From positions 1-64,000 of the forward strand of contig QCKE01000003.1 in NCBI GenBank assembly GCA_003215555.1: a DNA stretch of 64,000 nt, read 5' to 3'. A program made the translations under genes and the position numbers. Below are positions 1 through 64,000 of the stretch, in pieces. Every line of letters starts with the position of its first letter. Position 1 is the first letter of the stretch. The notes beneath the pieces are model-generated. The model was not told where the DNA came from. It made no database searches and saw only the letters and a list, made by a program, of their open reading frames with translations. Origin of the DNA: Prochlorococcus sp. AG-409-K04. GTDB lineage: Bacteria; Cyanobacteriota; Cyanobacteriia; PCC-6307; Cyanobiaceae.

Positions 1-52
1 TAAGCGTTTTTCGCACAAATTTTCTACCTTTTATTATGATTTTTATAGTTGA

Positions 53-934
53 TTGTTTCATTTGAAGTTTTTTACTGCTTGGACCAATTCAGAGTCAAAA
101 AAACTTTCGAGTAAAATGGCAGGGTGGGGACTTCTTGTGCTAGCTATCTATTGCTTCATAGCTTTTTTTACTCCTTTATTTATTGAAATTGGAATTGTTC
201 CTGATGGACAGTTGGGGCTGGATAGCCCCATGTATGCTGCTCCGTCTTTTGAACATTGGTGTGGTACTGATCGATTGGGACGGGATGTTTGTGTAAGAAC
301 TATGCAAGGTACCACGGTTGCATTGCAAGTCGTCTTTATCGCTGTTAGTTTTGCTGTTCTTTTGGGAGTGCCTATAGGTATTTTCAGCGGTTTTGTGGGT
401 GGAATTACAGACAGAATATTGGTGTTGCTCATGGACACTTTGTATACAGTTCCTGTATTGCTTTTATCTGTTGTCATAGCTTTTCTGCTAGGCAGAGGAA
501 TTCTTAATGCAGCTCTTGCCTTATGTGTTGTTTATATTCCCCAATATTTTCGTGTGGTTCGTAACCAGACGGCACAAGTAAAAACAGAACTTTATATAGA
601 AGCAGCTAAATCAATGGGTGCAGGTTCATTTTGGATAATGAGAAAATATCTATTAAAAAATGTAATTGTCTCGATACCTGTGTTGTTAACATTAAATGCC
701 GCTGATGCAGTGTTAGTCCTTGGTGGACTGGGATTCCTTGGTCTGGGCTTACCTGAAACTATTCCGGAATGGGGTAGTGATTTAAATATGGCGTTAGATG
801 CAGTCCCCATTGGCATCTGGTGGACAGCTTTATATCCAGGTATTGCTATGTTTGGTCTTGTTATCTCTCTTTCTTTAATAGGGGAAGCTCTTGAGGGGCT
901 TCTTGGTGAAAGAAGTAATTTCTTAGAGAATTAA
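53..934 (+). CDS. Peptide/nickel-type ABC transporter permease (DppC-like)
   Basis: Inner-membrane permease of a DppC/OppC-type importer for peptides or similar solutes. The 293-residue protein has a cytoplasmic N-terminus, a first membrane helix near residues 24-44, the family signature GTDRLGRD at 71-78 and the EAA-loop that contacts the ATPase (E183-A-A, then a conserved G about five residues on). Several further hydrophobic helices follow. The start used is TTG at 53; an ATG at 116 (MAGWG) would remove the N-terminal tail, so the start is uncertain. The partner permease and ATPase are not in the window and probably lie upstream. The substrate cannot be told from this sequence. Confidence 0.85.
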   Translation: MFHLKFFTAWTNSESKKLSSKMAGWGLLVLAIYCFIAFFTPLFIEIGIVPDGQLGLDSPMYAAPSFEHWCGTDRLGRDVCVRTMQGTTVALQVVFIAVSFAVLLGVPIGIFSGFVGGITDRILVLLMDTLYTVPVLLLSVVIAFLLGRGILNAALALCVVYIPQYFRVVRNQTAQVKTELYIEAAKSMGAGSFWIMRKYLLKNVIVSIPVLLTLNAADAVLVLGGLGFLGLGLPETIPEWGSDLNMALDAVPIGIWWTALYPGIAMFGLVISLSLIGEALEGLLGERSNFLEN

Positions 935-960
935 ACAGTCTTTGAAAATCCAGGAATAAT

Positions 961-1650
961 TTAGTACCGTAATTCTTTTATTCTAGGAAGATCTTCAAGA
1001 ATCTCTCCTGTAATACTTAGCTCAGGATATTTTCGTCCTTGTTCTTTGCACCAAGAGGCTACTTCAGGATAGGACCATTCAAATAAAGTATTTTCATATA
1101 GGTTTTTGCTTAACCCTTCTCCTGAGGAAGGTACGATATTTCGTTCTTTTCTTTGACGTAATGCTTCGAACAGTAATATTGCTGAAGCTACCGATACATT
1201 TAAAGACTGAACCATTCCTACCATAGGTATATATATAGATTCATCTACTAATTCAGAGGCTGATTTGCTTAAGCCCCATTTTTCTGCACCCATAACAAAT
1301 GCTGTGGGACCTGTATAATCAAGAGATCGATAGTCAATCGCATTTTTATTTAGGTTGGTTCCATATATTTTAAACCTATTATTCCTTAATTCTTGGATTG
1401 CTTCTGTAATGCATGTATGCTTTTTGAGTTTTACCCATTTCTGACTACCTTGAGCTGTACTATTAAATGTAGGTATTCTTTTTTCTCTGAAGATTGCATG
1501 TGCTTCTAATATACCAATGGCATCACAAGTTCTTAGAATGGCTGAAAGGTTGTGTGGTTTTTCAACTTCCTCTATAAGAATAGTAAGATTTGACATGCGA
1601 TGATTTAAAACAGATTTAATTCGTTCAAAACGACGTGGTAATAGAGGCAT
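961..1650 (-). CDS. trmH: tRNA (guanosine-2'-O-)-methyltransferase TrmH (SpoU family)
   Basis: SPOUT-class methyltransferase that 2'-O-methylates a guanosine, in TrmH proteins G18 of the tRNA D-loop, using S-adenosylmethionine. The three family motifs are present in order: motif 1 N34-L-S-A-I-L-R40-T-C-D (catalytic Arg40), motif 2 GAEKWGLS at 121-128, and motif 3 IPMVGMVQSLNVSVA at 141-155, which forms the knotted cofactor pocket. The length of 229 residues is typical of TrmH with its C-terminal extension. It converges on the upstream permease gene with a 26-bp gap and is divergent from rsmB. The family is certain; the exact target nucleotide is inferred. Confidence 0.92.
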   Translation of the reverse strand: MPLLPRRFERIKSVLNHRMSNLTILIEEVEKPHNLSAILRTCDAIGILEAHAIFREKRIPTFNSTAQGSQKWVKLKKHTCITEAIQELRNNRFKIYGTNLNKNAIDYRSLDYTGPTAFVMGAEKWGLSKSASELVDESIYIPMVGMVQSLNVSVASAILLFEALRQRKERNIVPSSGEGLSKNLYENTLFEWSYPEVASWCKEQGRKYPELSITGEILEDLPRIKELRY

Positions 1651-1788
1651 GAAATTTGAATAAGAATGTGTGCTAAGGGAGATCTTCTGAATCTATTTTG
1701 AGAAAGCTGTTAATCTTTATAGATGATAATTCCAAGAATAAAATGTTGCTATCAAATTACATTAGAAGAGTAGAATAATACCACTCAG

Positions 1789-3111
1789 ATGAAGGTAAAG
1801 AACCGTGCCTTGATATCTAGGCTTGCATCATGGGAAGTGCTTCAAGCAGTATCAGCTGGTGCTTATTCAGAAGTTGCAATTGAACGGGTTTTTAAGAAGT
1901 ATGATCTAAGTGTAATTGATAAAGCATTTACTACTGAATTGTCATGTGGAGCTATACGTCAACGTCAGCTTCTGGATTATTGGATTAATTCTTTAGCAAA
2001 GATACCTGCGACTAAGCAGCCGCCTTTGCTACGTTGGTTGCTTCATGTAGGGCTATATCAGATTTTGTTCATGGATAGAGTTCCTTTGTTTGCTGCAGTT
2101 GATACAAGTGTGGAATTAGCTAAGCATTATAAATTAAAACGTCTGTCTTCAGTAGTTAATGCTGTATTAAGAGAAGCGATTAGGAAACGGGATTCAGCGG
2201 AAAATTTTTATTTTAAGGATGGCGAAGCAAAATATATAGCGTATAAATACTCTCTACCTGTATGGTTAGTTGATAAATTAATTTCTTGGAGAGGGAAGGA
2301 AGGTGCTCAAGATATTGCTATAGCATCTAATAGAGTTCCTTTACTTGATTTAAGAGTTAATTGTAGACGTTCTAGTTTACATATTTTGCAACAGAAACTT
2401 GCTGATATAGGTGTTGAGAGTAAAGCTATTAAAGGATGTCCGGATGGTTTGCAAATTGTTTCCAGCTCAGGAGATTTGCGTCATTGGCCAGGTTATGCGG
2501 AAGGAGAGTGGTCTGTCCAGGATCGCTCTGCTCAATGGGTTGCACCTTTGATTGAAGCACAGTCTGGCGAAAGAATTTTAGACGCTTGTGCAGCTCCTGG
2601 TGGGAAAACAACTCATTTAGCAGAATTAATGGGTGATAGCGGAGAGATATGGGCTGTGGATTCTTCACAAAGGCGCTTAAATCGTGTTTTGGGTAATGCA
2701 ACTCGGCTTAGGTTGAACTCTATTAATTTCCTTCATGCTGATTCTGTTAATCTATTATCTCTAAAGCCTTCATGGGAAGGAAGATTTCATAAGATTTTAT
2801 TAGATGCACCCTGTTCTGGACTAGGTACGTTGGCAAGGAATCCTGATTTAAGATGGAGGATTTCATCTCAAAAGATTCATGAATTAGTCCAACTTCAATT
2901 TAAATTATTAGAAGGAATATTGCCTTTATTAAAGCCTGGTGGAAGGATCGTCTATTCCACTTGTACTATTCATCCAGATGAAAATAATCATCAAGTTGCT
3001 AAATTTGTTTCACTGCATCATCAATTAAAACTTAAGGAACAAAGGCAAATATGGCCAGGAGATGATGATGGAGGTGATGGCTTTTATGCAGCAATTATTG
3101 AATCATGCTAG
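1789..3111 (+). CDS. rsmB: 16S rRNA (cytosine-967-C5)-methyltransferase RsmB (Sun)
   Basis: Modifies a cytosine of 16S rRNA by C5 methylation. The N-terminal ~150 residues are a NusB-like RNA-binding domain, followed by a Rossmann methyltransferase domain. The cofactor loop DACAAPGGK begins at residue 265, motif IV is DAPC with Cys342, and motif VI is STC with Cys392. These two cysteines are the pair expected for RNA m5C methyltransferases (one nucleophile, one for product release). The length of 440 residues matches the family. The ATG at 1789 places the NusB-like domain intact. The next gene (PBP) is convergent, 10 bp away. Confidence 0.95.
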   Translation: MKVKNRALISRLASWEVLQAVSAGAYSEVAIERVFKKYDLSVIDKAFTTELSCGAIRQRQLLDYWINSLAKIPATKQPPLLRWLLHVGLYQILFMDRVPLFAAVDTSVELAKHYKLKRLSSVVNAVLREAIRKRDSAENFYFKDGEAKYIAYKYSLPVWLVDKLISWRGKEGAQDIAIASNRVPLLDLRVNCRRSSLHILQQKLADIGVESKAIKGCPDGLQIVSSSGDLRHWPGYAEGEWSVQDRSAQWVAPLIEAQSGERILDACAAPGGKTTHLAELMGDSGEIWAVDSSQRRLNRVLGNATRLRLNSINFLHADSVNLLSLKPSWEGRFHKILLDAPCSGLGTLARNPDLRWRISSQKIHELVQLQFKLLEGILPLLKPGGRIVYSTCTIHPDENNHQVAKFVSLHHQLKLKEQRQIWPGDDDGGDGFYAAIIESC

Positions 3112-3121
3112 GAGGAAATCA

Positions 3122-4948
3122 TTAAAAACTTTTGGGATACGAGCTTTTGGGAAAGTTTTTATTCTCAATATCATTGGCGATTGATATCATAAATTGTTTC
3201 CAAGAGTATGCTGAATCTCCGCTACTCCCTTTCACCTCTTTGTTATTGTCTCTCCCATACCAAACACTTGTGGTTAATTGCGGAATAGAGCCAATGAACC
3301 AAAGATCACGATTCCCTTCTGAAGTACCTGTTTTACCTGCTACTTGTCTATTCTTTAATGAGGCAGCTCTCCCAGACCCTTTGAGTACAACTTGTCTAAG
3401 CATCCAATTCATTGTATCGGCCACTTCAGGCGAGATTACTTGAGTGGTTTTTTCTTTCTGCGATTTGTGTGTCCAAATAATTTCGTCATCAGGTCCTCTT
3501 ATCTCTTCAATGGCTGATGGCTTTATATATATGCCTCTATTTGCAACGCCTGCATAGGCGGCAGTCATGTTTAATATAGTCTCTTCATATGCACCAATAG
3601 CTAAAGGGTAGAATTTACCAAGGTTTGTGTTCTTGCCTATTCCAAGACTATTGGCTATAGTTATAACTTTCTCAAAGCCTACTTGTGATAGCAGATCAAC
3701 AGCGATTGTGTTTAAGGAGTTCGCGAATGCATGAGTTAAGGATACTTCCCCGTAATATTTATTGCCAAAATTCTTTGGGCAGTAGCCATACCAGCATCTA
3801 GGCGTATCGAAAAGTACATCTTCAGGTTTGAATCCGGTTTGGATGGCAGCGATATAGGGAAATATCTTGAAGGTGGATCCAGGCGATCTCAGGGCTTGAG
3901 TAGCTCTATTGAATTGATTTTTGTTAAAATCAATTCCACCTACCAGTACTCTTATCAGTCCAGTTTTTGGTTCAATCGATACTATCGCTCCTTCTGCTTC
4001 GGGTGGACTGTACTGTTTGATTATTTCTTGAGCTTTTAATTGCCAAGAAAAATTTACACTGGTAATAACCTTTAGCCCACCTATTTCAAGTTGTTCTTTC
4101 GAAAGAATGTGTGGGAGTTCTTGTTCTACGTGACTAGTAAAAAAAGGGGCTTTGCTTTGTGAAAATTTTGGAGTAGCCGGTTCAAGAGCTACAGGGCTAT
4201 TAATTGCGATAGATAATTCGGAATCAGAAATAAAATTTTCGAGCCTCATTTTTTGAAGAACAATTGATCTACGTTTTAGAGCTAAGTCAATATTTACTAA
4301 TGGAGAATATAAAGAAGGAGCTGGAGCCAGTCCAGCAATCAGAGCGGCTTCTGCAATACTTAGCTGACCAGGTGCTTTTTGGAAATAGATCCATGACGCA
4401 TCTGAAATGCCATAAGCATTCGAACCTAGATAGACATTGTTTAGATATTGCCCAACAATTTGTTTCTTTGATAAGTTTCTTTCTAGCTTATAAGCAAGAC
4501 CTATTTCCTTTAACTTACGTTGTAATGTTTTATCTTGATTTAAGAAGATTATGCGCGCTAGTTGTTGAGTAATTGTGCTTCCACCTTCAACGACTGATCG
4601 TTCTTTTATATTTGTAATTGTAGCTCTCAAAATGCTCCACAAATCGACTCCTTTGTGCTTGTAAAAACGCCTGTCTTCCGCAGCAACAAATGCTTTTACA
4701 ACAATTTCTGGCATCTTTTCTGGGGCTATTTTTTGACGCGTTGCAGGACCTAATTTTTGAATAATCAGTCCTTCTGATGAAATTAATTCAATGGTACCTG
4801 GCCGACTAAAAATATCTACTTTGCTTGTTGACGGTAAAAAAGCATCTATATAGCTGCTGATATATTTTTCGGATATTGCTGTTAAAGAACCAATAGCTAA
4901 TGCGCTTGTTGTTAAAAATAAAAAAGTTTGAAGTTTTTTCTGCACCAA
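3122..4948 (-). CDS. Class A penicillin-binding protein (transglycosylase/transpeptidase)
   Basis: Bifunctional peptidoglycan synthase anchored in the plasma membrane and acting in the periplasm. An N-terminal membrane anchor lies at about residues 7-25. The GT51 glycosyltransferase domain has catalytic Glu91 in EDRRFYKHKG and the EGGSTITQQLAR motif at 121-132. The transpeptidase domain has the full active-site set: S358-T-F-K361 (SxxK), S411-L-N413 and K539-T-G541. The length of 608 residues is typical of a cyanobacterial PBP1A-like enzyme without extra C-terminal domains. It starts 2 bp after the chlG stop on the same strand, so the two are probably cotranscribed. I leave the exact paralogue name open. 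Confidence 0.93.
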   Translation of the reverse strand: MVQKKLQTFLFLTTSALAIGSLTAISEKYISSYIDAFLPSTSKVDIFSRPGTIELISSEGLIIQKLGPATRQKIAPEKMPEIVVKAFVAAEDRRFYKHKGVDLWSILRATITNIKERSVVEGGSTITQQLARIIFLNQDKTLQRKLKEIGLAYKLERNLSKKQIVGQYLNNVYLGSNAYGISDASWIYFQKAPGQLSIAEAALIAGLAPAPSLYSPLVNIDLALKRRSIVLQKMRLENFISDSELSIAINSPVALEPATPKFSQSKAPFFTSHVEQELPHILSKEQLEIGGLKVITSVNFSWQLKAQEIIKQYSPPEAEGAIVSIEPKTGLIRVLVGGIDFNKNQFNRATQALRSPGSTFKIFPYIAAIQTGFKPEDVLFDTPRCWYGYCPKNFGNKYYGEVSLTHAFANSLNTIAVDLLSQVGFEKVITIANSLGIGKNTNLGKFYPLAIGAYEETILNMTAAYAGVANRGIYIKPSAIEEIRGPDDEIIWTHKSQKEKTTQVISPEVADTMNWMLRQVVLKGSGRAASLKNRQVAGKTGTSEGNRDLWFIGSIPQLTTSVWYGRDNNKEVKGSSGDSAYSWKQFMISIANDIENKNFPKSSYPKSF

Positions 4949-4950
4949 AG

Positions 4951-5895
4951 CTAGACAAGTGAGCTATGACCTATAGCTAACGCTGTAACTAACATCCCTA
5001 ATATCAAAAAAGGTTGAGCACTTGCTTGATATTTAACGTCATATTTTAATGGATTTCTAAGTAACCAAATATCTTGAAAGGTTATTTGAGGAATTATTAA
5101 TAATATTAAAATTACTGATGCTAAATTTTGGCCTATAGATATTAGAACTACAACCATTGCAAGTTGAAATATGTCGATCATCCCAGCGCTGATATAACTT
5201 GCGTTTTTAATTCCAAATGCAACTGGTAATGATTGCAGACCTAATGCTTTGTCTCCCTCAACACTTTTGAAATCATTTATTACTGCGATTCCTAGCCCAG
5301 CCAAGCTATACGCTAATGTTAAAATTGCTGTTATCCAAGTCAGTTGCCCAAACAGAGCTTGGCCTGCCCACCATGGGAGGGCTATATAACTGGCTCCTAG
5401 GGCATAATTGCCAAGCCATCCATTTTGTTTAAGTTTTAATGGCGGAGCTGAATATATATAACTAACAAACGAGCCTCCAAGTGCCAGTAGAAACACTGAA
5501 GGTGTTGAGTGCTTTGCCCAGAGATCAAGACCATAAGCAACTGCTAGTCCTGACAAAAGAAGTACCCAGATTTGTATTTTTACTTGTATGAGTGAAATTG
5601 CACCTGAAGGTATTGGTCTATTAGGTTCATTGATTGCATCAATTTCTTTGTCGTAATAGTCGTTAATTGTTTGAGTGTATCCAGCGAGTAAAGGACCACT
5701 CATAATCATGCATGCTATAGATGCAAGGACATTGCTTATGCTCCAATGGTAGTTTCCACTTGCGGCTGCGCCGCAAATTACACCCCATAACAAAGGAATC
5801 CAAGTAATTGGTTTCATGAGTTGCAAGCGCAACTTCCAAATGTTTGTGGTTTCTGATCCTCCTTTTATTCCAAGGAGCTGACGAGTATCACTCAC
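4951..5895 (-). CDS. chlG: Chlorophyll synthase ChlG
   Basis: UbiA-superfamily membrane prenyltransferase that esterifies (divinyl) chlorophyllide a with phytyl or geranylgeranyl diphosphate, the last step of chlorophyll synthesis. The first Mg2+/diphosphate motif is N78-D79-Y-Y-D82-K-E-I-D86 followed by NEPNRPIPSG, a ChlG/BchG hallmark; the second lies in the loop NDFKSVEGDKALGLQSLPV near residue 210. About eight hydrophobic helices are visible in 314 residues. It lies 11 bp downstream of the DUF2862 gene and 2 bp upstream of the PBP gene, all leftward. Other UbiA members (33191-34081, 24274-25275) lack the NEPNRPIPSG signature, so the assignment is firm. Confidence 0.96.
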   Translation of the reverse strand: MSDTRQLLGIKGGSETTNIWKLRLQLMKPITWIPLLWGVICGAAASGNYHWSISNVLASIACMIMSGPLLAGYTQTINDYYDKEIDAINEPNRPIPSGAISLIQVKIQIWVLLLSGLAVAYGLDLWAKHSTPSVFLLALGGSFVSYIYSAPPLKLKQNGWLGNYALGASYIALPWWAGQALFGQLTWITAILTLAYSLAGLGIAVINDFKSVEGDKALGLQSLPVAFGIKNASYISAGMIDIFQLAMVVVLISIGQNLASVILILLIIPQITFQDIWLLRNPLKYDVKYQASAQPFLILGMLVTALAIGHSSLV

Positions 5896-5906
5896 TTTTT
5901 ATAACC

Positions 5907-6158
5907 TCAACTACGTCCAATTTCATTTTCAAAGAACCAGTTTTTTGTTCCATCTGCAAGTTTAAGGACTACTCCAACACCTCCTCCATCAGTCATTTTA
6001 TAGTCTATGACTGTTGCTTTTGGGTCGGAGGATATTTTTTCAATTAAATTACCTGATATACGATCTTGAACTTTGTCCAGATCAATTTTTACTCTTGTTC
6101 CTATTTTTGTAAGGTTTACTAGTTGAGGCATGAGCTGTAAGTTCTTTGTTGTTGGCAA
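5907..6158 (-). CDS. Small conserved cyanobacterial protein (DUF2862-like)
   Basis: An 83-residue protein with no signal peptide or membrane segment. I recognise it as the small DUF2862-type protein found in cyanobacteria; this is from memory of the family. It alternates basic and hydrophobic stretches, with a short beta-rich core that reads like an SH3-type barrel (GTRVKIDLDKV near 21-31, the GGGVGVVLKLADGTKNWFF segment near 58-72). It sits immediately upstream of chlG on the same strand with an 11-bp gap and is divergent from hisF (32 bp). The operon position suggests coexpression with chlorophyll synthase, but no function can be read from the sequence. Confidence 0.75.
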   Translation of the reverse strand: MPTTKNLQLMPQLVNLTKIGTRVKIDLDKVQDRISGNLIEKISSDPKATVIDYKMTDGGGVGVVLKLADGTKNWFFENEIGRS

Positions 6159-6190
6159 CCTTAACAGTCGCCGTCCTTTAATTAAAACTT

Positions 6191-6964
6191 ATGGTTGCTC
6201 TTCGTTTAATTCCGTGTCTTGATGTTGCAAACGGTCGTGTTGTAAAAGGTGTCAATTTTGTTGGGCTTAGAGATGCTGGAGACCCTGTGGAGTTGGCTTG
6301 TAGATATAGTCAAGAAGGGGCTGATGAATTGGTTTTTTTGGATATAGCAGCTAGTCATGAAGCAAGACCAACTTTGATAGATATTGTTAGGAGAACTGCT
6401 GAATCAGTAACTATCCCTTTTACTGTGGGTGGTGGAATTAGTTCAATAGAGGGCATAACTGAACTATTGCGTGCAGGTGCAGACAAAGTAAGTTTAAATT
6501 CCGCTGCGGTTACAAATCCTGATTTAATTCTTCAGGGCGCTACTCAGTTTGGATCTCAGTGCATTGTTGTTGCGATTGATGCTAAACGTAGAACTTCCGA
6601 GTCTTGCGGGTGGGATGTTTTTGTTAATGGTGGACGAAAGAATACTTCTTTAGATGCAATCTCATGGTCTAAAAAAGTTGAAGAATTAGGCGCTGGAGAA
6701 ATACTTTTGACTTCTATGGATGGGGACGGAACACAGCAAGGTTATGATTTGGATTTAACAAGAACAATTTCTGAAGAAGTTTCTATACCAGTCATTGCAT
6801 CTGGTGGTGCAGGCTCTCTTCATCATGTATTTGAAGCACTAAGCTATGGGAAAGCTTCTGCAGCTCTTTTAGCTTCTCTTCTGCATGATAAAGACTTAAG
6901 CATTGCGGAAATAAAAACATACCTTTTGAAAAAAGAACTTTTGATTAGACCTATAGATTATTGA
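6191..6964 (+). CDS. hisF: Imidazole glycerol phosphate synthase cyclase subunit HisF
   Basis: Cyclase half of imidazole glycerol phosphate synthase. With HisH it converts PRFAR and ammonia to IGP and AICAR in histidine synthesis. The 257-residue (beta/alpha)8 barrel has both catalytic aspartates, Asp11 ([13 protein letters not shown]) and Asp130 (VVAIDAKR), and the two phosphate-binding half-barrel repeats (TVGGGI near 78-83, ASGGAG near 197-202). hisH is not adjacent, as is normal for scattered cyanobacterial his genes. The ATG at 6191 matches the usual [11 protein letters not shown] start of the family. Confidence 0.97.
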
Positions 6965-7098
6965 TGTTTTTTAGTCCTTCTTAAAAAGACAGCTCAAACC
7001 AATAATTGATATGTTAAATCTATTTTTAATAATTAATTTAAATACAATTAATTATTTGAGATACATTATTCTAATCCTTCTAGTGGAATTGTTCGCAA

Positions 7099-7800
7099 GT
7101 GAAACCTAGGGATCCTATAGCAATTAGAGAGTTATTTGATTCAATTTCTCAAAAATATGATTTTTTAAATGATCTATTTAGTTTTGGTCTTCACAGGTTT
7201 TGGAAAAGGCAATTGCTTTCATATTTGGCCCCACTTTCAGGCGAAAATTGGATCGATCTATGTTGTGGAACTGGGGATTTGAGTTTGCCTTTGGCTCGTT
7301 TGGTTTCTCCTTTAGGTAGTGTTTTGGGTGTCGATTTTTCTCATGCACAAATACTTCTTGCAAATAAAAGAGCTCTGACTGAGCAAAACTTGTCTATTTC
7401 ATGGTTAACAGAAGATATTTTGGAAAACAACCTCCCTTCTAATAGTTATGATGGAGTGGTAATGGCATATGGGCTAAGGAATCTTTCCGATCCAGAAGCA
7501 GGCTTAAAGGAAATTCACCGTCTTTTGAAATCAGGAGCCAAAGCAGGAGTCTTGGATTTCAATCATGCGGTAGCAGGAACAAAAACCTTTTATTTTCAAA
7601 GATTTTATTTGCGTTTACTTGTTGTACCTATTGCTTCGATAATGGGATTAAGAGAAGAATATGCTTATTTAGAGAAGAGCTTGCAAAATTTTCCTGATGG
7701 TGAGTTACAAAAAAAGATGGCAAGAAAAATCGGATTTAAAAAAATAAATTATAAAATTCTTGCTGGAGGACAAATGGGGATTTTGTTATTAAAAAAATAA
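7099..7800 (+). CDS. menG: Demethylmenaquinone/demethylphylloquinone methyltransferase (MenG/UbiE)
   Basis: Class I SAM-dependent methyltransferase that places the ring methyl group on the quinone. In cyanobacteria the UbiE/MenG homologue makes phylloquinone for photosystem I and may also act on plastoquinone. Motif I is DLCCGTGD at 53-60. The UbiE signature YGLRNLSDPEAGLKE near residue 123 and the N-terminal FDSISQKYDFLNDLFSFGLHRFWK are diagnostic. The length of 233 residues is usual. The start codon is GTG at 7099. The gene is convergent with the DUF721 gene, which ends 1 bp after it. Confidence 0.93.
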   Translation: MKPRDPIAIRELFDSISQKYDFLNDLFSFGLHRFWKRQLLSYLAPLSGENWIDLCCGTGDLSLPLARLVSPLGSVLGVDFSHAQILLANKRALTEQNLSISWLTEDILENNLPSNSYDGVVMAYGLRNLSDPEAGLKEIHRLLKSGAKAGVLDFNHAVAGTKTFYFQRFYLRLLVVPIASIMGLREEYAYLEKSLQNFPDGELQKKMARKIGFKKINYKILAGGQMGILLLKK

Positions 7801-7801
7801 A

Positions 7802-8317
7802 TTATTTTGAAAGCTCCTTTCTTCTACAAATTACACATTTGCCCCACAAATTCACTTCCCCTGCTGGTGATGGTGATTTACAAATAGGACAATTTATTTG
7901 CCCATGAATATCTGCTCTGCATGGATGATTTTCCCAAATATTTTGCTCATCTTCTTTTGATATTTTTGTTGAATAATAATGTTGCTGAATTCTTAGATCC
8001 TTGATCTCATGTCCTTCGGCTCTTAATGCAGTTATTAATTGATTGCGATTGAAAATCAAGGCTTGTATCCATTGTGGATGATTAGTACCAATTGTTAAAA
8101 TACCTCTTTCTAGATTCAACAGAGTGCAATTTGAGGAAAGGTTTTTACCTGCTATTTTTGGCCAGTCTTGCCACAGAGCTGCAAGATTTTTTTCTTTTCT
8201 CCAGTCAATTTTTATTTGATCAATGCATTTAGATAAAGAAGAAGGTTTTCGAATGCTTTTCTGACCTAATGAAAAATCATTATTTGTAGGAGGCCTTTTA
8301 TTTGAGGCATTATTCAT
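7802..8317 (-). CDS. DUF721 (DciA-like) family protein with C-terminal zinc ribbon
   Basis: The middle of this 171-residue protein (about 40-115) matches the DUF721 pattern: W-x-x-I-A-G (WPKIAGKNL), a beta strand with L-x-I-x-T, and WIQALIFNRNQLITAL. DUF721 proteins include DciA, a loader of the replicative helicase in many bacteria; whether this copy does that job is inference. The C-terminus adds four cysteines, C143-P-I-C146 and C161-V-I-C164, which look like a small zinc ribbon. It is divergent from birA and convergent with menG. There is no signal peptide. Confidence 0.75.
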   Translation of the reverse strand: MNNASNKRPPTNNDFSLGQKSIRKPSSLSKCIDQIKIDWRKEKNLAALWQDWPKIAGKNLSSNCTLLNLERGILTIGTNHPQWIQALIFNRNQLITALRAEGHEIKDLRIQQHYYSTKISKEDEQNIWENHPCRADIHGQINCPICKSPSPAGEVNLWGKCVICRRKELSK

Positions 8318-8384
8318 AGATCAACTTTAGGTGGAATTCAGACTAATTGCCGCTAATCTTTTGATTGTATTTTTGATTATCCCT

Positions 8385-9146
8385 ATGGGGAATTTTTGTT
8401 CATGGAATGGTGCAGCACCAATTAATTTTTTTGTGAAAAGTAAAGGTTGGTTAAAAAAATCATGGCAATTGAGATGGACTCCTGTTTGTGGTAGCACTGA
8501 GTTAGAACTTTCTAGATGGCTTAAGAGCCATCCTTTGAAAAGAAATAACGTTAGAGCTTTTATCGCTGGAAGGCAATCACATGGAAAAGGCCAAAGAGGT
8601 CGTGTTTGGCATTCACCAAATGGTGGCGTATGGTTGAGTTCGGCCGTACATTATGACCCATCTATTAAATCTGCAGCACTGCTTGGCCTTGCTGTTGCTG
8701 TGGCTTTAGCACATAGATTGGAGAGTAGTTGTATACCTGTTAAAATCAAGTGGCCCAATGATTTGTTGGTTCAAGATAGAAAAATAGCCGGATTTTTAAG
8801 TCGTGTAATTTATAGGGGACAGGAGCCTATACTTATTAGTTTGGGAATTGGTTTAAATGTTTTTAATAACGTCCCAATCGAAGGTGTGTCAATTTCAGGT
8901 GTATTAGGCAACAAAAAGATTTCTCTCGTTGAATGGACATCAGAAGTTCTTCTCTCTATAGAAAATGCTCTTTTGCTAATGAATACCCCCGAGAGCCTGT
9001 GCAGGGAAGCAGAAAGACTGCTATGGACAAGAAAGATAAAAAAACCTGAATCTAAAGAAATTTGGGACATTGAAGGTATAGATATTAATGGTCAGCTAAA
9101 AGTTTCAAGAAATGGGAAAAAAGAAAATTGGACTAGATCGGCATGA
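8385..9146 (+). CDS. birA: Biotin--[acetyl-CoA-carboxylase] ligase (BirA, no repressor domain)
   Basis: Attaches biotin to the carrier protein of acetyl-CoA carboxylase through biotinyl-AMP. The ATP/biotin loop is GKGQRGRVWHSPNGG, the counterpart of the GRGRRGR loop, and the KWPNDLL...RKIAGFL segment completes the active site. There is no N-terminal helix-turn-helix, so it is a monofunctional ligase and not a repressor. The reading frame extends to a GTG at 8331, but that adds a hydrophobic stretch unusual for BirA, so I chose the ATG at 8385; the start remains uncertain. The gene diverges from the DUF721 gene. Confidence 0.88.
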   Translation: MGNFCSWNGAAPINFFVKSKGWLKKSWQLRWTPVCGSTELELSRWLKSHPLKRNNVRAFIAGRQSHGKGQRGRVWHSPNGGVWLSSAVHYDPSIKSAALLGLAVAVALAHRLESSCIPVKIKWPNDLLVQDRKIAGFLSRVIYRGQEPILISLGIGLNVFNNVPIEGVSISGVLGNKKISLVEWTSEVLLSIENALLLMNTPESLCREAERLLWTRKIKKPESKEIWDIEGIDINGQLKVSRNGKKENWTRSA

Positions 9147-9161
9147 AAAATTGATTGAATT

Positions 9162-9842
9162 TTACGAATGCTCAATAATTTTTCCATCTTTAAATAAGGC
9201 TTTGCTTTTTGCTCTATAGGCAACTTCGTCTTCATGGGTAACAAGTACTACAGTGATTCCTTGAGAATGTAATTCATCAAATAAATTCAAAACATCCTCT
9301 GTGGTGTTTGAATCAAGAGCGCCAGTTGGTTCGTCGGCCAGTAGCAAGGAAGGTTTATTGATAATTGCTCTAGCTATTGCAACACGTTGTTGTTGTCCAC
9401 CGGAAAGTTGATTTGGCCTATTGTTCATTCTGTTGCTCAAGCCCACTCTTTCAAGTGCTATTTCTGCTAATTCTTTTCTTTCACGGGGAGGAGTGCAGGC
9501 ATAAAGCATTGGCAGCATTACGTTTTCTAAAGCTGTCGCATCATGCAATAAATGAAATTGTTGGAAAACGAAGCCTAGTTCTTGGTTGCGTAAATCTGCA
9601 AGTTCATCATCGTTTAAGTCTTCGATGGAATTTCCATTGAGTTGATATATGCCGTTGCTTGGTCGATCAAGACATCCAAGAATGTTCATAGCAGTACTTT
9701 TGCCAGATCCGCTTGCTCCCATCACTGCCAGATAATCTCCTTGAAAGACTTCTAGGTTTAAATTATCTAAGGCTTTTACAACTAACTCTCCTTGACCATA
9801 ATGCTTGCTTACATTGGTTAGTTTTGCAACGAGTTTCGACAT
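9162..9842 (-). CDS. ABC transporter ATP-binding protein, DevA/LolD/MacB type
   Basis: Cytoplasmic ATPase of a type VII ABC system. It has Walker [10 protein letters not shown], the Q-loop QQFHLL, signature [14 protein letters not shown], Walker [14 protein letters not shown] and the H-loop VLVTHE. The GALDS/LADEPTG form and 226-residue length fit the DevA/LolD/MacB group, which drives lipoprotein or outer-envelope export. It starts only 5 bp after the ndhB stop on the same strand and so is probably cotranscribed. No DevB/DevC-type permease lies beside it, so the partner is elsewhere or unknown. ATG at 9842 is preferred to the GTG one codon upstream. Confidence 0.88.
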
Positions 9843-9847
9843 CACTA

Positions 9848-11422
9848 TTAACCGATTACACCCTTGTTTGCAGCTTGTGCTAATGCGTCTTGAAGAATGG
9901 GTGTCCCAGCTACAGCACTATTGGCCCATTGAAATAGTGGATTAGAGAGAATCCCACCAATTGCTGTTGCGAAAACACAAGTTAGCAAGGCAAATTTCAA
10001 AGTGGGGATTCCAAGAGATTTAAATTGTATTGCTGGATAAGATCTTACTAATTCAGATGCTTCCTGAGGTTCTTTGACAACCATCATCTTGATCACAGAA
10101 ATATAGTAATAAATTGATATTACTGAAGTTACTAGGCCAACAATTACTAACAAATATTCTCCATCCGACCAACCAGCAAAGAAAAGATATATTTTGCCAA
10201 AGAATCCAAGCATAGGTGGAATGCCTCCCAATGATAGGAGGCAAAGACTTAAACCAAGTGTAATCAAAGGATCTTTTTGGTAGAGACCAGCATAATCAGC
10301 AATTTTGTCACTTCCAGTTCTAAGAGTAAAAAGAATAATGCATGCAAATGCTCCAAGATTCATGAATAAGTATGCAGCCATATAGAGAATCATTGCGGCA
10401 TAGCCTTCTTCTGTTCCGCATACAAGTCCGATCATTACAAAACCAGCCTGACCAATAGAGCTATATGCAAGCATTCTTTTCATTGAAGTTTGAGCAAGTG
10501 CTACTACGTTCCCTAATGTCATGCTTAAAACTGCTAGCACAGTGAAAAGAAGTTTCCATTGCATATCGAATGCACTAAAACATCCCACAAGAAGCCTTAT
10601 AGCCAGAGCGAAACCTGCAGCTTTAGATCCAACTGAAAGGAATGCAACTACTGGTGTCGGAGATCCTTCGTAAACATCTGGAGTCCATTGATGGAAAGGT
10701 ACTGCAGCTATTTTGAAAGCCACTGTTGCAAGAATGAATACTAGGGCTAAAGCTGCTAGTGGAGTTGGACTAATTTGAAGTGCAATTCCAATACTCGTAA
10801 GGTTAGTTGATCCGCTCAGTCCATAAAGAAGAGATGCACCATATAGGAAGACTGCGGCGGCGGCTGATCCAACTAACAAATATTTCAGCGCTGCTTCTGA
10901 GCTTCTTGCATCGCTCTTTAAATATCCAGATAGTAGGTAACTTGCAACTGATAAGGTCTCTAAGGATATAAAAACACTAATTAGGTCTGAAGATCCACAT
11001 AAAAGCATTGCTCCTAAAGTGGCTGCAAGAAGAATTGCTGCATATTCTCCTATAGGACTTCCATTTTGCTCAGCATATTCCCAGCTAATAAGAAGCGAAA
11101 TTAATGTTGAAAGTGCGACAACTGCTCTGAATGCAATTGAGAAATTGTCACCCACAAATGCTCCAAGAAACGATGATTCAACAATTGAATTCCATTGACT
11201 TGCAAGAACTATTAATGAACTGCCTAAGCCTGCATAGCAAATAGGTGGAGACCATCTTTTGGAGGTTTCTTCTCCAGCTAGATCAACTAACAAAGTTCCA
11301 ATTAGGGCTAAAAGTACAAAGCCTTCTGGGAGAATTGCTTGAGCATTAAGAGAAAGGCTTAGCAAGTCTTCAGGGTTGGACATTGCTTGAGTAGTTAAAA
11401 GAAGTTCAGCCATATAGGTCAT
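9848..11422 (-). CDS. ndhB: NAD(P)H-quinone oxidoreductase (NDH-1) subunit 2, NdhB
   Basis: Proton-pumping antiporter-like membrane subunit of the thylakoid NDH-1 complex, used in respiration, cyclic electron flow and CO2 uptake. The 524-residue protein has about 14 hydrophobic helices and the conserved NuoN/NdhB core: the EYAE and [18 protein letters not shown] segment, lysines in [17 protein letters not shown], the [24 protein letters not shown] region and [12 protein letters not shown]. An alternative start MAELLLT lies three codons inside. It is divergent from topA (134 bp) and followed by the ABC ATPase gene 5 bp downstream. Confidence 0.96.
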
Positions 11423-11556
11423 TTTATTTTTTAGTTGCCAGAAAAGAAAAGTCTATGTTTTTTAACTCTAGCGATGTTATGAATTATGCCTTAGTTATGC
11501 AATTGGTCTATGCATTTTGGACCATGATGCGATAAAGATAAATAACAGTTGTTTGT

Positions 11557-14232
11557 TTGCCTGTGGGGCACACCTTGGTCATCGTCGAAAGTCCGACAAA
11601 AGCAAGAACGATAAAAAGCTTTTTGCCTAAAGACTTTCAAGTAATTGCTTCGATGGGGCATGTTAGGGATCTTCCTAGAGGTGCTAGTGAGATTCCTGCT
11701 GCAATGAAGAAAGAAAAATGGTCGAGAATCGGCGTAAATGCTTCTGCGGATTTTGAGCCTTTGTATGTTGTTCCTAAAGATAAGAAAAAAGTTGTTAGGG
11801 AATTGAAGTCAGCATTAAAGGATGCGAAAGAAGTCTTGCTTGCTACTGATGAAGACCGAGAGGGAGAGAGTATTAGTTGGCATCTGTTGGAATTGTTGAA
11901 ACCAAAAGTGCCTACAAAAAGAATGGTTTTTCATGAGATAACAAAACAAGCAATTCAAAAAGCGCTTCAGAAACCTAGAGATTTAGATATGGAGTTAGTT
12001 CATGCTCAAGAAACAAGAAGAATTCTGGACAGATTAGTGGGCTATACACTTTCACCACTTTTGTGGAAGAAAGTTGCATGGGGCCTTTCAGCGGGAAGAG
12101 TTCAATCTGTTTCAGTTAGGCTTCTAGTTAAACGTGAGAGAGAAAGAAGAGCTTTTAAAACTTCTTCTTATTGGGATTTGAAAACTACTTTAGAGAAAAA
12201 TAAATTTCCTATAGAGGCCCGTTTGATTGTTCTGGATGATAAAAGAATTGCAAAGGGAACTGATTTTGATGAGCAGACAGGAAAGATTAAAAAAGGAAGT
12301 GAGGCTAAGCTTCTAACAGAACCAGTTTCAAAAGATCTGGCGGATTTATTCAGAAAAAATAAGTGGATAGTTAAATCAGTTGAAAAAAAGCCGACTATTA
12401 GAAAGCCTGTCCCTCCTTTTACAACTAGCACTCTTCAACAAGAAGCAAATCGAAAGTTGAGATTGTCTGCTAGAGAAACTATGCGATGCGCTCAAGGTTT
12501 ATATGAAAGAGGTTTTATCACATATATGAGGACAGATTCAGTTAACTTGTCTCAGCAGGCAATTAGTGCTGCAAGACAATGTGTTGAATTGCGCTATGGG
12601 AAAGAATATTTAAGTCAGTCTCCTAGAAAGTTCAGTTCCAATACAAGAAATGCACAAGAGGCTCATGAAGCAATTAGACCTGCTGGTGAAACTTTTAAAA
12701 TGCCCAATGAAACTGGTCTAAGTGGGAGAGATTTGTCTTTGTATGAACTTATTTGGAAACGAACAGTTGCAAGCCAGATGGCTGAAGCAAAGTTGACGAT
12801 GTTGTCTGTTGATATCAATGTATGTGATGCGATTTTTAGGGCCACCGGTAAAAATATTGATTTCCCTGGTTTTTTTAGGGCTTATGTGGAAGGTAGTGAT
12901 GATCCAGAAGCCGCTTTGGAAGGCAAGGAAATTCTTTTACCTTTACTATCTCCCGGAGATGAGCTTGCAGTAAAGACCGTTGATGCTGTTGGACATATTA
13001 CAAAGCCTCCGGCTAGATATAGTGAGGCTTCTTTGGTCAAAACTCTAGAAAAGGAAGGTATTGGAAGACCATCAACTTATGCAAGCATTATTGGAACTAT
13101 TGTTGATAGAGGATATGCATCTTTAACATCCAACTCTCTTGCACCAACTTTTACTGCTTTTGCAGTTACGTCACTTTTAGAAGAACATTTCCCAGATTTG
13201 GTTGATACGACTTTTACAGCTCGCATGGAATCTTCTTTAGATGAAATTTCTTCTGGTTCTTTAAACTGGCTTCCATATTTGGAGTCATTTTATAAAGGCC
13301 GAAAGGGTTTGGCTGCACAGGTAGATAAGAGAGAAGGAGACATTGATGGCAAGGCTTATAGAAAAGTTGATCTAGAAGGTATTTCTGGCACAGTCCGTAT
13401 TGGGTCAAATGGACCTTGGCTGGAGGGCAAGAGGATTAATGAAGATGGTGAAGAGGTTGATGCAAAAGGTAATTTGCCTATGGATATCACCCCTGGTGAT
13501 TTGGATCAAGAGAAAGTAAAGCAAATCCTTGACGGACCTTCAGATCTTGGAATTCATCCTGATACTGGAGAAAAGGTTTATCTTCGATTTGGACCATGGG
13601 GACCTTTTGTTCAACTCGGAGAAGGTATAGACAAGAAGGAAAAGCCTAGGCGTGCATCTCTTCCAAAAGATATAAAAACAGAAGAACTTTCATTAGATCA
13701 AGCTGTAAAACTTTTGAGTTTGCCTCGTCTCTTAGGTGAACACCCTGAAGGCGGTAAAGTTGAGGCTAGAACCGGTCAATTTGGTCCTTATGTTGTTTGG
13801 GATAAAGGTAATGGGGAAAAACCTGACAATCGATCCTTGAAAAAAGAAGATGATGTTTATGAAATTGAATTAAAACGTGCTCTAGAATTATTAGCTATTC
13901 CTAAATTAGGAAGAGGGGGAAGAATAGCTCTTCGAGATCTTGGTATTCCAAAAGGAGAGAAGGAAAATATTTTTATATATAATGGACCCTATGGATTGTA
14001 TGTAAAGCAAGGCAAAGTTAATGCCTCATTGCCAAAAGACAAAAAAGCTGATGATATTAATATTGATGAAGCTATTGAGTTGTTAAAAGCTAAGAAACCA
14101 AATAGAAAGAATACTTCAACAAGAAATAAAAGTAAGAAAATTTCTTCTAAAGCAAAGTCTTCGAAGGCAATGAAATCTGCTAAGTTAAATGTAAATTCAG
14201 ATTTAGGTGTAAAATCTAAAGAAGAAAAATGA
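11557..14232 (+). CDS. topA: DNA topoisomerase I (type IA)
   Basis: Relaxes negative supercoils by transient single-strand cleavage. The N-terminal TOPRIM domain contains IVESPTKA and the acidic D98-E-D100-R-E102-G-E cluster that binds Mg2+. The catalytic tyrosine is Tyr323 in ITYMRTDS. The C-terminal half carries several GPYG/GPWG/GPFV-type topoisomerase repeats instead of classical zinc fingers and ends in a lysine/serine-rich tail after about residue 845. The frame opens with TTG at 11557; a GTG two codons later is an equally good start. Its stop overlaps the next gene by 4 bp (ATGA), suggesting translational coupling. Confidence 0.95.
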   Translation: MPVGHTLVIVESPTKARTIKSFLPKDFQVIASMGHVRDLPRGASEIPAAMKKEKWSRIGVNASADFEPLYVVPKDKKKVVRELKSALKDAKEVLLATDEDREGESISWHLLELLKPKVPTKRMVFHEITKQAIQKALQKPRDLDMELVHAQETRRILDRLVGYTLSPLLWKKVAWGLSAGRVQSVSVRLLVKRERERRAFKTSSYWDLKTTLEKNKFPIEARLIVLDDKRIAKGTDFDEQTGKIKKGSEAKLLTEPVSKDLADLFRKNKWIVKSVEKKPTIRKPVPPFTTSTLQQEANRKLRLSARETMRCAQGLYERGFITYMRTDSVNLSQQAISAARQCVELRYGKEYLSQSPRKFSSNTRNAQEAHEAIRPAGETFKMPNETGLSGRDLSLYELIWKRTVASQMAEAKLTMLSVDINVCDAIFRATGKNIDFPGFFRAYVEGSDDPEAALEGKEILLPLLSPGDELAVKTVDAVGHITKPPARYSEASLVKTLEKEGIGRPSTYASIIGTIVDRGYASLTSNSLAPTFTAFAVTSLLEEHFPDLVDTTFTARMESSLDEISSGSLNWLPYLESFYKGRKGLAAQVDKREGDIDGKAYRKVDLEGISGTVRIGSNGPWLEGKRINEDGEEVDAKGNLPMDITPGDLDQEKVKQILDGPSDLGIHPDTGEKVYLRFGPWGPFVQLGEGIDKKEKPRRASLPKDIKTEELSLDQAVKLLSLPRLLGEHPEGGKVEARTGQFGPYVVWDKGNGEKPDNRSLKKEDDVYEIELKRALELLAIPKLGRGGRIALRDLGIPKGEKENIFIYNGPYGLYVKQGKVNASLPKDKKADDINIDEAIELLKAKKPNRKNTSTRNKSKKISSKAKSSKAMKSAKLNVNSDLGVKSKEEK

Positions 14233-14726
14233 ATTTTTATAATAAAATTTTGATACATAATTCGATAAAAATATTTTTATTTTTGTTCTGTTCTCTTTAT
14301 ATTCAGGCATGCTCAGATTCAAATTTTGGGAGAAAATTGGAAGATAGCTTTGATTCGCCTTTAAGCTATGAGGAAAAACAAAATTCTTTAGAAGTAAAAA
14401 AAGAAATGAGCCCTGCTTTAAGTAAAACAGAAAATACACTTCCGAAGAAAAAATCTATTAATAAATCTTCTATATTGGAAAACAAAGCTAATCTGGTAGA
14501 GGAGAGAAAAAAGAAAAAGAACAACATGCTTTCTTCAAAGAAAGAAAGATCATTTTTATATACTCCGCAGCCATATCGAATTATTCTTAAACTTTCTGCA
14601 GCAAATCCTTCAGCTCCAGCTGAACAAGTTACTAGTGTTTTGCGTGAAGCTGGAGTAGTTTTTGAAGTTGAGAAGATAGAAAGATTTGAAGAGAAAAAGG
14701 TACTTAAAAATACATCTATGAGGTAG
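14229..14726 (+). CDS. Putative lipoprotein, unknown function
   Basis: A 165-residue protein with a short positively charged start, a hydrophobic stretch (about 13-26) and a lipobox-like YIQAC with Cys28, so it is probably exported and lipidated. Residues 35-115 are a low-complexity, lysine-rich, probably disordered region. The last ~50 residues (from about 117) look folded (YRIILKLSAANPSAPAEQV, then VFEVEKIERF). The ATG overlaps the topA stop by 4 bp, and the DUF2232 gene follows after 5 bp. I do not recognise the family. The topA coupling is only positional. Confidence 0.7.
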   Translation: MNFYNKILIHNSIKIFLFLFCSLYIQACSDSNFGRKLEDSFDSPLSYEEKQNSLEVKKEMSPALSKTENTLPKKKSINKSSILENKANLVEERKKKKNNMLSSKKERSFLYTPQPYRIILKLSAANPSAPAEQVTSVLREAGVVFEVEKIERFEEKKVLKNTSMR

Positions 14727-14731
14727 ATGTT

Positions 14732-15418
14732 TTGGAAGATTTTAATAGCTATTTATTTCGAAAAAGACAAAATACGCAAAAGCCTCTTTCAAGAAGACAA
14801 GCTATTCGTTTAGTCGAAACTTCTTACTTGGCAGCTGCATCAGCTTTGCTATGGATAGCTCTTTATTATTTGCCTATTGGAGGGGCCTTGTTTCGACTTG
14901 CTTTGCCTCTACCTTTAGCCCTTTTACAGGTCAGGAGAGGGACTTCCTCAGGAGTTGAAGGGGTGACACTCTTGGTAATACTTTTAATAGCGCTAATGGG
15001 GCCAATTAGAGGGCCTTTGGTCTTGTTCCCATATGGATTCCTTTCTCTTTGGTTAGGGTGGAGCTGGTTTAAAGAATTGAATTGGTGGTGGAGTTGGGGA
15101 GTGGGTGTGTTGATTGGTACTTTTGGATTTCTTGTAAGAGTATTTTTGTTGTCATTGTTGGTTGGAGAGAATTTGTGGATTGTAGTTAGTAGGGCTGGAG
15201 CACTATTGTTAGAACGCGTGATTTCTCTTTTTGACATAGCTTTTGTTCCGGACTTGTTGTTTGTTCAAATTGTTTCGTTACTATTAGTTGTCTTACAGGA
15301 GTTTGTATTTGTTTTTACTTTGCATGCAGTTGCTTTCTGGATTTTTCCCAAATTGTATGCACCTATTCCAATTCCACCTCGAATACTAAATCGTTTGCTT
15401 TTGTGGGACCCAGTGTGA
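14732..15418 (+). CDS. Multi-spanning membrane protein, DUF2232 (YybS-like)
   Basis: A 228-residue integral membrane protein with about five to six hydrophobic helices (near 28-48, 50-62, 72-95, 110-135, 150-175, 180-205). The pattern, with the conserved [22 protein letters not shown] start and [10 protein letters not shown], resembles the DUF2232 family, whose role is unknown; some relatives resemble ECF-type substrate-binding membrane proteins, but I cannot claim transport. The start is TTG at 14732, because the nearby ATG at 14727 is out of frame. Its stop overlaps the GTG of the CobT-like gene (GTGA at 15415), so the two are translationally coupled. Confidence 0.75.
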
Positions 15419-16599
15419 AAAAAATTGATAGGATGAGTAAGTTCCGTCAACTCCCAGGTGGATGCAACGCTTTTGGTAAAGCTTCATCAGTATTTTCATT
15501 AAATCGATGGATAAAGACTTGGACTGATTCTGTTGATTGTATACATAGCATTTTGGTTTTAGCATGCACAAAGACTGCAGAGATTGAAGGTATTTCTGCC
15601 GCTGGTGCTACAAAAGAATCGAGACGTTTTACTGCCCTTGCAGATGCAGAATTGCTACTGCAAGGGCCATTGTGTTCACGAAAGTGGTCTTTGCCTCCAC
15701 TCCCTGCAGGAGTATCTCCTGCGTTGATTAGTCATGTGGCTTCTCGATTCATTAACGTTAAATCAGTAGTCGTTAACCTTGGATTGCCTCACCCTGCTAC
15801 CTTCCCCTGTTTACATGTTGATCCTTCTTTATGTGGTCCATCAAATTGTTTGACTACGGGAAAAGCTATGAATCTTAAGCGTGTAGAAAACCTTTGGAAA
15901 GACGGTTTTACTTTGGGGATGAGTTTAAAACATCCATTGCTAATATCTGAATGTGTCCCTGCTGGAACGACTACTGCACTTGCTGTGTTAACTGGATTAG
16001 GACTTAAAGTGGGGAATTTGATTAGTGGAAGCAATCAGATACCTCCAGTTGAATTAAAACAGAGTTTGGTTCAAGAAGGGCTTCAATCAGCAGATCTTGG
16101 AGAGAAACCTTTGCCAAGAAAATTGTTGGCTGCTGTAGGTGATCCTTTTCAACCTTTTGCTGTTGGATTATTGCTCGGGGCAAGACAAATCAGGCTGCCA
16201 GTCTTGCTAGGAGGAGGAAGTCAAATGTTAGCAGTCTTAGCGATTGCATTGGCTTCACTAGATGTATCATTAAGAGCAGATTTCTTGAAAGATGTCTCAA
16301 TTGGTACAACTGGTTGGCTTGTATCAGAAAAAATCTCTTCTTTTGAAAAGAAGAGTGAATTTGATCTTTTAATTAATAAGATAGAGGATTTTTTTGAAGT
16401 ATCCCTTTTATGTTTGTCTTCGAATTTAGATTTTTCTATGAGTTCTAAAAAAGTTTTGCGTGATTATGAACTTGGATTTATAAAGGAAGGCGTGGGCGCT
16501 GGTGCTTTGTCTTTGTTGGCACAGATTAATGGTTTTAGTTGTAAGCAATTGCTAAGAGGCTTTGAATCGGCTGTGGAACAATTGCAAGATGAGGCTTAG
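15415..16599 (+). CDS. CobT-like nicotinate-nucleotide-dependent phosphoribosyltransferase (TIGR00303 type)
   Basis: Member of the nicotinate-nucleotide:dimethylbenzimidazole phosphoribosyltransferase superfamily, in the divergent form cyanobacteria carry instead of classical CobT. It is expected to activate the lower-ligand base in cobamide synthesis; picocyanobacteria make pseudocobalamin with adenine as the base, so the substrate may differ from DMB. Supporting sequence includes the glycine-rich [13 protein letters not shown] near 195 and [15 protein letters not shown] near 260. The GTG at 15415 overlaps the preceding stop by 4 bp; ATG at 15433 ([10 protein letters not shown]) is the alternative. 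The function is inferred from the family, and cobM in the same window fits the pathway. Confidence 0.8.
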
Positions 16600-16630
16600 T
16601 TATGTTGAGATTGGCTTGTAATATTTGAAT

Positions 16631-17632
16631 ATGAAACAAGGGAAAATAGGAAGGAGAGACTTTATTCGACTTGCCGGGTTGACAAGTTTGTTATTTCTGT
16701 CTGGATGTTCTAATTCTGTTCATACACCAACTATTAGCGTCCCTAAAGGTCTTTTTTCTAGAGATCTTCTGAAGACATTACCTTCGCCATGGAAAATTCA
16801 CTTTTTTGATGCACAACTGTCAAATGATTTGTACAAATCTCAATTAGGAAATGATGCTGATCTTCTACTTTTGGGTGACGGTTGGTTACAGGACTGTCCA
16901 TTTGAAGAATTTCAGCCGATTGATTCGGAGAACGCATATGAACGATTAAGCAGTCAAGCGATTTCATTTTTAAATACCTACCCTGAAGAGCTTTCTTCTT
17001 TGATTTTTCCACTAGCGGTTAGCCCTTGGGTGTTGATCTTTAGAGGGCATCATGATTTAGTGAATAGAGTCAACGATACTTGGGATGTCCTTTTAGAACC
17101 TGAATTAAAAGATCAGATAGTTTTGCCTAGTAGTGCAAGAGTAATAATTTCTATAGCTAATTGTATGAAGCATGTTGATTCTTTAAGGTTGTTAAGGTCT
17201 CAGACACAGATTTATGATGATAGAAATGCATTGAATTGGTTGCTTTCAGGTAAAGCATCGGTTGCTATGTTACCTATGCAATATTGTGTAAAGAAGTTGA
17301 TAAGTGATCCGCGGTTAAGCATCGTAATACCCAAGCAAGGTTCACCTTTGAATTGGACTTGTTTGATGCGACCAAAATCATCTTTTCAACCCTTTCCATT
17401 TGAATGGATTCAGGAAACATATAATCTTCCTTTGGCTGTAAACTTCCTTTCAAGAGGAGTCATTCCACCTCTTCCTTATCCTGAATTAAGAAAGGCTATA
17501 AGTTATCTTCCGGACAAAATTCAATCGCTTTATATGATGAATGAATCTTTTCAAAATTGTTGGTCTTTACCTCCATTAAATAGTGATGAAATAAGTTTAC
17601 TTGAGGATCTTTGGCTGACTTCATCTCCATAA
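16631..17632 (+). CDS. Tat-type lipoprotein, solute-binding-protein-like
   Basis: Exported protein with a twin-arginine signal G-R-R-D-F-I-R near residue 8, a hydrophobic core and a lipobox LSGC near residue 27, so it should be folded in the cytoplasm, moved by Tat and lipidated. The rest reads like a spermidine/iron-type periplasmic binding protein: an alternating alpha/beta pattern with the segments SPWVLIFRGHHDLVNRVNDTWDVLLEPELKDQIVLPSSARV and AINYLPDKIQ-like helices near the end. No permease or ATPase is adjacent; the FutB-like permease at 61156 is a distant candidate partner. ATG at 16631 is preferred over TTG at 16625. It overlaps the convergent AKR gene by 12 bp. Confidence 0.7.
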   Translation: MKQGKIGRRDFIRLAGLTSLLFLSGCSNSVHTPTISVPKGLFSRDLLKTLPSPWKIHFFDAQLSNDLYKSQLGNDADLLLLGDGWLQDCPFEEFQPIDSENAYERLSSQAISFLNTYPEELSSLIFPLAVSPWVLIFRGHHDLVNRVNDTWDVLLEPELKDQIVLPSSARVIISIANCMKHVDSLRLLRSQTQIYDDRNALNWLLSGKASVAMLPMQYCVKKLISDPRLSIVIPKQGSPLNWTCLMRPKSSFQPFPFEWIQETYNLPLAVNFLSRGVIPPLPYPELRKAISYLPDKIQSLYMMNESFQNCWSLPPLNSDEISLLEDLWLTSSP

Positions 17633-18757
17633 CCTTCTTTTTGGAGTATCTCCTAGACTTTCATGAGTTTCTTTAAGTAGATTGGGGATTTCTAATTTAT
17701 TAGGGCATCTGGGAAGACAATCTCCACAATGTTGGCAAGCGCTTCCATCAACTTTTTCCCACCAATGACTTGCTCTACCTATAAGATTATATCTTTCTTT
17801 TGCAAATGTTTGTAGATCAAGGCCAAACGCAAGGTTTCGGAGCCGTAGGATTTCAGGGATCGGGACTTCTTTTGGGCAAGGTAAGCAATTTCTACATTGA
17901 CCACAAAATGTCTCTCCTAGTCGAGTTTTGCTTTTGTTCATTAAATGATTGATGGCATATTGTTCCTCTTTGCTTAATGGAGAATTGGCATTGATAAGTT
18001 TCTTTGCAATAAAGAAGTCCTCTTTTTTGTAGGCACCAAGAGTAAGTGTACTAATTCCTTGAGCTAATAAAAATCTATAAGCGAGTTCAATTGGTAAAAA
18101 GGGTGAACAGTCTTCAACTAATGTTTTGCTTGGGTGATGGAGATGCCCTCCTTTATCGGCAGGAGAAATTGCTAAAACTCCCATCCCTTTTTCTAGTGCT
18201 TTTATTGCTAGAGGTATTCTTGTTTGATCTAATAAATGTAGATGAAGGTTGCAGAAATTAAAGTGATTACTTTCAATTGCTTTTTTAATTAAAGAGTATG
18301 ATCCATGAGAACTAAATCCTATTTGTTCGATTAGGTCATTACTTTTAGCCCATTGAAGTAGTTCAGCTCCTTCTCCTGAGAGTGCCCAATTGAGGTGATC
18401 ATTCAAATTTAGACCATGGATTGCAAGATTATTTATTTTTTGAATTGATAGTGTTGATAAAATGTCTTCTATGTGCTTTTTCCCATTTGAGAAATTTAAT
18501 CCAGGTAAAATTTTACTTGTGATTATCCAGTCATTTATAGGTTTAATGCCTTCTGAATTTAGTTTTTTTAGAGATTCTCCTATAAATTTTTCTGAGGGAC
18601 CATACGCAGGTGCGGTTTCAATGTGGTTTATCCCAATCAAGCAAGCTTCTTTTATAACGGAATACATTTGTTCTACAGATTCAATTGCACGCATTGTCCC
18701 TAAAGTAAATAGGCTTACTTGTGGGCCAGTACCAAATCGATTGCGTTTTGCTTTCAT
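17621..18757 (-). CDS. Aldo/keto reductase with C-terminal [4Fe-4S] ferredoxin domain
   Basis: The N-terminal ~270 residues form an aldo/keto reductase barrel with HIETAPAYG (Tyr52 as the likely acid) and an NADPH-binding region. The last ~100 residues carry two cysteine clusters, C285-x2-C288-x2-C291-x2-C294 and C341-x2-C344-x2-C347-x3-C351-P, which fit two [4Fe-4S] sites. Such fusions could pass electrons between a ferredoxin-type donor and a carbonyl substrate, but the substrate is unknown. The first cluster has x2 rather than x3 before its last Cys. The 378-residue length is typical of the class. It converges on the Tat lipoprotein gene, overlapping it by 12 bp. Confidence 0.86.
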   Translation of the reverse strand: MKAKRNRFGTGPQVSLFTLGTMRAIESVEQMYSVIKEACLIGINHIETAPAYGPSEKFIGESLKKLNSEGIKPINDWIITSKILPGLNFSNGKKHIEDILSTLSIQKINNLAIHGLNLNDHLNWALSGEGAELLQWAKSNDLIEQIGFSSHGSYSLIKKAIESNHFNFCNLHLHLLDQTRIPLAIKALEKGMGVLAISPADKGGHLHHPSKTLVEDCSPFLPIELAYRFLLAQGISTLTLGAYKKEDFFIAKKLINANSPLSKEEQYAINHLMNKSKTRLGETFCGQCRNCLPCPKEVPIPEILRLRNLAFGLDLQTFAKERYNLIGRASHWWEKVDGSACQHCGDCLPRCPNKLEIPNLLKETHESLGDTPKRRLWR

Positions 18758-18836
18758 TCAACTAAAATTTGATTTTTGATTAATCAATACTTTTTCTAAA
18801 TTATGACTAAAGATTTGTTGTTTAGGTTTTTGTAAG

Positions 18837-19502
18837 ATGTTTACAGGTCTCATTCAATCCGTCGGCAAAATTCATCTTCAAGGGAAAGGAGTGTTAGTTG
18901 AAGTACCCTCTTCGTTTTCTAGTTTAATTCTTGGAGAAAGCATTTCTGTAAATGGTGTTTGTTTAACTGTTTCTTCATTGAGAAGTGAAGGCTTTTTAGC
19001 AGATGTCAGCGAAGAAACTTTAAAAAGAACTGCTCTTGGAGAGAAAGCCGCTTCTCAAGCATTTGTCAATTTAGAGAAAGCATTGCGCCTTTCTGATCGC
19101 CTTGGAGGACATTTAGTGAGTGGTCATGTTGATGGCTTGGGACAAGTGATTTCTATAAAAGCTTTGCCTCAATCTTGGCTTTTGCAAATCAAATGGAAAG
19201 ATCCTTTCTTTAAGAAATACACATGTAAAAAAGCTAGTATTGCTATTAATGGCGTAAGTCTGACAGTTTCAGATATCGAAGGAGAAGGGCATATTTTTTC
19301 AACTGCTGTTATTCCTCATACTTGGATTAATACTTCCTTGCAATACCTGAAAAGCGGGGAATTAGTGCATTTAGAAGCAGATCTTATGGCTAAATATGCA
19401 GAGAGCCTTTTACGAGATACAAGTGATGAATTAGCGATTGATTCAAATGAAAATAACTCTGAAATTTCTCAGGATTGGCTGGCTGATAATGGTTTCCTCT
19501 AA
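18837..19502 (+). CDS. ribE: Riboflavin synthase alpha chain
   Basis: Dismutates two 6,7-dimethyl-8-ribityllumazines to riboflavin and the pyrimidine precursor. The MFTGLIQ start is the family hallmark. Two lumazine-binding barrels repeat: the first has ISVNGVCLTVSSL (about 36-48) and the second IAINGVSLTVSDIEG (about 136-150); HLVSGHVDGLG (about 96-106) lies between them. The length of 221 residues matches the family. It is followed by a hairpin at 19496-19536 whose left arm includes the stop codon, and then the convergent cyAbrB gene. Some authors call this gene ribC. Confidence 0.95.
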   Translation: MFTGLIQSVGKIHLQGKGVLVEVPSSFSSLILGESISVNGVCLTVSSLRSEGFLADVSEETLKRTALGEKAASQAFVNLEKALRLSDRLGGHLVSGHVDGLGQVISIKALPQSWLLQIKWKDPFFKKYTCKKASIAINGVSLTVSDIEGEGHIFSTAVIPHTWINTSLQYLKSGELVHLEADLMAKYAESLLRDTSDELAIDSNENNSEISQDWLADNGFL

Positions 19503-19536
19503 ACTCTTAATTATTAAACAAGTAAGAATTTAGAGG
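19496..19536. terminator. Imperfect hairpin between ribE and cyAbrB genes
   Basis: Two 13-nt arms, CCTCTAAACTCTT (19496-19508) and AAGAATTTAGAGG (19524-19536), pair with one mismatch around a 15-nt loop. The element lies exactly between two convergent genes and its left arm includes the ribE stop codon, so a bidirectional terminator is the simplest reading. There is no clear T-run on either side, so termination efficiency is uncertain. Confidence 0.5.
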
Positions 19537-19548
19537 AAATCGTATCGA

Positions 19549-19923
19549 TTATTTTAATTCAAGTGTTTTGCCGCCTAAAGGAAGCAAGCATATCGCACCA
19601 GAATCTCTTCTCACGTCAATCCTAAATTCTTGTCCAGGTTCTAGACCGAGTTTTTTTGTATACGCATGACCAATCAAGAGGTTTCCATTGCCATGAACTT
19701 TTGTTCTAAATTCAGCTTGACGTCCTCTAGAAGACCTGTTTCCAGGCCTGCCTGGACCATTGGAACGCAATTTATACCCCTTTGCTTGTACTAGTGCTCT
19801 GTAAAAGCTTTTGCGTAGCACCCTACCACTCGGGCCTACATAGCCACAGCCTTTCGCAATCTCGTCCTCAGAACATTTGCTCAAGGATTTGGCTTTGTCG
19901 AGTAATTCCTGGCCTACCAGCAT
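19549..19923 (-). CDS. cyAbrB-type transcriptional regulator
   Basis: A 124-residue member of the cyanobacteria-specific AbrB-like regulators, which control carbon/nitrogen balance and other global responses. The conserved N-terminal half has LVGQELLDKAKSLS and a CGYVGPSGRVLRKSFYRALVQAKG segment. The C-terminal AbrB fold includes GNGNLLIGHAYTKKLGLEPGQEF and ends with the IRLL-type strand ICLLPLG. The Gly/Arg-rich linker GRPGNRSSRGRQAEF near residue 58 is basic and may contact DNA. It stands alone, downstream of the cta genes on the same strand with a 97-bp gap and convergent with ribE. Confidence 0.9.
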   Translation of the reverse strand: MLVGQELLDKAKSLSKCSEDEIAKGCGYVGPSGRVLRKSFYRALVQAKGYKLRSNGPGRPGNRSSRGRQAEFRTKVHGNGNLLIGHAYTKKLGLEPGQEFRIDVRRDSGAICLLPLGGKTLELK

Positions 19924-20020
19924 TTAATAGTCCTTTTGATTTCTATTAATTCTGACGAATAAGTTCAAATGTGGCAATAATCCTCTAGAAATTTATTTTT
20001 TTGGTATCAAGAATTCAAGA

Positions 20021-20623
20021 TCAAAGTAGGTAGAGAATGATAAATAAAATTACCCATATCCCATCTACAAAGTGCCAATATAGTTCTGCTGCTTCTAAGG
20101 GGAATTTATTGACATTTGTGATTCGTCCATCAGGAGATCGAGTTTGCCACCAAACAATTAAAATCATTATTGCACCAAGAGTGACATGAAGTCCGTGAAA
20201 CCCTGTTAGTGCATAGAAAGTGCTTGCATATAGATTGTCTGTTAGCCCAAACGGGAGGGTGAAATATTCAACCATCTGACTAATCAGGAATGCGACTCCA
20301 AGGCCTGCTGTAACAAGTAACCAGTTTTGACATCGCTTTGCGTGTTGCTCTTCTAATGCTTTACCTGCTTTATGGAAAGTTGCGCTACTTAATAACAACA
20401 AGATTGTGTTTAATGTTGGTAGAGGTAGTTCCAGTTCATAAATGGCATCCGGTAGCAATGGGTTTACTGCTTTAAAAGTTAAATATGCTGCAAAGAAACC
20501 AGCGAATGTCATTCCATCAGCAATAAGAAAAGTAATTAGACCAAATAATCTATGATCTGCGTGCGCCTCCTTGGTTGAGGTGAGTTCATCAGATTTTTCA
20601 TTGAGAGAGGAAACAGCTGTCAT
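20021..20623 (-). CDS. ctaE: Cytochrome c oxidase subunit III
   Basis: Membrane subunit of the aa3-type terminal oxidase. The 200-residue protein has about five hydrophobic helices and the family's conserved GLHGLHVTLG-like segment (ALTGFHGLHVTLGAIMI), the acidic ELYWHFVDGIWVILF end and FAGFFAAYLTFK. The bacterial short form lacks the first two helices of the mitochondrial protein, which matches the length here. It overlaps ctaD by 4 bp (20620-20623), indicating translational coupling in a ctaC-ctaD-ctaE operon. Confidence 0.95.
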   Translation of the reverse strand: MTAVSSLNEKSDELTSTKEAHADHRLFGLITFLIADGMTFAGFFAAYLTFKAVNPLLPDAIYELELPLPTLNTILLLLSSATFHKAGKALEEQHAKRCQNWLLVTAGLGVAFLISQMVEYFTLPFGLTDNLYASTFYALTGFHGLHVTLGAIMILIVWWQTRSPDGRITNVNKFPLEAAELYWHFVDGIWVILFIILYLL

Positions 20624-22284
20624 GATGTTTCTTGTTTCTTATTCATTTGAACTGGGGAGTTTGAGTTTTTTGTTTTGTGCCCATAGCCATAAGGCTCAGT
20701 AACTAATGGAGCTTCTCCAATCCAATTCTCAACAGGAGGAGGAGAACTTGTTAACCATTCTGAAGTTAAAGCTTTCCATGGATTAGGCCCAGATTCTTTC
20801 CCATTAATTAAGCTATTGATGATATTCCATAAAAAAGGGAGAGTGCTTAGTGCCATTAATAGAGCTCCAACACTACTTATTTGATTCACAAAAGTGAATT
20901 GTGGATCATACTCTGCCACGCGTCTGGGCATTCCATTAAGACCTAGCCAATGTTGGGGTGCAAAACATAGATTGAAACCAATGAACGTAAGAATAAAATG
21001 CAACTTACCAATATTGTCATCAAGCATTTTGCCTGTGAATTTTGGGAACCAGTGATAGATAGAAGAGAATATAACAAAAACAGATCCTCCATAGACTATA
21101 TAATGGAAATGGGCGACAACAAAGTAGGTATCATGTACATGTACATCAAAGGGAACCTGCGCTAAAGCTACTCCTGTAATCCCTCCCAATATAAAATTGA
21201 CAATGAAACCGCATGAAAAGAGAATAGCGCTATTGATGGAAATACGCCCTCCCCAAAGAGTTGCAACCCAGTTGAAAAATTTAATACCAGTTGGAACAGC
21301 AATAAATGCAGTAGCTATAGTAAAAAAGAGTCTCATCCAAGGTGGAGTACCACTAGTGAACATGTGATGAGCCCAAACAATAAGTCCTAAGGCTACTATG
21401 GCCATAATTGAATAAACCATCGTGGAATATCCAAAAAGAGGCTTGCGACAATGAACGGGCAAGATTTCACTTACAAGTCCAAAGGCTGGTAAGACCATTA
21501 TGTAAACAGCAGGATGGGAGTAGAACCAAAAAAGATGCTGATAGACAATGACGTTACCACCTAGCGTAGGGTTGAAAAAGCCTGTATGAGCAACGATATC
21601 AAAGCTTAGAAGTATAAGCGTACCAGCCAGAACTGGAGTTGAAAGTACTACTAATATACTTGTGCCTAGCATTGCCCAGCAATACATTGGCAACTGCATT
21701 AGCTTCAGACCAGGCTGACGGAGCTTTAAAATAGTCGCTATAAAATTTATGCCGCCAAATATAGAGCTTCCTCCTAAAAGGAGAACACTTATAATCCAGA
21801 TGATTTGACCTGCAGCAGGAGTTGTAATGCTGAGAGGAGGGTATGCTGTCCACCCTGATTGCGCTGCACCATTAATAAAATAACTGCTTATTAACATTAA
21901 ACCTGCTGGAGGGATTAGCCAAAAAGCAACTGCATTAAGTCTAGGGAAAGCCATATCGCGAGCCCCAACATAAAAAGGAATGAGATAATTTCCAAAAGCG
22001 CCGTTCACAACTGGCACTATCCACAGAAATATCATTATTGTTCCATGAAGGGTGAGTACTTGGTTATAAACATCTCTAGCCATGAAATCAGACATGGGAC
22101 TTGTAAGCTCTATTCGAATAGCTCCTGCAAGCACTCCTCCAATCAAATAAAAAAGAAAACCGCAAATTAGATATTGAATACCAATTACTTTATGGTCGAG
22201 ACTAAAACTGAAATAACGCAACCATCCAGTTGGTTGCAATTTCTTTGAATTACTTTCAGTGTTTGGAGGGATAGAAATACTCAT
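20620..22284 (-). CDS. ctaD: Cytochrome c oxidase subunit I
   Basis: Catalytic heme-copper subunit that reduces O2 to water and pumps protons. The heme a ligand is in LTLHGTIMIFLW, the CuB/Tyr crosslink region is SHPAVYIMVLPAFG, the CuB histidine pair is WAHHMFTSG, and the heme a/a3 ligands are in VAHFHYIVYGG. The 554-residue length and about 12 helices fit an A-type oxidase. It overlaps ctaE and ctaC by 4 bp each, so the three subunits are translationally coupled. Confidence 0.97.
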   Translation of the reverse strand: MSISIPPNTESNSKKLQPTGWLRYFSFSLDHKVIGIQYLICGFLFYLIGGVLAGAIRIELTSPMSDFMARDVYNQVLTLHGTIMIFLWIVPVVNGAFGNYLIPFYVGARDMAFPRLNAVAFWLIPPAGLMLISSYFINGAAQSGWTAYPPLSITTPAAGQIIWIISVLLLGGSSIFGGINFIATILKLRQPGLKLMQLPMYCWAMLGTSILVVLSTPVLAGTLILLSFDIVAHTGFFNPTLGGNVIVYQHLFWFYSHPAVYIMVLPAFGLVSEILPVHCRKPLFGYSTMVYSIMAIVALGLIVWAHHMFTSGTPPWMRLFFTIATAFIAVPTGIKFFNWVATLWGGRISINSAILFSCGFIVNFILGGITGVALAQVPFDVHVHDTYFVVAHFHYIVYGGSVFVIFSSIYHWFPKFTGKMLDDNIGKLHFILTFIGFNLCFAPQHWLGLNGMPRRVAEYDPQFTFVNQISSVGALLMALSTLPFLWNIINSLINGKESGPNPWKALTSEWLTSSPPPVENWIGEAPLVTEPYGYGHKTKNSNSPVQMNKKQETS

Positions 22285-23102
22285 GCTTCAATATCTGGTG
22301 ACTTAGAATTTTTTTGGAACCAAGCAATGTATTCATCTGGTTCTTCTACAACAACAGTAGATCTCATGCCTCCATGATATGGGCCGCATAATTCAGCACA
22401 TATTATGGGGTACTTGCCTGTTTTGGTAGGGGTGAAATTTAAAATTGTTGGTTGACCTGGTATTACGTCTTGTTTAAGGCGAAATTCGGGAACCCAAAAA
22501 GCATGAATTACATCTTTAGATTCCATTCTCATTCGTACTGGATATCCAACAGGTACATGAAGTTCTCCTGAAATTATCTCTCCTTTGGGATAATTGAAAA
22601 GGAAAGCAAATTGCATTGCTGATAATTCAACATTAATGACAGGTAATACTTCTGATTCATTTTCTTCTTGCTTTACTTCTCCAATTCCACCCCATAGCCT
22701 TTCTTGTGCAGACATTGAATGATGGCTATGGGAATCAGAACTGAGCAATTGCATTCCTCCCATTCGGTTGTAAATGTCATAGCTATAAAGTCCAACAAAT
22801 AAAATCACAACGGCTGGTACCGCAGTCCAGAAAATTTCTAATGGAAGATTTTCCTCTATTGCTAATCCATCTCCTTCTTGTCCAGGTCTTTTTCTAAATT
22901 GTATGAGGCTATAAATCACTAAACCTGTCATTCCGATAAATAATACGGTCCCTATAACAAAAAGAACCTTAAATAGTTCGTCATATATAGGCGCATTAGA
23001 ACTAGCTACTGCTGGTAAGAAATCGAGACTATTGCTAGCCCATATAGATCCAACAATTAGGGCTAAGCTTATTAAAATCGTATATATAGCCGTTGTTGGC
23101 AA
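22281..23102 (-). CDS. ctaC: Cytochrome c oxidase subunit II
   Basis: Carries the CuA site that accepts electrons from cytochrome c or plastocyanin. Two N-terminal membrane helices (about 6-24 and 45-67, with another near 92-110) precede a periplasmic cupredoxin domain. All CuA ligands are visible: H200, C235, E237, C239, H243 and M246. A His-rich linker (DSHSHHS near 123-129) is unusual and could bind metal transiently. It is the first gene of ctaCDE and diverges from ctaA across a 255-bp gap that should hold promoters for both directions. Confidence 0.96.
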   Translation of the reverse strand: MPTTAIYTILISLALIVGSIWASNSLDFLPAVASSNAPIYDELFKVLFVIGTVLFIGMTGLVIYSLIQFRKRPGQEGDGLAIEENLPLEIFWTAVPAVVILFVGLYSYDIYNRMGGMQLLSSDSHSHHSMSAQERLWGGIGEVKQEENESEVLPVINVELSAMQFAFLFNYPKGEIISGELHVPVGYPVRMRMESKDVIHAFWVPEFRLKQDVIPGQPTILNFTPTKTGKYPIICAELCGPYHGGMRSTVVVEEPDEYIAWFQKNSKSPDIEA

Positions 23103-23357
23103 GAATACGAATCCTCAAAATTTTCTAAACCTAATTTATATAGATTTAACGTTTTACGCATTTATCTAGTCTGATTTCCTTATATTTCCTTTGTTTTCTG
23201 CAGATTTTGCTCTTCATTAAGGTCAAATAGAATATTTCTGTCAGGAATGGGAGACTTTAGAACCTTTTTATTTGCAGTCCTATTAAATAACGTGCCTTAA
23301 CTCAATGAATAGCTACCTTGATATATAAGAAATTTATTTTTACACTAACTTCCAAAG

Positions 23358-24281
23358 TTGTTCACGTTTACACCTAATCAATTAAGAGGCTTTCTTAGTA
23401 AAATGGGTGCTCATATTGTTGTTGCTCTGATCGCATTAGTTGTTATTGGAGGAGCTACTCGAGTTATGGAGGCGGGGCTGGCTTGTCCAGACTGGCCTCT
23501 GTGTTATGGATCTTTTTTTCCTAAAGGGAGGATGAATATACAGGTTTTTTTGGAGTGGTTTCATAGATTAGATGCATTTTTTGTTGGTATTGCTATATCT
23601 GGGCAATTTTTAATTTCTGTGATTTTCAGGTCCTTGCTACCAAAATGGTTGCCATGGATAAATGGATTTGTCTTTTTCTTGATTGTTTTACAAGGTGCTT
23701 TGGGAGCTTTGACTGTAGTAGATCTTTTGCCTTCAAGTGTTGTAATGGGTCATTTATTTTTAGCATTTACACTAGTTGCTCTTATGAGCGGCTTAGTACA
23801 AAGACTATTAGAGCCTAATCAAGTGAGTTCACCAATTTGGTGGAGAGTTATGAGTAGGGGAGCAGTCGCAATGGTAATTGCTCAAAGTTTGATAGGTAGT
23901 CGCATGGCCACCACTTGGTCAGCTCAAAGATGCTTATCTAATGGGATTGATTGCCAATGGCTGGAGATTCATCGAATATCTGCATACCCAGTTTCGACGT
24001 TAATCTTTGCATTTGTAATTTTTTCTATTATTGCTGGAGGTTGGTCACTTTCACAATGGCCGTTACTCTTGTCTGTTCTATTGCTTTTGATCTTGCAAAT
24101 TTTTCTTGGTGTTCTTTCTGTTCATTTCTCTTTACAGGAACCTTTGTTAAGAGTCTCTCATCAACTTCTTGCTTCTTTATTAGTTGCTTGTTTGGCTGCA
24201 CTTAGCTGTAGAAGACCTACCCTATCTTCTATTAAAACTAAAAATTTCGAAGACACATCTTTGGAGGTTTGTCATGGTTAG
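23358..24281 (+). CDS. ctaA: Heme A synthase (COX15/CtaA family)
   Basis: Oxidises the C8 methyl of heme O to a formyl group, giving heme A for cytochrome oxidase. The 307-residue protein has about eight helices with the CtaA pattern: [24 protein letters not shown] near 28-51, FHRLDA near 63-68 and a second half with EIHRISAYP (His ligand) and [10 protein letters not shown] (His ligand). The start is TTG at 23358; ATG at 23403 is a possible alternative. Its last 8 bp overlap ctaB, which has a GGAGG ribosome-binding site inside ctaA. Confidence 0.94.
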
Positions 24282-25275
24282 CTCTACTTCTCAAGTTTTT
24301 CACAGGTCGCTAACGAGAGATCAAGTAGTTCCATCTAGAAAAAAAATTAGTCTTCCTCCTTGGATAGAAGTAGCAAAACCAAGACTTATCCCGCTACTTT
24401 TGGCAACAACTTTAGGTGGAATGGCATTAAGTGAAGGTTGGCCTTTACCTTCACCAAAACTTGTTTGTACTTTGGGGGGTGGAGCATTGGCTGCTGCTGC
24501 TGCTGGTGCTCTTAATTGTCTTTGGGAGCAGGACCTTGATGGGCGCATGAAGCGGACAAGTTCAAGAGCACTTCCATCAGGCCGATTGTCATCATCTGCT
24601 GTTTTTGCTGGAGCTATTTCTTGCACTTGTGCAGCAGCAGCACTTCTGATTAGTGGTGTCAATTGCTTGGCTGCTGGACTATCTTTGTTAGGGTTATGTA
24701 GTTATGTGCTTTTATATACTGCATTCTTAAAACCTCGTACGTCTCAAAACATTGTGATTGGTGGAGTAGCTGGAGCAATTCCACCTTTGGTGGGTGCAGC
24801 AGCAGCAACTGGTCATATTGGTTTAAGTAGCTGGTGGTTGTTTGCATTGGTAATGGTTTGGACTCCTGCACATTTTTGGGCTTTGGCAATTCTTCTAAAA
24901 GATGACTATCAATCTGTAGGGATACCAATGTTGCCAGTTGTGAAGGGTTCTGTATTTACTGCCAAGGCAATATCTCAATATGGCTGGGCAACTTTCTTTT
25001 TAAGTTTTTTTGGGATTTTTGCTTTGCCTGAAGGTGGCTTTTTATATGGTCTTTTGTTGATACCTTTTAATGTTCGTTTGATTCAAATGGTGAAAAAACT
25101 TGTTGATAGTCCAGAAGATCTTCCTAGAGCTAAAGGTCTTTTTCGTTGGTCTATTCTTTATATGTTCGGAGTTTGTCTTTTGCTTGTTATTAGTCGCTTG
25201 GAATTAGCTAGTCAATTTCATAATCAGTCAATTTATCTAATGTCTAATATGACAACTTTATTTTCAATTTCTTAA
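24274..25275 (+). CDS. ctaB: Protoheme IX farnesyltransferase (heme O synthase)
   Basis: UbiA-family membrane enzyme that adds the farnesyl group to heme b to give heme O, upstream of CtaA. Motifs are [25 protein letters not shown] (N-x3-D-x3-D form) and [17 protein letters not shown]. About nine helices are visible in 333 residues. The ATG at 24274, preceded by GGAGG at 24263-24267, is clearly better than the longer frame start at 24184 and gives an 8-bp overlap with ctaA. The ctaAB pair makes the prosthetic group for the divergent ctaCDE oxidase. Confidence 0.95.
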
Positions 25276-25362
25276 AAAAAATATTATTAATGCATTGGAA
25301 ATTCACCTTATTCAATTTTCTTCTCTAGATTCTTGATTGTTTCTGAACCAATCTTATTTTAA

Positions 25363-26376
25363 ATGCTACTGGTTGAACTTCGGGAGCTGAATAAGTCTTA
25401 TGGACCTGTAAAGGCTCTGAGCAATCTAACGCTTGAAATCCCCAAAGGTTCTCTTTTTGGTCTTCTTGGTCCAAATGGATCAGGTAAAAGCACTACTCTT
25501 AGAATTCTTTGCACTTTATTGGCGCCAGACTCGGGGGAAGTCATTTTTGCTGGACAAAATGCTTTGAAAAATTCACGCGAAGTTAGAAGTAAGTTAGGGT
25601 ATGTTGCTCAGGAAGTGGCAATAGATAAGATTCTTACCGGTCGAGAATTACTTCAATTTCATGGAGATCTTTATCATTTACGCAGAGAATATCGAGACGA
25701 TCGTATTAAGAAATTAATCGAGTGTCTTGGTATGAGTAAATGGATTGATAGACGTTCTGGATCTTATTCGGGCGGGATGAGAAGACGACTTGATCTTGCT
25801 ACTGGATTGCTGCATGAACCTCAACTTTTGGTTTTAGATGAGCCTACAGTTGGCCTGGATATTGAAAGTCGCTCAATAATTTGGTCACTCTTAAAAGAAT
25901 TGAGAAGTCAAGGGACGACAATACTTTTGAGTAGTCACTATTTGGAAGAAATTGATGAACTTTCAGATCAGATGGCAATTGTGGATGTTGGTAAAGTTAT
26001 TGCGAAGGGTACGCCTGAGCAATTAAAAAATAAATTAGGTAATATTCGTGTAACGTTAAAAGTTCAGGAATTTAGCAACTTAGGCGAAGGCGAACGTGTC
26101 AGGCAATTAATAAATCATGTTGATGGTGTGAATGATGTTGTTATAAACAATTTTCAAGGGTTTTCGTTGAATTTCTTTTTAGATGATCCAGCTGTTATTA
26201 GGTTAGTACGTGACAAATTAGAAAGTGAAGGCTTTGAGATTTTCACCCTTTCTGAAAGTCGCCCTAGTTTAGATGATGTTTATTTGCAAGCCACGGGGAA
26301 AACGATAATGGATGCAGAGTTAGAGGTTGTAAGTACTAGAGATCTTAAGAAAGAAGCAAAACAATCAATGAGATAG
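25363..26376 (+). CDS. ABC-2 type exporter ATP-binding protein (CcmA/DrrA-like)
   Basis: ATPase of an export-type ABC system, likely for lipids, polysaccharide or a drug-like molecule. It has Walker A GPNGSGKST, signature YSGGMRRRLDLA, Walker B LLVLDEPTVGLD and the H-loop LLSSHYLEE. After about residue 225 a DrrA-type C-terminal domain (RVTLKVQEF...) follows, which in relatives binds the permease or sets specificity. The 337-residue length suits the DrrA/CcmA class. The permease gene begins 31 bp downstream on the same strand and the repeat protein gene follows it, so the three probably form one operon. Confidence 0.92.
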   Translation: MLLVELRELNKSYGPVKALSNLTLEIPKGSLFGLLGPNGSGKSTTLRILCTLLAPDSGEVIFAGQNALKNSREVRSKLGYVAQEVAIDKILTGRELLQFHGDLYHLRREYRDDRIKKLIECLGMSKWIDRRSGSYSGGMRRRLDLATGLLHEPQLLVLDEPTVGLDIESRSIIWSLLKELRSQGTTILLSSHYLEEIDELSDQMAIVDVGKVIAKGTPEQLKNKLGNIRVTLKVQEFSNLGEGERVRQLINHVDGVNDVVINNFQGFSLNFFLDDPAVIRLVRDKLESEGFEIFTLSESRPSLDDVYLQATGKTIMDAELEVVSTRDLKKEAKQSMR

Positions 26377-26407
26377 GTGATTTCTAAAAAAAATTAAAAC
26401 TTTTTCT

Positions 26408-27268
26408 ATGAACACTACTCTTTCCACATCCACTTCTCAGACTTCAGTGAAGAACAATTCAAAATCTATTCAATTCATTCAGGAGGTCCAAGCATTGACT
26501 AGAAGACTGTTTATACAGCTATTGAGACGACCTTCTACTCTTGTTGCTGGGATATTACAACCTTTGATATGGCTTGTTTTGTTTGGGGCACTTTTTCAAA
26601 ACGCTCCTGTAGATTTTTTACCAGGTGAAATGGAATATGGAGAATTTCTAGGTTCAGGAATTATTGTTTTTACAGCATTTAGCGGAGCTCTTAATGCTGG
26701 GTTACCATTAATGTTTGATCGCGAATTTGGATTTCTAAATCGATTACTTGTTGCTCCTTTGCACAGTCGAAGTTCTATTGTTGTGTCATCAGTGATTTAT
26801 ATAGCATCAATTAGTATTTTACAGAGCTTTGCAATTATGGGAGTTTCCTCTTTGCTTGGTTATGGGTGGCCAAGTTTGTTGGGTACTTTGTTGGTGACAT
26901 TAACACTTATACTCTTAGTTTTTGGTGTAACAGCTTTGAGTCTTGGATTGGCTTTTGTCTTGCCTGGGCATATTGAGCTTTTAGCACTAATTTTTGTTGC
27001 TAACCTTCCGTTGCTTTTTGCAAGCACTGCTTTAGTTCCAATTTCTTTCATGCCTACATGGTTGGGCTGGCTAGCAGCCATAAATCCCCTTACCTTTGCT
27101 ATAGAACCTATTAGAGCTGCTTATAGCGGTTCGCTTGATTTAGGAACTGTTCTTGTTCATGCCCCTTATGGCGAAATAACAGGACACGGATGTTTGCTTC
27201 TGTTAAGCATTCTCACTATCGGACTGTTTTTAACCATTCGTCCACTTCTAAATCGCAAACTCCTTTAG
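26408..27268 (+). CDS. ABC-2 type exporter permease
   Basis: Integral membrane partner of the preceding ATPase. The 286-residue protein has a cytoplasmic N-terminus of about 45 residues (Ser/Thr/Asn-rich at the start), then about six helices. It shows the ABC-2 motifs FDREFGFLNRLLVAPLHSRSSIV and the C-terminal pattern PLTFAIEPIRAAYSG. The substrate is unknown. It begins 31 bp after the ATPase stop and is followed by the repeat-protein start 15 bp downstream. Confidence 0.9.
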   Translation: MNTTLSTSTSQTSVKNNSKSIQFIQEVQALTRRLFIQLLRRPSTLVAGILQPLIWLVLFGALFQNAPVDFLPGEMEYGEFLGSGIIVFTAFSGALNAGLPLMFDREFGFLNRLLVAPLHSRSSIVVSSVIYIASISILQSFAIMGVSSLLGYGWPSLLGTLLVTLTLILLVFGVTALSLGLAFVLPGHIELLALIFVANLPLLFASTALVPISFMPTWLGWLAAINPLTFAIEPIRAAYSGSLDLGTVLVHAPYGEITGHGCLLLLSILTIGLFLTIRPLLNRKLL

Positions 27269-27283
27269 CTATTGATTTTTATT

Positions 27284-28309
27284 ATGTCAACAGATTTTAT
27301 TTCTTTGCGGAAAGATCATCTCAGCTATCAGATCTCTAAAGCAATAGAATTTGATGAAAAAGAACAACTATTTGCTTTAAGAACCCAATGGGTTCATCGT
27401 TTTGGGATTGAAACTCTTCAAGATATCGAATCAAAAGAAGAAGTATTATCCTTTCCTGTTGAATCTGAACAAGAACTGAACATTTCTAAAGAGAATAATT
27501 ATGAGAAGGCTGCAGTTTTAGGAGAAGCAACTTCATTAATTAATGAAGTTGATAAAAGTGAAAATTCTATTGAGGCTTCAAGCTTAATTGAGAAGGTAGA
27601 GAATCCTCACTTATTGTCGAATCAAGAGCAGATAGATTTGTTTAAAAAGGAAGAATCCATAGAAACTCCTGTAGATGGAAAAAAAGATCAAGCTTTGCCA
27701 ATAAATAACAATGAAATAACAGAGCTATCTAAGCAGGAAGATATGTCAAATCGGGAAGAAAAGCTAGCCAATACATTAGATACCAATTTGATTGAATTTC
27801 TTCCCCCACCAGTGCCATCTTTGAATCATTGGCGACGTTGGCTAGGCTTTGTTGCTGAATCAAAAGAAGAAGTATTATCCCTTCCTGTTGAATCTGAACA
27901 AGAACTGAACATTTCTAAAGAGAATAATTATGAGAAGGCTGCAGTTTTAGGAGAAGCAACTTCATTAATTAATGAAGTTGATAAAAGTGAAAATTCTATT
28001 GAGGCTTCAAGCTTAATTGAGAAGGTAGAGAATCCTCACTTATTGTCGAATCAAGAGCAGATAGATTTGTTTGAAAAGGAAGAATCCATAGAAACTCCTG
28101 TAGATGGAAAAAAAGATCAAGCTTTGCCAATAAATAACAATGAAATAACAGAGCTATCTAAGCAGGAAGATATGTCAAATCGGGAAGAAAAGCTAGCCAA
28201 TACATTAGATACCAATTTGATTGAATTTCTTCCCCCACCAGTGCCATCTTTGAATCATTTGCGACGTTGGGTCCCGTTAATTGAATACGAAATGCCTAAA
28301 GCTTCCTAA
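27284..28309 (+). CDS. Unknown acidic protein with two nearly identical 143-residue repeats
   Basis: A 341-residue protein I do not recognise. Residues 1-48 form a probably folded N-terminus (QLFALRTQWVHRFGIETLQ). Two copies of a 143-residue unit follow, each rich in Glu, Ser, Asn and Lys, likely disordered, and ending in LPPPVPSLNH(W/L)RRW. Over 414 bp the copies differ at three bases, all amino-acid changing (F/L, K/E, W/L), so the duplication is recent or held identical by gene conversion. There is no membrane segment or signal. ATG at 27284 is used; the frame also opens with TTG at 27272. It starts 15 bp after the ABC-2 permease gene and may function with it. Confidence 0.8.
   Translation: MSTDFISLRKDHLSYQISKAIEFDEKEQLFALRTQWVHRFGIETLQDIESKEEVLSFPVESEQELNISKENNYEKAAVLGEATSLINEVDKSENSIEASSLIEKVENPHLLSNQEQIDLFKKEESIETPVDGKKDQALPINNNEITELSKQEDMSNREEKLANTLDTNLIEFLPPPVPSLNHWRRWLGFVAESKEEVLSLPVESEQELNISKENNYEKAAVLGEATSLINEVDKSENSIEASSLIEKVENPHLLSNQEQIDLFEKEESIETPVDGKKDQALPINNNEITELSKQEDMSNREEKLANTLDTNLIEFLPPPVPSLNHLRRWVPLIEYEMPKAS
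27428..27841 (+). repeat. Direct tandem repeat, copy 1 (414 bp, unit period 429 bp)
   Basis: Aligned base by base with 27857-28270 at a constant offset of 429 bp. There are only three mismatches, at 27452 (T versus C), 27644 (A versus G) and 27831 (G versus T). Fifteen unique bases (27842-27856) separate the copies. The period is a multiple of three, so the reading frame is kept. Confidence 0.97.
27857..28270 (+). repeat. Direct tandem repeat, copy 2 (414 bp, unit period 429 bp)
   Basis: Second copy of the in-frame duplication; mismatches to copy 1 lie at 27881, 28073 and 28260. After 28270 the sequence diverges completely into the C-terminal tail VPLIEYEMPKAS. Confidence 0.97.
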
Positions 28310-28332
28310 AAATTAGTAAATTTAAAAGCTTT

Positions 28333-30051
<1,719 letters not shown>

Positions 30052-30065
30052 TTACGAAAAGCGAG

Positions 30066-30326
30066 ATGTTAATAAGTGGGGAAAGCCGAATTCTTTCAAA
30101 TTTTCGATTCAAATGGATGCTTATTGCATCATTGACGCTTATGGTTGCAAATATGAATGATTCTGGAGCTCTATTTTTCATATTGATGGCTGGTCTTGCC
30201 GGAACCATGACCTTGATTTATTTCCCTTTAAGATTATTTTTGACTGCAACAGCTAGAAGTAGAAGGTTGAAGCTTTTACAGCGTATTCGTAAGTTGCGTG
30301 ATGAGCTTGGGCAACCCATTGAGTGA
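30066..30326 (+). CDS. Small two-helix membrane protein, unknown
   Basis: An 86-residue protein with two hydrophobic segments (about 16-32 and 34-56), a short linker and a basic C-terminal helix (ATARSRRLKLLQRIRKLRDEL) that is probably cytoplasmic. I do not recognise the family beyond a generic small cyanobacterial membrane protein. ATG at 30066 is used. It is divergent from groL, 50 bp from its start. The following 423 bp contain no clear gene. Confidence 0.7.
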   Translation: MLISGESRILSNFRFKWMLIASLTLMVANMNDSGALFFILMAGLAGTMTLIYFPLRLFLTATARSRRLKLLQRIRKLRDELGQPIE

Positions 30327-30749
30327 TAACTCAAATCCAATTAGTGGATTGTTTGATTTCGAAAAATAATTATGAGTAAGAACAATAAGTGCCAATCAAC
30401 ACTTCTTTGCTAGTAGCGATTGGGCGTTGAGTTGATTGAAAAATTAAAAATATTAGACTTCTTTTGTGCATATTTGAAGACAAGTAAAATATTCAAATGC
30501 GAGGAGTTTATTTAAGAAATATGATCATATTGATTCTTATGTCATCTTTTCTAAACAAAATATTTCTCTGAATATTTTCTTTAGGTCGGAGATGAGCGTC
30601 ACTGTTTTCAGTTCAAAAAGAAAAAATCAAGATAATTTTTCCTTTCTATTTTTATTTCAGAAGTTCTTATGGTTAAGTATTAATATTTAATATTAGCTAG
30701 ATCTTTGTTGAAAATATATCTTCAAAGACTTGGATTTTTAAGCTTTGTT
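30327..30749. other. 423-bp intergenic region with hairpin and short ORFs
   Basis: No conserved gene is evident. It holds an inverted repeat CAATCAAC (30393-30400) / GTTGATTG (30431-30438), overlapped by a competing short pairing of GCCAATC (30391) with GATTGGGC (30418). Three short rightward frames are visible: 30372-30413 (13 aa, ending in the hairpin loop), 30497-30571 (24 hydrophobic aa) and 30592-30690 (32 aa, weakly hydrophobic end). None has convincing support as a protein. It must also carry the terminators of flanking transcripts, since the fabG stop is at its right end. Confidence 0.4.
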
Positions 30750-31502
30750 TTAACTCATTATCATTCCACCATCAACCTGCAGAACCTGCCCAGTTATATA
30801 AGAAGCTGCTGGATTTGAAGCTAGAAAACAAACTGCACCAGCAACATCTTCAGGGCTTCCAAACCGACCTAATGGAATTGTTGAGAGAATCGGTCCTGCA
30901 TCTAAATCTTTTGTCATATCAGTTTCAATAAATCCAGGAGCAACAGCATTTACTGTTATGCCTCTGCTTGCAAATTCTTTTGCACTACTTCTTGTCAGTC
31001 CAATTACACCTGCCTTGGCTGATGCGTAGTTTGCTTGACCTGCATTGCCCATGATCCCTACAACAGAAGTGATATTGATAATCCTTCCTTTTTTTCTTTT
31101 GAGCATGGCTCTTGAGACTGCCTTTGTACATAAAAAAACACCAGTTAAGTTGATATTTATAACTGCTTGCCAATCTTCAGTTTTCATTCTCATTAAAAGG
31201 CCATCATTAGTGATACCTGCATTGTTGACCAAGATATCTATTTGCCCACTTTTTTCTAAGACTGTATTAATTAACTCATTTGTGGAGGATTCATCTGAAA
31301 CATTTGCTTGAACAGCATATGCTTTTCCTCCTGAATCTTTTATTAGGGATACAACCTCTTCAGCTTTTTCAGAAGAATTTGAATAGTTAACCACAATCTC
31401 TGCTCCAGTTTTAGCAAGATGCAAAGCAATTGCTTTCCCTATCCCTCTGCTGGCTCCAGTCACAATTGCAGTTTGCCCTTGAATAGAAGATGAAGAAGTC
31501 AT
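30750..31502 (-). CDS. fabG: 3-oxoacyl-[acyl-carrier-protein] reductase FabG
   Basis: NADPH-dependent SDR that reduces 3-ketoacyl-ACP in fatty acid elongation. The cofactor loop TGASRGIG lies at 15-22, NNAG at 93-96, and the catalytic set is S146, Y159 and K163 (YASAKAG). The C-terminal end VLQVDGGMIMS is typical of FabG. The length is 250 residues. It is divergent from ispD (118 bp). The close match to the FabG pattern rather than other SDRs makes this a confident call. Confidence 0.94.
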   Translation of the reverse strand: MTSSSSIQGQTAIVTGASRGIGKAIALHLAKTGAEIVVNYSNSSEKAEEVVSLIKDSGGKAYAVQANVSDESSTNELINTVLEKSGQIDILVNNAGITNDGLLMRMKTEDWQAVININLTGVFLCTKAVSRAMLKRKKGRIINITSVVGIMGNAGQANYASAKAGVIGLTRSSAKEFASRGITVNAVAPGFIETDMTKDLDAGPILSTIPLGRFGSPEDVAGAVCFLASNPAASYITGQVLQVDGGMIMS

Positions 31503-31620
31503 GCGATTTTTTGTATCTTTGATGAATTAGATCAAAGTTGTTTGTTATAGCCTTTTAAGTTAGATCAGTATTGATTAACTTGAAAGCTTTTTAAGGTCTT
31601 TCTTAAATAGGAGTGAACTT

Positions 31621-32301
31621 TTGCATTTATTAATTGCTGCTGCTGGTAGTGGAAAACGCATGGGTGCAGATTGCAACAAGTTGTTGCTCCAAGTGTCTGG
31701 ACAATCAGTATTAGCTTGGACTTTGAAAGCTGTTAAAGCGACTGAATCAATTGATTGGATTGGAATTGTTGGCCAACCTTCTGACAAAGCTGAAATCCTA
31801 TCCATCGTTAACAAATGCTCTGTGAGAGTGCATTGGATTGATGGTGGAAGGACAAGGCAAGAATCTGTGCAATTAGGCTTGGCAGGTTTACCCGTAGATG
31901 CTGAATTCGTTCTTATTCATGATGGTGCGAGATGTTTGGTTGAACCAAATATGTTTGATAAGTGCTCTCAATTGGTGAAGGAAGGGTATGCAGTGGTTGC
32001 TGCAACAGCAGTTACTGACACGATTAAAAAAGTTTCTGATGATGGCTTTATTCTTGAGACCCCTAAGCGATCTGAATTGTGGGCCGCTCAAACTCCCCAG
32101 GGGTTTTCAGTTTCTGAATTAAAGAGTGGGCATGAACAAGCTTTGATTAACAATTGGACGGTGACTGATGACGCTTCACTTTTTGAAAAGCTCGGTTGGC
32201 CTGTAAAAATTTTGCCATCCCCGGAGTCAAATATCAAAGTCACAACACCTTTTGATTTGTTGATTGCCGAAGCATTGATTTCTATGAGGGAGAAACACTG
32301 A
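31621..32301 (+). CDS. ispD: 2-C-methyl-D-erythritol 4-phosphate cytidylyltransferase
   Basis: Couples MEP with CTP to give CDP-ME in the plastid-type isoprenoid pathway, which feeds phytol, carotenoids and quinones here. The nucleotide loop is [23 protein letters not shown] at the N-terminus; [14 protein letters not shown] (near 59) and [10 protein letters not shown] (near 100) are family motifs. The start is TTG at 31621; the residue pattern [16 protein letters not shown] fits the normal N-terminus, and no in-frame ATG lies before it. It overlaps the convergent LD-carboxypeptidase gene by 20 bp. Confidence 0.94.
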
Positions 32302-33187
32302 GTCTACCTGTATAACCATCTAAAGTAGCTGTCCATCCAAGAGGGAGTGCCGCGTTGCCACAACAATGACCAACAGGTAGATTTGCTACAACAGGGATAT
32401 TTAAATCAAAAGAACGTTCTTTTAAAATTTCTTTAAGACTAAATTTTTGACGTTCTTCTTCCTCTTCTTTTTCTTCTTGAAAAGTAAAATTACCAAATGC
32501 AAGACCCGCAAGATTTTGCAGCAGTCCATTCAGACGCCATTGGGTGAGCATTCTGTCGATGCGATAAGGAGCCTCCCCAGTGTCTTCAAGGACTAAAATA
32601 GCCCCTTTTAAATTAGGTAAATAACTACTGCCAAGTAGATGTGTTGCAACAGTTAAATTTGTTGCAACTAATGTTCCTTTCCCGATGCCTTGAACCCAAG
32701 GCTCTCCGTAAAGATCAGGGATTGATTTTTTGAATAATAGTGATTTCAGTCTATCTTTACTCCATTCGGGTTCTTTTGACAAAGAACATAACAAGGGCCC
32801 ATGAATCGACCCATCGAACCCCGCGGAGAGCCTCGCAAGTAGTAGCGATGATATATCAGAGAATCCCATCATCCAGCCTGGTTTCCATGGTTGTTGAGGG
32901 CGTTCAAGGAGTCGAGCTGCCCCCCATCCACCTCTGGCAAATGCAATTAATGAAGTAATTTCTTTAGGGTGAAGATCGTTGTATCTGGTTGAATCTTCCC
33001 CTGAGAAGTACCCCCAATATTTACCTGGTTTTACAAGATTTCTACAAGTCAAGCCCCATTCGTGAAGAATATCTAAACCTTCCACAAGATTCCTCTGATC
33101 ATTGACTGGTGAGCTAACAGAGATTGCTAAAACCTCATCTCCTTTTTTTAAAACGTTTGTTATCGTATTTTTTTTGATTAGATTCAT
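32282..33187 (-). CDS. LD-carboxypeptidase (peptidase family S66)
   Basis: Cytoplasmic serine peptidase that trims the terminal D-alanine from muropeptide tetrapeptides during peptidoglycan recycling. The [13 protein letters not shown] segment and [11 protein letters not shown] (nucleophile Ser in GFSD) are typical of S66, with the later FGNF and a [20 protein letters not shown] end carrying the catalytic His. The acidic insert KEEEEEERQ near 235-250 is a local peculiarity. The length of 301 residues is usual. It is followed 3 bp upstream by the UbiA gene on the same strand and overlaps ispD at its 3' end. Confidence 0.88.
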
Positions 33188-33190
33188 TAT

Positions 33191-34081
33191 TTATGTATTG
33201 CCGAGTATTAATCCAAACAAAATAAGGCTGCCTAGAACTACTTGATTTATAAAATGCCTACTAAAATTAGTTGTATGTTTTTTTGATCTTTTTAGAGAAA
33301 AAACTTCATACTGCATTCCTATACTAGCTAAAAACCAAATTGGCCAAAATATTGAGCCTATTCCCGTAACTGATGCGCTTGTTCCTATTAGCAAGGAAGT
33401 TAGTCCATAGCACAAAGAAACTGCTCCAAAAGCTTTTTTGCCTAGAGTTATAGCACTACTGTTTAAACCGAGTTTTTTGTCATCTTCTTTGTCAGCCATT
33501 GCATAAACAGTGTCAAATCCAAAGGTCCAAAGCATTGTTGCAAGCCAGCAACATTGAAGTACTAAGCCACCATTTAATGTTGATTCACTGGCTGCCCAAG
33601 GAATAAGCACAGCAAAACCCCAGCATAGTGATAAAAATGCTTGTGGATATTTGAACCATCTTTTTGCGGATGGGTATAAAAGGATTGGGACCAAGGACAC
33701 TATTGCCAGTGATAAGCACAAAATTTGACTAGATCCAGGAAGTAAAAAAATAATTTGCAAACTGGCCAGTAATAACAATAAAAGTAAAAACAATGCGGTT
33801 CTGATCTTTATTGCTTTTTGAGCTAGAGGTCTATTTTGAGTACGTTCAACTCGCGAATCGATGTTTCTATCCCAAAGATCATTAGCAATACACCCAACAC
33901 CACTAACAAGTATTCCCCCTGTCATAATTAATGTAAATAGTGTTATATCAGGTGGTGCAGATGGTGCAAGCCATAGAGACCAACTGGCTGGGATAAGTAA
34001 AATCAGTCTCCCACTAGGTTTATTCCAGCGAAGCAACTGTAATAAATGAAAGATTTTTCTTTGGTAATGAAGATTTTTCAA
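33191..34081 (-). CDS. ubiA: 4-hydroxybenzoate polyprenyltransferase, UbiA family
   Basis: Membrane prenyltransferase of quinone synthesis; in cyanobacteria this member prenylates 4-hydroxybenzoate toward plastoquinone. First motif N67-D68-L-W-D71-R-N-I-D75 (CIANDLWDRNIDSRVERTQNRPL), second YAMADKEDDKKLGLNSSA near 191-208. About nine helices lie in 296 residues. The RTQNRPLA tail distinguishes it from ChlG and CtaB in the same window. It starts 3 bp after the peptidase gene begins (same strand) and diverges from ppx across 51 bp. Confidence 0.9.
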   Translation of the reverse strand: MKNLHYQRKIFHLLQLLRWNKPSGRLILLIPASWSLWLAPSAPPDITLFTLIMTGGILVSGVGCIANDLWDRNIDSRVERTQNRPLAQKAIKIRTALFLLLLLLLASLQIIFLLPGSSQILCLSLAIVSLVPILLYPSAKRWFKYPQAFLSLCWGFAVLIPWAASESTLNGGLVLQCCWLATMLWTFGFDTVYAMADKEDDKKLGLNSSAITLGKKAFGAVSLCYGLTSLLIGTSASVTGIGSIFWPIWFLASIGMQYEVFSLKRSKKHTTNFSRHFINQVVLGSLILFGLILGNT

Positions 34082-34132
34082 TGGAAGCTGTTTTTAGAAA
34101 GATTAATCAATAACTGCTAGATTTCTTTTTAT

Positions 34133-35812
34133 ATGTTGAAAATGGTTGTGTCAAATAGTTCTGTTGACCCAATAGATTTTGAACCGTTATTAATTAAAAA
34201 AAAAGAAGCTTTTCAAAGCCAGGATTCTCGGTTTAGAAATACTGAAGGAATCCTTAGATTGGCGGCTATAGATATAGGAACAAATTCAACTCATTTGGTT
34301 ATTTCTTCTATAGATCCAAGGCTAAATACATTTAGTATTGATTTGGCTGAAAAATCATCTACTAGGCTTGGAAATAGAAATTCAGAAACAGGGGAGTTAA
34401 CTGATTCTTCAAAACTTAGAGTCTTAGAAACTTTAAGACGTTTTAAAGAACTTTCTAGTAGTCATAAAGTTGAAGAAATGCTTTTAGCAGCAACAAGTGC
34501 AGTGAGAGAGGCCCCAAATGGAACCGACTTTCTTAAGCAGATTAAGGATGAACTTGATCTTGATGTTGAATTGGTTAGTGGTACTGAAGAAGCAAGATTG
34601 ATTTATTTAGGTGTGCTTTCTGGAATGTCTTTTGGAAATCGACCTCATGTGCTTTTAGATATCGGAGGCGGGTCAACAGAGTTGATTCTTGCGGATGATA
34701 AAGATGCCAGAGCACTTACTAGTACTCGTCTAGGAGCTGTAAGCCTTCAGAGAGATTTTATAAGTCATGAACCGTTGTCATATCAAAGATTAGAATTTTT
34801 GAGGATTTTTATTCAGGGCTCTTTAGAACCAGCAATAAATAAGATCTTCTCCCGTATAAAAACAAAAGAAAAGCCAGTTTTAGTTGCTACAAGTGGTACT
34901 GCTCTTGCCATTGGAAATCTTTTGGCCTCTGAAGAACAAGGTATTTTGTTGGGAATGCATGGATATAAATTTTCTAAAGAAAGATTAGATGATTTGTTAG
35001 AAACACTCTTGTCTATGACGGTTGAGCAAAGGAGACAGTTGCCTTCATTAAGTTATCGTCGCGCAGACATCATTGTTCCAGGTGCTCTAATTTTACAGAT
35101 GGCAATGGAAATGCTTGGTGTGGAGGAGGTTGTTCTTAGCGAAAGAGCGTTACGAGAGGGGTTGGTGGTTGACTGGATGCTTCGTAAGGGATTACTTAGA
35201 GATCGATTTGCTTTCCAAGGAAGTATTCGCAAACGAACTGTTCTTCATCAGGCAGAAAGGTTTTCTGTCGATAGAAAACGTTCTGAAAAAGTTGCGGATC
35301 ATGCCTTGAAAATTTATGACAACACTAAAGGTGTTTTGCATCATGATGATGGTGAAGGAAGGCAATTATTGTGGGCTGCCGCAATGCTTTATTCATGCGG
35401 ACAACACATAAATTTAGCTTCTTATCATAAACACACCTGGTACTTAATTCGTTACTCCGATCTTTTAGGTTATTCGCAGGCAGAGCATCTTATAATTGCA
35501 GCTATTGCGAGATATCACAGAAAAAGTCTTCCAAAAAAAAGACATGATGCATGGCAAGCTTTACTTCATAAAAAAGATCGTAAAATTGCTTCTGAAATGT
35601 CTTTGATTTTGCGACTTTCTGCTGCATTAAATCGTCGCCCTGATTCAGTAATTTCCTCTTTAAATATTTCCTGTAATTCTGATAGAGTAAATATGCGTCT
35701 TATTCCAAAAGATCATACATTTAATTTGGAACTTGAAAAATGGAGCTTGAATAACTGTGCTTCAATTGTTAAAGAATTAACAGGAGTGAAATTACAAGTT
35801 TTTGTTAAATAA
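34133..35812 (+). CDS. ppx: Exopolyphosphatase / pppGpp phosphohydrolase (Ppx/GppA)
   Basis: Releases phosphate from polyphosphate ends or hydrolyses pppGpp; both activities occur in the family. The N-terminal actin-like ATPase fold has AAIDIGTNSTHLVIS (about 43-57), SAVREAPNG, ELVSGTEEARLIYLGVLSG and the phosphate loop LLDIGGGSTELIL. A C-terminal HD-like region (HADHALKIYDN..., HHDDGEGRQLLWAAAMLYSCGQHI) completes the long 559-residue form. An ATG three codons later (34142) is an alternative start. A polyphosphate store would suit phosphate-poor oceans; that is inference. Confidence 0.9.
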   Translation: MLKMVVSNSSVDPIDFEPLLIKKKEAFQSQDSRFRNTEGILRLAAIDIGTNSTHLVISSIDPRLNTFSIDLAEKSSTRLGNRNSETGELTDSSKLRVLETLRRFKELSSSHKVEEMLLAATSAVREAPNGTDFLKQIKDELDLDVELVSGTEEARLIYLGVLSGMSFGNRPHVLLDIGGGSTELILADDKDARALTSTRLGAVSLQRDFISHEPLSYQRLEFLRIFIQGSLEPAINKIFSRIKTKEKPVLVATSGTALAIGNLLASEEQGILLGMHGYKFSKERLDDLLETLLSMTVEQRRQLPSLSYRRADIIVPGALILQMAMEMLGVEEVVLSERALREGLVVDWMLRKGLLRDRFAFQGSIRKRTVLHQAERFSVDRKRSEKVADHALKIYDNTKGVLHHDDGEGRQLLWAAAMLYSCGQHINLASYHKHTWYLIRYSDLLGYSQAEHLIIAAIARYHRKSLPKKRHDAWQALLHKKDRKIASEMSLILRLSAALNRRPDSVISSLNISCNSDRVNMRLIPKDHTFNLELEKWSLNNCASIVKELTGVKLQVFVK

Positions 35813-35822
35813 ATAGTTAAAA

Positions 35823-36308
35823 TTATAATTCTTTATTGTTTTGTTTATATGAATTTATGTTATTATTGGGAGCGGTAATATTTTCTTTAAGAAAAAATTC
35901 TAACGTTAGTTGTGTAGTCAATGCTCCTAAAAAAATAGTTATAATAGCAAATATTGGTAAAATAATATATGATTTTTTAAAATTAATTATCTGTTTCTTT
36001 TTTTCTTTATGTGGAATATTTTGATTATTTTGCTTTGAAAAACTCTTTAAGTTGATATTAAGAGAAAGTTTTTCTGAAATTCTTCTAATCATAGCCTGAG
36101 TATAAATTTTTTCTGGAAGAGCTCTTTCATCTCCATCTTCAATTGCTTGCAGATATCCTTTATTGATTTTTAAACTTTCTGATAGAGCTGCTATTGATAT
36201 CTTTTTTTGTTCTCTAGCTTGTTTTATAAGTGGCCCAATACTTTTGAGATATGGCTGATTACCTGAGTTGCTAGCTAATGTGTTATTTCCAGAGTCTGTT
36301 TTTTTCAC
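35823..36308 (-). CDS. RodZ-like helix-turn-helix membrane protein
   Basis: A 161-residue protein with an N-terminal HTH_25-type domain (about 25-90: LIKQAREQKKISIAALSESLKINKGYLQAIEDG, then LPEKIYTQAMIRRISEKL), a lysine-rich linker and one hydrophobic segment near 113-138. It looks like the cytoplasmic and membrane parts of RodZ, the MreB-binding shape factor, but the periplasmic domain is missing. The tail after the helix is only about 25 residues and Asn/Lys-rich. It starts 1 bp from the cobM stop on the same strand, so cobM is upstream in the same transcript. RodZ-type function is inferred. Confidence 0.75.
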   Translation of the reverse strand: MKKTDSGNNTLASNSGNQPYLKSIGPLIKQAREQKKISIAALSESLKINKGYLQAIEDGDERALPEKIYTQAMIRRISEKLSLNINLKSFSKQNNQNIPHKEKKKQIINFKKSYIILPIFAIITIFLGALTTQLTLEFFLKENITAPNNNINSYKQNNKEL

Positions 36309-37061
36309 TTATTGTTTTCTAAACAAATGTTTATGGCCATCATAGTAGAGTTTTGATCGTTGACCATATGCATTTAATGCAGGGCTTATTATATATAAGG
36401 TTGTCCTGAAAAAGCCTTGTTTTCTGGTTGTTGAAACCATTTCTTTTAAGGGAACTATTTTTAACCATTCATCTTTCCAAGTCACTCTATGACCAATAGC
36501 AACAGCTGTTTCCTCAGGATAATATTTTAAAAGCGTACTTTGTACATCCTCGACATGTCTTGCACTTAGATACAAACATAAGGAAGCTTGAATTCTTGCT
36601 AGCTTTTCTAATTCTTCTTTTTCCGGAATTCCAGTCCTGCCTCCAGCTCTGCTAAGAACAATCGTTTGCACGATGTCAGGGATTGTGAGTTCTTTTTTTA
36701 ATTGAGCTGCTGTTGCTTGATAAGCACTGATTCCTGGTATTACTTCAACTTCTAAGCCTTGTTCAGCTAATTTGCAAATTTGTTCTGAGATTGCTCCATA
36801 TAAGCAAGGATCTCCATCATGGAGCCTAACTACTTTTTTCCCTTGGCTTGCATTTTTAATTAGAAGACTCACAATTTGCTCAAGAGTTAAAGAGCTTGTA
36901 GGAAATTTTTCACAAGTTTTAGAAGTCAATGATGCAATTTCTGGGGAAATTAGAGAATCTGTCCAAACTAAAACCTCAGCATTTTTTATTCTATCTAATG
37001 CTCTTATGGTTAATAAATCTGTGGCACCAGGACCTGCTCCAACTATTGAAATAGGATTCAT
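36309..37061 (-). CDS. cobM: Precorrin-4 C11-methyltransferase
   Basis: SAM-dependent tetrapyrrole methylase of corrin-ring (pseudocobalamin) synthesis. Motifs are [17 protein letters not shown] at 4-20, [13 protein letters not shown] near 79-91 and [15 protein letters not shown] near 105-119. The methylase set GxGPG, the DGD-type loop and PGIS identify the family; CobM rather than CobI/CobJ is chosen from the 250-residue length and the order of these motifs. It overlaps lgt by 4 bp (37058-37061). With the CobT-like gene at 15415 it shows that this strain makes a corrinoid. Confidence 0.88.
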
Positions 37062-37969
37062 TGTTCTTTTTTTGTTTTAATTCCAAGGCGGGGCATTTGT
37101 CTTTTCCTTTGATATATAGAACAAAGACCATATGTCCCTAGAGTAAATAGAATTAAGCTGATTATCTGTGCAACTCTTATACCTCCTTCGCAAGAAGGTG
37201 GTAAAGAGCCTATGCAAAGGGGATCAATCCTGAGACTTTCAATCCAAAAGCGTCCAAAACTATAACTAATAAAATATATACAACTCAATGATCCAGGCGG
37301 TAGTTTGATAAAACCTCTAACACTTGATCTAAAAAGAAATATTAGAAAAAAGAAAATACAAAAATTCCAAACTGATTCATAAAGGAATGTGGGATGAAAG
37401 AAACTTTCGTTAGAAAAAAAAGATGGTCTAGAAGTATAGGGTATAAATAATTTCCAAGGAAGATTAGTAGGTAATCCAAAAGCTTCATTATTAAAGAAAT
37501 TGCCCCAACGCCCTATTGCTTGTCCAAGTATTACTGATGGAACAAGTACATCAAGTACATCCCAAAAACTTTCTTTTTTAATTCGACAGAAAATAAATAA
37601 TGTGATTAATCCAAAAATCAATGCCCCATGAATAGCTATTCCACCATTCCAGATTTCTAGAAATCTGGGAAAGAGAATATTTAGACCTAAAAACTGTAGC
37701 GATCCCCAAAAATTTTCTCCACTATAATTTCTCCATTCAAAAATTACATAATAAAACCTTGCCCCGATTACAGAACATAGAATAAGTATTGGCATAAGAT
37801 CATTAATTAACCCTTTAGTTAAATTTTTATAATAGGAAAGTGTATTAGAAATATTTAAGCCAATATATACAGAAAATGCTATTAGTATTCCATACCAGCG
37901 AAAGACAAATGGACCAATTGTAAATAGTTCTGGCCCTGGGGAACTTAGTGCCGCAATTGGAACTTCCAT
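37058..37969 (-). CDS. lgt: Prolipoprotein diacylglyceryl transferase
   Basis: Inner-membrane enzyme that adds diacylglycerol to lipobox cysteines of prolipoproteins, the first step in making lipoproteins such as those at 14229 and 16631. The family signature [13 protein letters not shown] lies near residues 152-164, with about seven helices in 303 residues and conserved HGALIFGL (around 114) and HPTFLYES. The Cys-rich segment [15 protein letters not shown] near 247 is characteristic of picocyanobacterial sequences to my reading only. It lies between petA upstream and cobM, overlapping cobM by 4 bp. Confidence 0.92.
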
Positions 37970-37996
37970 CTATGGAGGTATTTAAAAAATGTCTTT

Positions 37997-38929
37997 TTAT
38001 ATATTCTCTGCAGCCTGTACTTTTTCTACTTGTTTTTTCTTAAGAACTAACAATATTTGAGTTAAAGCAACACCTATAAAGAAGGCCATTAAGCCCAATA
38101 CTCTTGCAGGACTTTGTAAAACGATCTCTGTATCTAACTGTCCAAATCCGCCTACATTAGGGTCATTAGTTAGTGCGCCACCAGCTTCAACTTTTTCTCC
38201 TTCTTTTACTAATAGAGAAGGCCCTACTGGTATTTGCTCTAAAACTGAATCGCCAGAATCTGTTGTAATATTAATATTTTTTGAACCATCATCGTTTATG
38301 TCTATAGAAGATATTGTACCTGATTTTGATGCAGTAAAGATACTATTATTGCTTTTTTCTCCTGTCGGGTAAACCTGTCCTCTTCCTCTATTGCCCCCAA
38401 CATTAATACCATATTTACCAAAATGAATATTTTTATCTGTTGCTGGATTTGGCGAAAGAATTGGGAAAACAATTTCTTGATTTTGATCACCTGGTAAAGG
38501 ACCTACCAGAATAATATTGTCTTTGTCTTCACTATATTGAGTGAAATAAACTCCTTGAGTTTCTTCTTTGATTTTTTCATTCCAACGATCTTGTGGTGCT
38601 AATTTGAAACCGTCTGGAAGCATTACTACAGCACCTACTTGGAGAGGTACTTTGCTTCCATCAGCACCTATTTCTTCCGTACCTTTTTTGTAAGGTATTT
38701 TAACGGCTGCCGTGAAAACACTATCAGCACCAACAGATTGAGGAACTTCTACCTGCGTTGTCATTTTTGCAAGATGACAATTAGCACAAACGAGTTTTCC
38801 TGTAGCTTCCCTTGGATTTTCGTAATTTTGCTGTGCCCAAAATGGATATGCCCATGTAGGAGGTGCAGATACTATTAATGAAAGTCCAATTAGTAAGGAT
38901 CCTAGGAAAAAAGTGATTATGCGTCGCAT
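37997..38929 (-). CDS. petA: Cytochrome f precursor
   Basis: c-type cytochrome of the b6f complex, which hands electrons to plastocyanin or cytochrome c6. A signal peptide ends after A27, leaving mature YPFWAQQ with Tyr28 as the axial heme ligand. The heme attachment site is C48-A-N-C51-H52. A single C-terminal membrane anchor lies near 278-297 followed by a lysine-rich tail. The 310-residue length is standard. It lies 45 bp downstream of petC on the same strand, forming the usual petC-petA operon, and precedes lgt by 27 bp. Confidence 0.97.
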
Positions 38930-38974
38930 GATTTGAGTGAAATAAAGTCGGAAAAAGTGATTGAGAAAGTTAAA

Positions 38975-39511
38975 TTATGTCCACCATGGCTTTTCTCCAG
39001 TTCTGAAGTCTGTTTCAGTCCATTGCCTTACAAAAACGTTGTCATCTTGTATATCTATATGAGTTAAGGCAAGAGATAGAGGAGCAGGACCTCTAACTAC
39101 TTTGCCATTTGCATCGTATTGACTTCCATGACAAGGGCAAATGTATTTATTTGCTCCACTGTTCCATGGCACTACACAGCCGAGATGAGTGCAAATAGCA
39201 TTAATTCCAAAATTTCCAATTGCTTCATCTCCATCCACAATCAAGTAAGTTGGATCTCCTTTGAGGCCTTGAACAAGACTCCTGTCTCCTGCAGGGTGGC
39301 TTGAAAGCCAGCCAGATGAAGTAATTGGATTACCTAGTTCATCTTTTGCAGCGCTTCCTCCTGTGCCGCCTCCTGCCCTTAGTGGCATGAAAAAATTTGC
39401 CACAGGGTATAAAGCGCCCAATGCCACTCCCGTTGCAGTTCCAAATGTAAGAAGATTCATGAACTGTCTTCTGCCCATTGAAGGCACATCGCTAGGACTC
39501 ATTTGTGTCAT
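38975..39511 (-). CDS. petC: Rieske iron-sulfur protein of cytochrome b6f
   Basis: Accepts electrons from plastoquinol through a [2Fe-2S] cluster. A twin-arginine motif M-G-R-R-Q-F precedes an N-terminal membrane anchor (about 19-42) and a Gly-rich hinge GGGTGGS near 47-53. Cluster ligands are C107-T-H109 and C125-P-C127-H128, and C112/C127 form the usual disulfide. The length of 178 residues matches. The twin-arginine signal implies Tat insertion, and tatC lies close by at 39909. The gene begins the petC-petA operon. Confidence 0.97.
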
Positions 39512-39610
39512 GCCAGATGTTCACACAGCTCATAATTTAATTCCATTATGACCTGTAAAGGTACTCTCCTGTTTGAAAAAGCAGTTTTCTAAATAAGATT
39601 TTTTTATTTT

Positions 39611-39958
39611 GTGGCTAATTTTGCTCTAAAAAGTTCTTCTAATAGTCCTTTGGAAGTTAATGAAGTAATGCGATTTATAAGGAATCGTTGGGGTGTTTTA
39701 TATCAATTGAAGATTCTCATTAAAGGGAAAAGCCTTTATCTGCAAATGATGTGGGGTTTCTTGGAGCAGCAATCTTTTCCTTTTAATGAATCTGAATATG
39801 TGGAACATCTTGCTGAAGTTCTTGAAATAGTTAATCGATTGGGCCAAGCTCAAAAAGTTAGAAATTGGTTACTGAAAGTTAAAGGAAAACCAAGGATTGG
39901 TTTGGCGCTTAGTTTGCCTTTGAAGGGGGATGAACGTTTGGAGGAATTTGTGCTTTAA
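39611..39958 (+). CDS. Conserved cyanobacterial protein (DUF3067-like)
   Basis: A 115-residue soluble protein with a compact alpha/beta pattern (VMRFIRNRWGVLYQLKILIKGKSLYLQMMWGFLEQQSFP, then a helix with LAEVLEIVNRLGQAQKVRNWL). I recall it as the DUF3067 family, present in cyanobacteria and plastids, function unknown to me. The start is GTG at 39611. It is divergent from petC (99 bp) and its last 50 bp overlap the convergent tatC, so its C-terminal ~16 codons are antisense to tatC. Confidence 0.75.
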   Translation: MANFALKSSSNSPLEVNEVMRFIRNRWGVLYQLKILIKGKSLYLQMMWGFLEQQSFPFNESEYVEHLAEVLEIVNRLGQAQKVRNWLLKVKGKPRIGLALSLPLKGDERLEEFVL

Positions 39959-40673
39959 ATTTTTCAGCAAGAAAAACAAAAAAAACGCCAATTACAAATA
40001 AAAAGGTTATAGAAGTCGCAAGAAGCATCATTGTTATAGGGTCAGTAGATGGCGTGATAATTGCCCCTGCAATAGCTGATCCCATTACTACCCATTTCCA
40101 GGCAGAAATCATTTTCTTCCATGTAAGAAGGCCAAAAATTCCTAAAAATAATTGCAAAATGGGAACCTGAAAAGATAATCCAGTTCCAATCATGAGAAGT
40201 AATACAAAATCTAAATATTTTTCAATTGACCAAAGTGGTTCAACTACATCAGCTCCATATCCAATAAAAAAATTTAAGGCTGCAGGTAAAAGTGTCGACC
40301 AAGCAAAAAATAATCCTGCTATGAACAATAGTGCTGATCCAGTTACAGCTGGAGCAATTAATTTCTTTTCTTTTGAGTTTAATCCTGGTAAAACAAATGA
40401 AAGAATTTGAAAAACAATATATGGAAGAGAAAGTGCTAAGCCCGAATACCCTGCAACTTTAATTGATACAAAAAGGAATTCTCCTGGTGCAAGCTGTAGG
40501 AAATGAATAGAACTTGCAGGAGCCTCCAAGACTTTTACTAATGGTTTTATAACTAGAAGACTTAAAAATGCACAAGCAATAATTGCAAGTAAACTTTTTA
40601 ATATTCTGCTTCTTAATTCTTCAAGATGATCAAGCAATGGCATTTGCTTGTCTTGAGATTGCTCTAGAGTCAT
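39909..40673 (-). CDS. tatC: Sec-independent protein translocase TatC
   Basis: Central subunit of the Tat pathway; recognises twin-arginine signals such as those of PetC and the lipoprotein at 16631. Six helices are visible in 254 residues, with the family's N-terminal MPLLDHLEELRSRI and the ALSLPYIVFQ and FVLPGL segments after the first two helices. The C-terminus is polar (NVHPPSKAN). Its last 50 bp overlap the convergent DUF3067-like gene. The neighbouring 100-residue gene on the same strand lies 125 bp upstream, a gap with no evident gene. Confidence 0.94.
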   Translation of the reverse strand: MTLEQSQDKQMPLLDHLEELRSRILKSLLAIIACAFLSLLVIKPLVKVLEAPASSIHFLQLAPGEFLFVSIKVAGYSGLALSLPYIVFQILSFVLPGLNSKEKKLIAPAVTGSALLFIAGLFFAWSTLLPAALNFFIGYGADVVEPLWSIEKYLDFVLLLMIGTGLSFQVPILQLFLGIFGLLTWKKMISAWKWVVMGSAIAGAIITPSTDPITMMLLATSITFLFVIGVFFVFLAEKFKAQIPPNVHPPSKAN

Positions 40674-40798
40674 TTTGTGATCTCTTCAAGCATTAAAAAA
40701 ACTATATTCTTATATATTAAAATAAAATTATTCATTATTCAATATTCTTAAAATCAAAAATATGATTAAATTAAGTTTAAAATTGTGACACACCTATT

Positions 40799-41101
40799 TT
40801 AGGCAAATCTACCTCGATTTGTTTTGTTTTGACGCTTATTTGATGCTGATGTTTGAGGGTTTGTTGGATCAGGAAGAATAAATGGAGGACAATCATTTAG
40901 TGATGAAACACCATAGTTTGCATACTCCTTGTATCCGCCCATCTTTCCATTCGTTTTCATTAGAGCGCTTATAAATACCAAAAGTAGAAAAACAGTTGGA
41001 GCACCAACTATTAGTGCAGCTCCAAAAATATAACCAACTAAAAATTCAGCAAAAGTGTGGTTACCTAGGAATTCATGTGAACCAATAAAAAATTCAAACA
41101 T
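40799..41101 (-). CDS. Small single-helix cyanobacterial membrane protein, unknown
   Basis: A 100-residue protein with one strong hydrophobic segment (about 20-49, FLVGYIFGAALIVGAPTVFLLLVFISALM) and a polar C-terminal tail rich in Asn, Pro, Arg and Lys. I do not recognise the family. Its position between NFACT and tatC, with petCA and psaFJ nearby, makes a thylakoid role conceivable, but nothing in the sequence proves it. It lies 39 bp downstream of the NFACT gene on the same strand, so may be cotranscribed. Confidence 0.65.
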   Translation of the reverse strand: MFEFFIGSHEFLGNHTFAEFLVGYIFGAALIVGAPTVFLLLVFISALMKTNGKMGGYKEYANYGVSSLNDCPPFILPDPTNPQTSASNKRQNKTNRGRFA

Positions 41102-41140
41102 TTAAAATCTTTTTCTATTGGCTTTAAATGATAGAGCATT

Positions 41141-42853
41141 TTATGCGTTTTGAGTTGATTGATCCAGATACTTTTTTCCATTGAAAGGTTCTCCCCAAAT
41201 CACTTGACCCTCTCGGTGGGTAATTGTTCCAGGAGCCGCTCCTTTTATTTTTTGGAGTTTTTGAGTGGGAACCATAACGATAGAAACTTTTTGATTTTCC
41301 TTTGCCTTGCTAAATAAAGCAGCCAAATCAGCACCTACTTGCAAATCTGCATCCGTTGCTTGTCCATTTGAAGATTTGATAACAATGTGACTTCCTGGAC
41401 ATTCTTGAGAATGAAACCAAATATCACCTTTGCGAGATTGTTTTATACTAATTAATTCGTTTTGCCTATGATTACGTCCTATTTCTATGTCTAATCCGCT
41501 TGGACTTTGTATTTGAAGAACACCAGTTAAAGTTTTTTTATTTGATTTTTTTTTGATTGTCTTTTGAGTATTAGGTATTAAGTAACCTTCTAAATCTTCT
41601 TTTAGATTCAAAATACTATTCAATTTTTCTTGAGTAGTTTCATTATTCTTTAATATGTAATTTAGAAATAAATCTATTTCCTCTATAAAATTTATCTTTT
41701 CCTTATGATGTCTAATTCTATCTTTTAGTATTTGTTTTGATCTGCGAAGCTTCTTTGCTTTCTGGTAAAGATTCTGTGCTTCTTTGATTTGTTCTTTGCT
41801 TGGATTGCTAATGCAAAGGATTTGGTCTGCTTTTGTCTGTAAAGAATTGATTTTTAAAGAATTTGAATATAAGTAAACTTGTTTTTCTAGAGATATTTCC
41901 TCGCTACTTTTTTTTCTAGTTAATTCTGATGAGATTTGCTTGATAATGTTATTTAGACTTTTCACTTGCAGACTTTCCTTGTAATAGTTTCCAAGCATAC
42001 AGCTTATATCTTCACTTTTATCTTGTGATGAATCCTTGCTTCCCCATACTCTATATGCAGTTGGCCCCTTGAAAGATAGAAGGAAATTTTGTGTTTCTAA
42101 ATCCTTCAGCCATTGAGTCCAGTTTAAATATAATTTTGCCCACTCGTTATCTGAAACTTCATTAATTTGTTTTTTTAGAAGTTTCCTTGCATCCTTTTCA
42201 TTGTCTCCTGCTAATTGGGTTAATAATGTTGGACTGATTCCTTGGAAAGTTTTAAAAAATGAATCTTTCAAAGAGATTTCGAAAACAGATAGTTCAGCTT
42301 TCCATTCATTAAATGATTGCTTAATGCTTGGATCTATTCCTTTTAACCTTGGTGGCGCAATATATGTATCCCCAGTGCTAATTGGTCTTAGACGAGATTG
42401 GTTCTTTCGTATTTGCTTACCAATTGAGATTACTTTTCGCTCCTCGTTTAGAAAGATGAAATTGCTGTGGCGGCCCATTATTTCAACTACCAGAAACTTT
42501 TGAACTTTTTCATTTGGCCGGAATGCTATCCCAAATTCGACTATTCGTTCAAACCCATCCTGTTTTATTTCAATTAAGGTCATACCTTTTGCTCCATATT
42601 TAATTTGCTTACTTAAAGTGCTATCTCCATTAATTCTTTGAGGAGATTCTATTTCAACAATTCTTGCTGACTCTGCATGCCAGCTGATTTCAAGCCAAAT
42701 AAGATTTTCTATTGTACGAAATGCAATTTGTAATGTATGAGGATCTAATTGCTGTACTTGTTCAATGCGACTTGGAACGATCTTTTTACGCAAGTCTGAA
42801 AGCACAGCCTTCAGACTGGTTATATCCATCATTTGAAAAGCAGAATCATTCAT
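41141..42853 (-). CDS. NFACT-family protein (RqcH/Rqc2-like, fibronectin-binding homologue)
   Basis: Ribosome-associated quality-control factor homologue of 570 residues: an N-terminal NFACT-N domain (about 1-240), a coiled-coil/helical middle (about 290-430) rich in Lys and Glu, and a C-terminal NFACT-R domain (from about 460, with [18 protein letters not shown] and [11 protein letters not shown]). Bacterial RqcH recruits tRNA-Ala and adds C-terminal alanine tails to stalled peptides; whether this copy does is inference. It is divergent from gmk, whose true start at 42916 lies 63 bp away, although an upstream frame of gmk runs antisense into this gene. Confidence 0.85.
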
Positions 42854-42915
42854 ATTATTGTCTTGAAGAGTTTTGGCGGACGTTTTTGCTTCGCGAATGC
42901 AACTTAAACAATGCT

Positions 42916-43470
42916 ATGACTAGAAAAAAAGGTTTGACAATAATTACTGGACCCAGTGGAGTTGGTAAAGGTACTTTAGTTAAAAAATTATTAGATGATA
43001 GCGAGAATATGTGGCTTTCAATTTCTGCCACAACTCGAACACCTAGAGAAGGAGAAGAGGATGGGAAAGATTACTTTTTTTTAACTGAGAAAAATTTTAA
43101 AAATTTAATTGAGAATGATGGATTTATAGAATGGGCAGAATTTGCAGGGAATTTTTATGGTACCCCCCGTGATGCAGTTGAAAAGAAACTTGCGAATGGT
43201 AAAAATGTATTGCTTGAGATTGAGCTTGAAGGGGCAAGACAGGTTAGAAAAACTTTCCCTGAAGGTTTTCAAATCTTCTTGGCTCCACCTAGCTTAAAAG
43301 AACTTGAAAAACGTATTAGAGGAAGAGCAACAGACTCAGAGGAGGCTATTTTAAAAAGATTAGAAAGAGCCAAAGAGGAAGTTAAGGCTCAATCTGAATT
43401 TGATGCTGTTATTATTAACGATAATTTAGATATTGCTTTGTCAGAAATTAAGCAGATAGTTGGGGAGTAA
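42916..43470 (+). CDS. gmk: Guanylate kinase
   Basis: Phosphorylates GMP to GDP with ATP. The ATP loop GPSGVGKGT (residues 12-20) and the GMP-binding [17 protein letters not shown] segment, followed by the [11 protein letters not shown] region, are standard. ATG at 42916 ([15 protein letters not shown]) gives 184 residues, the normal length; the longer open frame from 42712 runs antisense through the start of the NFACT gene and is rejected. It is convergent with psaJ, which ends 22 bp away. Confidence 0.95.
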
Positions 43471-43492
43471 ATCATCCAAAAATCTATTTAAT

Positions 43493-43627
43493 TTAAAGTC
43501 CAGGATGGAAAAGTAGATCTGGGACAAATCTGTTCCATTCTACGAGAATGCCTGCAGTAATAACTATCCAAATGGCTGAAACTACAGGAGCAGATCTAAA
43601 CCATTTTGTTTGAAAGATTTTAAACAT
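43493..43627 (-). CDS. psaJ: Photosystem I subunit IX (PsaJ)
   Basis: A 44-residue, single-helix protein that packs beside PsaF and helps bind carotenoid and chlorophyll. The translated product starts [14 protein letters not shown], has a hydrophobic helix [20 protein letters not shown] and ends [10 protein letters not shown], which is the PsaJ pattern. It is too short for most ORF lists but has a clean ATG at 43627 and stop at 43493. It lies 56 bp downstream of psaF on the same strand, the classical psaF-psaJ pair. Confidence 0.96.
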
Positions 43628-43683
43628 TAGATTCAAGAAATGGTAGGGATTTAAATTTTGTAATTTGTTTTATTTATTAGAAA

Positions 43684-44235
43684 CTAACGCGGGCCATTTA
43701 AAGAAATGTTCTCATCCTTTTCTCTTAAATCGCCACTCCTTCCTTGCTTATTGGCTTCTACAGGCCAAGCAGCGCCTTTTATTAGGCATTGTCTTGCTAA
43801 AGCAAAGTCAATGAATATTTCATTGTCAGCTGGTTTTTTTGTTTTCTTTGAAGCACGAAGATACTCTCTGCCAGACCACCCGATAATTCCTGCAATGTAA
43901 ATAAAAATGTGACCAGGGATCAAGATATCACCTTCATGATGACGATTGGCTAGAGCTCCAAAGGGTTCAATGGTTGCACCAATAATCAAATGAGGCAATC
44001 CATCATCTCCGCAAGATGCTTTGCTATAGCGTTCAAATCTGGCTATATCTTTTGGTGTGGTGGCCCCACTGGCTCGTTCTTGAAATCGAGCATTTTCAGA
44101 GCAAGTTGTAAGAGCTGAAGCTGTGAAGTCTGTGCTTGCCCGATCAGGGTTTACAGCTTCACCAGCTGCATTTGCTATTGGTGCTAAGCCTAGAAAAAGG
44201 AAAGCAGATAGAAGAATTGAGAAGAGACGACGCAT
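43684..44235 (-). CDS. psaF: Photosystem I reaction centre subunit III (PsaF)
   Basis: Lumenal-side plastocyanin/cytochrome c6 docking subunit of photosystem I. An N-terminal signal peptide (about 1-24, ending in ANA) targets it to the thylakoid lumen; mature parts include LTTCSENARFQERASGATT and a membrane helix with IPGHIFIYIAGIIGWSGREYL. The length of 183 residues is normal for picocyanobacteria. psaJ follows 56 bp downstream. It is divergent from tsaD; the 75-bp gap should carry its promoter. Confidence 0.96.
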   Translation of the reverse strand: MRRLFSILLSAFLFLGLAPIANAAGEAVNPDRASTDFTASALTTCSENARFQERASGATTPKDIARFERYSKASCGDDGLPHLIIGATIEPFGALANRHHEGDILIPGHIFIYIAGIIGWSGREYLRASKKTKKPADNEIFIDFALARQCLIKGAAWPVEANKQGRSGDLREKDENISLNGPR

Positions 44236-44310
44236 TAGTTCGAATCCTTATTTAACCTGTCCATATAGGAACAGTGTTCACTTTACACACGTTAAATGAG
44301 ATATGCATAA

Positions 44311-45384
44311 ATGATGCAAACAGTACTCGCCCTCGAAACAAGTTGTGACGAGACTGCTTCAGCAGTAGTCCAATTAAAAGGTGGAAAGTTTCATATTTTG
44401 GCCAATTTCATTGCTTCTCAAGCTAATGAACATGCCCAATGGGGTGGAGTTGTACCCGAAATTGCTTCAAGGAGACATTTAGAAAGTATTCCTTTTTTAG
44501 TAGAGCAAGCACTTGAAAAATCAGGTTTAACATTCTCAAATATCGATGCAATTGCAGCAACAGTTACTCCTGGACTGACAGGATCTCTTTTAGTAGGGGC
44601 AATTACTGCTAGAACTTTAGCTTGTTTGCATGATGTTCCTTTTTTAGGAGTGCATCACTTAGAAGGTCATCTTTCATCTGCTTTTCTTAATGAGAAGCAT
44701 CCATCTCCTCCTTATCTGCTTTTGTTGGTAAGTGGAGGTCATACAGAATTAATTCATGTTGACAGAGAATTGTCCTATCAACGAGTTGGTTTTAGTCATG
44801 ACGATGCTGCTGGCGAGGCTTTTGATAAGGTTGCAAGGTTGTTAGGTCTTTCTTATCCAGGAGGCCCAGCAATTGAGGAAATTGCAAAAAATGGTAACCC
44901 TAAAAGATTTCTTTTCCCTAAGGGGCGGGTTTCAAATCCTTCGGGTGGTTTTTTCCCTTATGATTTTTCTTTTAGTGGGTTAAAAACAGCGGTCTTAAGA
45001 AAGGTGGAAAACCTTAAAGAATCAGTGACTGAAATACCTGTCGCTGATCTTGCAGCTAGTTTTGAGAATGTAGTCGCAGAAGTGTTGGTCGAACGGAGCT
45101 TAAAATATGCTTTAGATTATGGTCTTGGTACATTAGTTATGGTTGGAGGAGTGGCTGCAAACAAGAGATTAAGGCAAATGATGATAAAAGAAGCTTCGAA
45201 CAAATCTATAAATATAGTTTTAGCGCCAACAGCTTTTTGCACTGACAATGCTGCAATGATAGGCACTGCTGCTTTATTGCGATTAAAATCGGGAAAAAGT
45301 TCTAGTTCTATTGAGCTTGGGGTCTCTGCAAGGCACAAGCTTGATCAAGCAGATCTTCTGTATGAAGCTATTCCTCCATTCTGA
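44311..45384 (+). CDS. tsaD: tRNA N6-adenosine threonylcarbamoyltransferase TsaD
   Basis: Forms the t6A37 base of ANN-decoding tRNAs with TsaB/C/E. The metal-binding pair is H116-x3-H120 in HHLEGHLSS, and the actin-like fold shows [10 protein letters not shown] (11-20), [11 protein letters not shown] and [10 protein letters not shown]. The length of 357 residues fits. Two ATG codons stand in tandem (44311, 44314). Hli follows after a 19-bp gap, so tsaD and hli may be cotranscribed, as in other picocyanobacteria to my knowledge. Confidence 0.95.
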
Positions 45385-45403
45385 ACTTTTTAGTATTCAA
45401 ATT

Positions 45404-45589
45404 ATGAAGCCCTCGTCAAAAAACAAAGATGAAAAAAATCTCAATTCTGTGAGTAAGCAAGAATTAAACTCATGGAAAAGAGGTTTCACTCCTCAAGCCG
45501 AAATATGGAATGGAAGAATGGCCTCTGTCGGATTGATTATTGGTTTGATCTCTTGGATTTTGGTCAATAATTTGATTTCTAGAAATTAA
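45404..45589 (+). CDS. hli: High-light-inducible / one-helix CAB-like protein
   Basis: Photoprotective chlorophyll-binding protein of 61 residues with one membrane helix. The CAB motif is intact: AEIWNGRMASVGLIIGLISWIL carries E-x2-N-G-R-x-A, where Glu and Asn bind pigment. The N-terminus is Lys/Ser/Asn-rich (stromal side). ATG at 45404 is the natural start; the longer open frame upstream only overlaps tsaD. It is divergent from nothing nearby and sits just after tsaD, opposite the small ORF at 45599-45715. Confidence 0.93.
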   Translation: MKPSSKNKDEKNLNSVSKQELNSWKRGFTPQAEIWNGRMASVGLIIGLISWILVNNLISRN

Positions 45590-45598
45590 TTCATTTAT

Positions 45599-45715
45599 TT
45601 ACCGATTTTGGAAAGCTTCAGATTCTTGATATTTGCTTTTGTCAAACTTAAGACGTTGCAAATAAAAAACTTGATTAGATTTATTTTCTTGGCTAATAAT
45701 TGGATTTGAAAGCAT
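45599..45715 (-). CDS. Candidate 38-residue small protein
   Basis: Complete ATG-to-TAA frame of 38 codons on the - strand, in a 232-bp gap between hli and the antiporter gene. The translation begins MLSNPIISQENKSNQ and ends SKYQESEAFQNR, with a mixed hydrophobic/basic middle (VFYLQRLKFDKS) that looks more protein-like than random AT-rich sequence. There is no Shine-Dalgarno-like sequence before it and I do not recognise a family. It could be an unlisted gene or a chance frame. Confidence 0.35.
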   Translation of the reverse strand: MLSNPIISQENKSNQVFYLQRLKFDKSKYQESEAFQNR

Positions 45716-45821
45716 TTTATTAATAATCTATTTAAATCTCTGTAAAAAACGATGATTAAAATTATGAGTTACTTTAATCAGAAGCATTTTTTGAAGTTCT
45801 CTCTTTTGAATATTTTTTTCT

Positions 45822-47033
45822 ATGACTCCTGAGCGGCTAGGACTGCTTTGGGGCGTCACAGTTTTTGCTGGTGCAGGAGCAAGGCTACTCTCATCACTGA
45901 CTGGTTTTCCAGGTGTTGTTTTGTTGCTTTTATCTGGACTTTTGATTGGAAGATCTGGATTGGGACTGGTTGAGCCTCTCTATTTGGGACAAGGTTTAGA
46001 AATTATAGTTGGATTACTTGTAAGTCTTGTTCTTTTTGATGGAGGGCTTAACCTTCGATTGCCAGGTGGAACTATAAAAACAACTGTTTTACGCATTTCT
46101 GTAATTAGACTTTTTGTTTCTTTGAGTGCTGTTTGGATTGCCGCACATTATCTTGCTGGATTGGATTGGAGTGTAGCGGCTGTTTATAGCGCAATTGTTT
46201 TAGCGACTGGACCAACTGTTGTAACTCCTCTCGTTCAGCAAATTAGGCTTGCTTCTCCTTTAGGGGATGTGCTTGAGGCTGAAGGATTGTTTCTTGAGCC
46301 AATTGGGGCGGTTTTGGCGTTACTTCTTCTAGAATTATTAGTTGGAGATCTTCATGGATGGAAGGAGCTTTTATTTGGCTTGTTGGCCAGGTTAGGAGGT
46401 GGAGTATCGATTGGTTTATTAGCGGGGTGGATTCTTTCAGAAGGATTGAAGAGAATTAAGTTTGATTCTGCAATAGGTGTAAGACTTCAAATAACTCTAG
46501 GGGTTTTGTTTTTGTTGTATGGAATCTGCGAGTGGATTTTGCCTGAATCAGGTTTGCCTGCTTCAGTTGCCGCTGGTTTTGTTGTAGGAAGAAGCCCTTC
46601 AATAGAAGTTGATCAATTAGATGAATTAATTCGAGAATTGGCTCAATTGGCCATAACTATGCTTTTCCCTCTTCTTGCTGCTGATGTTTCTTGGAGAGAA
46701 TTAAGCCCTCTTGGTTGGGGTGGTGTAATTTGTGTGATCGTTTTGATGATTGTAGTGCGCCCATTGGCTGTAAGTCTTGCAACCATTGGTCTTCCTTTAG
46801 ATATAAAACAACGCTTGTTCTTAGGTTGGTTGGCGCCTAGGGGTATTGTAACTGCAGCAGTTGCTTCCCTTTTTTCTATTAGATTAGAGCAAGCTGGTGT
46901 GCTAGGCGCTGGTCGTCTTCAAGGTCTGGTTTTTTTGACCATTCTTATGACAGTTGGCATTCAAGGGCTTACCGCTAAACCCTTGGCGAGGAAATTAGGT
47001 TTGCTTGCTGATGATTTAGTGAAAGAAAATTAG
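45822..47033 (+). CDS. CPA-type Na+/H+ (or K+/H+) antiporter
   Basis: A 403-residue membrane protein with about 11-12 helices and NhaP-like features: FPGVVLLLLSGLLIGRSGLGLVEP near the N-terminus, LVSLVLFDGGLNLRLP, the VAAVYSAIVLATGPTVVTPLVQQI region where family members have the ion-binding ATGPT..P, and GWLAPRGIVTAAVASLF near residue 340 (basic residue in helix 10). Its C-terminus is short and lacks a TrkA-C-type regulatory domain. The ion cannot be told from the sequence; in marine cells, sodium export is likely. It is convergent with gltX (6 bp). Confidence 0.88.
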   Translation: MTPERLGLLWGVTVFAGAGARLLSSLTGFPGVVLLLLSGLLIGRSGLGLVEPLYLGQGLEIIVGLLVSLVLFDGGLNLRLPGGTIKTTVLRISVIRLFVSLSAVWIAAHYLAGLDWSVAAVYSAIVLATGPTVVTPLVQQIRLASPLGDVLEAEGLFLEPIGAVLALLLLELLVGDLHGWKELLFGLLARLGGGVSIGLLAGWILSEGLKRIKFDSAIGVRLQITLGVLFLLYGICEWILPESGLPASVAAGFVVGRSPSIEVDQLDELIRELAQLAITMLFPLLAADVSWRELSPLGWGGVICVIVLMIVVRPLAVSLATIGLPLDIKQRLFLGWLAPRGIVTAAVASLFSIRLEQAGVLGAGRLQGLVFLTILMTVGIQGLTAKPLARKLGLLADDLVKEN

Positions 47034-47039
47034 TATCAA

Positions 47040-48470
47040 TTACAAACAATCTTTAATTCTATCTTTATCTTTTTTCATCATCGCTAGAAGAGCCCATGAT
47101 GAAATCAGGTCTGGACCTTGAAGACTGCCAAGAAGAGCTGCTCTGAGACTTTTCATGATTACTCCTTTTTTGATATCTAAAGTTTTTGAAGAGATATTTA
47201 CTAAGTTTTTCGCAAATGTATTGTCATTCCCATCCCAAGGATTTTCTTCTAATAAATCATAAATTGATTTTAATCCTTCTTTCGCTCCATCAAGACTTAA
47301 TTGTTTTAGAGCATCTTCTTGGAGAGCGGGCTTTTCAAAAAAGACCCTACTTTGATCTAATCCGTCTTTCAAAAGTGTAAGAGATGGCCCAATCAAGTCT
47401 GCTAGCTTCAAACCCCATGCCTTAGCAGGCAACTCCCATCCTTCTTTGCTCCAAACAACATTTAAATTATTTAAAAGCTGCTCGGAAGACCAGCTGTGAA
47501 TGTCTTGAGCATTTAGCCATTTTAATTTGTCCCAATCAAATTTTGCTCCTGCTTTATTAACTCTATTAAAATCAAATGCAGTAGCAGCCTCATTTAAGGT
47601 AAAAATCTCCCCCATCTGTTCTGGAGGCGACCATCCAAGCAAAGTCATATAGTTAGTCATTGCCTTTGGTGTGTATCCCATTTCTCTGAAATCACTTATT
47701 GAAGTTACCCCATCTCGTTTTGAGAGCTTTTTACCTTCTGTGTTAAGAATTAAAGGAGTATGAGCAAAGATTGGTTTTTGTAAACCCAGAGCCTCGTATA
47801 GCAGTATTTGCTTTGCAGTATTTGCAATATGGTCTTCACCTCGAATTACATGCGTAATATTCATTTCTGCATCATCTATTACCACTACCAAGTTATATAG
47901 AGGATCACCAATTTGATTTGATGGTGCTCTGCGTGAAATCACCATGTCCCCTCCAAGGTCTTTATTCTCCCAGTACATTTGACCTCTTACCATGTCGTTC
48001 CAAGTAACAGAAGAAGTCTCTTCAATACGGAAACGAATTACCGATGATCTTCCCTCAGTTATGAATTCAGCTTCTTTTTCTTTTGGAAGATTTCTATGTC
48101 GATTGTCGTAGCGAGGAGCTTCTCCAGCTTGTAATTGTTTCTCTCGCATTATTTCTAGTTCTTTCTCAGTTGTATAACACCTATATGCAAGTCCTTTTTT
48201 AAGTAATTGTGTGATGACATCCTTATGTTTCTCAATTCTACTGCTTTGAATAATTGGATCATCATCCCAATCCAATCCAAGCCATTGCAGACCTTCGAAA
48301 ATATTTTGTGTGTATTCATTTTTTGATCTTCCTTTATCAGTATCCTCTATACGAAGGAGAAATGACCCATTATTTTTGCGAGCAAACAACCAATTAAACA
48401 GCGCAGTGCGAGCAGTACCTATGTGTAAATTCCCTGTGGGACTAGGGGCAAGTCTGACTCTTACTTTCAA
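47040..48470 (-). CDS. gltX: Glutamyl-tRNA synthetase
   Basis: Charges tRNA-Glu, which here also feeds tetrapyrrole synthesis by way of the C5 pathway (hemL in the same window). The class I HIGH motif is H16-I-G-T in [20 protein letters not shown], and the KMSKS counterpart is KLSKRDG near residue 250. The length of 476 residues is that of the bacterial type. The tRNA-Asp gene lies 20 bp upstream on the same strand. The C-terminal anticodon-binding half is helical with a conserved [12 protein letters not shown] end. Confidence 0.95.
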
Positions 48471-48489
48471 GTTTTTGTCAATTTGAGCA

Positions 48490-48563
48490 CGGGACCGACG
48501 GGATTCGAACCCGCAACTTCCGCCGTGACAGGGCGGTGCTCTAACCAGTTGAACTACGGTCCC
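48490..48563 (-). tRNA. tRNA-Asp (GTC)
   Basis: A 74-nt tRNA read on the - strand. The acceptor GGGACCG pairs with CGGTCCC, the D-arm TTCAACTGGTTAGAG, anticodon arm CCGCCCTGTCACGGCGG with anticodon GTC, and T-arm GCGGGTTCGAATCCCGT are all complete, and the discriminator base is G. CCA is not encoded. It lies between gltX and the 62-residue gene. Confidence 0.97.
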
Positions 48564-48732
48564 AAGTTTGAAGGAATCCAGAGAAGCAGTCTTTGGAAAG
48601 TTCTAATGCCTAGTGAAAGTGACAAAAGAACTATTAACCTATCACCTCATTCTCTAGAACCCGAAAAAAAAATTGATTTAAAAGTGTTTTTCGTAGAAAA
48701 AAATAAATAAATACAGAAAAACATAATAGAAC

Positions 48733-48921
48733 TCAGGGACGAAATCCTGCTGGTTCAATCAGACGAACTTGGTTGCCTCGAGCCGTGAATTCTCGGCCTT
48801 GGTCGCTTTGGACTACAACTCGCCCACCAGATTTGACTCGTATTACACGTGCCCTAACCCAGCCGAGAGCTGCAGACTCAAGGACTTTAACAACATCACC
48901 AGGTTGAAGGTCTAACTCCAT
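48733..48921 (-). CDS. Small GC-rich beta-type protein, unknown
   Basis: A 62-residue protein, MELDLQPGDVVKVLES at the start and RLIEPAGFRP at the end. It is rich in Val, Arg, Gly and Gln, and the pattern suggests a small SH3/KOW-like barrel. By my count 97 of 189 bases are G or C (about 51 %), far above the AT-rich genes around it. It lies between tRNA-Asp and tRNA-Trp on the same strand. The longer frame reaching 49014 runs through the tRNA, so ATG at 48921 is chosen. No function is recognised. Confidence 0.8.
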   Translation of the reverse strand: MELDLQPGDVVKVLESAALGWVRARVIRVKSGGRVVVQSDQGREFTARGNQVRLIEPAGFRP

Positions 48922-48956
48922 TCTGAAAACAAAGAAACTGTTGAAAGGGTATCGAA

Positions 48957-49029
48957 CGCGCCGTGGAGGACTTGAACCCCCGACATCAGGTTTTGGAGAC
49001 CTGCGTTCTACCAACTGAACTAACGGCGC
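48957..49029 (-). tRNA. tRNA-Trp (CCA)
   Basis: A 73-nt tRNA on the - strand: acceptor GCGCCGT/ACGGCGC, D-arm AGTTCAGTTGGTAGAAC, anticodon arm GCAGGTCTCCAAAACCTGA with anticodon CCA, T-arm GGGGGTTCAAGTCCTCC and discriminator G. It lies downstream of rplS with a 62-bp gap and upstream of the 62-residue gene. No CCA end is encoded. Confidence 0.97.
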
Positions 49030-49091
49030 ATTATAGATGCCCTAGTACCAATGTTGTGACAATGGTATTTGGATTGAACGAGGTCGAAACC

Positions 49092-49583
49092 TCAGCGATC
49101 GAAGCGCTGCTTGACACGAGTTGCTTTACCAACTCGATCACGCAGATAAAAAAGCTTCGCTCTTCTTACTTTACCGCGACGCTCAACTTTTATTGAAGCA
49201 ACCTGAGGGCTATGTACCATAAATACCCTTTCTACTCCTACTCCTTGAAAAATGCGACGAACAGTAATGGTTTGATTTACTCCTCCATGGCGCTTAGCAA
49301 TGATCACCCCTTCATACGGCTGAACTCGTTCTTTATTCCCTTCACTAATCCTTACTCCTACTCGAACTGTGTCTCCTACAAAGATTTCTGGCACCTTGTT
49401 ATTTTGTTGAGATTTTTCAAAATGATCAATTAGAGCCTGTGAACTTAATTTTGTTTTTGTAACAACACTAGAATTGGAGGTTTGTTCCTCGTTGGTGTTT
49501 TTTAAAGTAGCTTCATTGGACTTTTGAGCTACTTCTTTAATCTCCTCTGTATTTGCAGGGGGATTGTTTGAATCTTCCGTCAT
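49092..49583 (-). CDS. rplS: 50S ribosomal protein L19, N-terminally extended
   Basis: Sits at the 30S-50S interface. The canonical domain starts near residue 48 ([29 protein letters not shown]) and contains [47 protein letters not shown], ending with basic [16 protein letters not shown]. Before it lies an extension of about 45 residues rich in Asn, Glu, Thr and Ser (ending in [13 protein letters not shown]), probably disordered. The total of 163 residues is longer than typical L19 (about 115-120). The start could be internal, but the extension stays in frame to ATG at 49583. Upstream 467 bp contain no gene. Confidence 0.95.
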
Positions 49584-49678
49584 CCCAGTTTGATTTTATT
49601 TCCCATGGATCATTGTAACTGTTCGTTAATCGCTTTGAGCTAATAATTTCTTTTTTTTTAGTAGGTAAACAATTTTTT

Positions 49679-49723
49679 CATCAGGGCTTTTTTAGTTGGA
49701 TAGCGCAGAACCTGATGTTTTTT
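49679..49723 (+). terminator. Hairpin with T-run, possible terminator
   Basis: Perfect 7-bp arms CATCAGG / CCTGATG around a 25-nt loop, with TTTTTT directly after the right arm on the + strand. The loop is long for an intrinsic terminator and no + strand gene lies upstream before it, so either it ends an unannotated transcript or it is a chance structure. Confidence 0.35.
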
Positions 49724-50025
49724 GGTACTTTTTGTTTCCAATAGTATAAAGAAACCAGGTCCAATCTTAATTTTGCTTGATCAGATCAAGTTCCTTTTTG
49801 GAGATTGCTTGTTGAAAAATCAAACATAATTTTTAGTTGGAAAATTTTAATTGATAGAAATTCTTCATAAAAATAATTTTTTTTGAATCATTTCAGAATA
49901 AGTAGGTACTTGGAATTTTGAGGTATGAATTCGCTAGCAAGTTTCTACTGGTTTAATGAAAAGTCTACATATATACAAATATTGATATTTTAGGAATTAG
50001 AGTTGCTATTAAATTGTTTGAAAGG

Positions 50026-50039
50026 AAGCTTTAAAGCTT
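50026..50039. promoter_or_regulatory. Perfect 14-bp palindrome upstream of map
   Basis: AAGCTTTAAAGCTT equals its own reverse complement and ends 11 bp before the map ATG. It could be an operator or simply an AT-rich chance palindrome; its placement overlaps where a leader or ribosome-binding region would be. Confidence 0.3.
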
Positions 50040-50050
50040 AAATTAAAGGT

Positions 50051-50887
50051 ATGAATAAACTATTTTCTCAATTGTTGGCTTCTTCTAGGTCTAATACAAG
50101 TAATACTGGCCCTCGAATACAACAAAGACGAGGTGTAGAAATTAAGTCTGCTAGAGAACTTAAGATCATGCGGAAAGCAAGCAAAATTGTAGCAACTGTG
50201 CTTAAAGAGATTAATGAAAGAGTTGAACCTGGTATGTCAACTGGAGATCTTGATCAATATGCAGAACGTCGAATAAAAGAAATGGGGGCGATGCCAAGTT
50301 TTAAGGGTTATCATGGTTTCCCCGCAAGTATTTGTGCAAGTATTAATAACGAGGTCGTACATGGAATACCTAGTGCACAAAGAATTATTCGAAATGGTGA
50401 TCTTTTAAAGGTTGATACAGGTGCTTTTTACGATGGATATCATGGCGATAGTTGCATCACAATCTGTGTTGGAGATGTTTCAGAACAAGCAAAAAAATTA
50501 AGTGTAGTTGCTGAAGAATCTCTTTTTGCTGGATTATCACAAATTAAGGCAAATAATACTCTGTTAGATGTGGCTGGAGCTATTGAAGATCATGTGAAAA
50601 AAAATAATTTTAGTGTCGTGGAAGATTACACTGGTCATGGTGTAGGTAAAAACCTTCATGAAGAACCTTCAGTGTTTAATTTTAGGACTAATGATTTACC
50701 TAACATTACTTTGCGATCAGGTATGACACTAGCTGTGGAACCAATTTTAAATGCAGGTGATAAGAGTTGCCGCACACTAAGTGATAGATGGACTGTGGTA
50801 ACTAGAGATGGAGGATTGTCTGCACAATGGGAGCACACTATTCTTGTTACTAATGATGGATGTGAGATTTTGACAGAAAGAAAATAA
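50051..50887 (+). CDS. map: Methionine aminopeptidase, type I
   Basis: Removes N-terminal methionine from nascent proteins. The pita-bread domain carries the metal ligands seen as [14 protein letters not shown] (two Asp), [13 protein letters not shown] (His), [11 protein letters not shown] (Glu) and a final QWEHTILVT (Glu). The N-terminal ~35 residues before the catalytic domain ([16 protein letters not shown]) are Ser/Arg/Asn-rich and longer than in the E. coli enzyme. The length is 278 residues. It is convergent with the SDR gene (6 bp). Confidence 0.93.
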
Positions 50888-50893
50888 AAACAA

Positions 50894-51658
50894 CTAATTT
50901 TTTTTATCTTTAAAGAAATAAAAATATATTTCTCGACTTATTTCTGCAATAGGCATTAATATATAAGTTAATGGATTGGGCGAAATAATTATTAATTTAG
51001 ATGAATATATTGACTTATTGATTATTTTTCTTGCAACAGAATCTGGATTCATTATTCCTATAGGATTAAGCTTTGATTGAAACGGACCTAGTATTATTTT
51101 CTTAATCTTTAATTTAGAATGTTGGTCTTTTGTAAGTGAACTATATTTAAAACTTATCATTTGGCCAATTAATCTTTTACTGATTTCATATGATGGGCTA
51201 AAAGCAGGTTGAATTTCAGCCTCAGAAGTGTTAATCCAAAGTTCCTTAGTCTTATCTGTATTTATTTGTTTTAAAGAAATTTCTGTGAAAATTTCAATTA
51301 GGCGCCATTGGCTTAAAGCATTTATTTCAATGGCATTTTCAAGAGCTTTTGCATTCAAGTTGCCGCCAGGGTTTACTCCATGATTCAGAATTAGTACATC
51401 TAATGTATCCAAAAGATTGGAAAGTTCATTTTCTTTGCCACAACTCCATTGCACCCATTGGTTAGGTCCTTCGTTTAAGTTAAGCTCCTTGGCTTTTTGT
51501 TGATGCGTTAGTCCAATAACATAAGCTCCTTTGGATTTAAATTCTTTTGATAGAGAAATCCCAAGACTTCCAGAAGCACCAGTAATACCTATACGTTTGT
51601 CAGCCCATTTCTTTGTATGATTTTTATTGTGAATTTTTTCTTGGTTGCGAAAAGTCAT
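50894..51658 (-). CDS. Short-chain dehydrogenase/reductase, unknown substrate
   Basis: Rossmann-fold oxidoreductase of 254 residues with GITGASGSLGISL cofactor loop (near 23-35), NHGVN in place of the more usual NNAG (near 110), and the active-site Y-x3-K as SYEISKR. The C-terminal ~25 residues are aromatic and hydrophobic (PLTYILMPIAEISREIYFYFF), perhaps membrane associated. NHG rather than NAG is a real deviation but is known in some SDRs. The substrate is unknown. It is convergent with map and divergent from the DRTGG gene. Confidence 0.8.
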   Translation of the reverse strand: MTFRNQEKIHNKNHTKKWADKRIGITGASGSLGISLSKEFKSKGAYVIGLTHQQKAKELNLNEGPNQWVQWSCGKENELSNLLDTLDVLILNHGVNPGGNLNAKALENAIEINALSQWRLIEIFTEISLKQINTDKTKELWINTSEAEIQPAFSPSYEISKRLIGQMISFKYSSLTKDQHSKLKIKKIILGPFQSKLNPIGIMNPDSVARKIINKSIYSSKLIIISPNPLTYILMPIAEISREIYFYFFKDKKN

Positions 51659-51817
51659 GATCTAAAACTAGAAAACTTTGGATATCAAAAAAATACGAAT
51701 GTAATTAAGGGATTTGAAGAGTTAATTCCTTTGATCCCAACATTATTTTGTCAAATATTGATCATAATCTCTATTCATGATTAAGATCTACTTATAGCTG
51801 ATAATTGGAGTCCGCTC

Positions 51818-52915
51818 ATGGGTAAGACCTTAATGATCGGGTCTTGCGAATCTTTTAGTGGAAAGTCAGCCTTTGTTCTAGGTATTGCTAGGTACTTAAA
51901 GGCTTTAAACATATGTGTTCGTTTTGGAAAACCATTAGCTACAAGCATTGAGCTTGATAATGAAACTTCTTCATTACCTATTCCATTAATTGATGATGAT
52001 GTACGTTTTATTGGTTCGATCATTGGATTAACAGATGAAAGTCTTATTCCTTCTGTTGATCTTTTTGCAGCAGTAACAGCAGATAAACGCCTGGCTGATT
52101 CTTTTATTTCCCCTGGGGATGGTTTTGAAGCATTAAAAGAGAAACTTGGAGATTCTTTTGAGGGATTAAATATTTTGGAAGCGGCTGGAAGCATTTATGA
52201 GGGAATGCTTTATGGTTTAAGCCTTGCTCAACTTGCGGAAGAATTTGAGGCGAAAGTCTTGTTGGTTCATTTGTGGAGAGATAGTAGTAGTGTTGATGCT
52301 TTGTTAGCTGCAAAGGAGCAGCTGGGTAATGCTTTCCTAGGGGTTGTTTTAAATGCGGTGACTCCAGAAGAAGTTAAAGATTTAAAAGATAATGTCGTAC
52401 CTGCGTTGAAGACACTTGGAATTGATGTTTTTGGTGTTATGCCTCGCTCACCACTTTTGAGAAGTGTCACTGTAGAGGAATTAGTACGAAGACTTCGAGC
52501 TCGAGTTATATGTTGTTCAGATAGGCTTAGCCTGATGGTTGAGACTTTAAGTATTGGTGCTATGAATGTTAATTCAGCCATGGAATTTTTTCGTAAAAGA
52601 AGAAATATGGCAGTAGTTACTGGAGCTGATAGAACTGATATTCAACTTGCTGCATTGGAGGCTTCTACACAGTGCTTGATACTGACAGGAGCTGGGGAGC
52701 CATTGCCTCAATTAATTAACAGGGCTGAGGAGTTAGAAGTACCCTTGTTGAAGGTTGATACAGATACACTCTCGACTGTTGAGGTAATAGAACAAGCTTT
52801 TGGACATGTTCGATTGCATGAAGATGTAAAGGCTACATATGCGTTTAGATTGGTTGAGGAGAATTGCGATCTGCAAAGATTATTTAGTTTTTTAGGTATG
52901 TCATCAAAAATATAA
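51818..52915 (+). CDS. DRTGG-domain P-loop protein, BioD/phosphotransacetylase-like
   Basis: A 365-residue protein in two parts. The N-terminal ~215 residues are a P-loop domain resembling BioD/cobyrinate-synthase-like ATPases (GSCESFSGKSAFVLG in place of a standard Walker A; NILEAAGSIYEGMLYGLS later). The C-terminal part (about 245-350) is a DRTGG domain with GADRTDIQLAALE near 268-280. DRTGG domains regulate or bind ligands in several enzymes, including phosphotransacetylases; the role here is unknown. The next gene starts 2 bp after its stop. Confidence 0.78.
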   Translation: MGKTLMIGSCESFSGKSAFVLGIARYLKALNICVRFGKPLATSIELDNETSSLPIPLIDDDVRFIGSIIGLTDESLIPSVDLFAAVTADKRLADSFISPGDGFEALKEKLGDSFEGLNILEAAGSIYEGMLYGLSLAQLAEEFEAKVLLVHLWRDSSSVDALLAAKEQLGNAFLGVVLNAVTPEEVKDLKDNVVPALKTLGIDVFGVMPRSPLLRSVTVEELVRRLRARVICCSDRLSLMVETLSIGAMNVNSAMEFFRKRRNMAVVTGADRTDIQLAALEASTQCLILTGAGEPLPQLINRAEELEVPLLKVDTDTLSTVEVIEQAFGHVRLHEDVKATYAFRLVEENCDLQRLFSFLGMSSKI

Positions 52916-52917
52916 GA

Positions 52918-53472
52918 TTGTTGCTAATTTCAAATAACAATAAGGACAACTCTTTGAGTCAAAATCAATCGCTAGATCTACCTCAATTAGGTCGTGTTGA
53001 TACATTGGCTCAGGAATTGGCCTTGTTGCAGGATAAAGGGAAACGAAGAATAGCGTTCCTAGGTAGTAGGCATGTTCCCGTTGTGACCATACATCTTGTC
53101 GAGCTGATTGCCCGATCATTAGCTCAAGAAGGACATTCTCTTGTTACATCAGGATCTCAAGGGGTTAATGCTGCTGTTATCAGAGCGACATTAGAAGTAG
53201 ACCCCTCGTTGTTAACAGTTTTGCTCCCACAAAGTCTAAATCGCCAACCTCCTGAAATATGTGTTCTATTAGATCAGGTTTTGCATTTAGTCGAAAAACC
53301 TGATAGCGATGATTTGTCATTGCCTATGGCAAGTAGTTTATGTAATCAAGAGATTATCAACCGTTGTGACCAGCTGATTTGCTTTGCATTTCATGATAGT
53401 GAGACATTGTTAAGTAGCTGCCATAGTGCTGAAGATATGGGAAAGGTTGTGAGCTTGTTGTTTTTTGATTAG
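52918..53472 (+). CDS. DprA/Smf-like Rossmann-fold protein, DNA-processing homologue
   Basis: A 184-residue protein with a Rossmann nucleotide/DNA-binding pattern like the core of DprA/Smf: RIAFLGSRHVPVVTIHLVELIARSL (about 43-67), VTSGSQGVNAAVIRA and LLPQSLNRQPPEI. Full DprA has extra N- and C-terminal domains that are missing here. DprA loads RecA in natural transformation; whether this homologue does cannot be said. The start is TTG at 52918, 2 bp after the DRTGG gene, so the pair is likely cotranslated. Confidence 0.7.
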   Translation: MLLISNNNKDNSLSQNQSLDLPQLGRVDTLAQELALLQDKGKRRIAFLGSRHVPVVTIHLVELIARSLAQEGHSLVTSGSQGVNAAVIRATLEVDPSLLTVLLPQSLNRQPPEICVLLDQVLHLVEKPDSDDLSLPMASSLCNQEIINRCDQLICFAFHDSETLLSSCHSAEDMGKVVSLLFFD

Positions 53473-53580
53473 GTTTTGAAAAAATTTAAGTAATTTAAAA
53501 CGGTTTGAGATTTTGATTGATTTCTAATTTTATCTTTTCGAATATATTTTCTATAGTATGAACCTAATCAGTTGATTGTT

Positions 53581-54078
53581 ATGGCCGCATCTTATTCCTT
53601 TGATGTTGTTTCAGACTTTGATCGCCAAGAGTTGGTTAACGCAATTGATCAAATTCAACGAGAAGTTTCTCAGCGTTATGATTTAAAAGATTCCAAGACA
53701 GAGATCGTTTTAGAAGAAGAAGAAATTACGATTGTTACTGCTAACGATATGACTTTGAAAGCCGTTGGAGATATCCTTTTGCAAAAAGCTACTAAAAGGA
53801 AATTATCAGTAAAGATTTTTGATTTTAAGGATCCTACAAGTGCTTCAGGAAATAGAGTGCGCCAAAGTATTTTTTTGAAAAAAGGTTTGTCGCAGGATTT
53901 AGCAAAAAAGTTAAGTAAAGCTATAAGAGATGAGATTAAAAAAGTTACTGTTTCAATTCAAGGGGAAAGCTTGAGAGTTGCAGGGAAAAACAAGGATGAA
54001 TTGCAATTTGCTATAGAAATACTTCGAAAAAAAGAAGATGAACTAGATATTCCATTGCAATATGAAAACTATAGATAA
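53581..54078 (+). CDS. YajQ family nucleotide-binding protein
   Basis: UPF0234/YajQ protein of 165 residues. It opens with the family's typical MAASYSFDVVSDFDRQELVNAIDQ and has a central KVSxKIFDFKD-like segment (KLSVKIFDFKDPTSASGNRVRQ) and IRDEIKKVTVSIQGESLRVAGKNKDELQ. Some YajQ proteins bind cyclic di-GMP; the biological role in cyanobacteria is unknown. ATG at 53581 is preferred over an upstream TTG at 53572. It stands alone between the DprA-like gene and the 68-residue gene. Confidence 0.92.
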   Translation: MAASYSFDVVSDFDRQELVNAIDQIQREVSQRYDLKDSKTEIVLEEEEITIVTANDMTLKAVGDILLQKATKRKLSVKIFDFKDPTSASGNRVRQSIFLKKGLSQDLAKKLSKAIRDEIKKVTVSIQGESLRVAGKNKDELQFAIEILRKKEDELDIPLQYENYR

Positions 54079-54136
54079 ATTTTTAAAAACGAACTCCTTA
54101 GGATTTGAATTATTCCTATTTTAGTTTCTTATTTAA

Positions 54137-54343
54137 ATGGATTCTGATTTAATTGATAAATTAGTGTCAAAGACTATTAAATTTCTTGAGGAGTCTCAAA
54201 GTAAAGATCTAGAAAAGGCTTGTTGGATGGTAATCCATGAATATCATCATGGAATTTTGCCTTTTGAATATGACATTCGAGAGATAGATGAATCTATTTA
54301 CCTTGCAGTTCTAGAAATCATTAAAGAGAAAATTGCGAATTGA
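54137..54343 (+). CDS. Small acidic helical protein, unknown
   Basis: A 68-residue soluble protein, mostly helical by pattern, with an aromatic/His segment WMVIHEYHHGILPFEYDIREID near 31-52. The HEYHH run (five residues with three His) could bind a metal, but there is no full recognised motif. I do not recognise the family. It lies 58 bp after yajQ on the same strand; the prohibitin gene follows after 86 bp. Confidence 0.6.
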   Translation: MDSDLIDKLVSKTIKFLEESQSKDLEKACWMVIHEYHHGILPFEYDIREIDESIYLAVLEIIKEKIAN

Positions 54344-54429
54344 TTTTATATTGATTACATAATTAAGCCAATTGATTTAACTAAAATATTGGCAATATAA
54401 CTTCATGGTTTAAAGATCAAAAAAAGTCT

Positions 54430-55239
54430 ATGACTAATCCAATGCGCAATGTAACTCCAAGTGGTTCTGGAGGCGGGACCGCAACTCTTGCTCTAATTGT
54501 TTCATTTACAGGATTAATTTTATTGTTCTCCTCGTTTTTTATCGTCCCTGCTGGTCAAGTTGCAGTCGTAAGAACTTTAGGGAAGGTAAGTAATGAGGCT
54601 CGTTCTTCTGGCCTTAATTTTAAAATTCCTTTTATTCAGCAACCTTTTTACTTTAGTGTTCAGACTAAAGTAATTCCTGAAGAATTTAAATCTCTCACTA
54701 AAGATTTGCAGGTAATTTCAGCTACGGCCACTGTTAAGTATGCTTTGAAGCCAAGTGAAGCACCTCGTGTGTTTAGAACTATTTCTTATAATGATAGAGA
54801 AATTTATAATCGTATTATCAAGCCTTCTTTATTGAAGTCACTTAAATCTGTTTTTTCAAAATATGAGTTAGTTACTATAGCTAGTTCTTGGAGTGATATT
54901 TCAACAATTGTTGAGAAAACTGTTGCTGATGAAATTAGTCAATTTGATTATGTTGATATTCAAGGACTTGATTTAACAGGTTTGGAAATAGCTGAAGAAT
55001 ATAGAGCAGCTATTGAGCAAAAACAAATCGCTGAACAACAATTATTAAAAGCTCAAACTGAAGTTAAAATTGCAGAGCAAGAAGCAAAGAGATATGACAC
55101 TTTAAACAAAAGTCTTGATGACCAGGTGCTATTTAAATTGTTTTTAGATAAGTGGGATGGTCAAACTCAAGTTGTTCCATCATTGCCAGGTGCAAGTGGA
55201 AATACTCCACCAGTAATTGTAGGCGGAAGGAGAAATTAA
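54430..55239 (+). CDS. Prohibitin / band 7 (SPFH) family protein
   Basis: A 269-residue membrane-associated protein with one N-terminal hydrophobic helix (about 19-40) and an SPFH domain: VPAGQVAVVRTLGKV, SGLNFKIPFIQQPFYFSVQTKV and the helical EYRAAIEQKQIAEQQLLKAQTEVKIAEQEAKRY coiled coil near 190-222. Such proteins form rings in membranes and in cyanobacteria may act in thylakoid maintenance or photosystem repair. The Gly/Pro-rich C-terminus (SLPGASGNTPPVIVGGRRN) is polar. It is convergent with hemL (3 bp). Confidence 0.9.
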   Translation: MTNPMRNVTPSGSGGGTATLALIVSFTGLILLFSSFFIVPAGQVAVVRTLGKVSNEARSSGLNFKIPFIQQPFYFSVQTKVIPEEFKSLTKDLQVISATATVKYALKPSEAPRVFRTISYNDREIYNRIIKPSLLKSLKSVFSKYELVTIASSWSDISTIVEKTVADEISQFDYVDIQGLDLTGLEIAEEYRAAIEQKQIAEQQLLKAQTEVKIAEQEAKRYDTLNKSLDDQVLFKLFLDKWDGQTQVVPSLPGASGNTPPVIVGGRRN

Positions 55240-55242
55240 ATA

Positions 55243-56541
55243 TTAATTTATCTCGTTAAAGCATTCCTTAAAAGCTTTAATAGTTGCATCTATGTCATCT
55301 TCAGAATGAGCAAGAGAGGTGAATCCAGCCTCAAATGGACTTGGGGCTAGATATACACCTTTTTCAAGCATTGCTCTATGGAGTTTTGAAAAATATTCAG
55401 CATTTGATTGCTTTGCTTCCTCAAAGTTCCTGACTGGTCCTTGGCACAGGTAAAATCCAAACATTCCGCTTATGCTGCTTCCAGTAATAGGTAATCCTGC
55501 TTCCTGTGCCGATTCACATATTCCATTGATTAATTTTTTAGTCATCATCTCAAGACGCTCATAGCTTCCTTCTTGTTTCAATATTTCTAATGTTTTGATT
55601 CCTGCTGTCATAGCAAGAGGATTGCCACTCAGAGTTCCGGCCTGATAAACAGGTCCAGCGGGTGCAACCATTGACATTATGTCTTTTCTCCCTCCATAGG
55701 CTCCAACTGGCAAGCCTCCACCAATTACTTTCCCCATGGTTGTAAGGTCAGGTGTTACACCAAAACGTTCTTGAGCCCCCCCATAGCTAATTCTGAACCC
55801 TGTCATAACTTCATCAAAAACAAGAAGAGCCCCATTCTCTTTGGTTAACTCTCTAAGTCCTTCTAGAAAACCAGGCTCTGGAGGTATGAAACCTGCATTG
55901 CCAACTATTGGCTCAAGAATAACTCCAGCAATTGCATCAGGATTCTCTGCAAAAAGTTCTTTGACAGCTTCTAGGTCATTATATGGCGCTGTAAGCGTGT
56001 TTGAAGTGGTACTACGAGGAACCCCAGGAGAGTCAGGAAGACCAAGCGTGGCTACTCCAGAACCAGCCTTGACAAGGAACATGTCCGCATGACCGTGATA
56101 ACACCCTTCAAATTTGATCAACTTGTCCCTGCCTGTAAAGGCTCTCATTAGCCTTAGAACGGCCATACATGCTTCTGTACCACTGTTTACGAAACGGACC
56201 ATTTCAACGCTTGGAACTGCGTCAATGACCATTTGAGAAAGCTTGTTTTCAAGCTCGCACGGAGCCCCAAAACTTGTCCCTTTCTCTAGTGCTTCCTGAA
56301 GAGCTGCAATTACCTCAGGATGAGAATGTCCACATATTGCAGGCCCCCAGCTGCCTACATAGTCGATGAAACGATTCCCATCTACATCCCAAGCATATGC
56401 TCCTTTGACTCGGTCAAAAACAATTGGATCACCATTTACAGACTTGAAAGCACGAACCGGAGAGCTTACGCCACCTGGCATAAGCTCTTTAGCGGCATTA
56501 AATAAGGCCTGAGAATTGGTTGTGTTGAAGGCGTTCGTCAC
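55243..56541 (-). CDS. hemL: Glutamate-1-semialdehyde 2,1-aminomutase
   Basis: PLP enzyme that converts glutamate-1-semialdehyde to 5-aminolevulinate, the first committed tetrapyrrole precursor for chlorophyll and heme. The N-terminal [10 protein letters not shown], the [22 protein letters not shown] segment and the PLP-lysine motif [17 protein letters not shown] (Lys near residue 271) identify the family, and the 432-residue length is standard. It depends on Glu-tRNA made by GltX in this window. The 355 bp upstream contain no gene. Confidence 0.97.
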
Positions 56542-56896
56542 GGCACCTAAGCAAATAAGCTGATAACACAGTTCGTCATAATGGCCTAAAAGAGTCGAAT
56601 TAGTCTAAAAAAACCTTTTTTTTCTTTACTTCAAATGTTCATATTGATACATTCTCTTTAGTACTTTTGCATGCTTTTATGCTTCTAATCTATTGCTAAA
56701 ACAGCTTTTTGTGTGGTTTTTGTATAGCGCCTTAAAGCACTCAAGCTTAGTCATTAATACTGTGATTATTTGACAATAGGTCTTCAGAAATTGGGTTTGA
56801 AATAGAAGAAATTAGGTTTAATTTTGCTTTTTCTTCCACGAATCGCGCTAAGTACTATCTTCGCTTATAGAAGTATGGGTAATCCATAAAAAATAC
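56542..56896. other. 355-bp intergenic region between hemL and xth
   Basis: It is AT-rich and holds no open frame worth reporting on either strand. It contains homopolymer runs (about 56607-56622) and the short repeated pattern GCATGCTTTTATGC near 56668. Since hemL reads away leftward from it, the hemL promoter must lie at its left end. Confidence 0.4.
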
Positions 56897-57727
56897 TTAT
56901 CCAAAGAATAGGTCCTCGTCTTGATTGCTTGGTGGCCAATTTAGGTCGACTGCTACAGGCGCATGGTCGCTTGGTTGAATATTGCCTCTATAACTTTTGT
57001 GGATTTTACAGTTTTTGGCATTTTGAATTAGCTCCTGACTTAAATAAATGTGATCAATTCGCCAACCCTTATCTTGTTGCCATGCACCACTTCTATAATC
57101 CCACCAACTCCAATGACCAGTATTTTGCTCAAAAAGTCTAAATACATCTTCTAATTTATTATCTAATACTTGTTTGAGAGATTCCCTCTCTTTCATACTA
57201 GCCATTATCCCATTATTAAATCTCTTGGGATTATGAATATCTTTTTCTTCAAGAGCAATATTGAAATCGCCTAAAAGGCATAAAGGCTCCCGTGCTTCTC
57301 CAATTGAAATTAAATATTGCTTTAAATAATTTAACCATTTTATTTTATATTCATATTTGTCTGATTCTAAGGATGATCCATTAGGAACGTAAACGTTTAC
57401 AACCCTTATTCCATCAATTAATGCACTTAAAATTCTTTTTTGATTATCGATGAGGTTAGCATTTTTACTTAACTTGATTCCTTCACTTATTCCATATTTT
57501 ATATCTTCAAATGGTACCTTGCTTATCATTGCAACTCCATTATAAGCTTTTTGACCATAAGTAATTACTTGATAACCTTTTTCTATTAAAAGCTCTTTTG
57601 GAAATAAACTATCTTCAACTTTTGTTTCTTGTAAGCACAATATATCTGGGTTGACTTCACTAAGAAATGCTTCAACCTGTTTAATTCGTGTACGAATTGA
57701 ATTTACATTCCAAGTTGCAATTAACAC
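56897..57727 (-). CDS. xth: Exodeoxyribonuclease III (Xth)
   Basis: Endonuclease/exonuclease/phosphatase-fold AP endonuclease that acts in base-excision repair. The N-terminal IATWNVNSIRTRIKQVEAFL and DILCLQETKVEDSLFP (Mg2+ ligand Glu), the LLGDFNIALEEKDIH segment (Asp, Asn pair) and the catalytic end IHKSYRGNIQPSDHAPVAVDLN (SDHAPV, Asp/His) are all present. The length of 276 residues is typical. It is divergent from the secreted 115-residue protein gene. Confidence 0.92.
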   Translation of the reverse strand: MLIATWNVNSIRTRIKQVEAFLSEVNPDILCLQETKVEDSLFPKELLIEKGYQVITYGQKAYNGVAMISKVPFEDIKYGISEGIKLSKNANLIDNQKRILSALIDGIRVVNVYVPNGSSLESDKYEYKIKWLNYLKQYLISIGEAREPLCLLGDFNIALEEKDIHNPKRFNNGIMASMKERESLKQVLDNKLEDVFRLFEQNTGHWSWWDYRSGAWQQDKGWRIDHIYLSQELIQNAKNCKIHKSYRGNIQPSDHAPVAVDLNWPPSNQDEDLFFG

Positions 57728-57787
57728 GGTTTGACCTATTAGGTAGAAGTTGGTTTACAATATTATTGAGTTTTGACTTCATTGTAA

Positions 57788-58135
57788 ATGAATTACAAAA
57801 ATAGCTTCTTTGTAAAATATATTCTTTTAATTTTAGTCTTAATTTTCACACCAAACTACTTGTATTCTTTTCGTGAAAATAATCTCTTTAAGAAAGATAT
57901 TGTATTGATTTCCAGTGTAAAGGATACAAATGATAAAGATATTCAATCATCTTTTGAGGAATCTGAAGACTCTGGATTACCTAGTAATCCAGGTGATTTG
58001 ATGAATATTTTAAAACGGCTTGAAGCAATGAATGATGCGACTGAGCCTTCTGATGCTATTGATGATGCTTTAAAAGCTTTTGAAACAGAAGATGCTAGGA
58101 CTTTTTCTCATACAGAAGATTTTCTACTTAAATAA
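57788..58135 (+). CDS. Secreted or membrane-anchored small protein, unknown
   Basis: A 115-residue protein with an N-terminal hydrophobic segment (about 10-27, VKYILLILVLIFTPNYLYS) that is a signal peptide or anchor. The rest is acidic (many Glu/Asp) and likely helical with LMNILKRLEAMNDATEPSDAIDDALKAFET. I do not recognise the family. It is divergent from xth (60 bp) and followed by a 68-bp gap before the next gene. Confidence 0.6.
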   Translation: MNYKNSFFVKYILLILVLIFTPNYLYSFRENNLFKKDIVLISSVKDTNDKDIQSSFEESEDSGLPSNPGDLMNILKRLEAMNDATEPSDAIDDALKAFETEDARTFSHTEDFLLK

Positions 58136-58203
58136 TTAAAGAAGGCAGTTTTATTGCCAAAAGTAGCTAGATTTTGGTTTTTCCTAGGTTTAAGTTTTTC
58201 TCC

Positions 58204-58836
58204 ATGAGAGAACATCCCATTCCACCTGTGACTGAGTTATTGCAATACAGGGCAATTGGCTTGGTTAGAGGAAAATATAAACCCGAAAATGCAGAGATAT
58301 TTTCCAGAGGATCAATTATAGATAAAGATGGTGAAGAAATTGAAACTGTTGTTCTTGGAAAAGCTCTTGGCTTAATAAAACGTCTTGTATCAATAGAAGA
58401 CCCACATTTATGGGTTGTTTATCCAAGATGTCGCGATGCTGAACATTTGCATTTGCAAATTGCTGGGATTTGGGAACCTAGTACTCTTGTCCCTAATATT
58501 AAGTCTGGCTTTGAAGATAAAAATAATAAGAGTTCTCATCATAATGTTGATGAAGTTTTCGAAGGTGATGATTTCTTTTCTCTTAGAGGTGAGTTGATTT
58601 ATACAAAACCTGAAAAGAAAGAATTAGTTTTAAAAATTAGACAGAAACCAAGAAAAAATAATAGTAAAAGTTTTCCATTTAAATTAAGTTTAAATGGAGA
58701 AATTTCACTAGATTGCTTGCGACAATTTGTGAGTTTGGATGCAAGACGGGTAGGGCAAAAACTTTATTTAGAAAATAGTGAACTCATTGGCCCTTTGAAA
58801 AATATTAGCTCTAAGAAAAGTAAAAAGTTGTTATGA
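58204..58836 (+). CDS. Conserved cyanobacterial protein, unknown function
   Basis: A 210-residue soluble protein with a conserved core near the N-terminus (HPIPPVTELLQYRAIGLVRGKY, then VLGKALGLIKRLVSI and WVVYPRC) and a lysine-rich, low-complexity C-terminal half. The pattern of the core looks like a family common in cyanobacteria, but I have no function. ATG at 58204 (MREHPIPP) is preferred over a longer TTG start at 58174, which is poorly supported. No membrane segment is visible. larC follows after 81 bp. Confidence 0.7.
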   Translation: MREHPIPPVTELLQYRAIGLVRGKYKPENAEIFSRGSIIDKDGEEIETVVLGKALGLIKRLVSIEDPHLWVVYPRCRDAEHLHLQIAGIWEPSTLVPNIKSGFEDKNNKSSHHNVDEVFEGDDFFSLRGELIYTKPEKKELVLKIRQKPRKNNSKSFPFKLSLNGEISLDCLRQFVSLDARRVGQKLYLENSELIGPLKNISSKKSKKLL

Positions 58837-58917
58837 ATAAACAAACTTCCTTTCTTAAGTATTTTTGCTTGATTTTAAAAAGTAAATTTCTTTTCACTTA
58901 TTCCTATTAGTTTGTTA

Positions 58918-60147
58918 ATGAAAACACTTTTTGTTGATTGTTCTTGTGGGGTTTCTGGGGATATGCTTCTAGCGGGATTGTTAGATTTAGGAGTTCCAAT
59001 TGATGTTATAAATACTCCTTTGTCATTATTGGGTCTGGATACTTCTTACTCTTTAGAAGTTACAGAGTCGAAAAGTTTTAGTTTAAGAGGTCTTAAAGTA
59101 CTTGTTAAAGACAAAGAGTTAAGTAAAAAATATTCCAGATGGATTGATATTCGAAAATTGATTAAAGATTCTAGCTTGAAAACTTCTCTAAAAAAAAATA
59201 TTTTAAAAGTTTTTGAGATTTTAGCAAATGCTGAAGCATCTGTTCATGGTGTACATGTAAATCAAGTACATTTTCATGAAATCTCTTCAATCGACTCCAT
59301 CGTTGACATTACAGGTGTTTGCTCTGCTATTGATTATTTGCAAATCCAATCTTTTTACTGTAATAATCCTCCAGCTGGTTCTGGTGTTGTTGAAACTCAA
59401 CATGGGTTGATGCCTGTTCCGGTTCCAGCAGTTTTGGAACTTGCAAAAAATCATAATATAAAACTTATTTCTGATAACAATGTTCTTGGAGAATTAACAA
59501 CTCCAACTGGTCTTGCTCTTTTAATTGTTTTAGCAGACTTTATTGACAATCCTTTTACATTTGATATCGATTCAATAGGAATTGGTTTGGGGCATAGAAA
59601 CATTGGGAGACCAAATTTATTGAGAATCCTTTTGCTTAAGGAAGATAGAATTGGCTCATTGCAAAAATCATGTCCAGGAATTATTTTGCAACAAGTCGTT
59701 TTGCATCAAGCATGGATTGATGACTCCACTCCTGAAGATTTAGCGTGTTTGACTAATCAATTAAATGAGCATGGTGCAATTGATGTGGTTTCTTATCCTA
59801 TATGTATGAAGAAAGGACGAATAGGGGTTTGCTTGACTAGTATTTCATCCTTAGAAGATGCAGAGAAAGTTCGAAATATTTGGTTCTCTTTTAGTACAAC
59901 TATTGGATTAAGAGAGAATGTTGAATGGCGGTGGATTTTGCCTCGAAGAACAGGAATTTGTTCTACTCGTTTTGGGGAAGTTTTAGCTAAGCAAGTTAGA
60001 CGTCCTGATGGCAAGCTAACTTTAAAAATCGAACATGATGAATTGGCTAGAATCAGTCTTGAACAATCAATGTCTATAGAAGAAGTGAGACAAAAGATTA
60101 TATTAAATTTAGATACTTTTTTGTCTGATGAAGATTGGTCATGTTGA
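58918..60147 (+). CDS. larC: LarC-like nickel-pincer cofactor protein (DUF111)
   Basis: LarC inserts nickel into the pyridinium-dithiocarboxylate cofactor used by lactate racemase-type enzymes. The N-terminal DCSCGVSGDMLLAGLLDLG segment and the VHFHEISSIDSIVDITGVC part are diagnostic, as is the later HGLMPVPVPAVLELAKN region. The length is 409 residues from ATG at 58918. In the type species the gene is split by a programmed frameshift; here one continuous frame is seen. No larA, larB or larE is in the window. It overlaps the next gene by 7 bp. Confidence 0.85.
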   Translation: MKTLFVDCSCGVSGDMLLAGLLDLGVPIDVINTPLSLLGLDTSYSLEVTESKSFSLRGLKVLVKDKELSKKYSRWIDIRKLIKDSSLKTSLKKNILKVFEILANAEASVHGVHVNQVHFHEISSIDSIVDITGVCSAIDYLQIQSFYCNNPPAGSGVVETQHGLMPVPVPAVLELAKNHNIKLISDNNVLGELTTPTGLALLIVLADFIDNPFTFDIDSIGIGLGHRNIGRPNLLRILLLKEDRIGSLQKSCPGIILQQVVLHQAWIDDSTPEDLACLTNQLNEHGAIDVVSYPICMKKGRIGVCLTSISSLEDAEKVRNIWFSFSTTIGLRENVEWRWILPRRTGICSTRFGEVLAKQVRRPDGKLTLKIEHDELARISLEQSMSIEEVRQKIILNLDTFLSDEDWSC

Positions 60148-61121
60148 TTGATTCTTTAAATAAAACCTATAAGTTTCTTTCCCACCTTTATCAAAAAGCT
60201 ATTCTTTTAGTTAATATTAAGCTTGTTATAACATCTTTAAGTTTAGGGTTCATTTGTTTCAACATCTTTATTAATTTTGATAAATTAAATCAAACTCAAT
60301 TGAGTTTAAAGGTTGTTATTTTATTATTTATAGCTTATATAGTAAGTATTTTTAGCCTAGTTATCAATGCAGTAGCATGGAAGGAAATTGTTATTTGGTT
60401 GGGCAATGATAAGCTTGAAAATATTACAATTCCTTTGTTTTTGAGAACAAACTTGCTTAAGTATTTGCCTGGTGGAATATGGCATTTTATAGAAAGATTC
60501 CGTATCTTAAGCAATCATATATCAGCTGAAAAGGCATTTGCATCTGTATTATTAGAACCTTTTATAATGCTTTCTGCTGCTTTGTTCTTAATCCCTATTA
60601 CTGATTTTAAAAATATTTTTTCTTTGTTTTATTTTGTTCCAGCTTTTCTATTAGCAAGACGCTGGAGAGGAGCATTGATAATGCAGCTTGCTGCTATGAA
60701 ATTACTTCAATTTAAAAAACTTGCGGCAGGATTTACTTTTGAAAAAAAATCTTTCGAATACAATTATTCAGAGTCTGCATACCCTTTTAGGTCATTTGTG
60801 TTGGAAATACTTTTTCTCTTTTTAAAATTCATCTCATTTTGGCTTTGTTTAAATTCTTTCTATGAAGTTAATTACACTCTTTTGTTTAACTGGGCCTCTT
60901 TATTTTTTCTTTCATGGTCATTTGGTTTAATAGTTCCTTCTGCTCCTGGAGGTGTAGGTGTATTTGAATCATTAATATTGTTGATCAATAAAGATCCTAT
61001 TCCCCAAGAATCTTTGATCCTTGCTTTGTTGTCTTATCGGATGTTGCTAAGCATTTCCGATGTGACTATTCCGATGGTTTTGTTTGTTAGGAAGATTCTT
61101 GCGAAAAAGTTAATCTATTAA
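60141..61121 (+). CDS. Lysylphosphatidylglycerol-synthase/flippase-like membrane protein (UPF0104 type)
   Basis: A 326-residue integral membrane protein with about eight helices. The pattern LLKYLPGGIWHFIERF in the first half and the C-terminal loop VPSAPGGVGVFESLILLI are typical of the UPF0104/LPG synthase TM family, some of which flip or synthesise lipids. The catalytic LPG synthase domain is absent, so a flippase-like role is a guess. ATG at 60141 overlaps larC by 7 bp, so it is translationally coupled to larC. It is convergent with the FutB-like permease gene. Confidence 0.75.
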   Translation: MLIDSLNKTYKFLSHLYQKAILLVNIKLVITSLSLGFICFNIFINFDKLNQTQLSLKVVILLFIAYIVSIFSLVINAVAWKEIVIWLGNDKLENITIPLFLRTNLLKYLPGGIWHFIERFRILSNHISAEKAFASVLLEPFIMLSAALFLIPITDFKNIFSLFYFVPAFLLARRWRGALIMQLAAMKLLQFKKLAAGFTFEKKSFEYNYSESAYPFRSFVLEILFLFLKFISFWLCLNSFYEVNYTLLFNWASLFFLSWSFGLIVPSAPGGVGVFESLILLINKDPIPQESLILALLSYRMLLSISDVTIPMVLFVRKILAKKLIY

Positions 61122-61155
61122 AATTATTTTATTCATATAACATTCAATTATGAAA

Positions 61156-62685
61156 TCATTGCCGTTCTCTTTTGTAATCTAAACTAGGCATTAATGCTAT
61201 TGACGCTAATAGACCTAAGCTTAAAACTATTAGCCCTGGAATAATTGATTCAGCCATTCTTTCATCGCCCGCATATTGAAAAATTCTTACTGAAAGAGTG
61301 TCAAAATCAAATGGTCTTAGTACAAAAGTTAGAGGAAGTTCTTTAATTGTATCTACAAAAACAAGTAGAGAGCCAACAATTATAGGACCTTTGAGTAGTG
61401 GTAAATGTATTTTTTTTAGGATTCCTGCCCATTGAGCTCCAAGTGTCATTGCAGCTTCATCAATATTTGGGTTAATTCTTTCAAAGCCAGCATCTATACC
61501 ACCTTTTGCAACTGCTAGAAATCTATCTGTATATCCCCATAGAAGTAATATTAAAGCTGGCATACTCCATGAAAAGCCTGCCAAAGAAAGAAGTGCAAGT
61601 GCAATTACGGCTCCAGGGATTGCATAGCCAATCCCCGAAAGAAAGGAAACAATTTTCATCCATCTACTTGTATTCCATCTTTTGCAAATGCTTAAAAATA
61701 TCGCAAAAAATACTGTTAATAATGCGGCACTTATGCCAAGCGCAAAACTTCTAAGTGTTAGTTGGAAAATTTCAATATCAATTCCTTTTTTGATTTGATC
61801 GATATTAATAACTGCCCAGATAATAGGTATTCCTAGAGTTATAAATATTGGAAAACTAGTTAAAAATTGTGCTAGGGATGCTCTTATTCCTGTTAATTCC
61901 CATTTTTTACTATCTATACCTGCAATACCTTCGCTCCACCTTCTGCTTCGCCTTCTTAATCTTTTCTCATATGCTACAAGTATTAGAACAATAATTAGTG
62001 CGAAAAATGCAAGTGCTACTGCTCCAGAGGGATTTCCTTTGATGATCCAGTTCTCAATAATTCCTGCTGAGATGCTGGGTATATTTAGAAGTTGCACAGC
62101 TCCTAATTCGTTAATGACTTCCATCCCTAGAAGAGCTATGCCTGCACCGATAGAAGGGATTGCTAAAGGTAAGGCAACTCTCCTGAAACTATTCCATGGA
62201 CCAACACCTAAACTTCTACATGCATCAAGTTGATTATTTCCACTTTTTGCAAAGCTTTCTGCACTTAGAAGAAATACATAAGGGTATGTTGTTAATGACA
62301 TAATTAGCACTCCCCAGCCCATGCCATGAATCCTTATTCCATATATACTTCCAATATCAATAAGTATGGCTGATAGCAAGTATGCTGGGGTTGCTAGAGG
62401 TAAAAGTTGGGCAAATTTTAATGGCTTACATCCTTTGAAATTACAACAAGTAAGTAACCATCCATTTGCGGTCCCTAAAGCTCCTCCTGAAACAGCGCAG
62501 AAAATTACTAAGAAAAATGTTCCTCTGATTTGTTTTATTCCATCTGAATCAAGGTTGAAATCACCAGTACTTAAACCGCTTAGTCCTTCAATTAGTAATC
62601 TCAATATAGGCCAGAGTAGAATGAAACAAAAAGATATTGCGCATATATCTAATAAAAACCTTCCTTGACTCAACTTTGATTTCAT
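61156..62685 (-). CDS. Iron(III)-type ABC transporter permease (FutB/SfuB-like)
   Basis: Fused two-domain permease of 509 residues. The first half has EAA-loop NQLDACRSLGVGPWNSFRRVALPLAIPS near 153-180 and the second INPNIDEAAMTLGAQWAGILKKIHLPLLKGPI near 407-438, so both halves contact an ATPase. About twelve helices and the twin-EAA layout match FbpB/SfuB/FutB permeases for Fe3+. The binding protein and ATPase are not adjacent. Iron is the likely cargo by family, but other metals or anions are possible. It is 12 bp downstream of the CobW gene on the same strand. Confidence 0.88.
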   Translation of the reverse strand: MKSKLSQGRFLLDICAISFCFILLWPILRLLIEGLSGLSTGDFNLDSDGIKQIRGTFFLVIFCAVSGGALGTANGWLLTCCNFKGCKPLKFAQLLPLATPAYLLSAILIDIGSIYGIRIHGMGWGVLIMSLTTYPYVFLLSAESFAKSGNNQLDACRSLGVGPWNSFRRVALPLAIPSIGAGIALLGMEVINELGAVQLLNIPSISAGIIENWIIKGNPSGAVALAFFALIIVLILVAYEKRLRRRSRRWSEGIAGIDSKKWELTGIRASLAQFLTSFPIFITLGIPIIWAVINIDQIKKGIDIEIFQLTLRSFALGISAALLTVFFAIFLSICKRWNTSRWMKIVSFLSGIGYAIPGAVIALALLSLAGFSWSMPALILLLWGYTDRFLAVAKGGIDAGFERINPNIDEAAMTLGAQWAGILKKIHLPLLKGPIIVGSLLVFVDTIKELPLTFVLRPFDFDTLSVRIFQYAGDERMAESIIPGLIVLSLGLLASIALMPSLDYKRERQ

Positions 62686-62697
62686 AAGAACTTTTTG

Positions 62698-63723
62698 TTA
62701 ATTAATACAAGCAAGAATTTGACTTTTTAATTTTTCATGCTCAAGATCTTTTCCTATGAAAACCAGTTGGTTTTTTCTTGTATCTTTCCACTCGCTATCG
62801 TCAATTGAGAATCTTTTTCCAGCAAGATGGAAAATATATCTTTTATCACTTTCATTAAACCAAAGTATTCCTTTTGCACGAAAAACTTGAGATGGTAATT
62901 GATTATCTAAGAAATTTTGAAATTTTCTAAGTGAAAATGGTTGACTAGATTGAAATGAAACTGAAGTATAATCTTCAATTTCATTTTTACTTAAACTATC
63001 TTCATGTGTATGATCATGATGACCAATACCATGTTGATGATCACAGTTTTTATTATCGTTAATCTTTACTTTTTCAATTTTATCAGACTCGAAAAGACCT
63101 ACGCTTAATAATAGAGGAATAGGTATTTCGGCTTTGCAACTCTTTAATATTCGTGCATCTTTTTTTAAAATATTCAATTGGTTCTCAATTTCTAATATTT
63201 TTTGATCATTAACTAAATCACATTTATTTAAAAGTAAAATATCCCCATAAATTATTTGTGATTTAGCAATATCACTTTCTAGTAAATCTTGATTAAAATT
63301 ATCTGCATCTACTAAAGTTATAATTGAATCTAACCTTGTTTTATCCCTCAATTCACTCCCTAAGAAAGTCATTGCTACTGGCAAAGGATCTGCTAGGCCA
63401 GTTGTTTCTATTATTATATAATCTATAGATTCCTTTTCGCTAAGAAGTTTTTCGACTGCTTTAAGCAAATCACCATTAATAGAGCAACATATGCAACCAT
63501 TAGTTAGCTCAATCATATTTTCACTTGTAGTTACAATTAGTTCATTATCAATACCTACTTCACCAAATTCATTTACCAATACTGCAGTCTTAATTCCTTG
63601 TTGATTTTTGATTATATGATTAAGTAATGTAGTTTTACCTGATCCTAAAAAACCAGTTAATATTGTAATTGGAATAACAATAGATTCATTTGAATTTTTT
63701 TTTGATTTAGATTCGTTACACAT
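62698..63723 (-). CDS. CobW/COG0523 G3E GTPase, His-rich metallochaperone-like
   Basis: A 341-residue G3E GTPase. Walker A is GFLGSGKTTLLN near 23-34; the metal-site motif NGCICCS (Cys-x-Cys-Cys) near 77-83 is intact, as are the ETTGLADP (Walker B-like) and NKCD motifs. A His-rich loop CDHQHGIGHHDHTHEDS near residues 228-244 is typical of zinc or other metal handlers. The C-terminal CobW_C domain has FSLRKFQNFLDNQ and AKGILWFNESD. Cargo is unknown; zinc is most often proposed. It starts the transcript that runs into the FutB-like gene. Confidence 0.88.
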   Translation of the reverse strand: MCNESKSKKNSNESIVIPITILTGFLGSGKTTLLNHIIKNQQGIKTAVLVNEFGEVGIDNELIVTTSENMIELTNGCICCSINGDLLKAVEKLLSEKESIDYIIIETTGLADPLPVAMTFLGSELRDKTRLDSIITLVDADNFNQDLLESDIAKSQIIYGDILLLNKCDLVNDQKILEIENQLNILKKDARILKSCKAEIPIPLLLSVGLFESDKIEKVKINDNKNCDHQHGIGHHDHTHEDSLSKNEIEDYTSVSFQSSQPFSLRKFQNFLDNQLPSQVFRAKGILWFNESDKRYIFHLAGKRFSIDDSEWKDTRKNQLVFIGKDLEHEKLKSQILACIN

Positions 63724-63780
63724 TTTTCTTCGTGAAATTAAAAGAATTAAGAAATCGATAGCACCTCTTCCGTATATGAA

Positions 63781-64000
63781 TCATAGATTATCAATTGCTT
63801 TAGCAAGTTGTATGTCAAAGTTGCTTAAACCTCCTAAATCATGAGTTGTTAGAGTTATCTCCACTTTGGAATAAACATTTTTCCACTCGGGATGATGACA
63901 CATTGACTCTGAAAGTATCGCCACTTTAGTCATGAAAGCAAAAGCTTCGATAAAATCTTTAAATGTAAATATTCTTGAGATTCTCCCTTCATTTTCTGTC
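63781..64000 (-). CDS. 4a-hydroxytetrahydrobiopterin dehydratase, partial (5' end off window)
   Basis: The visible C-terminal 72 residues are read in frame to a TGA at 63781. The motif M-C-H-H-P-E-W (active-site His pair of pterin-4a-carbinolamine dehydratase) is followed by [29 protein letters not shown], the standard family end. The enzyme recycles or dehydrates pterin carbinolamines; some homologues act as transcription cofactors. The start lies beyond base 64000, so the gene is truncated by the window. It is leftward like the CobW gene, 57 bp upstream of it. Confidence 0.9.

Follow-up and report, generated by a model that had tools for sequence, protein, structure and literature searches.

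What is the gene that follows the ABC-2 exporter in the window (the whole 64,000-nucleotide stretch of Prochlorococcus sp. AG-409-K04 analysed here), and how did it come to contain the same 414 bp twice?

The doubled stretch and its surroundings

The locus comprises the following features, all on the forward strand:

25363..26376, +: ABC exporter ATPase (DrrA-like); PF00005 E 4e-31, TIGR01188 E 9e-88, under cut-off
26408..27268, +: ABC-2 permease (DrrB-like), directly upstream; PF01061 E 3e-32, TIGR01247 E 2e-34, under cut-off
27272: alternative start of the family gene, TTG
27284..28309, +: 341-aa family member in which linker and C-terminal motif are doubled (ORF list, family alignment)
27284..27427, +: conserved N-terminal helical hairpin (R..L..QI.EA...QWVHRYG.ETL), single (AlphaFold, alignments)
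27428..27841, +: first copy of the repeat, an acidic and disordered linker with LPPPVPSLNHWRRW at its end (TRF, direct comparison, pLDDT)
27842..27856, +: 15-bp joint (LGFVA), without a match in either flank or elsewhere in the assembly
27857..28270, +: second copy of the repeat, a linker with LPPPVPSLNHLRRW at its end (TRF, direct comparison)
28271..28309, +: ancestral C-terminal tail VPLIEYEMPKAS and stop, single (match to the family tail ...KAS)

TRF and direct comparison agree on two 414-bp copies, 27428-27841 and 27857-28270, at a period of 429 bp. The copies align without gaps over 414 of 414 positions and differ at three: 27452, T/C (F57L); 27644, A/G (K121E); and 27831, G/T (W183L). 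All three changes are non-synonymous (0 of 85 synonymous and 3 of 329 non-synonymous sites changed), a proportion that is not statistically surprising. The reading frame remains open throughout, from the ATG at 27284 to a stop that ends at 28309. An earlier note on this DNA had described an in-frame 429-bp tandem repeat with three non-synonymous changes, correctly to the base, and had rightly placed the start of the gene 15 bp past the permease stop at 27268.

The joint between the copies, CTAGGCTTTGTTGCT, encodes LGFVA. By direct comparison it agrees with neither outer flank, and a search of the assembly with up to one mismatch allowed found no second match that could be its origin. Inspection against the family tail gives agreement at 6 of 15 bases, close to chance.

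The assembly is a draft (38 contigs, 75% complete, 1.41 Mb), of which 864 kb were scanned for direct repeats. The duplication lies far beyond chance: apart from one 98-bp contig-end match, those 864 kb contain no other direct repeat of at least 60 bp and at least 80% identity. (That match, 99% identical, pairs the end of contig C10 with a place 5.9 kb inside it, L192 1-98 versus 5897-5994, and is perhaps an assembly end effect.) Rarity, as the earlier note had it, therefore holds for the genome, where this is the only tandem duplication of at least 60 bp in the 864 kb scanned; the uniqueness that it implied does not, for the linkers of orthologues repeatedly expand. A 33-base piece of the repeat unit found no match in viral contigs, and the window's genome holds no second protein with the C-terminal motif.

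Downstream, 24 bp past the stop of the repeat-bearing gene, lies the end of a convergent GroEL gene, whose Gly-Gly-Met tail is encoded at 28351-28410 by a perfect 9-bp tandem repeat of 6.7 copies. Promoter and terminator scans gave nothing exceeding shuffled background.

A picocyanobacterial family behind an ABC-2 permease

Judged by its sequence, the window gene belongs to a family conserved among marine picocyanobacteria (Cyanobiaceae). A genus search found relatives in 13 of 14 genomes, the window's own among them, and full-length relatives were obtained by reading the DNA downstream of the permease. Among named genomes the window protein as query retrieved no relative and a profile search retrieved 40; the named relatives belong to Prochlorococcus and Synechococcus. 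At the order level 166 of 299 sampled genomes match, and in a class-wide profile search convincing matches are confined to the family, those outside being marginal (E 0.0018 or worse). For the compared genomes we infer the clade labels, Cyanobiaceae and high-light, from named relatives and general knowledge.

Synteny is strict. Of the 168 loci with sufficient flanking sequence (some genomes give several loci), 168 have the permease immediately before the gene and in the same orientation; this leaves aside 20 loci whose excised stretches are too short upstream. An invariant [VA]HR[YF]G sits 97-129 nt past the permease stop in these 168 loci. The window gene likewise lies directly downstream of its ABC-2 permease, and the earlier proposal that position ties it to the exporter is supported by this gene order. 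Some relatives have the permease without the gene, so the pump does not depend on it in every case; at L045, an apparent loss, no family gene precedes the next ORF (N-acetylmannosamine-6-phosphate epimerase-like). The orthologues at L072 and L078 contain an internal stop codon (TAA and TGA, respectively), possibly decay or sequencing error.

Family proteins are mostly 120-235 residues long, with conserved ends and a variable middle in alignments. Their plan has three parts: an N-terminal helical hairpin; an acidic, disordered linker; and one C-terminal motif, PPxPSxxxLRRWLP...KAS. The window protein has the hairpin with the family's invariant R, L, H, R, and G; the acidic disordered linker; and the C-terminal PP...RRW...KAS pattern, with the motif present twice. 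AlphaFold places helices at residues 4-22, 26-40, and 42-55, with a mean pLDDT of 96 over residues 11-40, and gives values under 50 over much of the linker in both the window protein and a short orthologue. Across the family the linker has a median of 97 aa, with 24% D/E against 10% K/R; the earlier description, acidic and probably disordered, fits on both counts. Confidence is about 80 for the motif of copy 1 and about 52 for that of copy 2. This difference was not taken as docking of copy 1, because the alignment put orthologue motifs on copy 1 only, and that candidate was dropped.

A variant plan appears in G063, where a 446-aa ORF (L121 62-1402) has a related hairpin at its N-terminus and a similar ending, LRAWLP...RRAS, at its C-terminus, with a very long Pro/Ala-rich linker connecting the two.

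Pfam and NCBIfam searches with the window protein gave nothing credible, and NCBIfam searches with 20 orthologues gave scattered chance matches only. The open-access literature, searched also for the assumed MED4 locus tags PMM0448-0451 and for Prochlorococcus tandem repeats, yielded no report on this gene. It is nevertheless not wholly unknown, as it was first described, since orthologues with a single unit are common behind the corresponding permease.

Linker growth and a putative exporter tether

Elsewhere in the family the linkers have independently gained in-frame arrays whose sequences are unrelated among lineages. TRF, by which internal repeats were scored (self-BLASTP was uninformative, blank even for the window protein), finds ELKEQEPL 13.8 times in L126 (24-bp unit); a 12-residue acidic unit 7.6 times in L122 (36 bp); and further units of 78 bp in L131, 96 bp in L132, 48 bp in L130, and 72 bp in L048. 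In high-light Prochlorococcus a 14/15-residue unit (42/45 bp), (E)ENQEQISLIDEVHE-like, occurs, when its pattern is counted loosely, from none or one to about seven times. Outside the array L210 and L224 share 98.3% identity, yet they have about 7 versus 3 units. In all clear linker arrays (at least 90% match, unit of at least 15 bp) the period is divisible by three. Because single-contig genomes, G105 and G244 for example, are among the array carriers, the arrays are not just artefacts of fragmented assemblies.

Prochlorococcus genomes are small and repeat-poor, yet one conserved gene gains in-frame repeats lineage after lineage. Since orthologue linkers expand in frame again and again, tandem duplication appears as a habit of this gene; the window duplication is an extreme case of that recurrent process, and the largest found for this gene. 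The variable-number 42/45-bp repeat of high-light orthologues (L206-L211, L215-L254) is a candidate strain-typing marker.

What might such a protein do? The earlier note had offered cargo as one option. This is unlikely: DrrAB-type ABC-2 exporters transport small molecules, and this protein is soluble and for the most part disordered. It may instead be an adaptor or a regulator. Chances are roughly even that the gene is a Cyanobiaceae-specific accessory of a DrrAB-like ABC-2 exporter, with a length-variable linker that a single recent duplication turned into a longer, bivalent tether. That the protein serves as an adaptor of the exporter, a role suggested by gene linkage, is proposed tentatively, at a little under even chances. 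Under such a scheme the hairpin and the C-terminal motif would be two putative sites of binding, of which one or both would contact the exporter at its cytosolic side. The linker would be a flexible cytosolic tether whose length and charge matter and whose sequence does not. In this lineage one recent event copied 414 bp, so that the protein, now of 341 residues, has two motifs and a single hairpin; slippage during replication or a template switch, leaving the 15-bp filler behind, is the most likely cause. The new allele might then be nearly neutral, or might raise avidity.

A plainer possibility, a minority view here though one of some weight, is neutral growth: a weakly constrained, disordered linker acquires and sheds in-frame units by slippage without effect, and the exporter is perhaps unrelated. 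The unit sequence is indeed different from lineage to lineage, lengths vary by a factor of two to three, and linker dN/dS is raised (0.3-0.8, high but below 1, in five pairs of short segments), although the last fits weak constraint and tuning alike. Against drift alone, the hairpin and motif are conserved while linkers change, linkers tend to remain acidic from one lineage to the next, and gene order with the permease is strictly kept. A stronger form of the tether proposal is itself unlikely: the acidic linker as a length dial, with repeat gain and loss tuning the exporter between strains and the window holding the first bivalent form. If it were true, every marine picocyanobacterial lineage keeping the gene would have a dedicated exporter tether.

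Whatever its function, the family offers a natural series of linker lengths beside a conserved exporter, with which the importance of tether length could be examined. The window allele adds a natural construct with one hairpin and two motifs.

Origin of the doubled allele and comparison with known systems

The duplication comprises the linker and the C-terminal motif; the hairpin and the KAS tail stay single. Orthologues have one linker and one motif. Two RRW motifs occur in 1 of 75 family members examined, the window protein, and the duplication is present in 0 of the 12 other gene-bearing genomes of the genus, which together argue that it is young. With no change at 85 synonymous sites, the copies must be young or freshly homogenised. 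The W of copy 1 is probably a derived state, given that orthologues mostly have F or L at the equivalent of residue 183. A search for orthologues carrying diverged versions of the window's unit, named beforehand as a refutation, found none, and the early judgement of a recent event stands. The duplication is very probably real, recent, and lineage-specific.

An older duplication, its 414 bp homogenised by gene conversion while the joint after copy 1 diverged, is improbable. Homogenised repeats with diverged edges would show this pattern, and LGFVA is vaguely like the family tail LP(S/L)(I/V)E; but the agreement of joint and tail is near chance, and no orthologue has two units. An artefact, in which the genome has one unit and single-cell amplification or graph resolution doubled it, is very unlikely: the draft is fragmented and incomplete and the named congeners are mostly single-cell genomes, but one template copied would not yield three spread differences and a unique joint, the 864 kb contain no other tandem duplication of at least 60 bp, and single-contig genomes, too, show the family to be a repeat hotspot.

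Three known systems invite comparison. The two genes upstream resemble DrrAB-type exporter operons (TIGR01188, TIGR01247). Both meet the general ABC and ABC-2 Pfam models and score below the specific cut-offs: the ATPase 294.5 bits against 312.45 for TIGR01188, the permease 119 bits against 223.05 for TIGR01247. A further difference is the downstream gene for the putative tether, particular to Cyanobiaceae.

The hairpin weakly resembles the IDEAL domain (PF08858) of UPF0302, which we take to be the ReoY/YpiB family: both are short helical hairpins with the pattern R..L..QI.EA...D...L. The top PDB match of the family profile is the UPF0302 protein 3do9 (E 0.0043, over 29 residues), and IDEAL is the Pfam match of lowest E-value in a few members (best E 1.2e-4, one member). 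At the locus, scores in all 14 genus genomes stay under the PF08858 gathering cut-off of 22 bits (best 17.4 bits, G003; no match in G000). Foldseek with the short-orthologue model returned nothing significant, 3do9_B ranking fourth (42 columns, rmsd 3.2, E 5.6). Because all matches fall under accepted thresholds, the likeness is a lead and does not amount to membership. Moreover, the family hairpin is N-terminal, whereas in 3do9 the hairpin is at residues 147-175 of 188, and the family lacks the UPF0302 domain. ReoY is the counterpart of YpiB and influences the level of MurA (PMC7286690).

The closest parallel for the repeats themselves is found in the aaTR proteins of Borgs, in which intragenic in-frame tandem repeats form disordered regions (PMC9879509). 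There, as here, rapidly evolving, independently arisen, frame-keeping repeats produce disordered segments (PMC9879509). The differences are that here the repeats arise again and again in one conserved, syntenic gene on the chromosome of a streamlined cyanobacterium, and that the window duplication includes a conserved terminal motif besides the linker.
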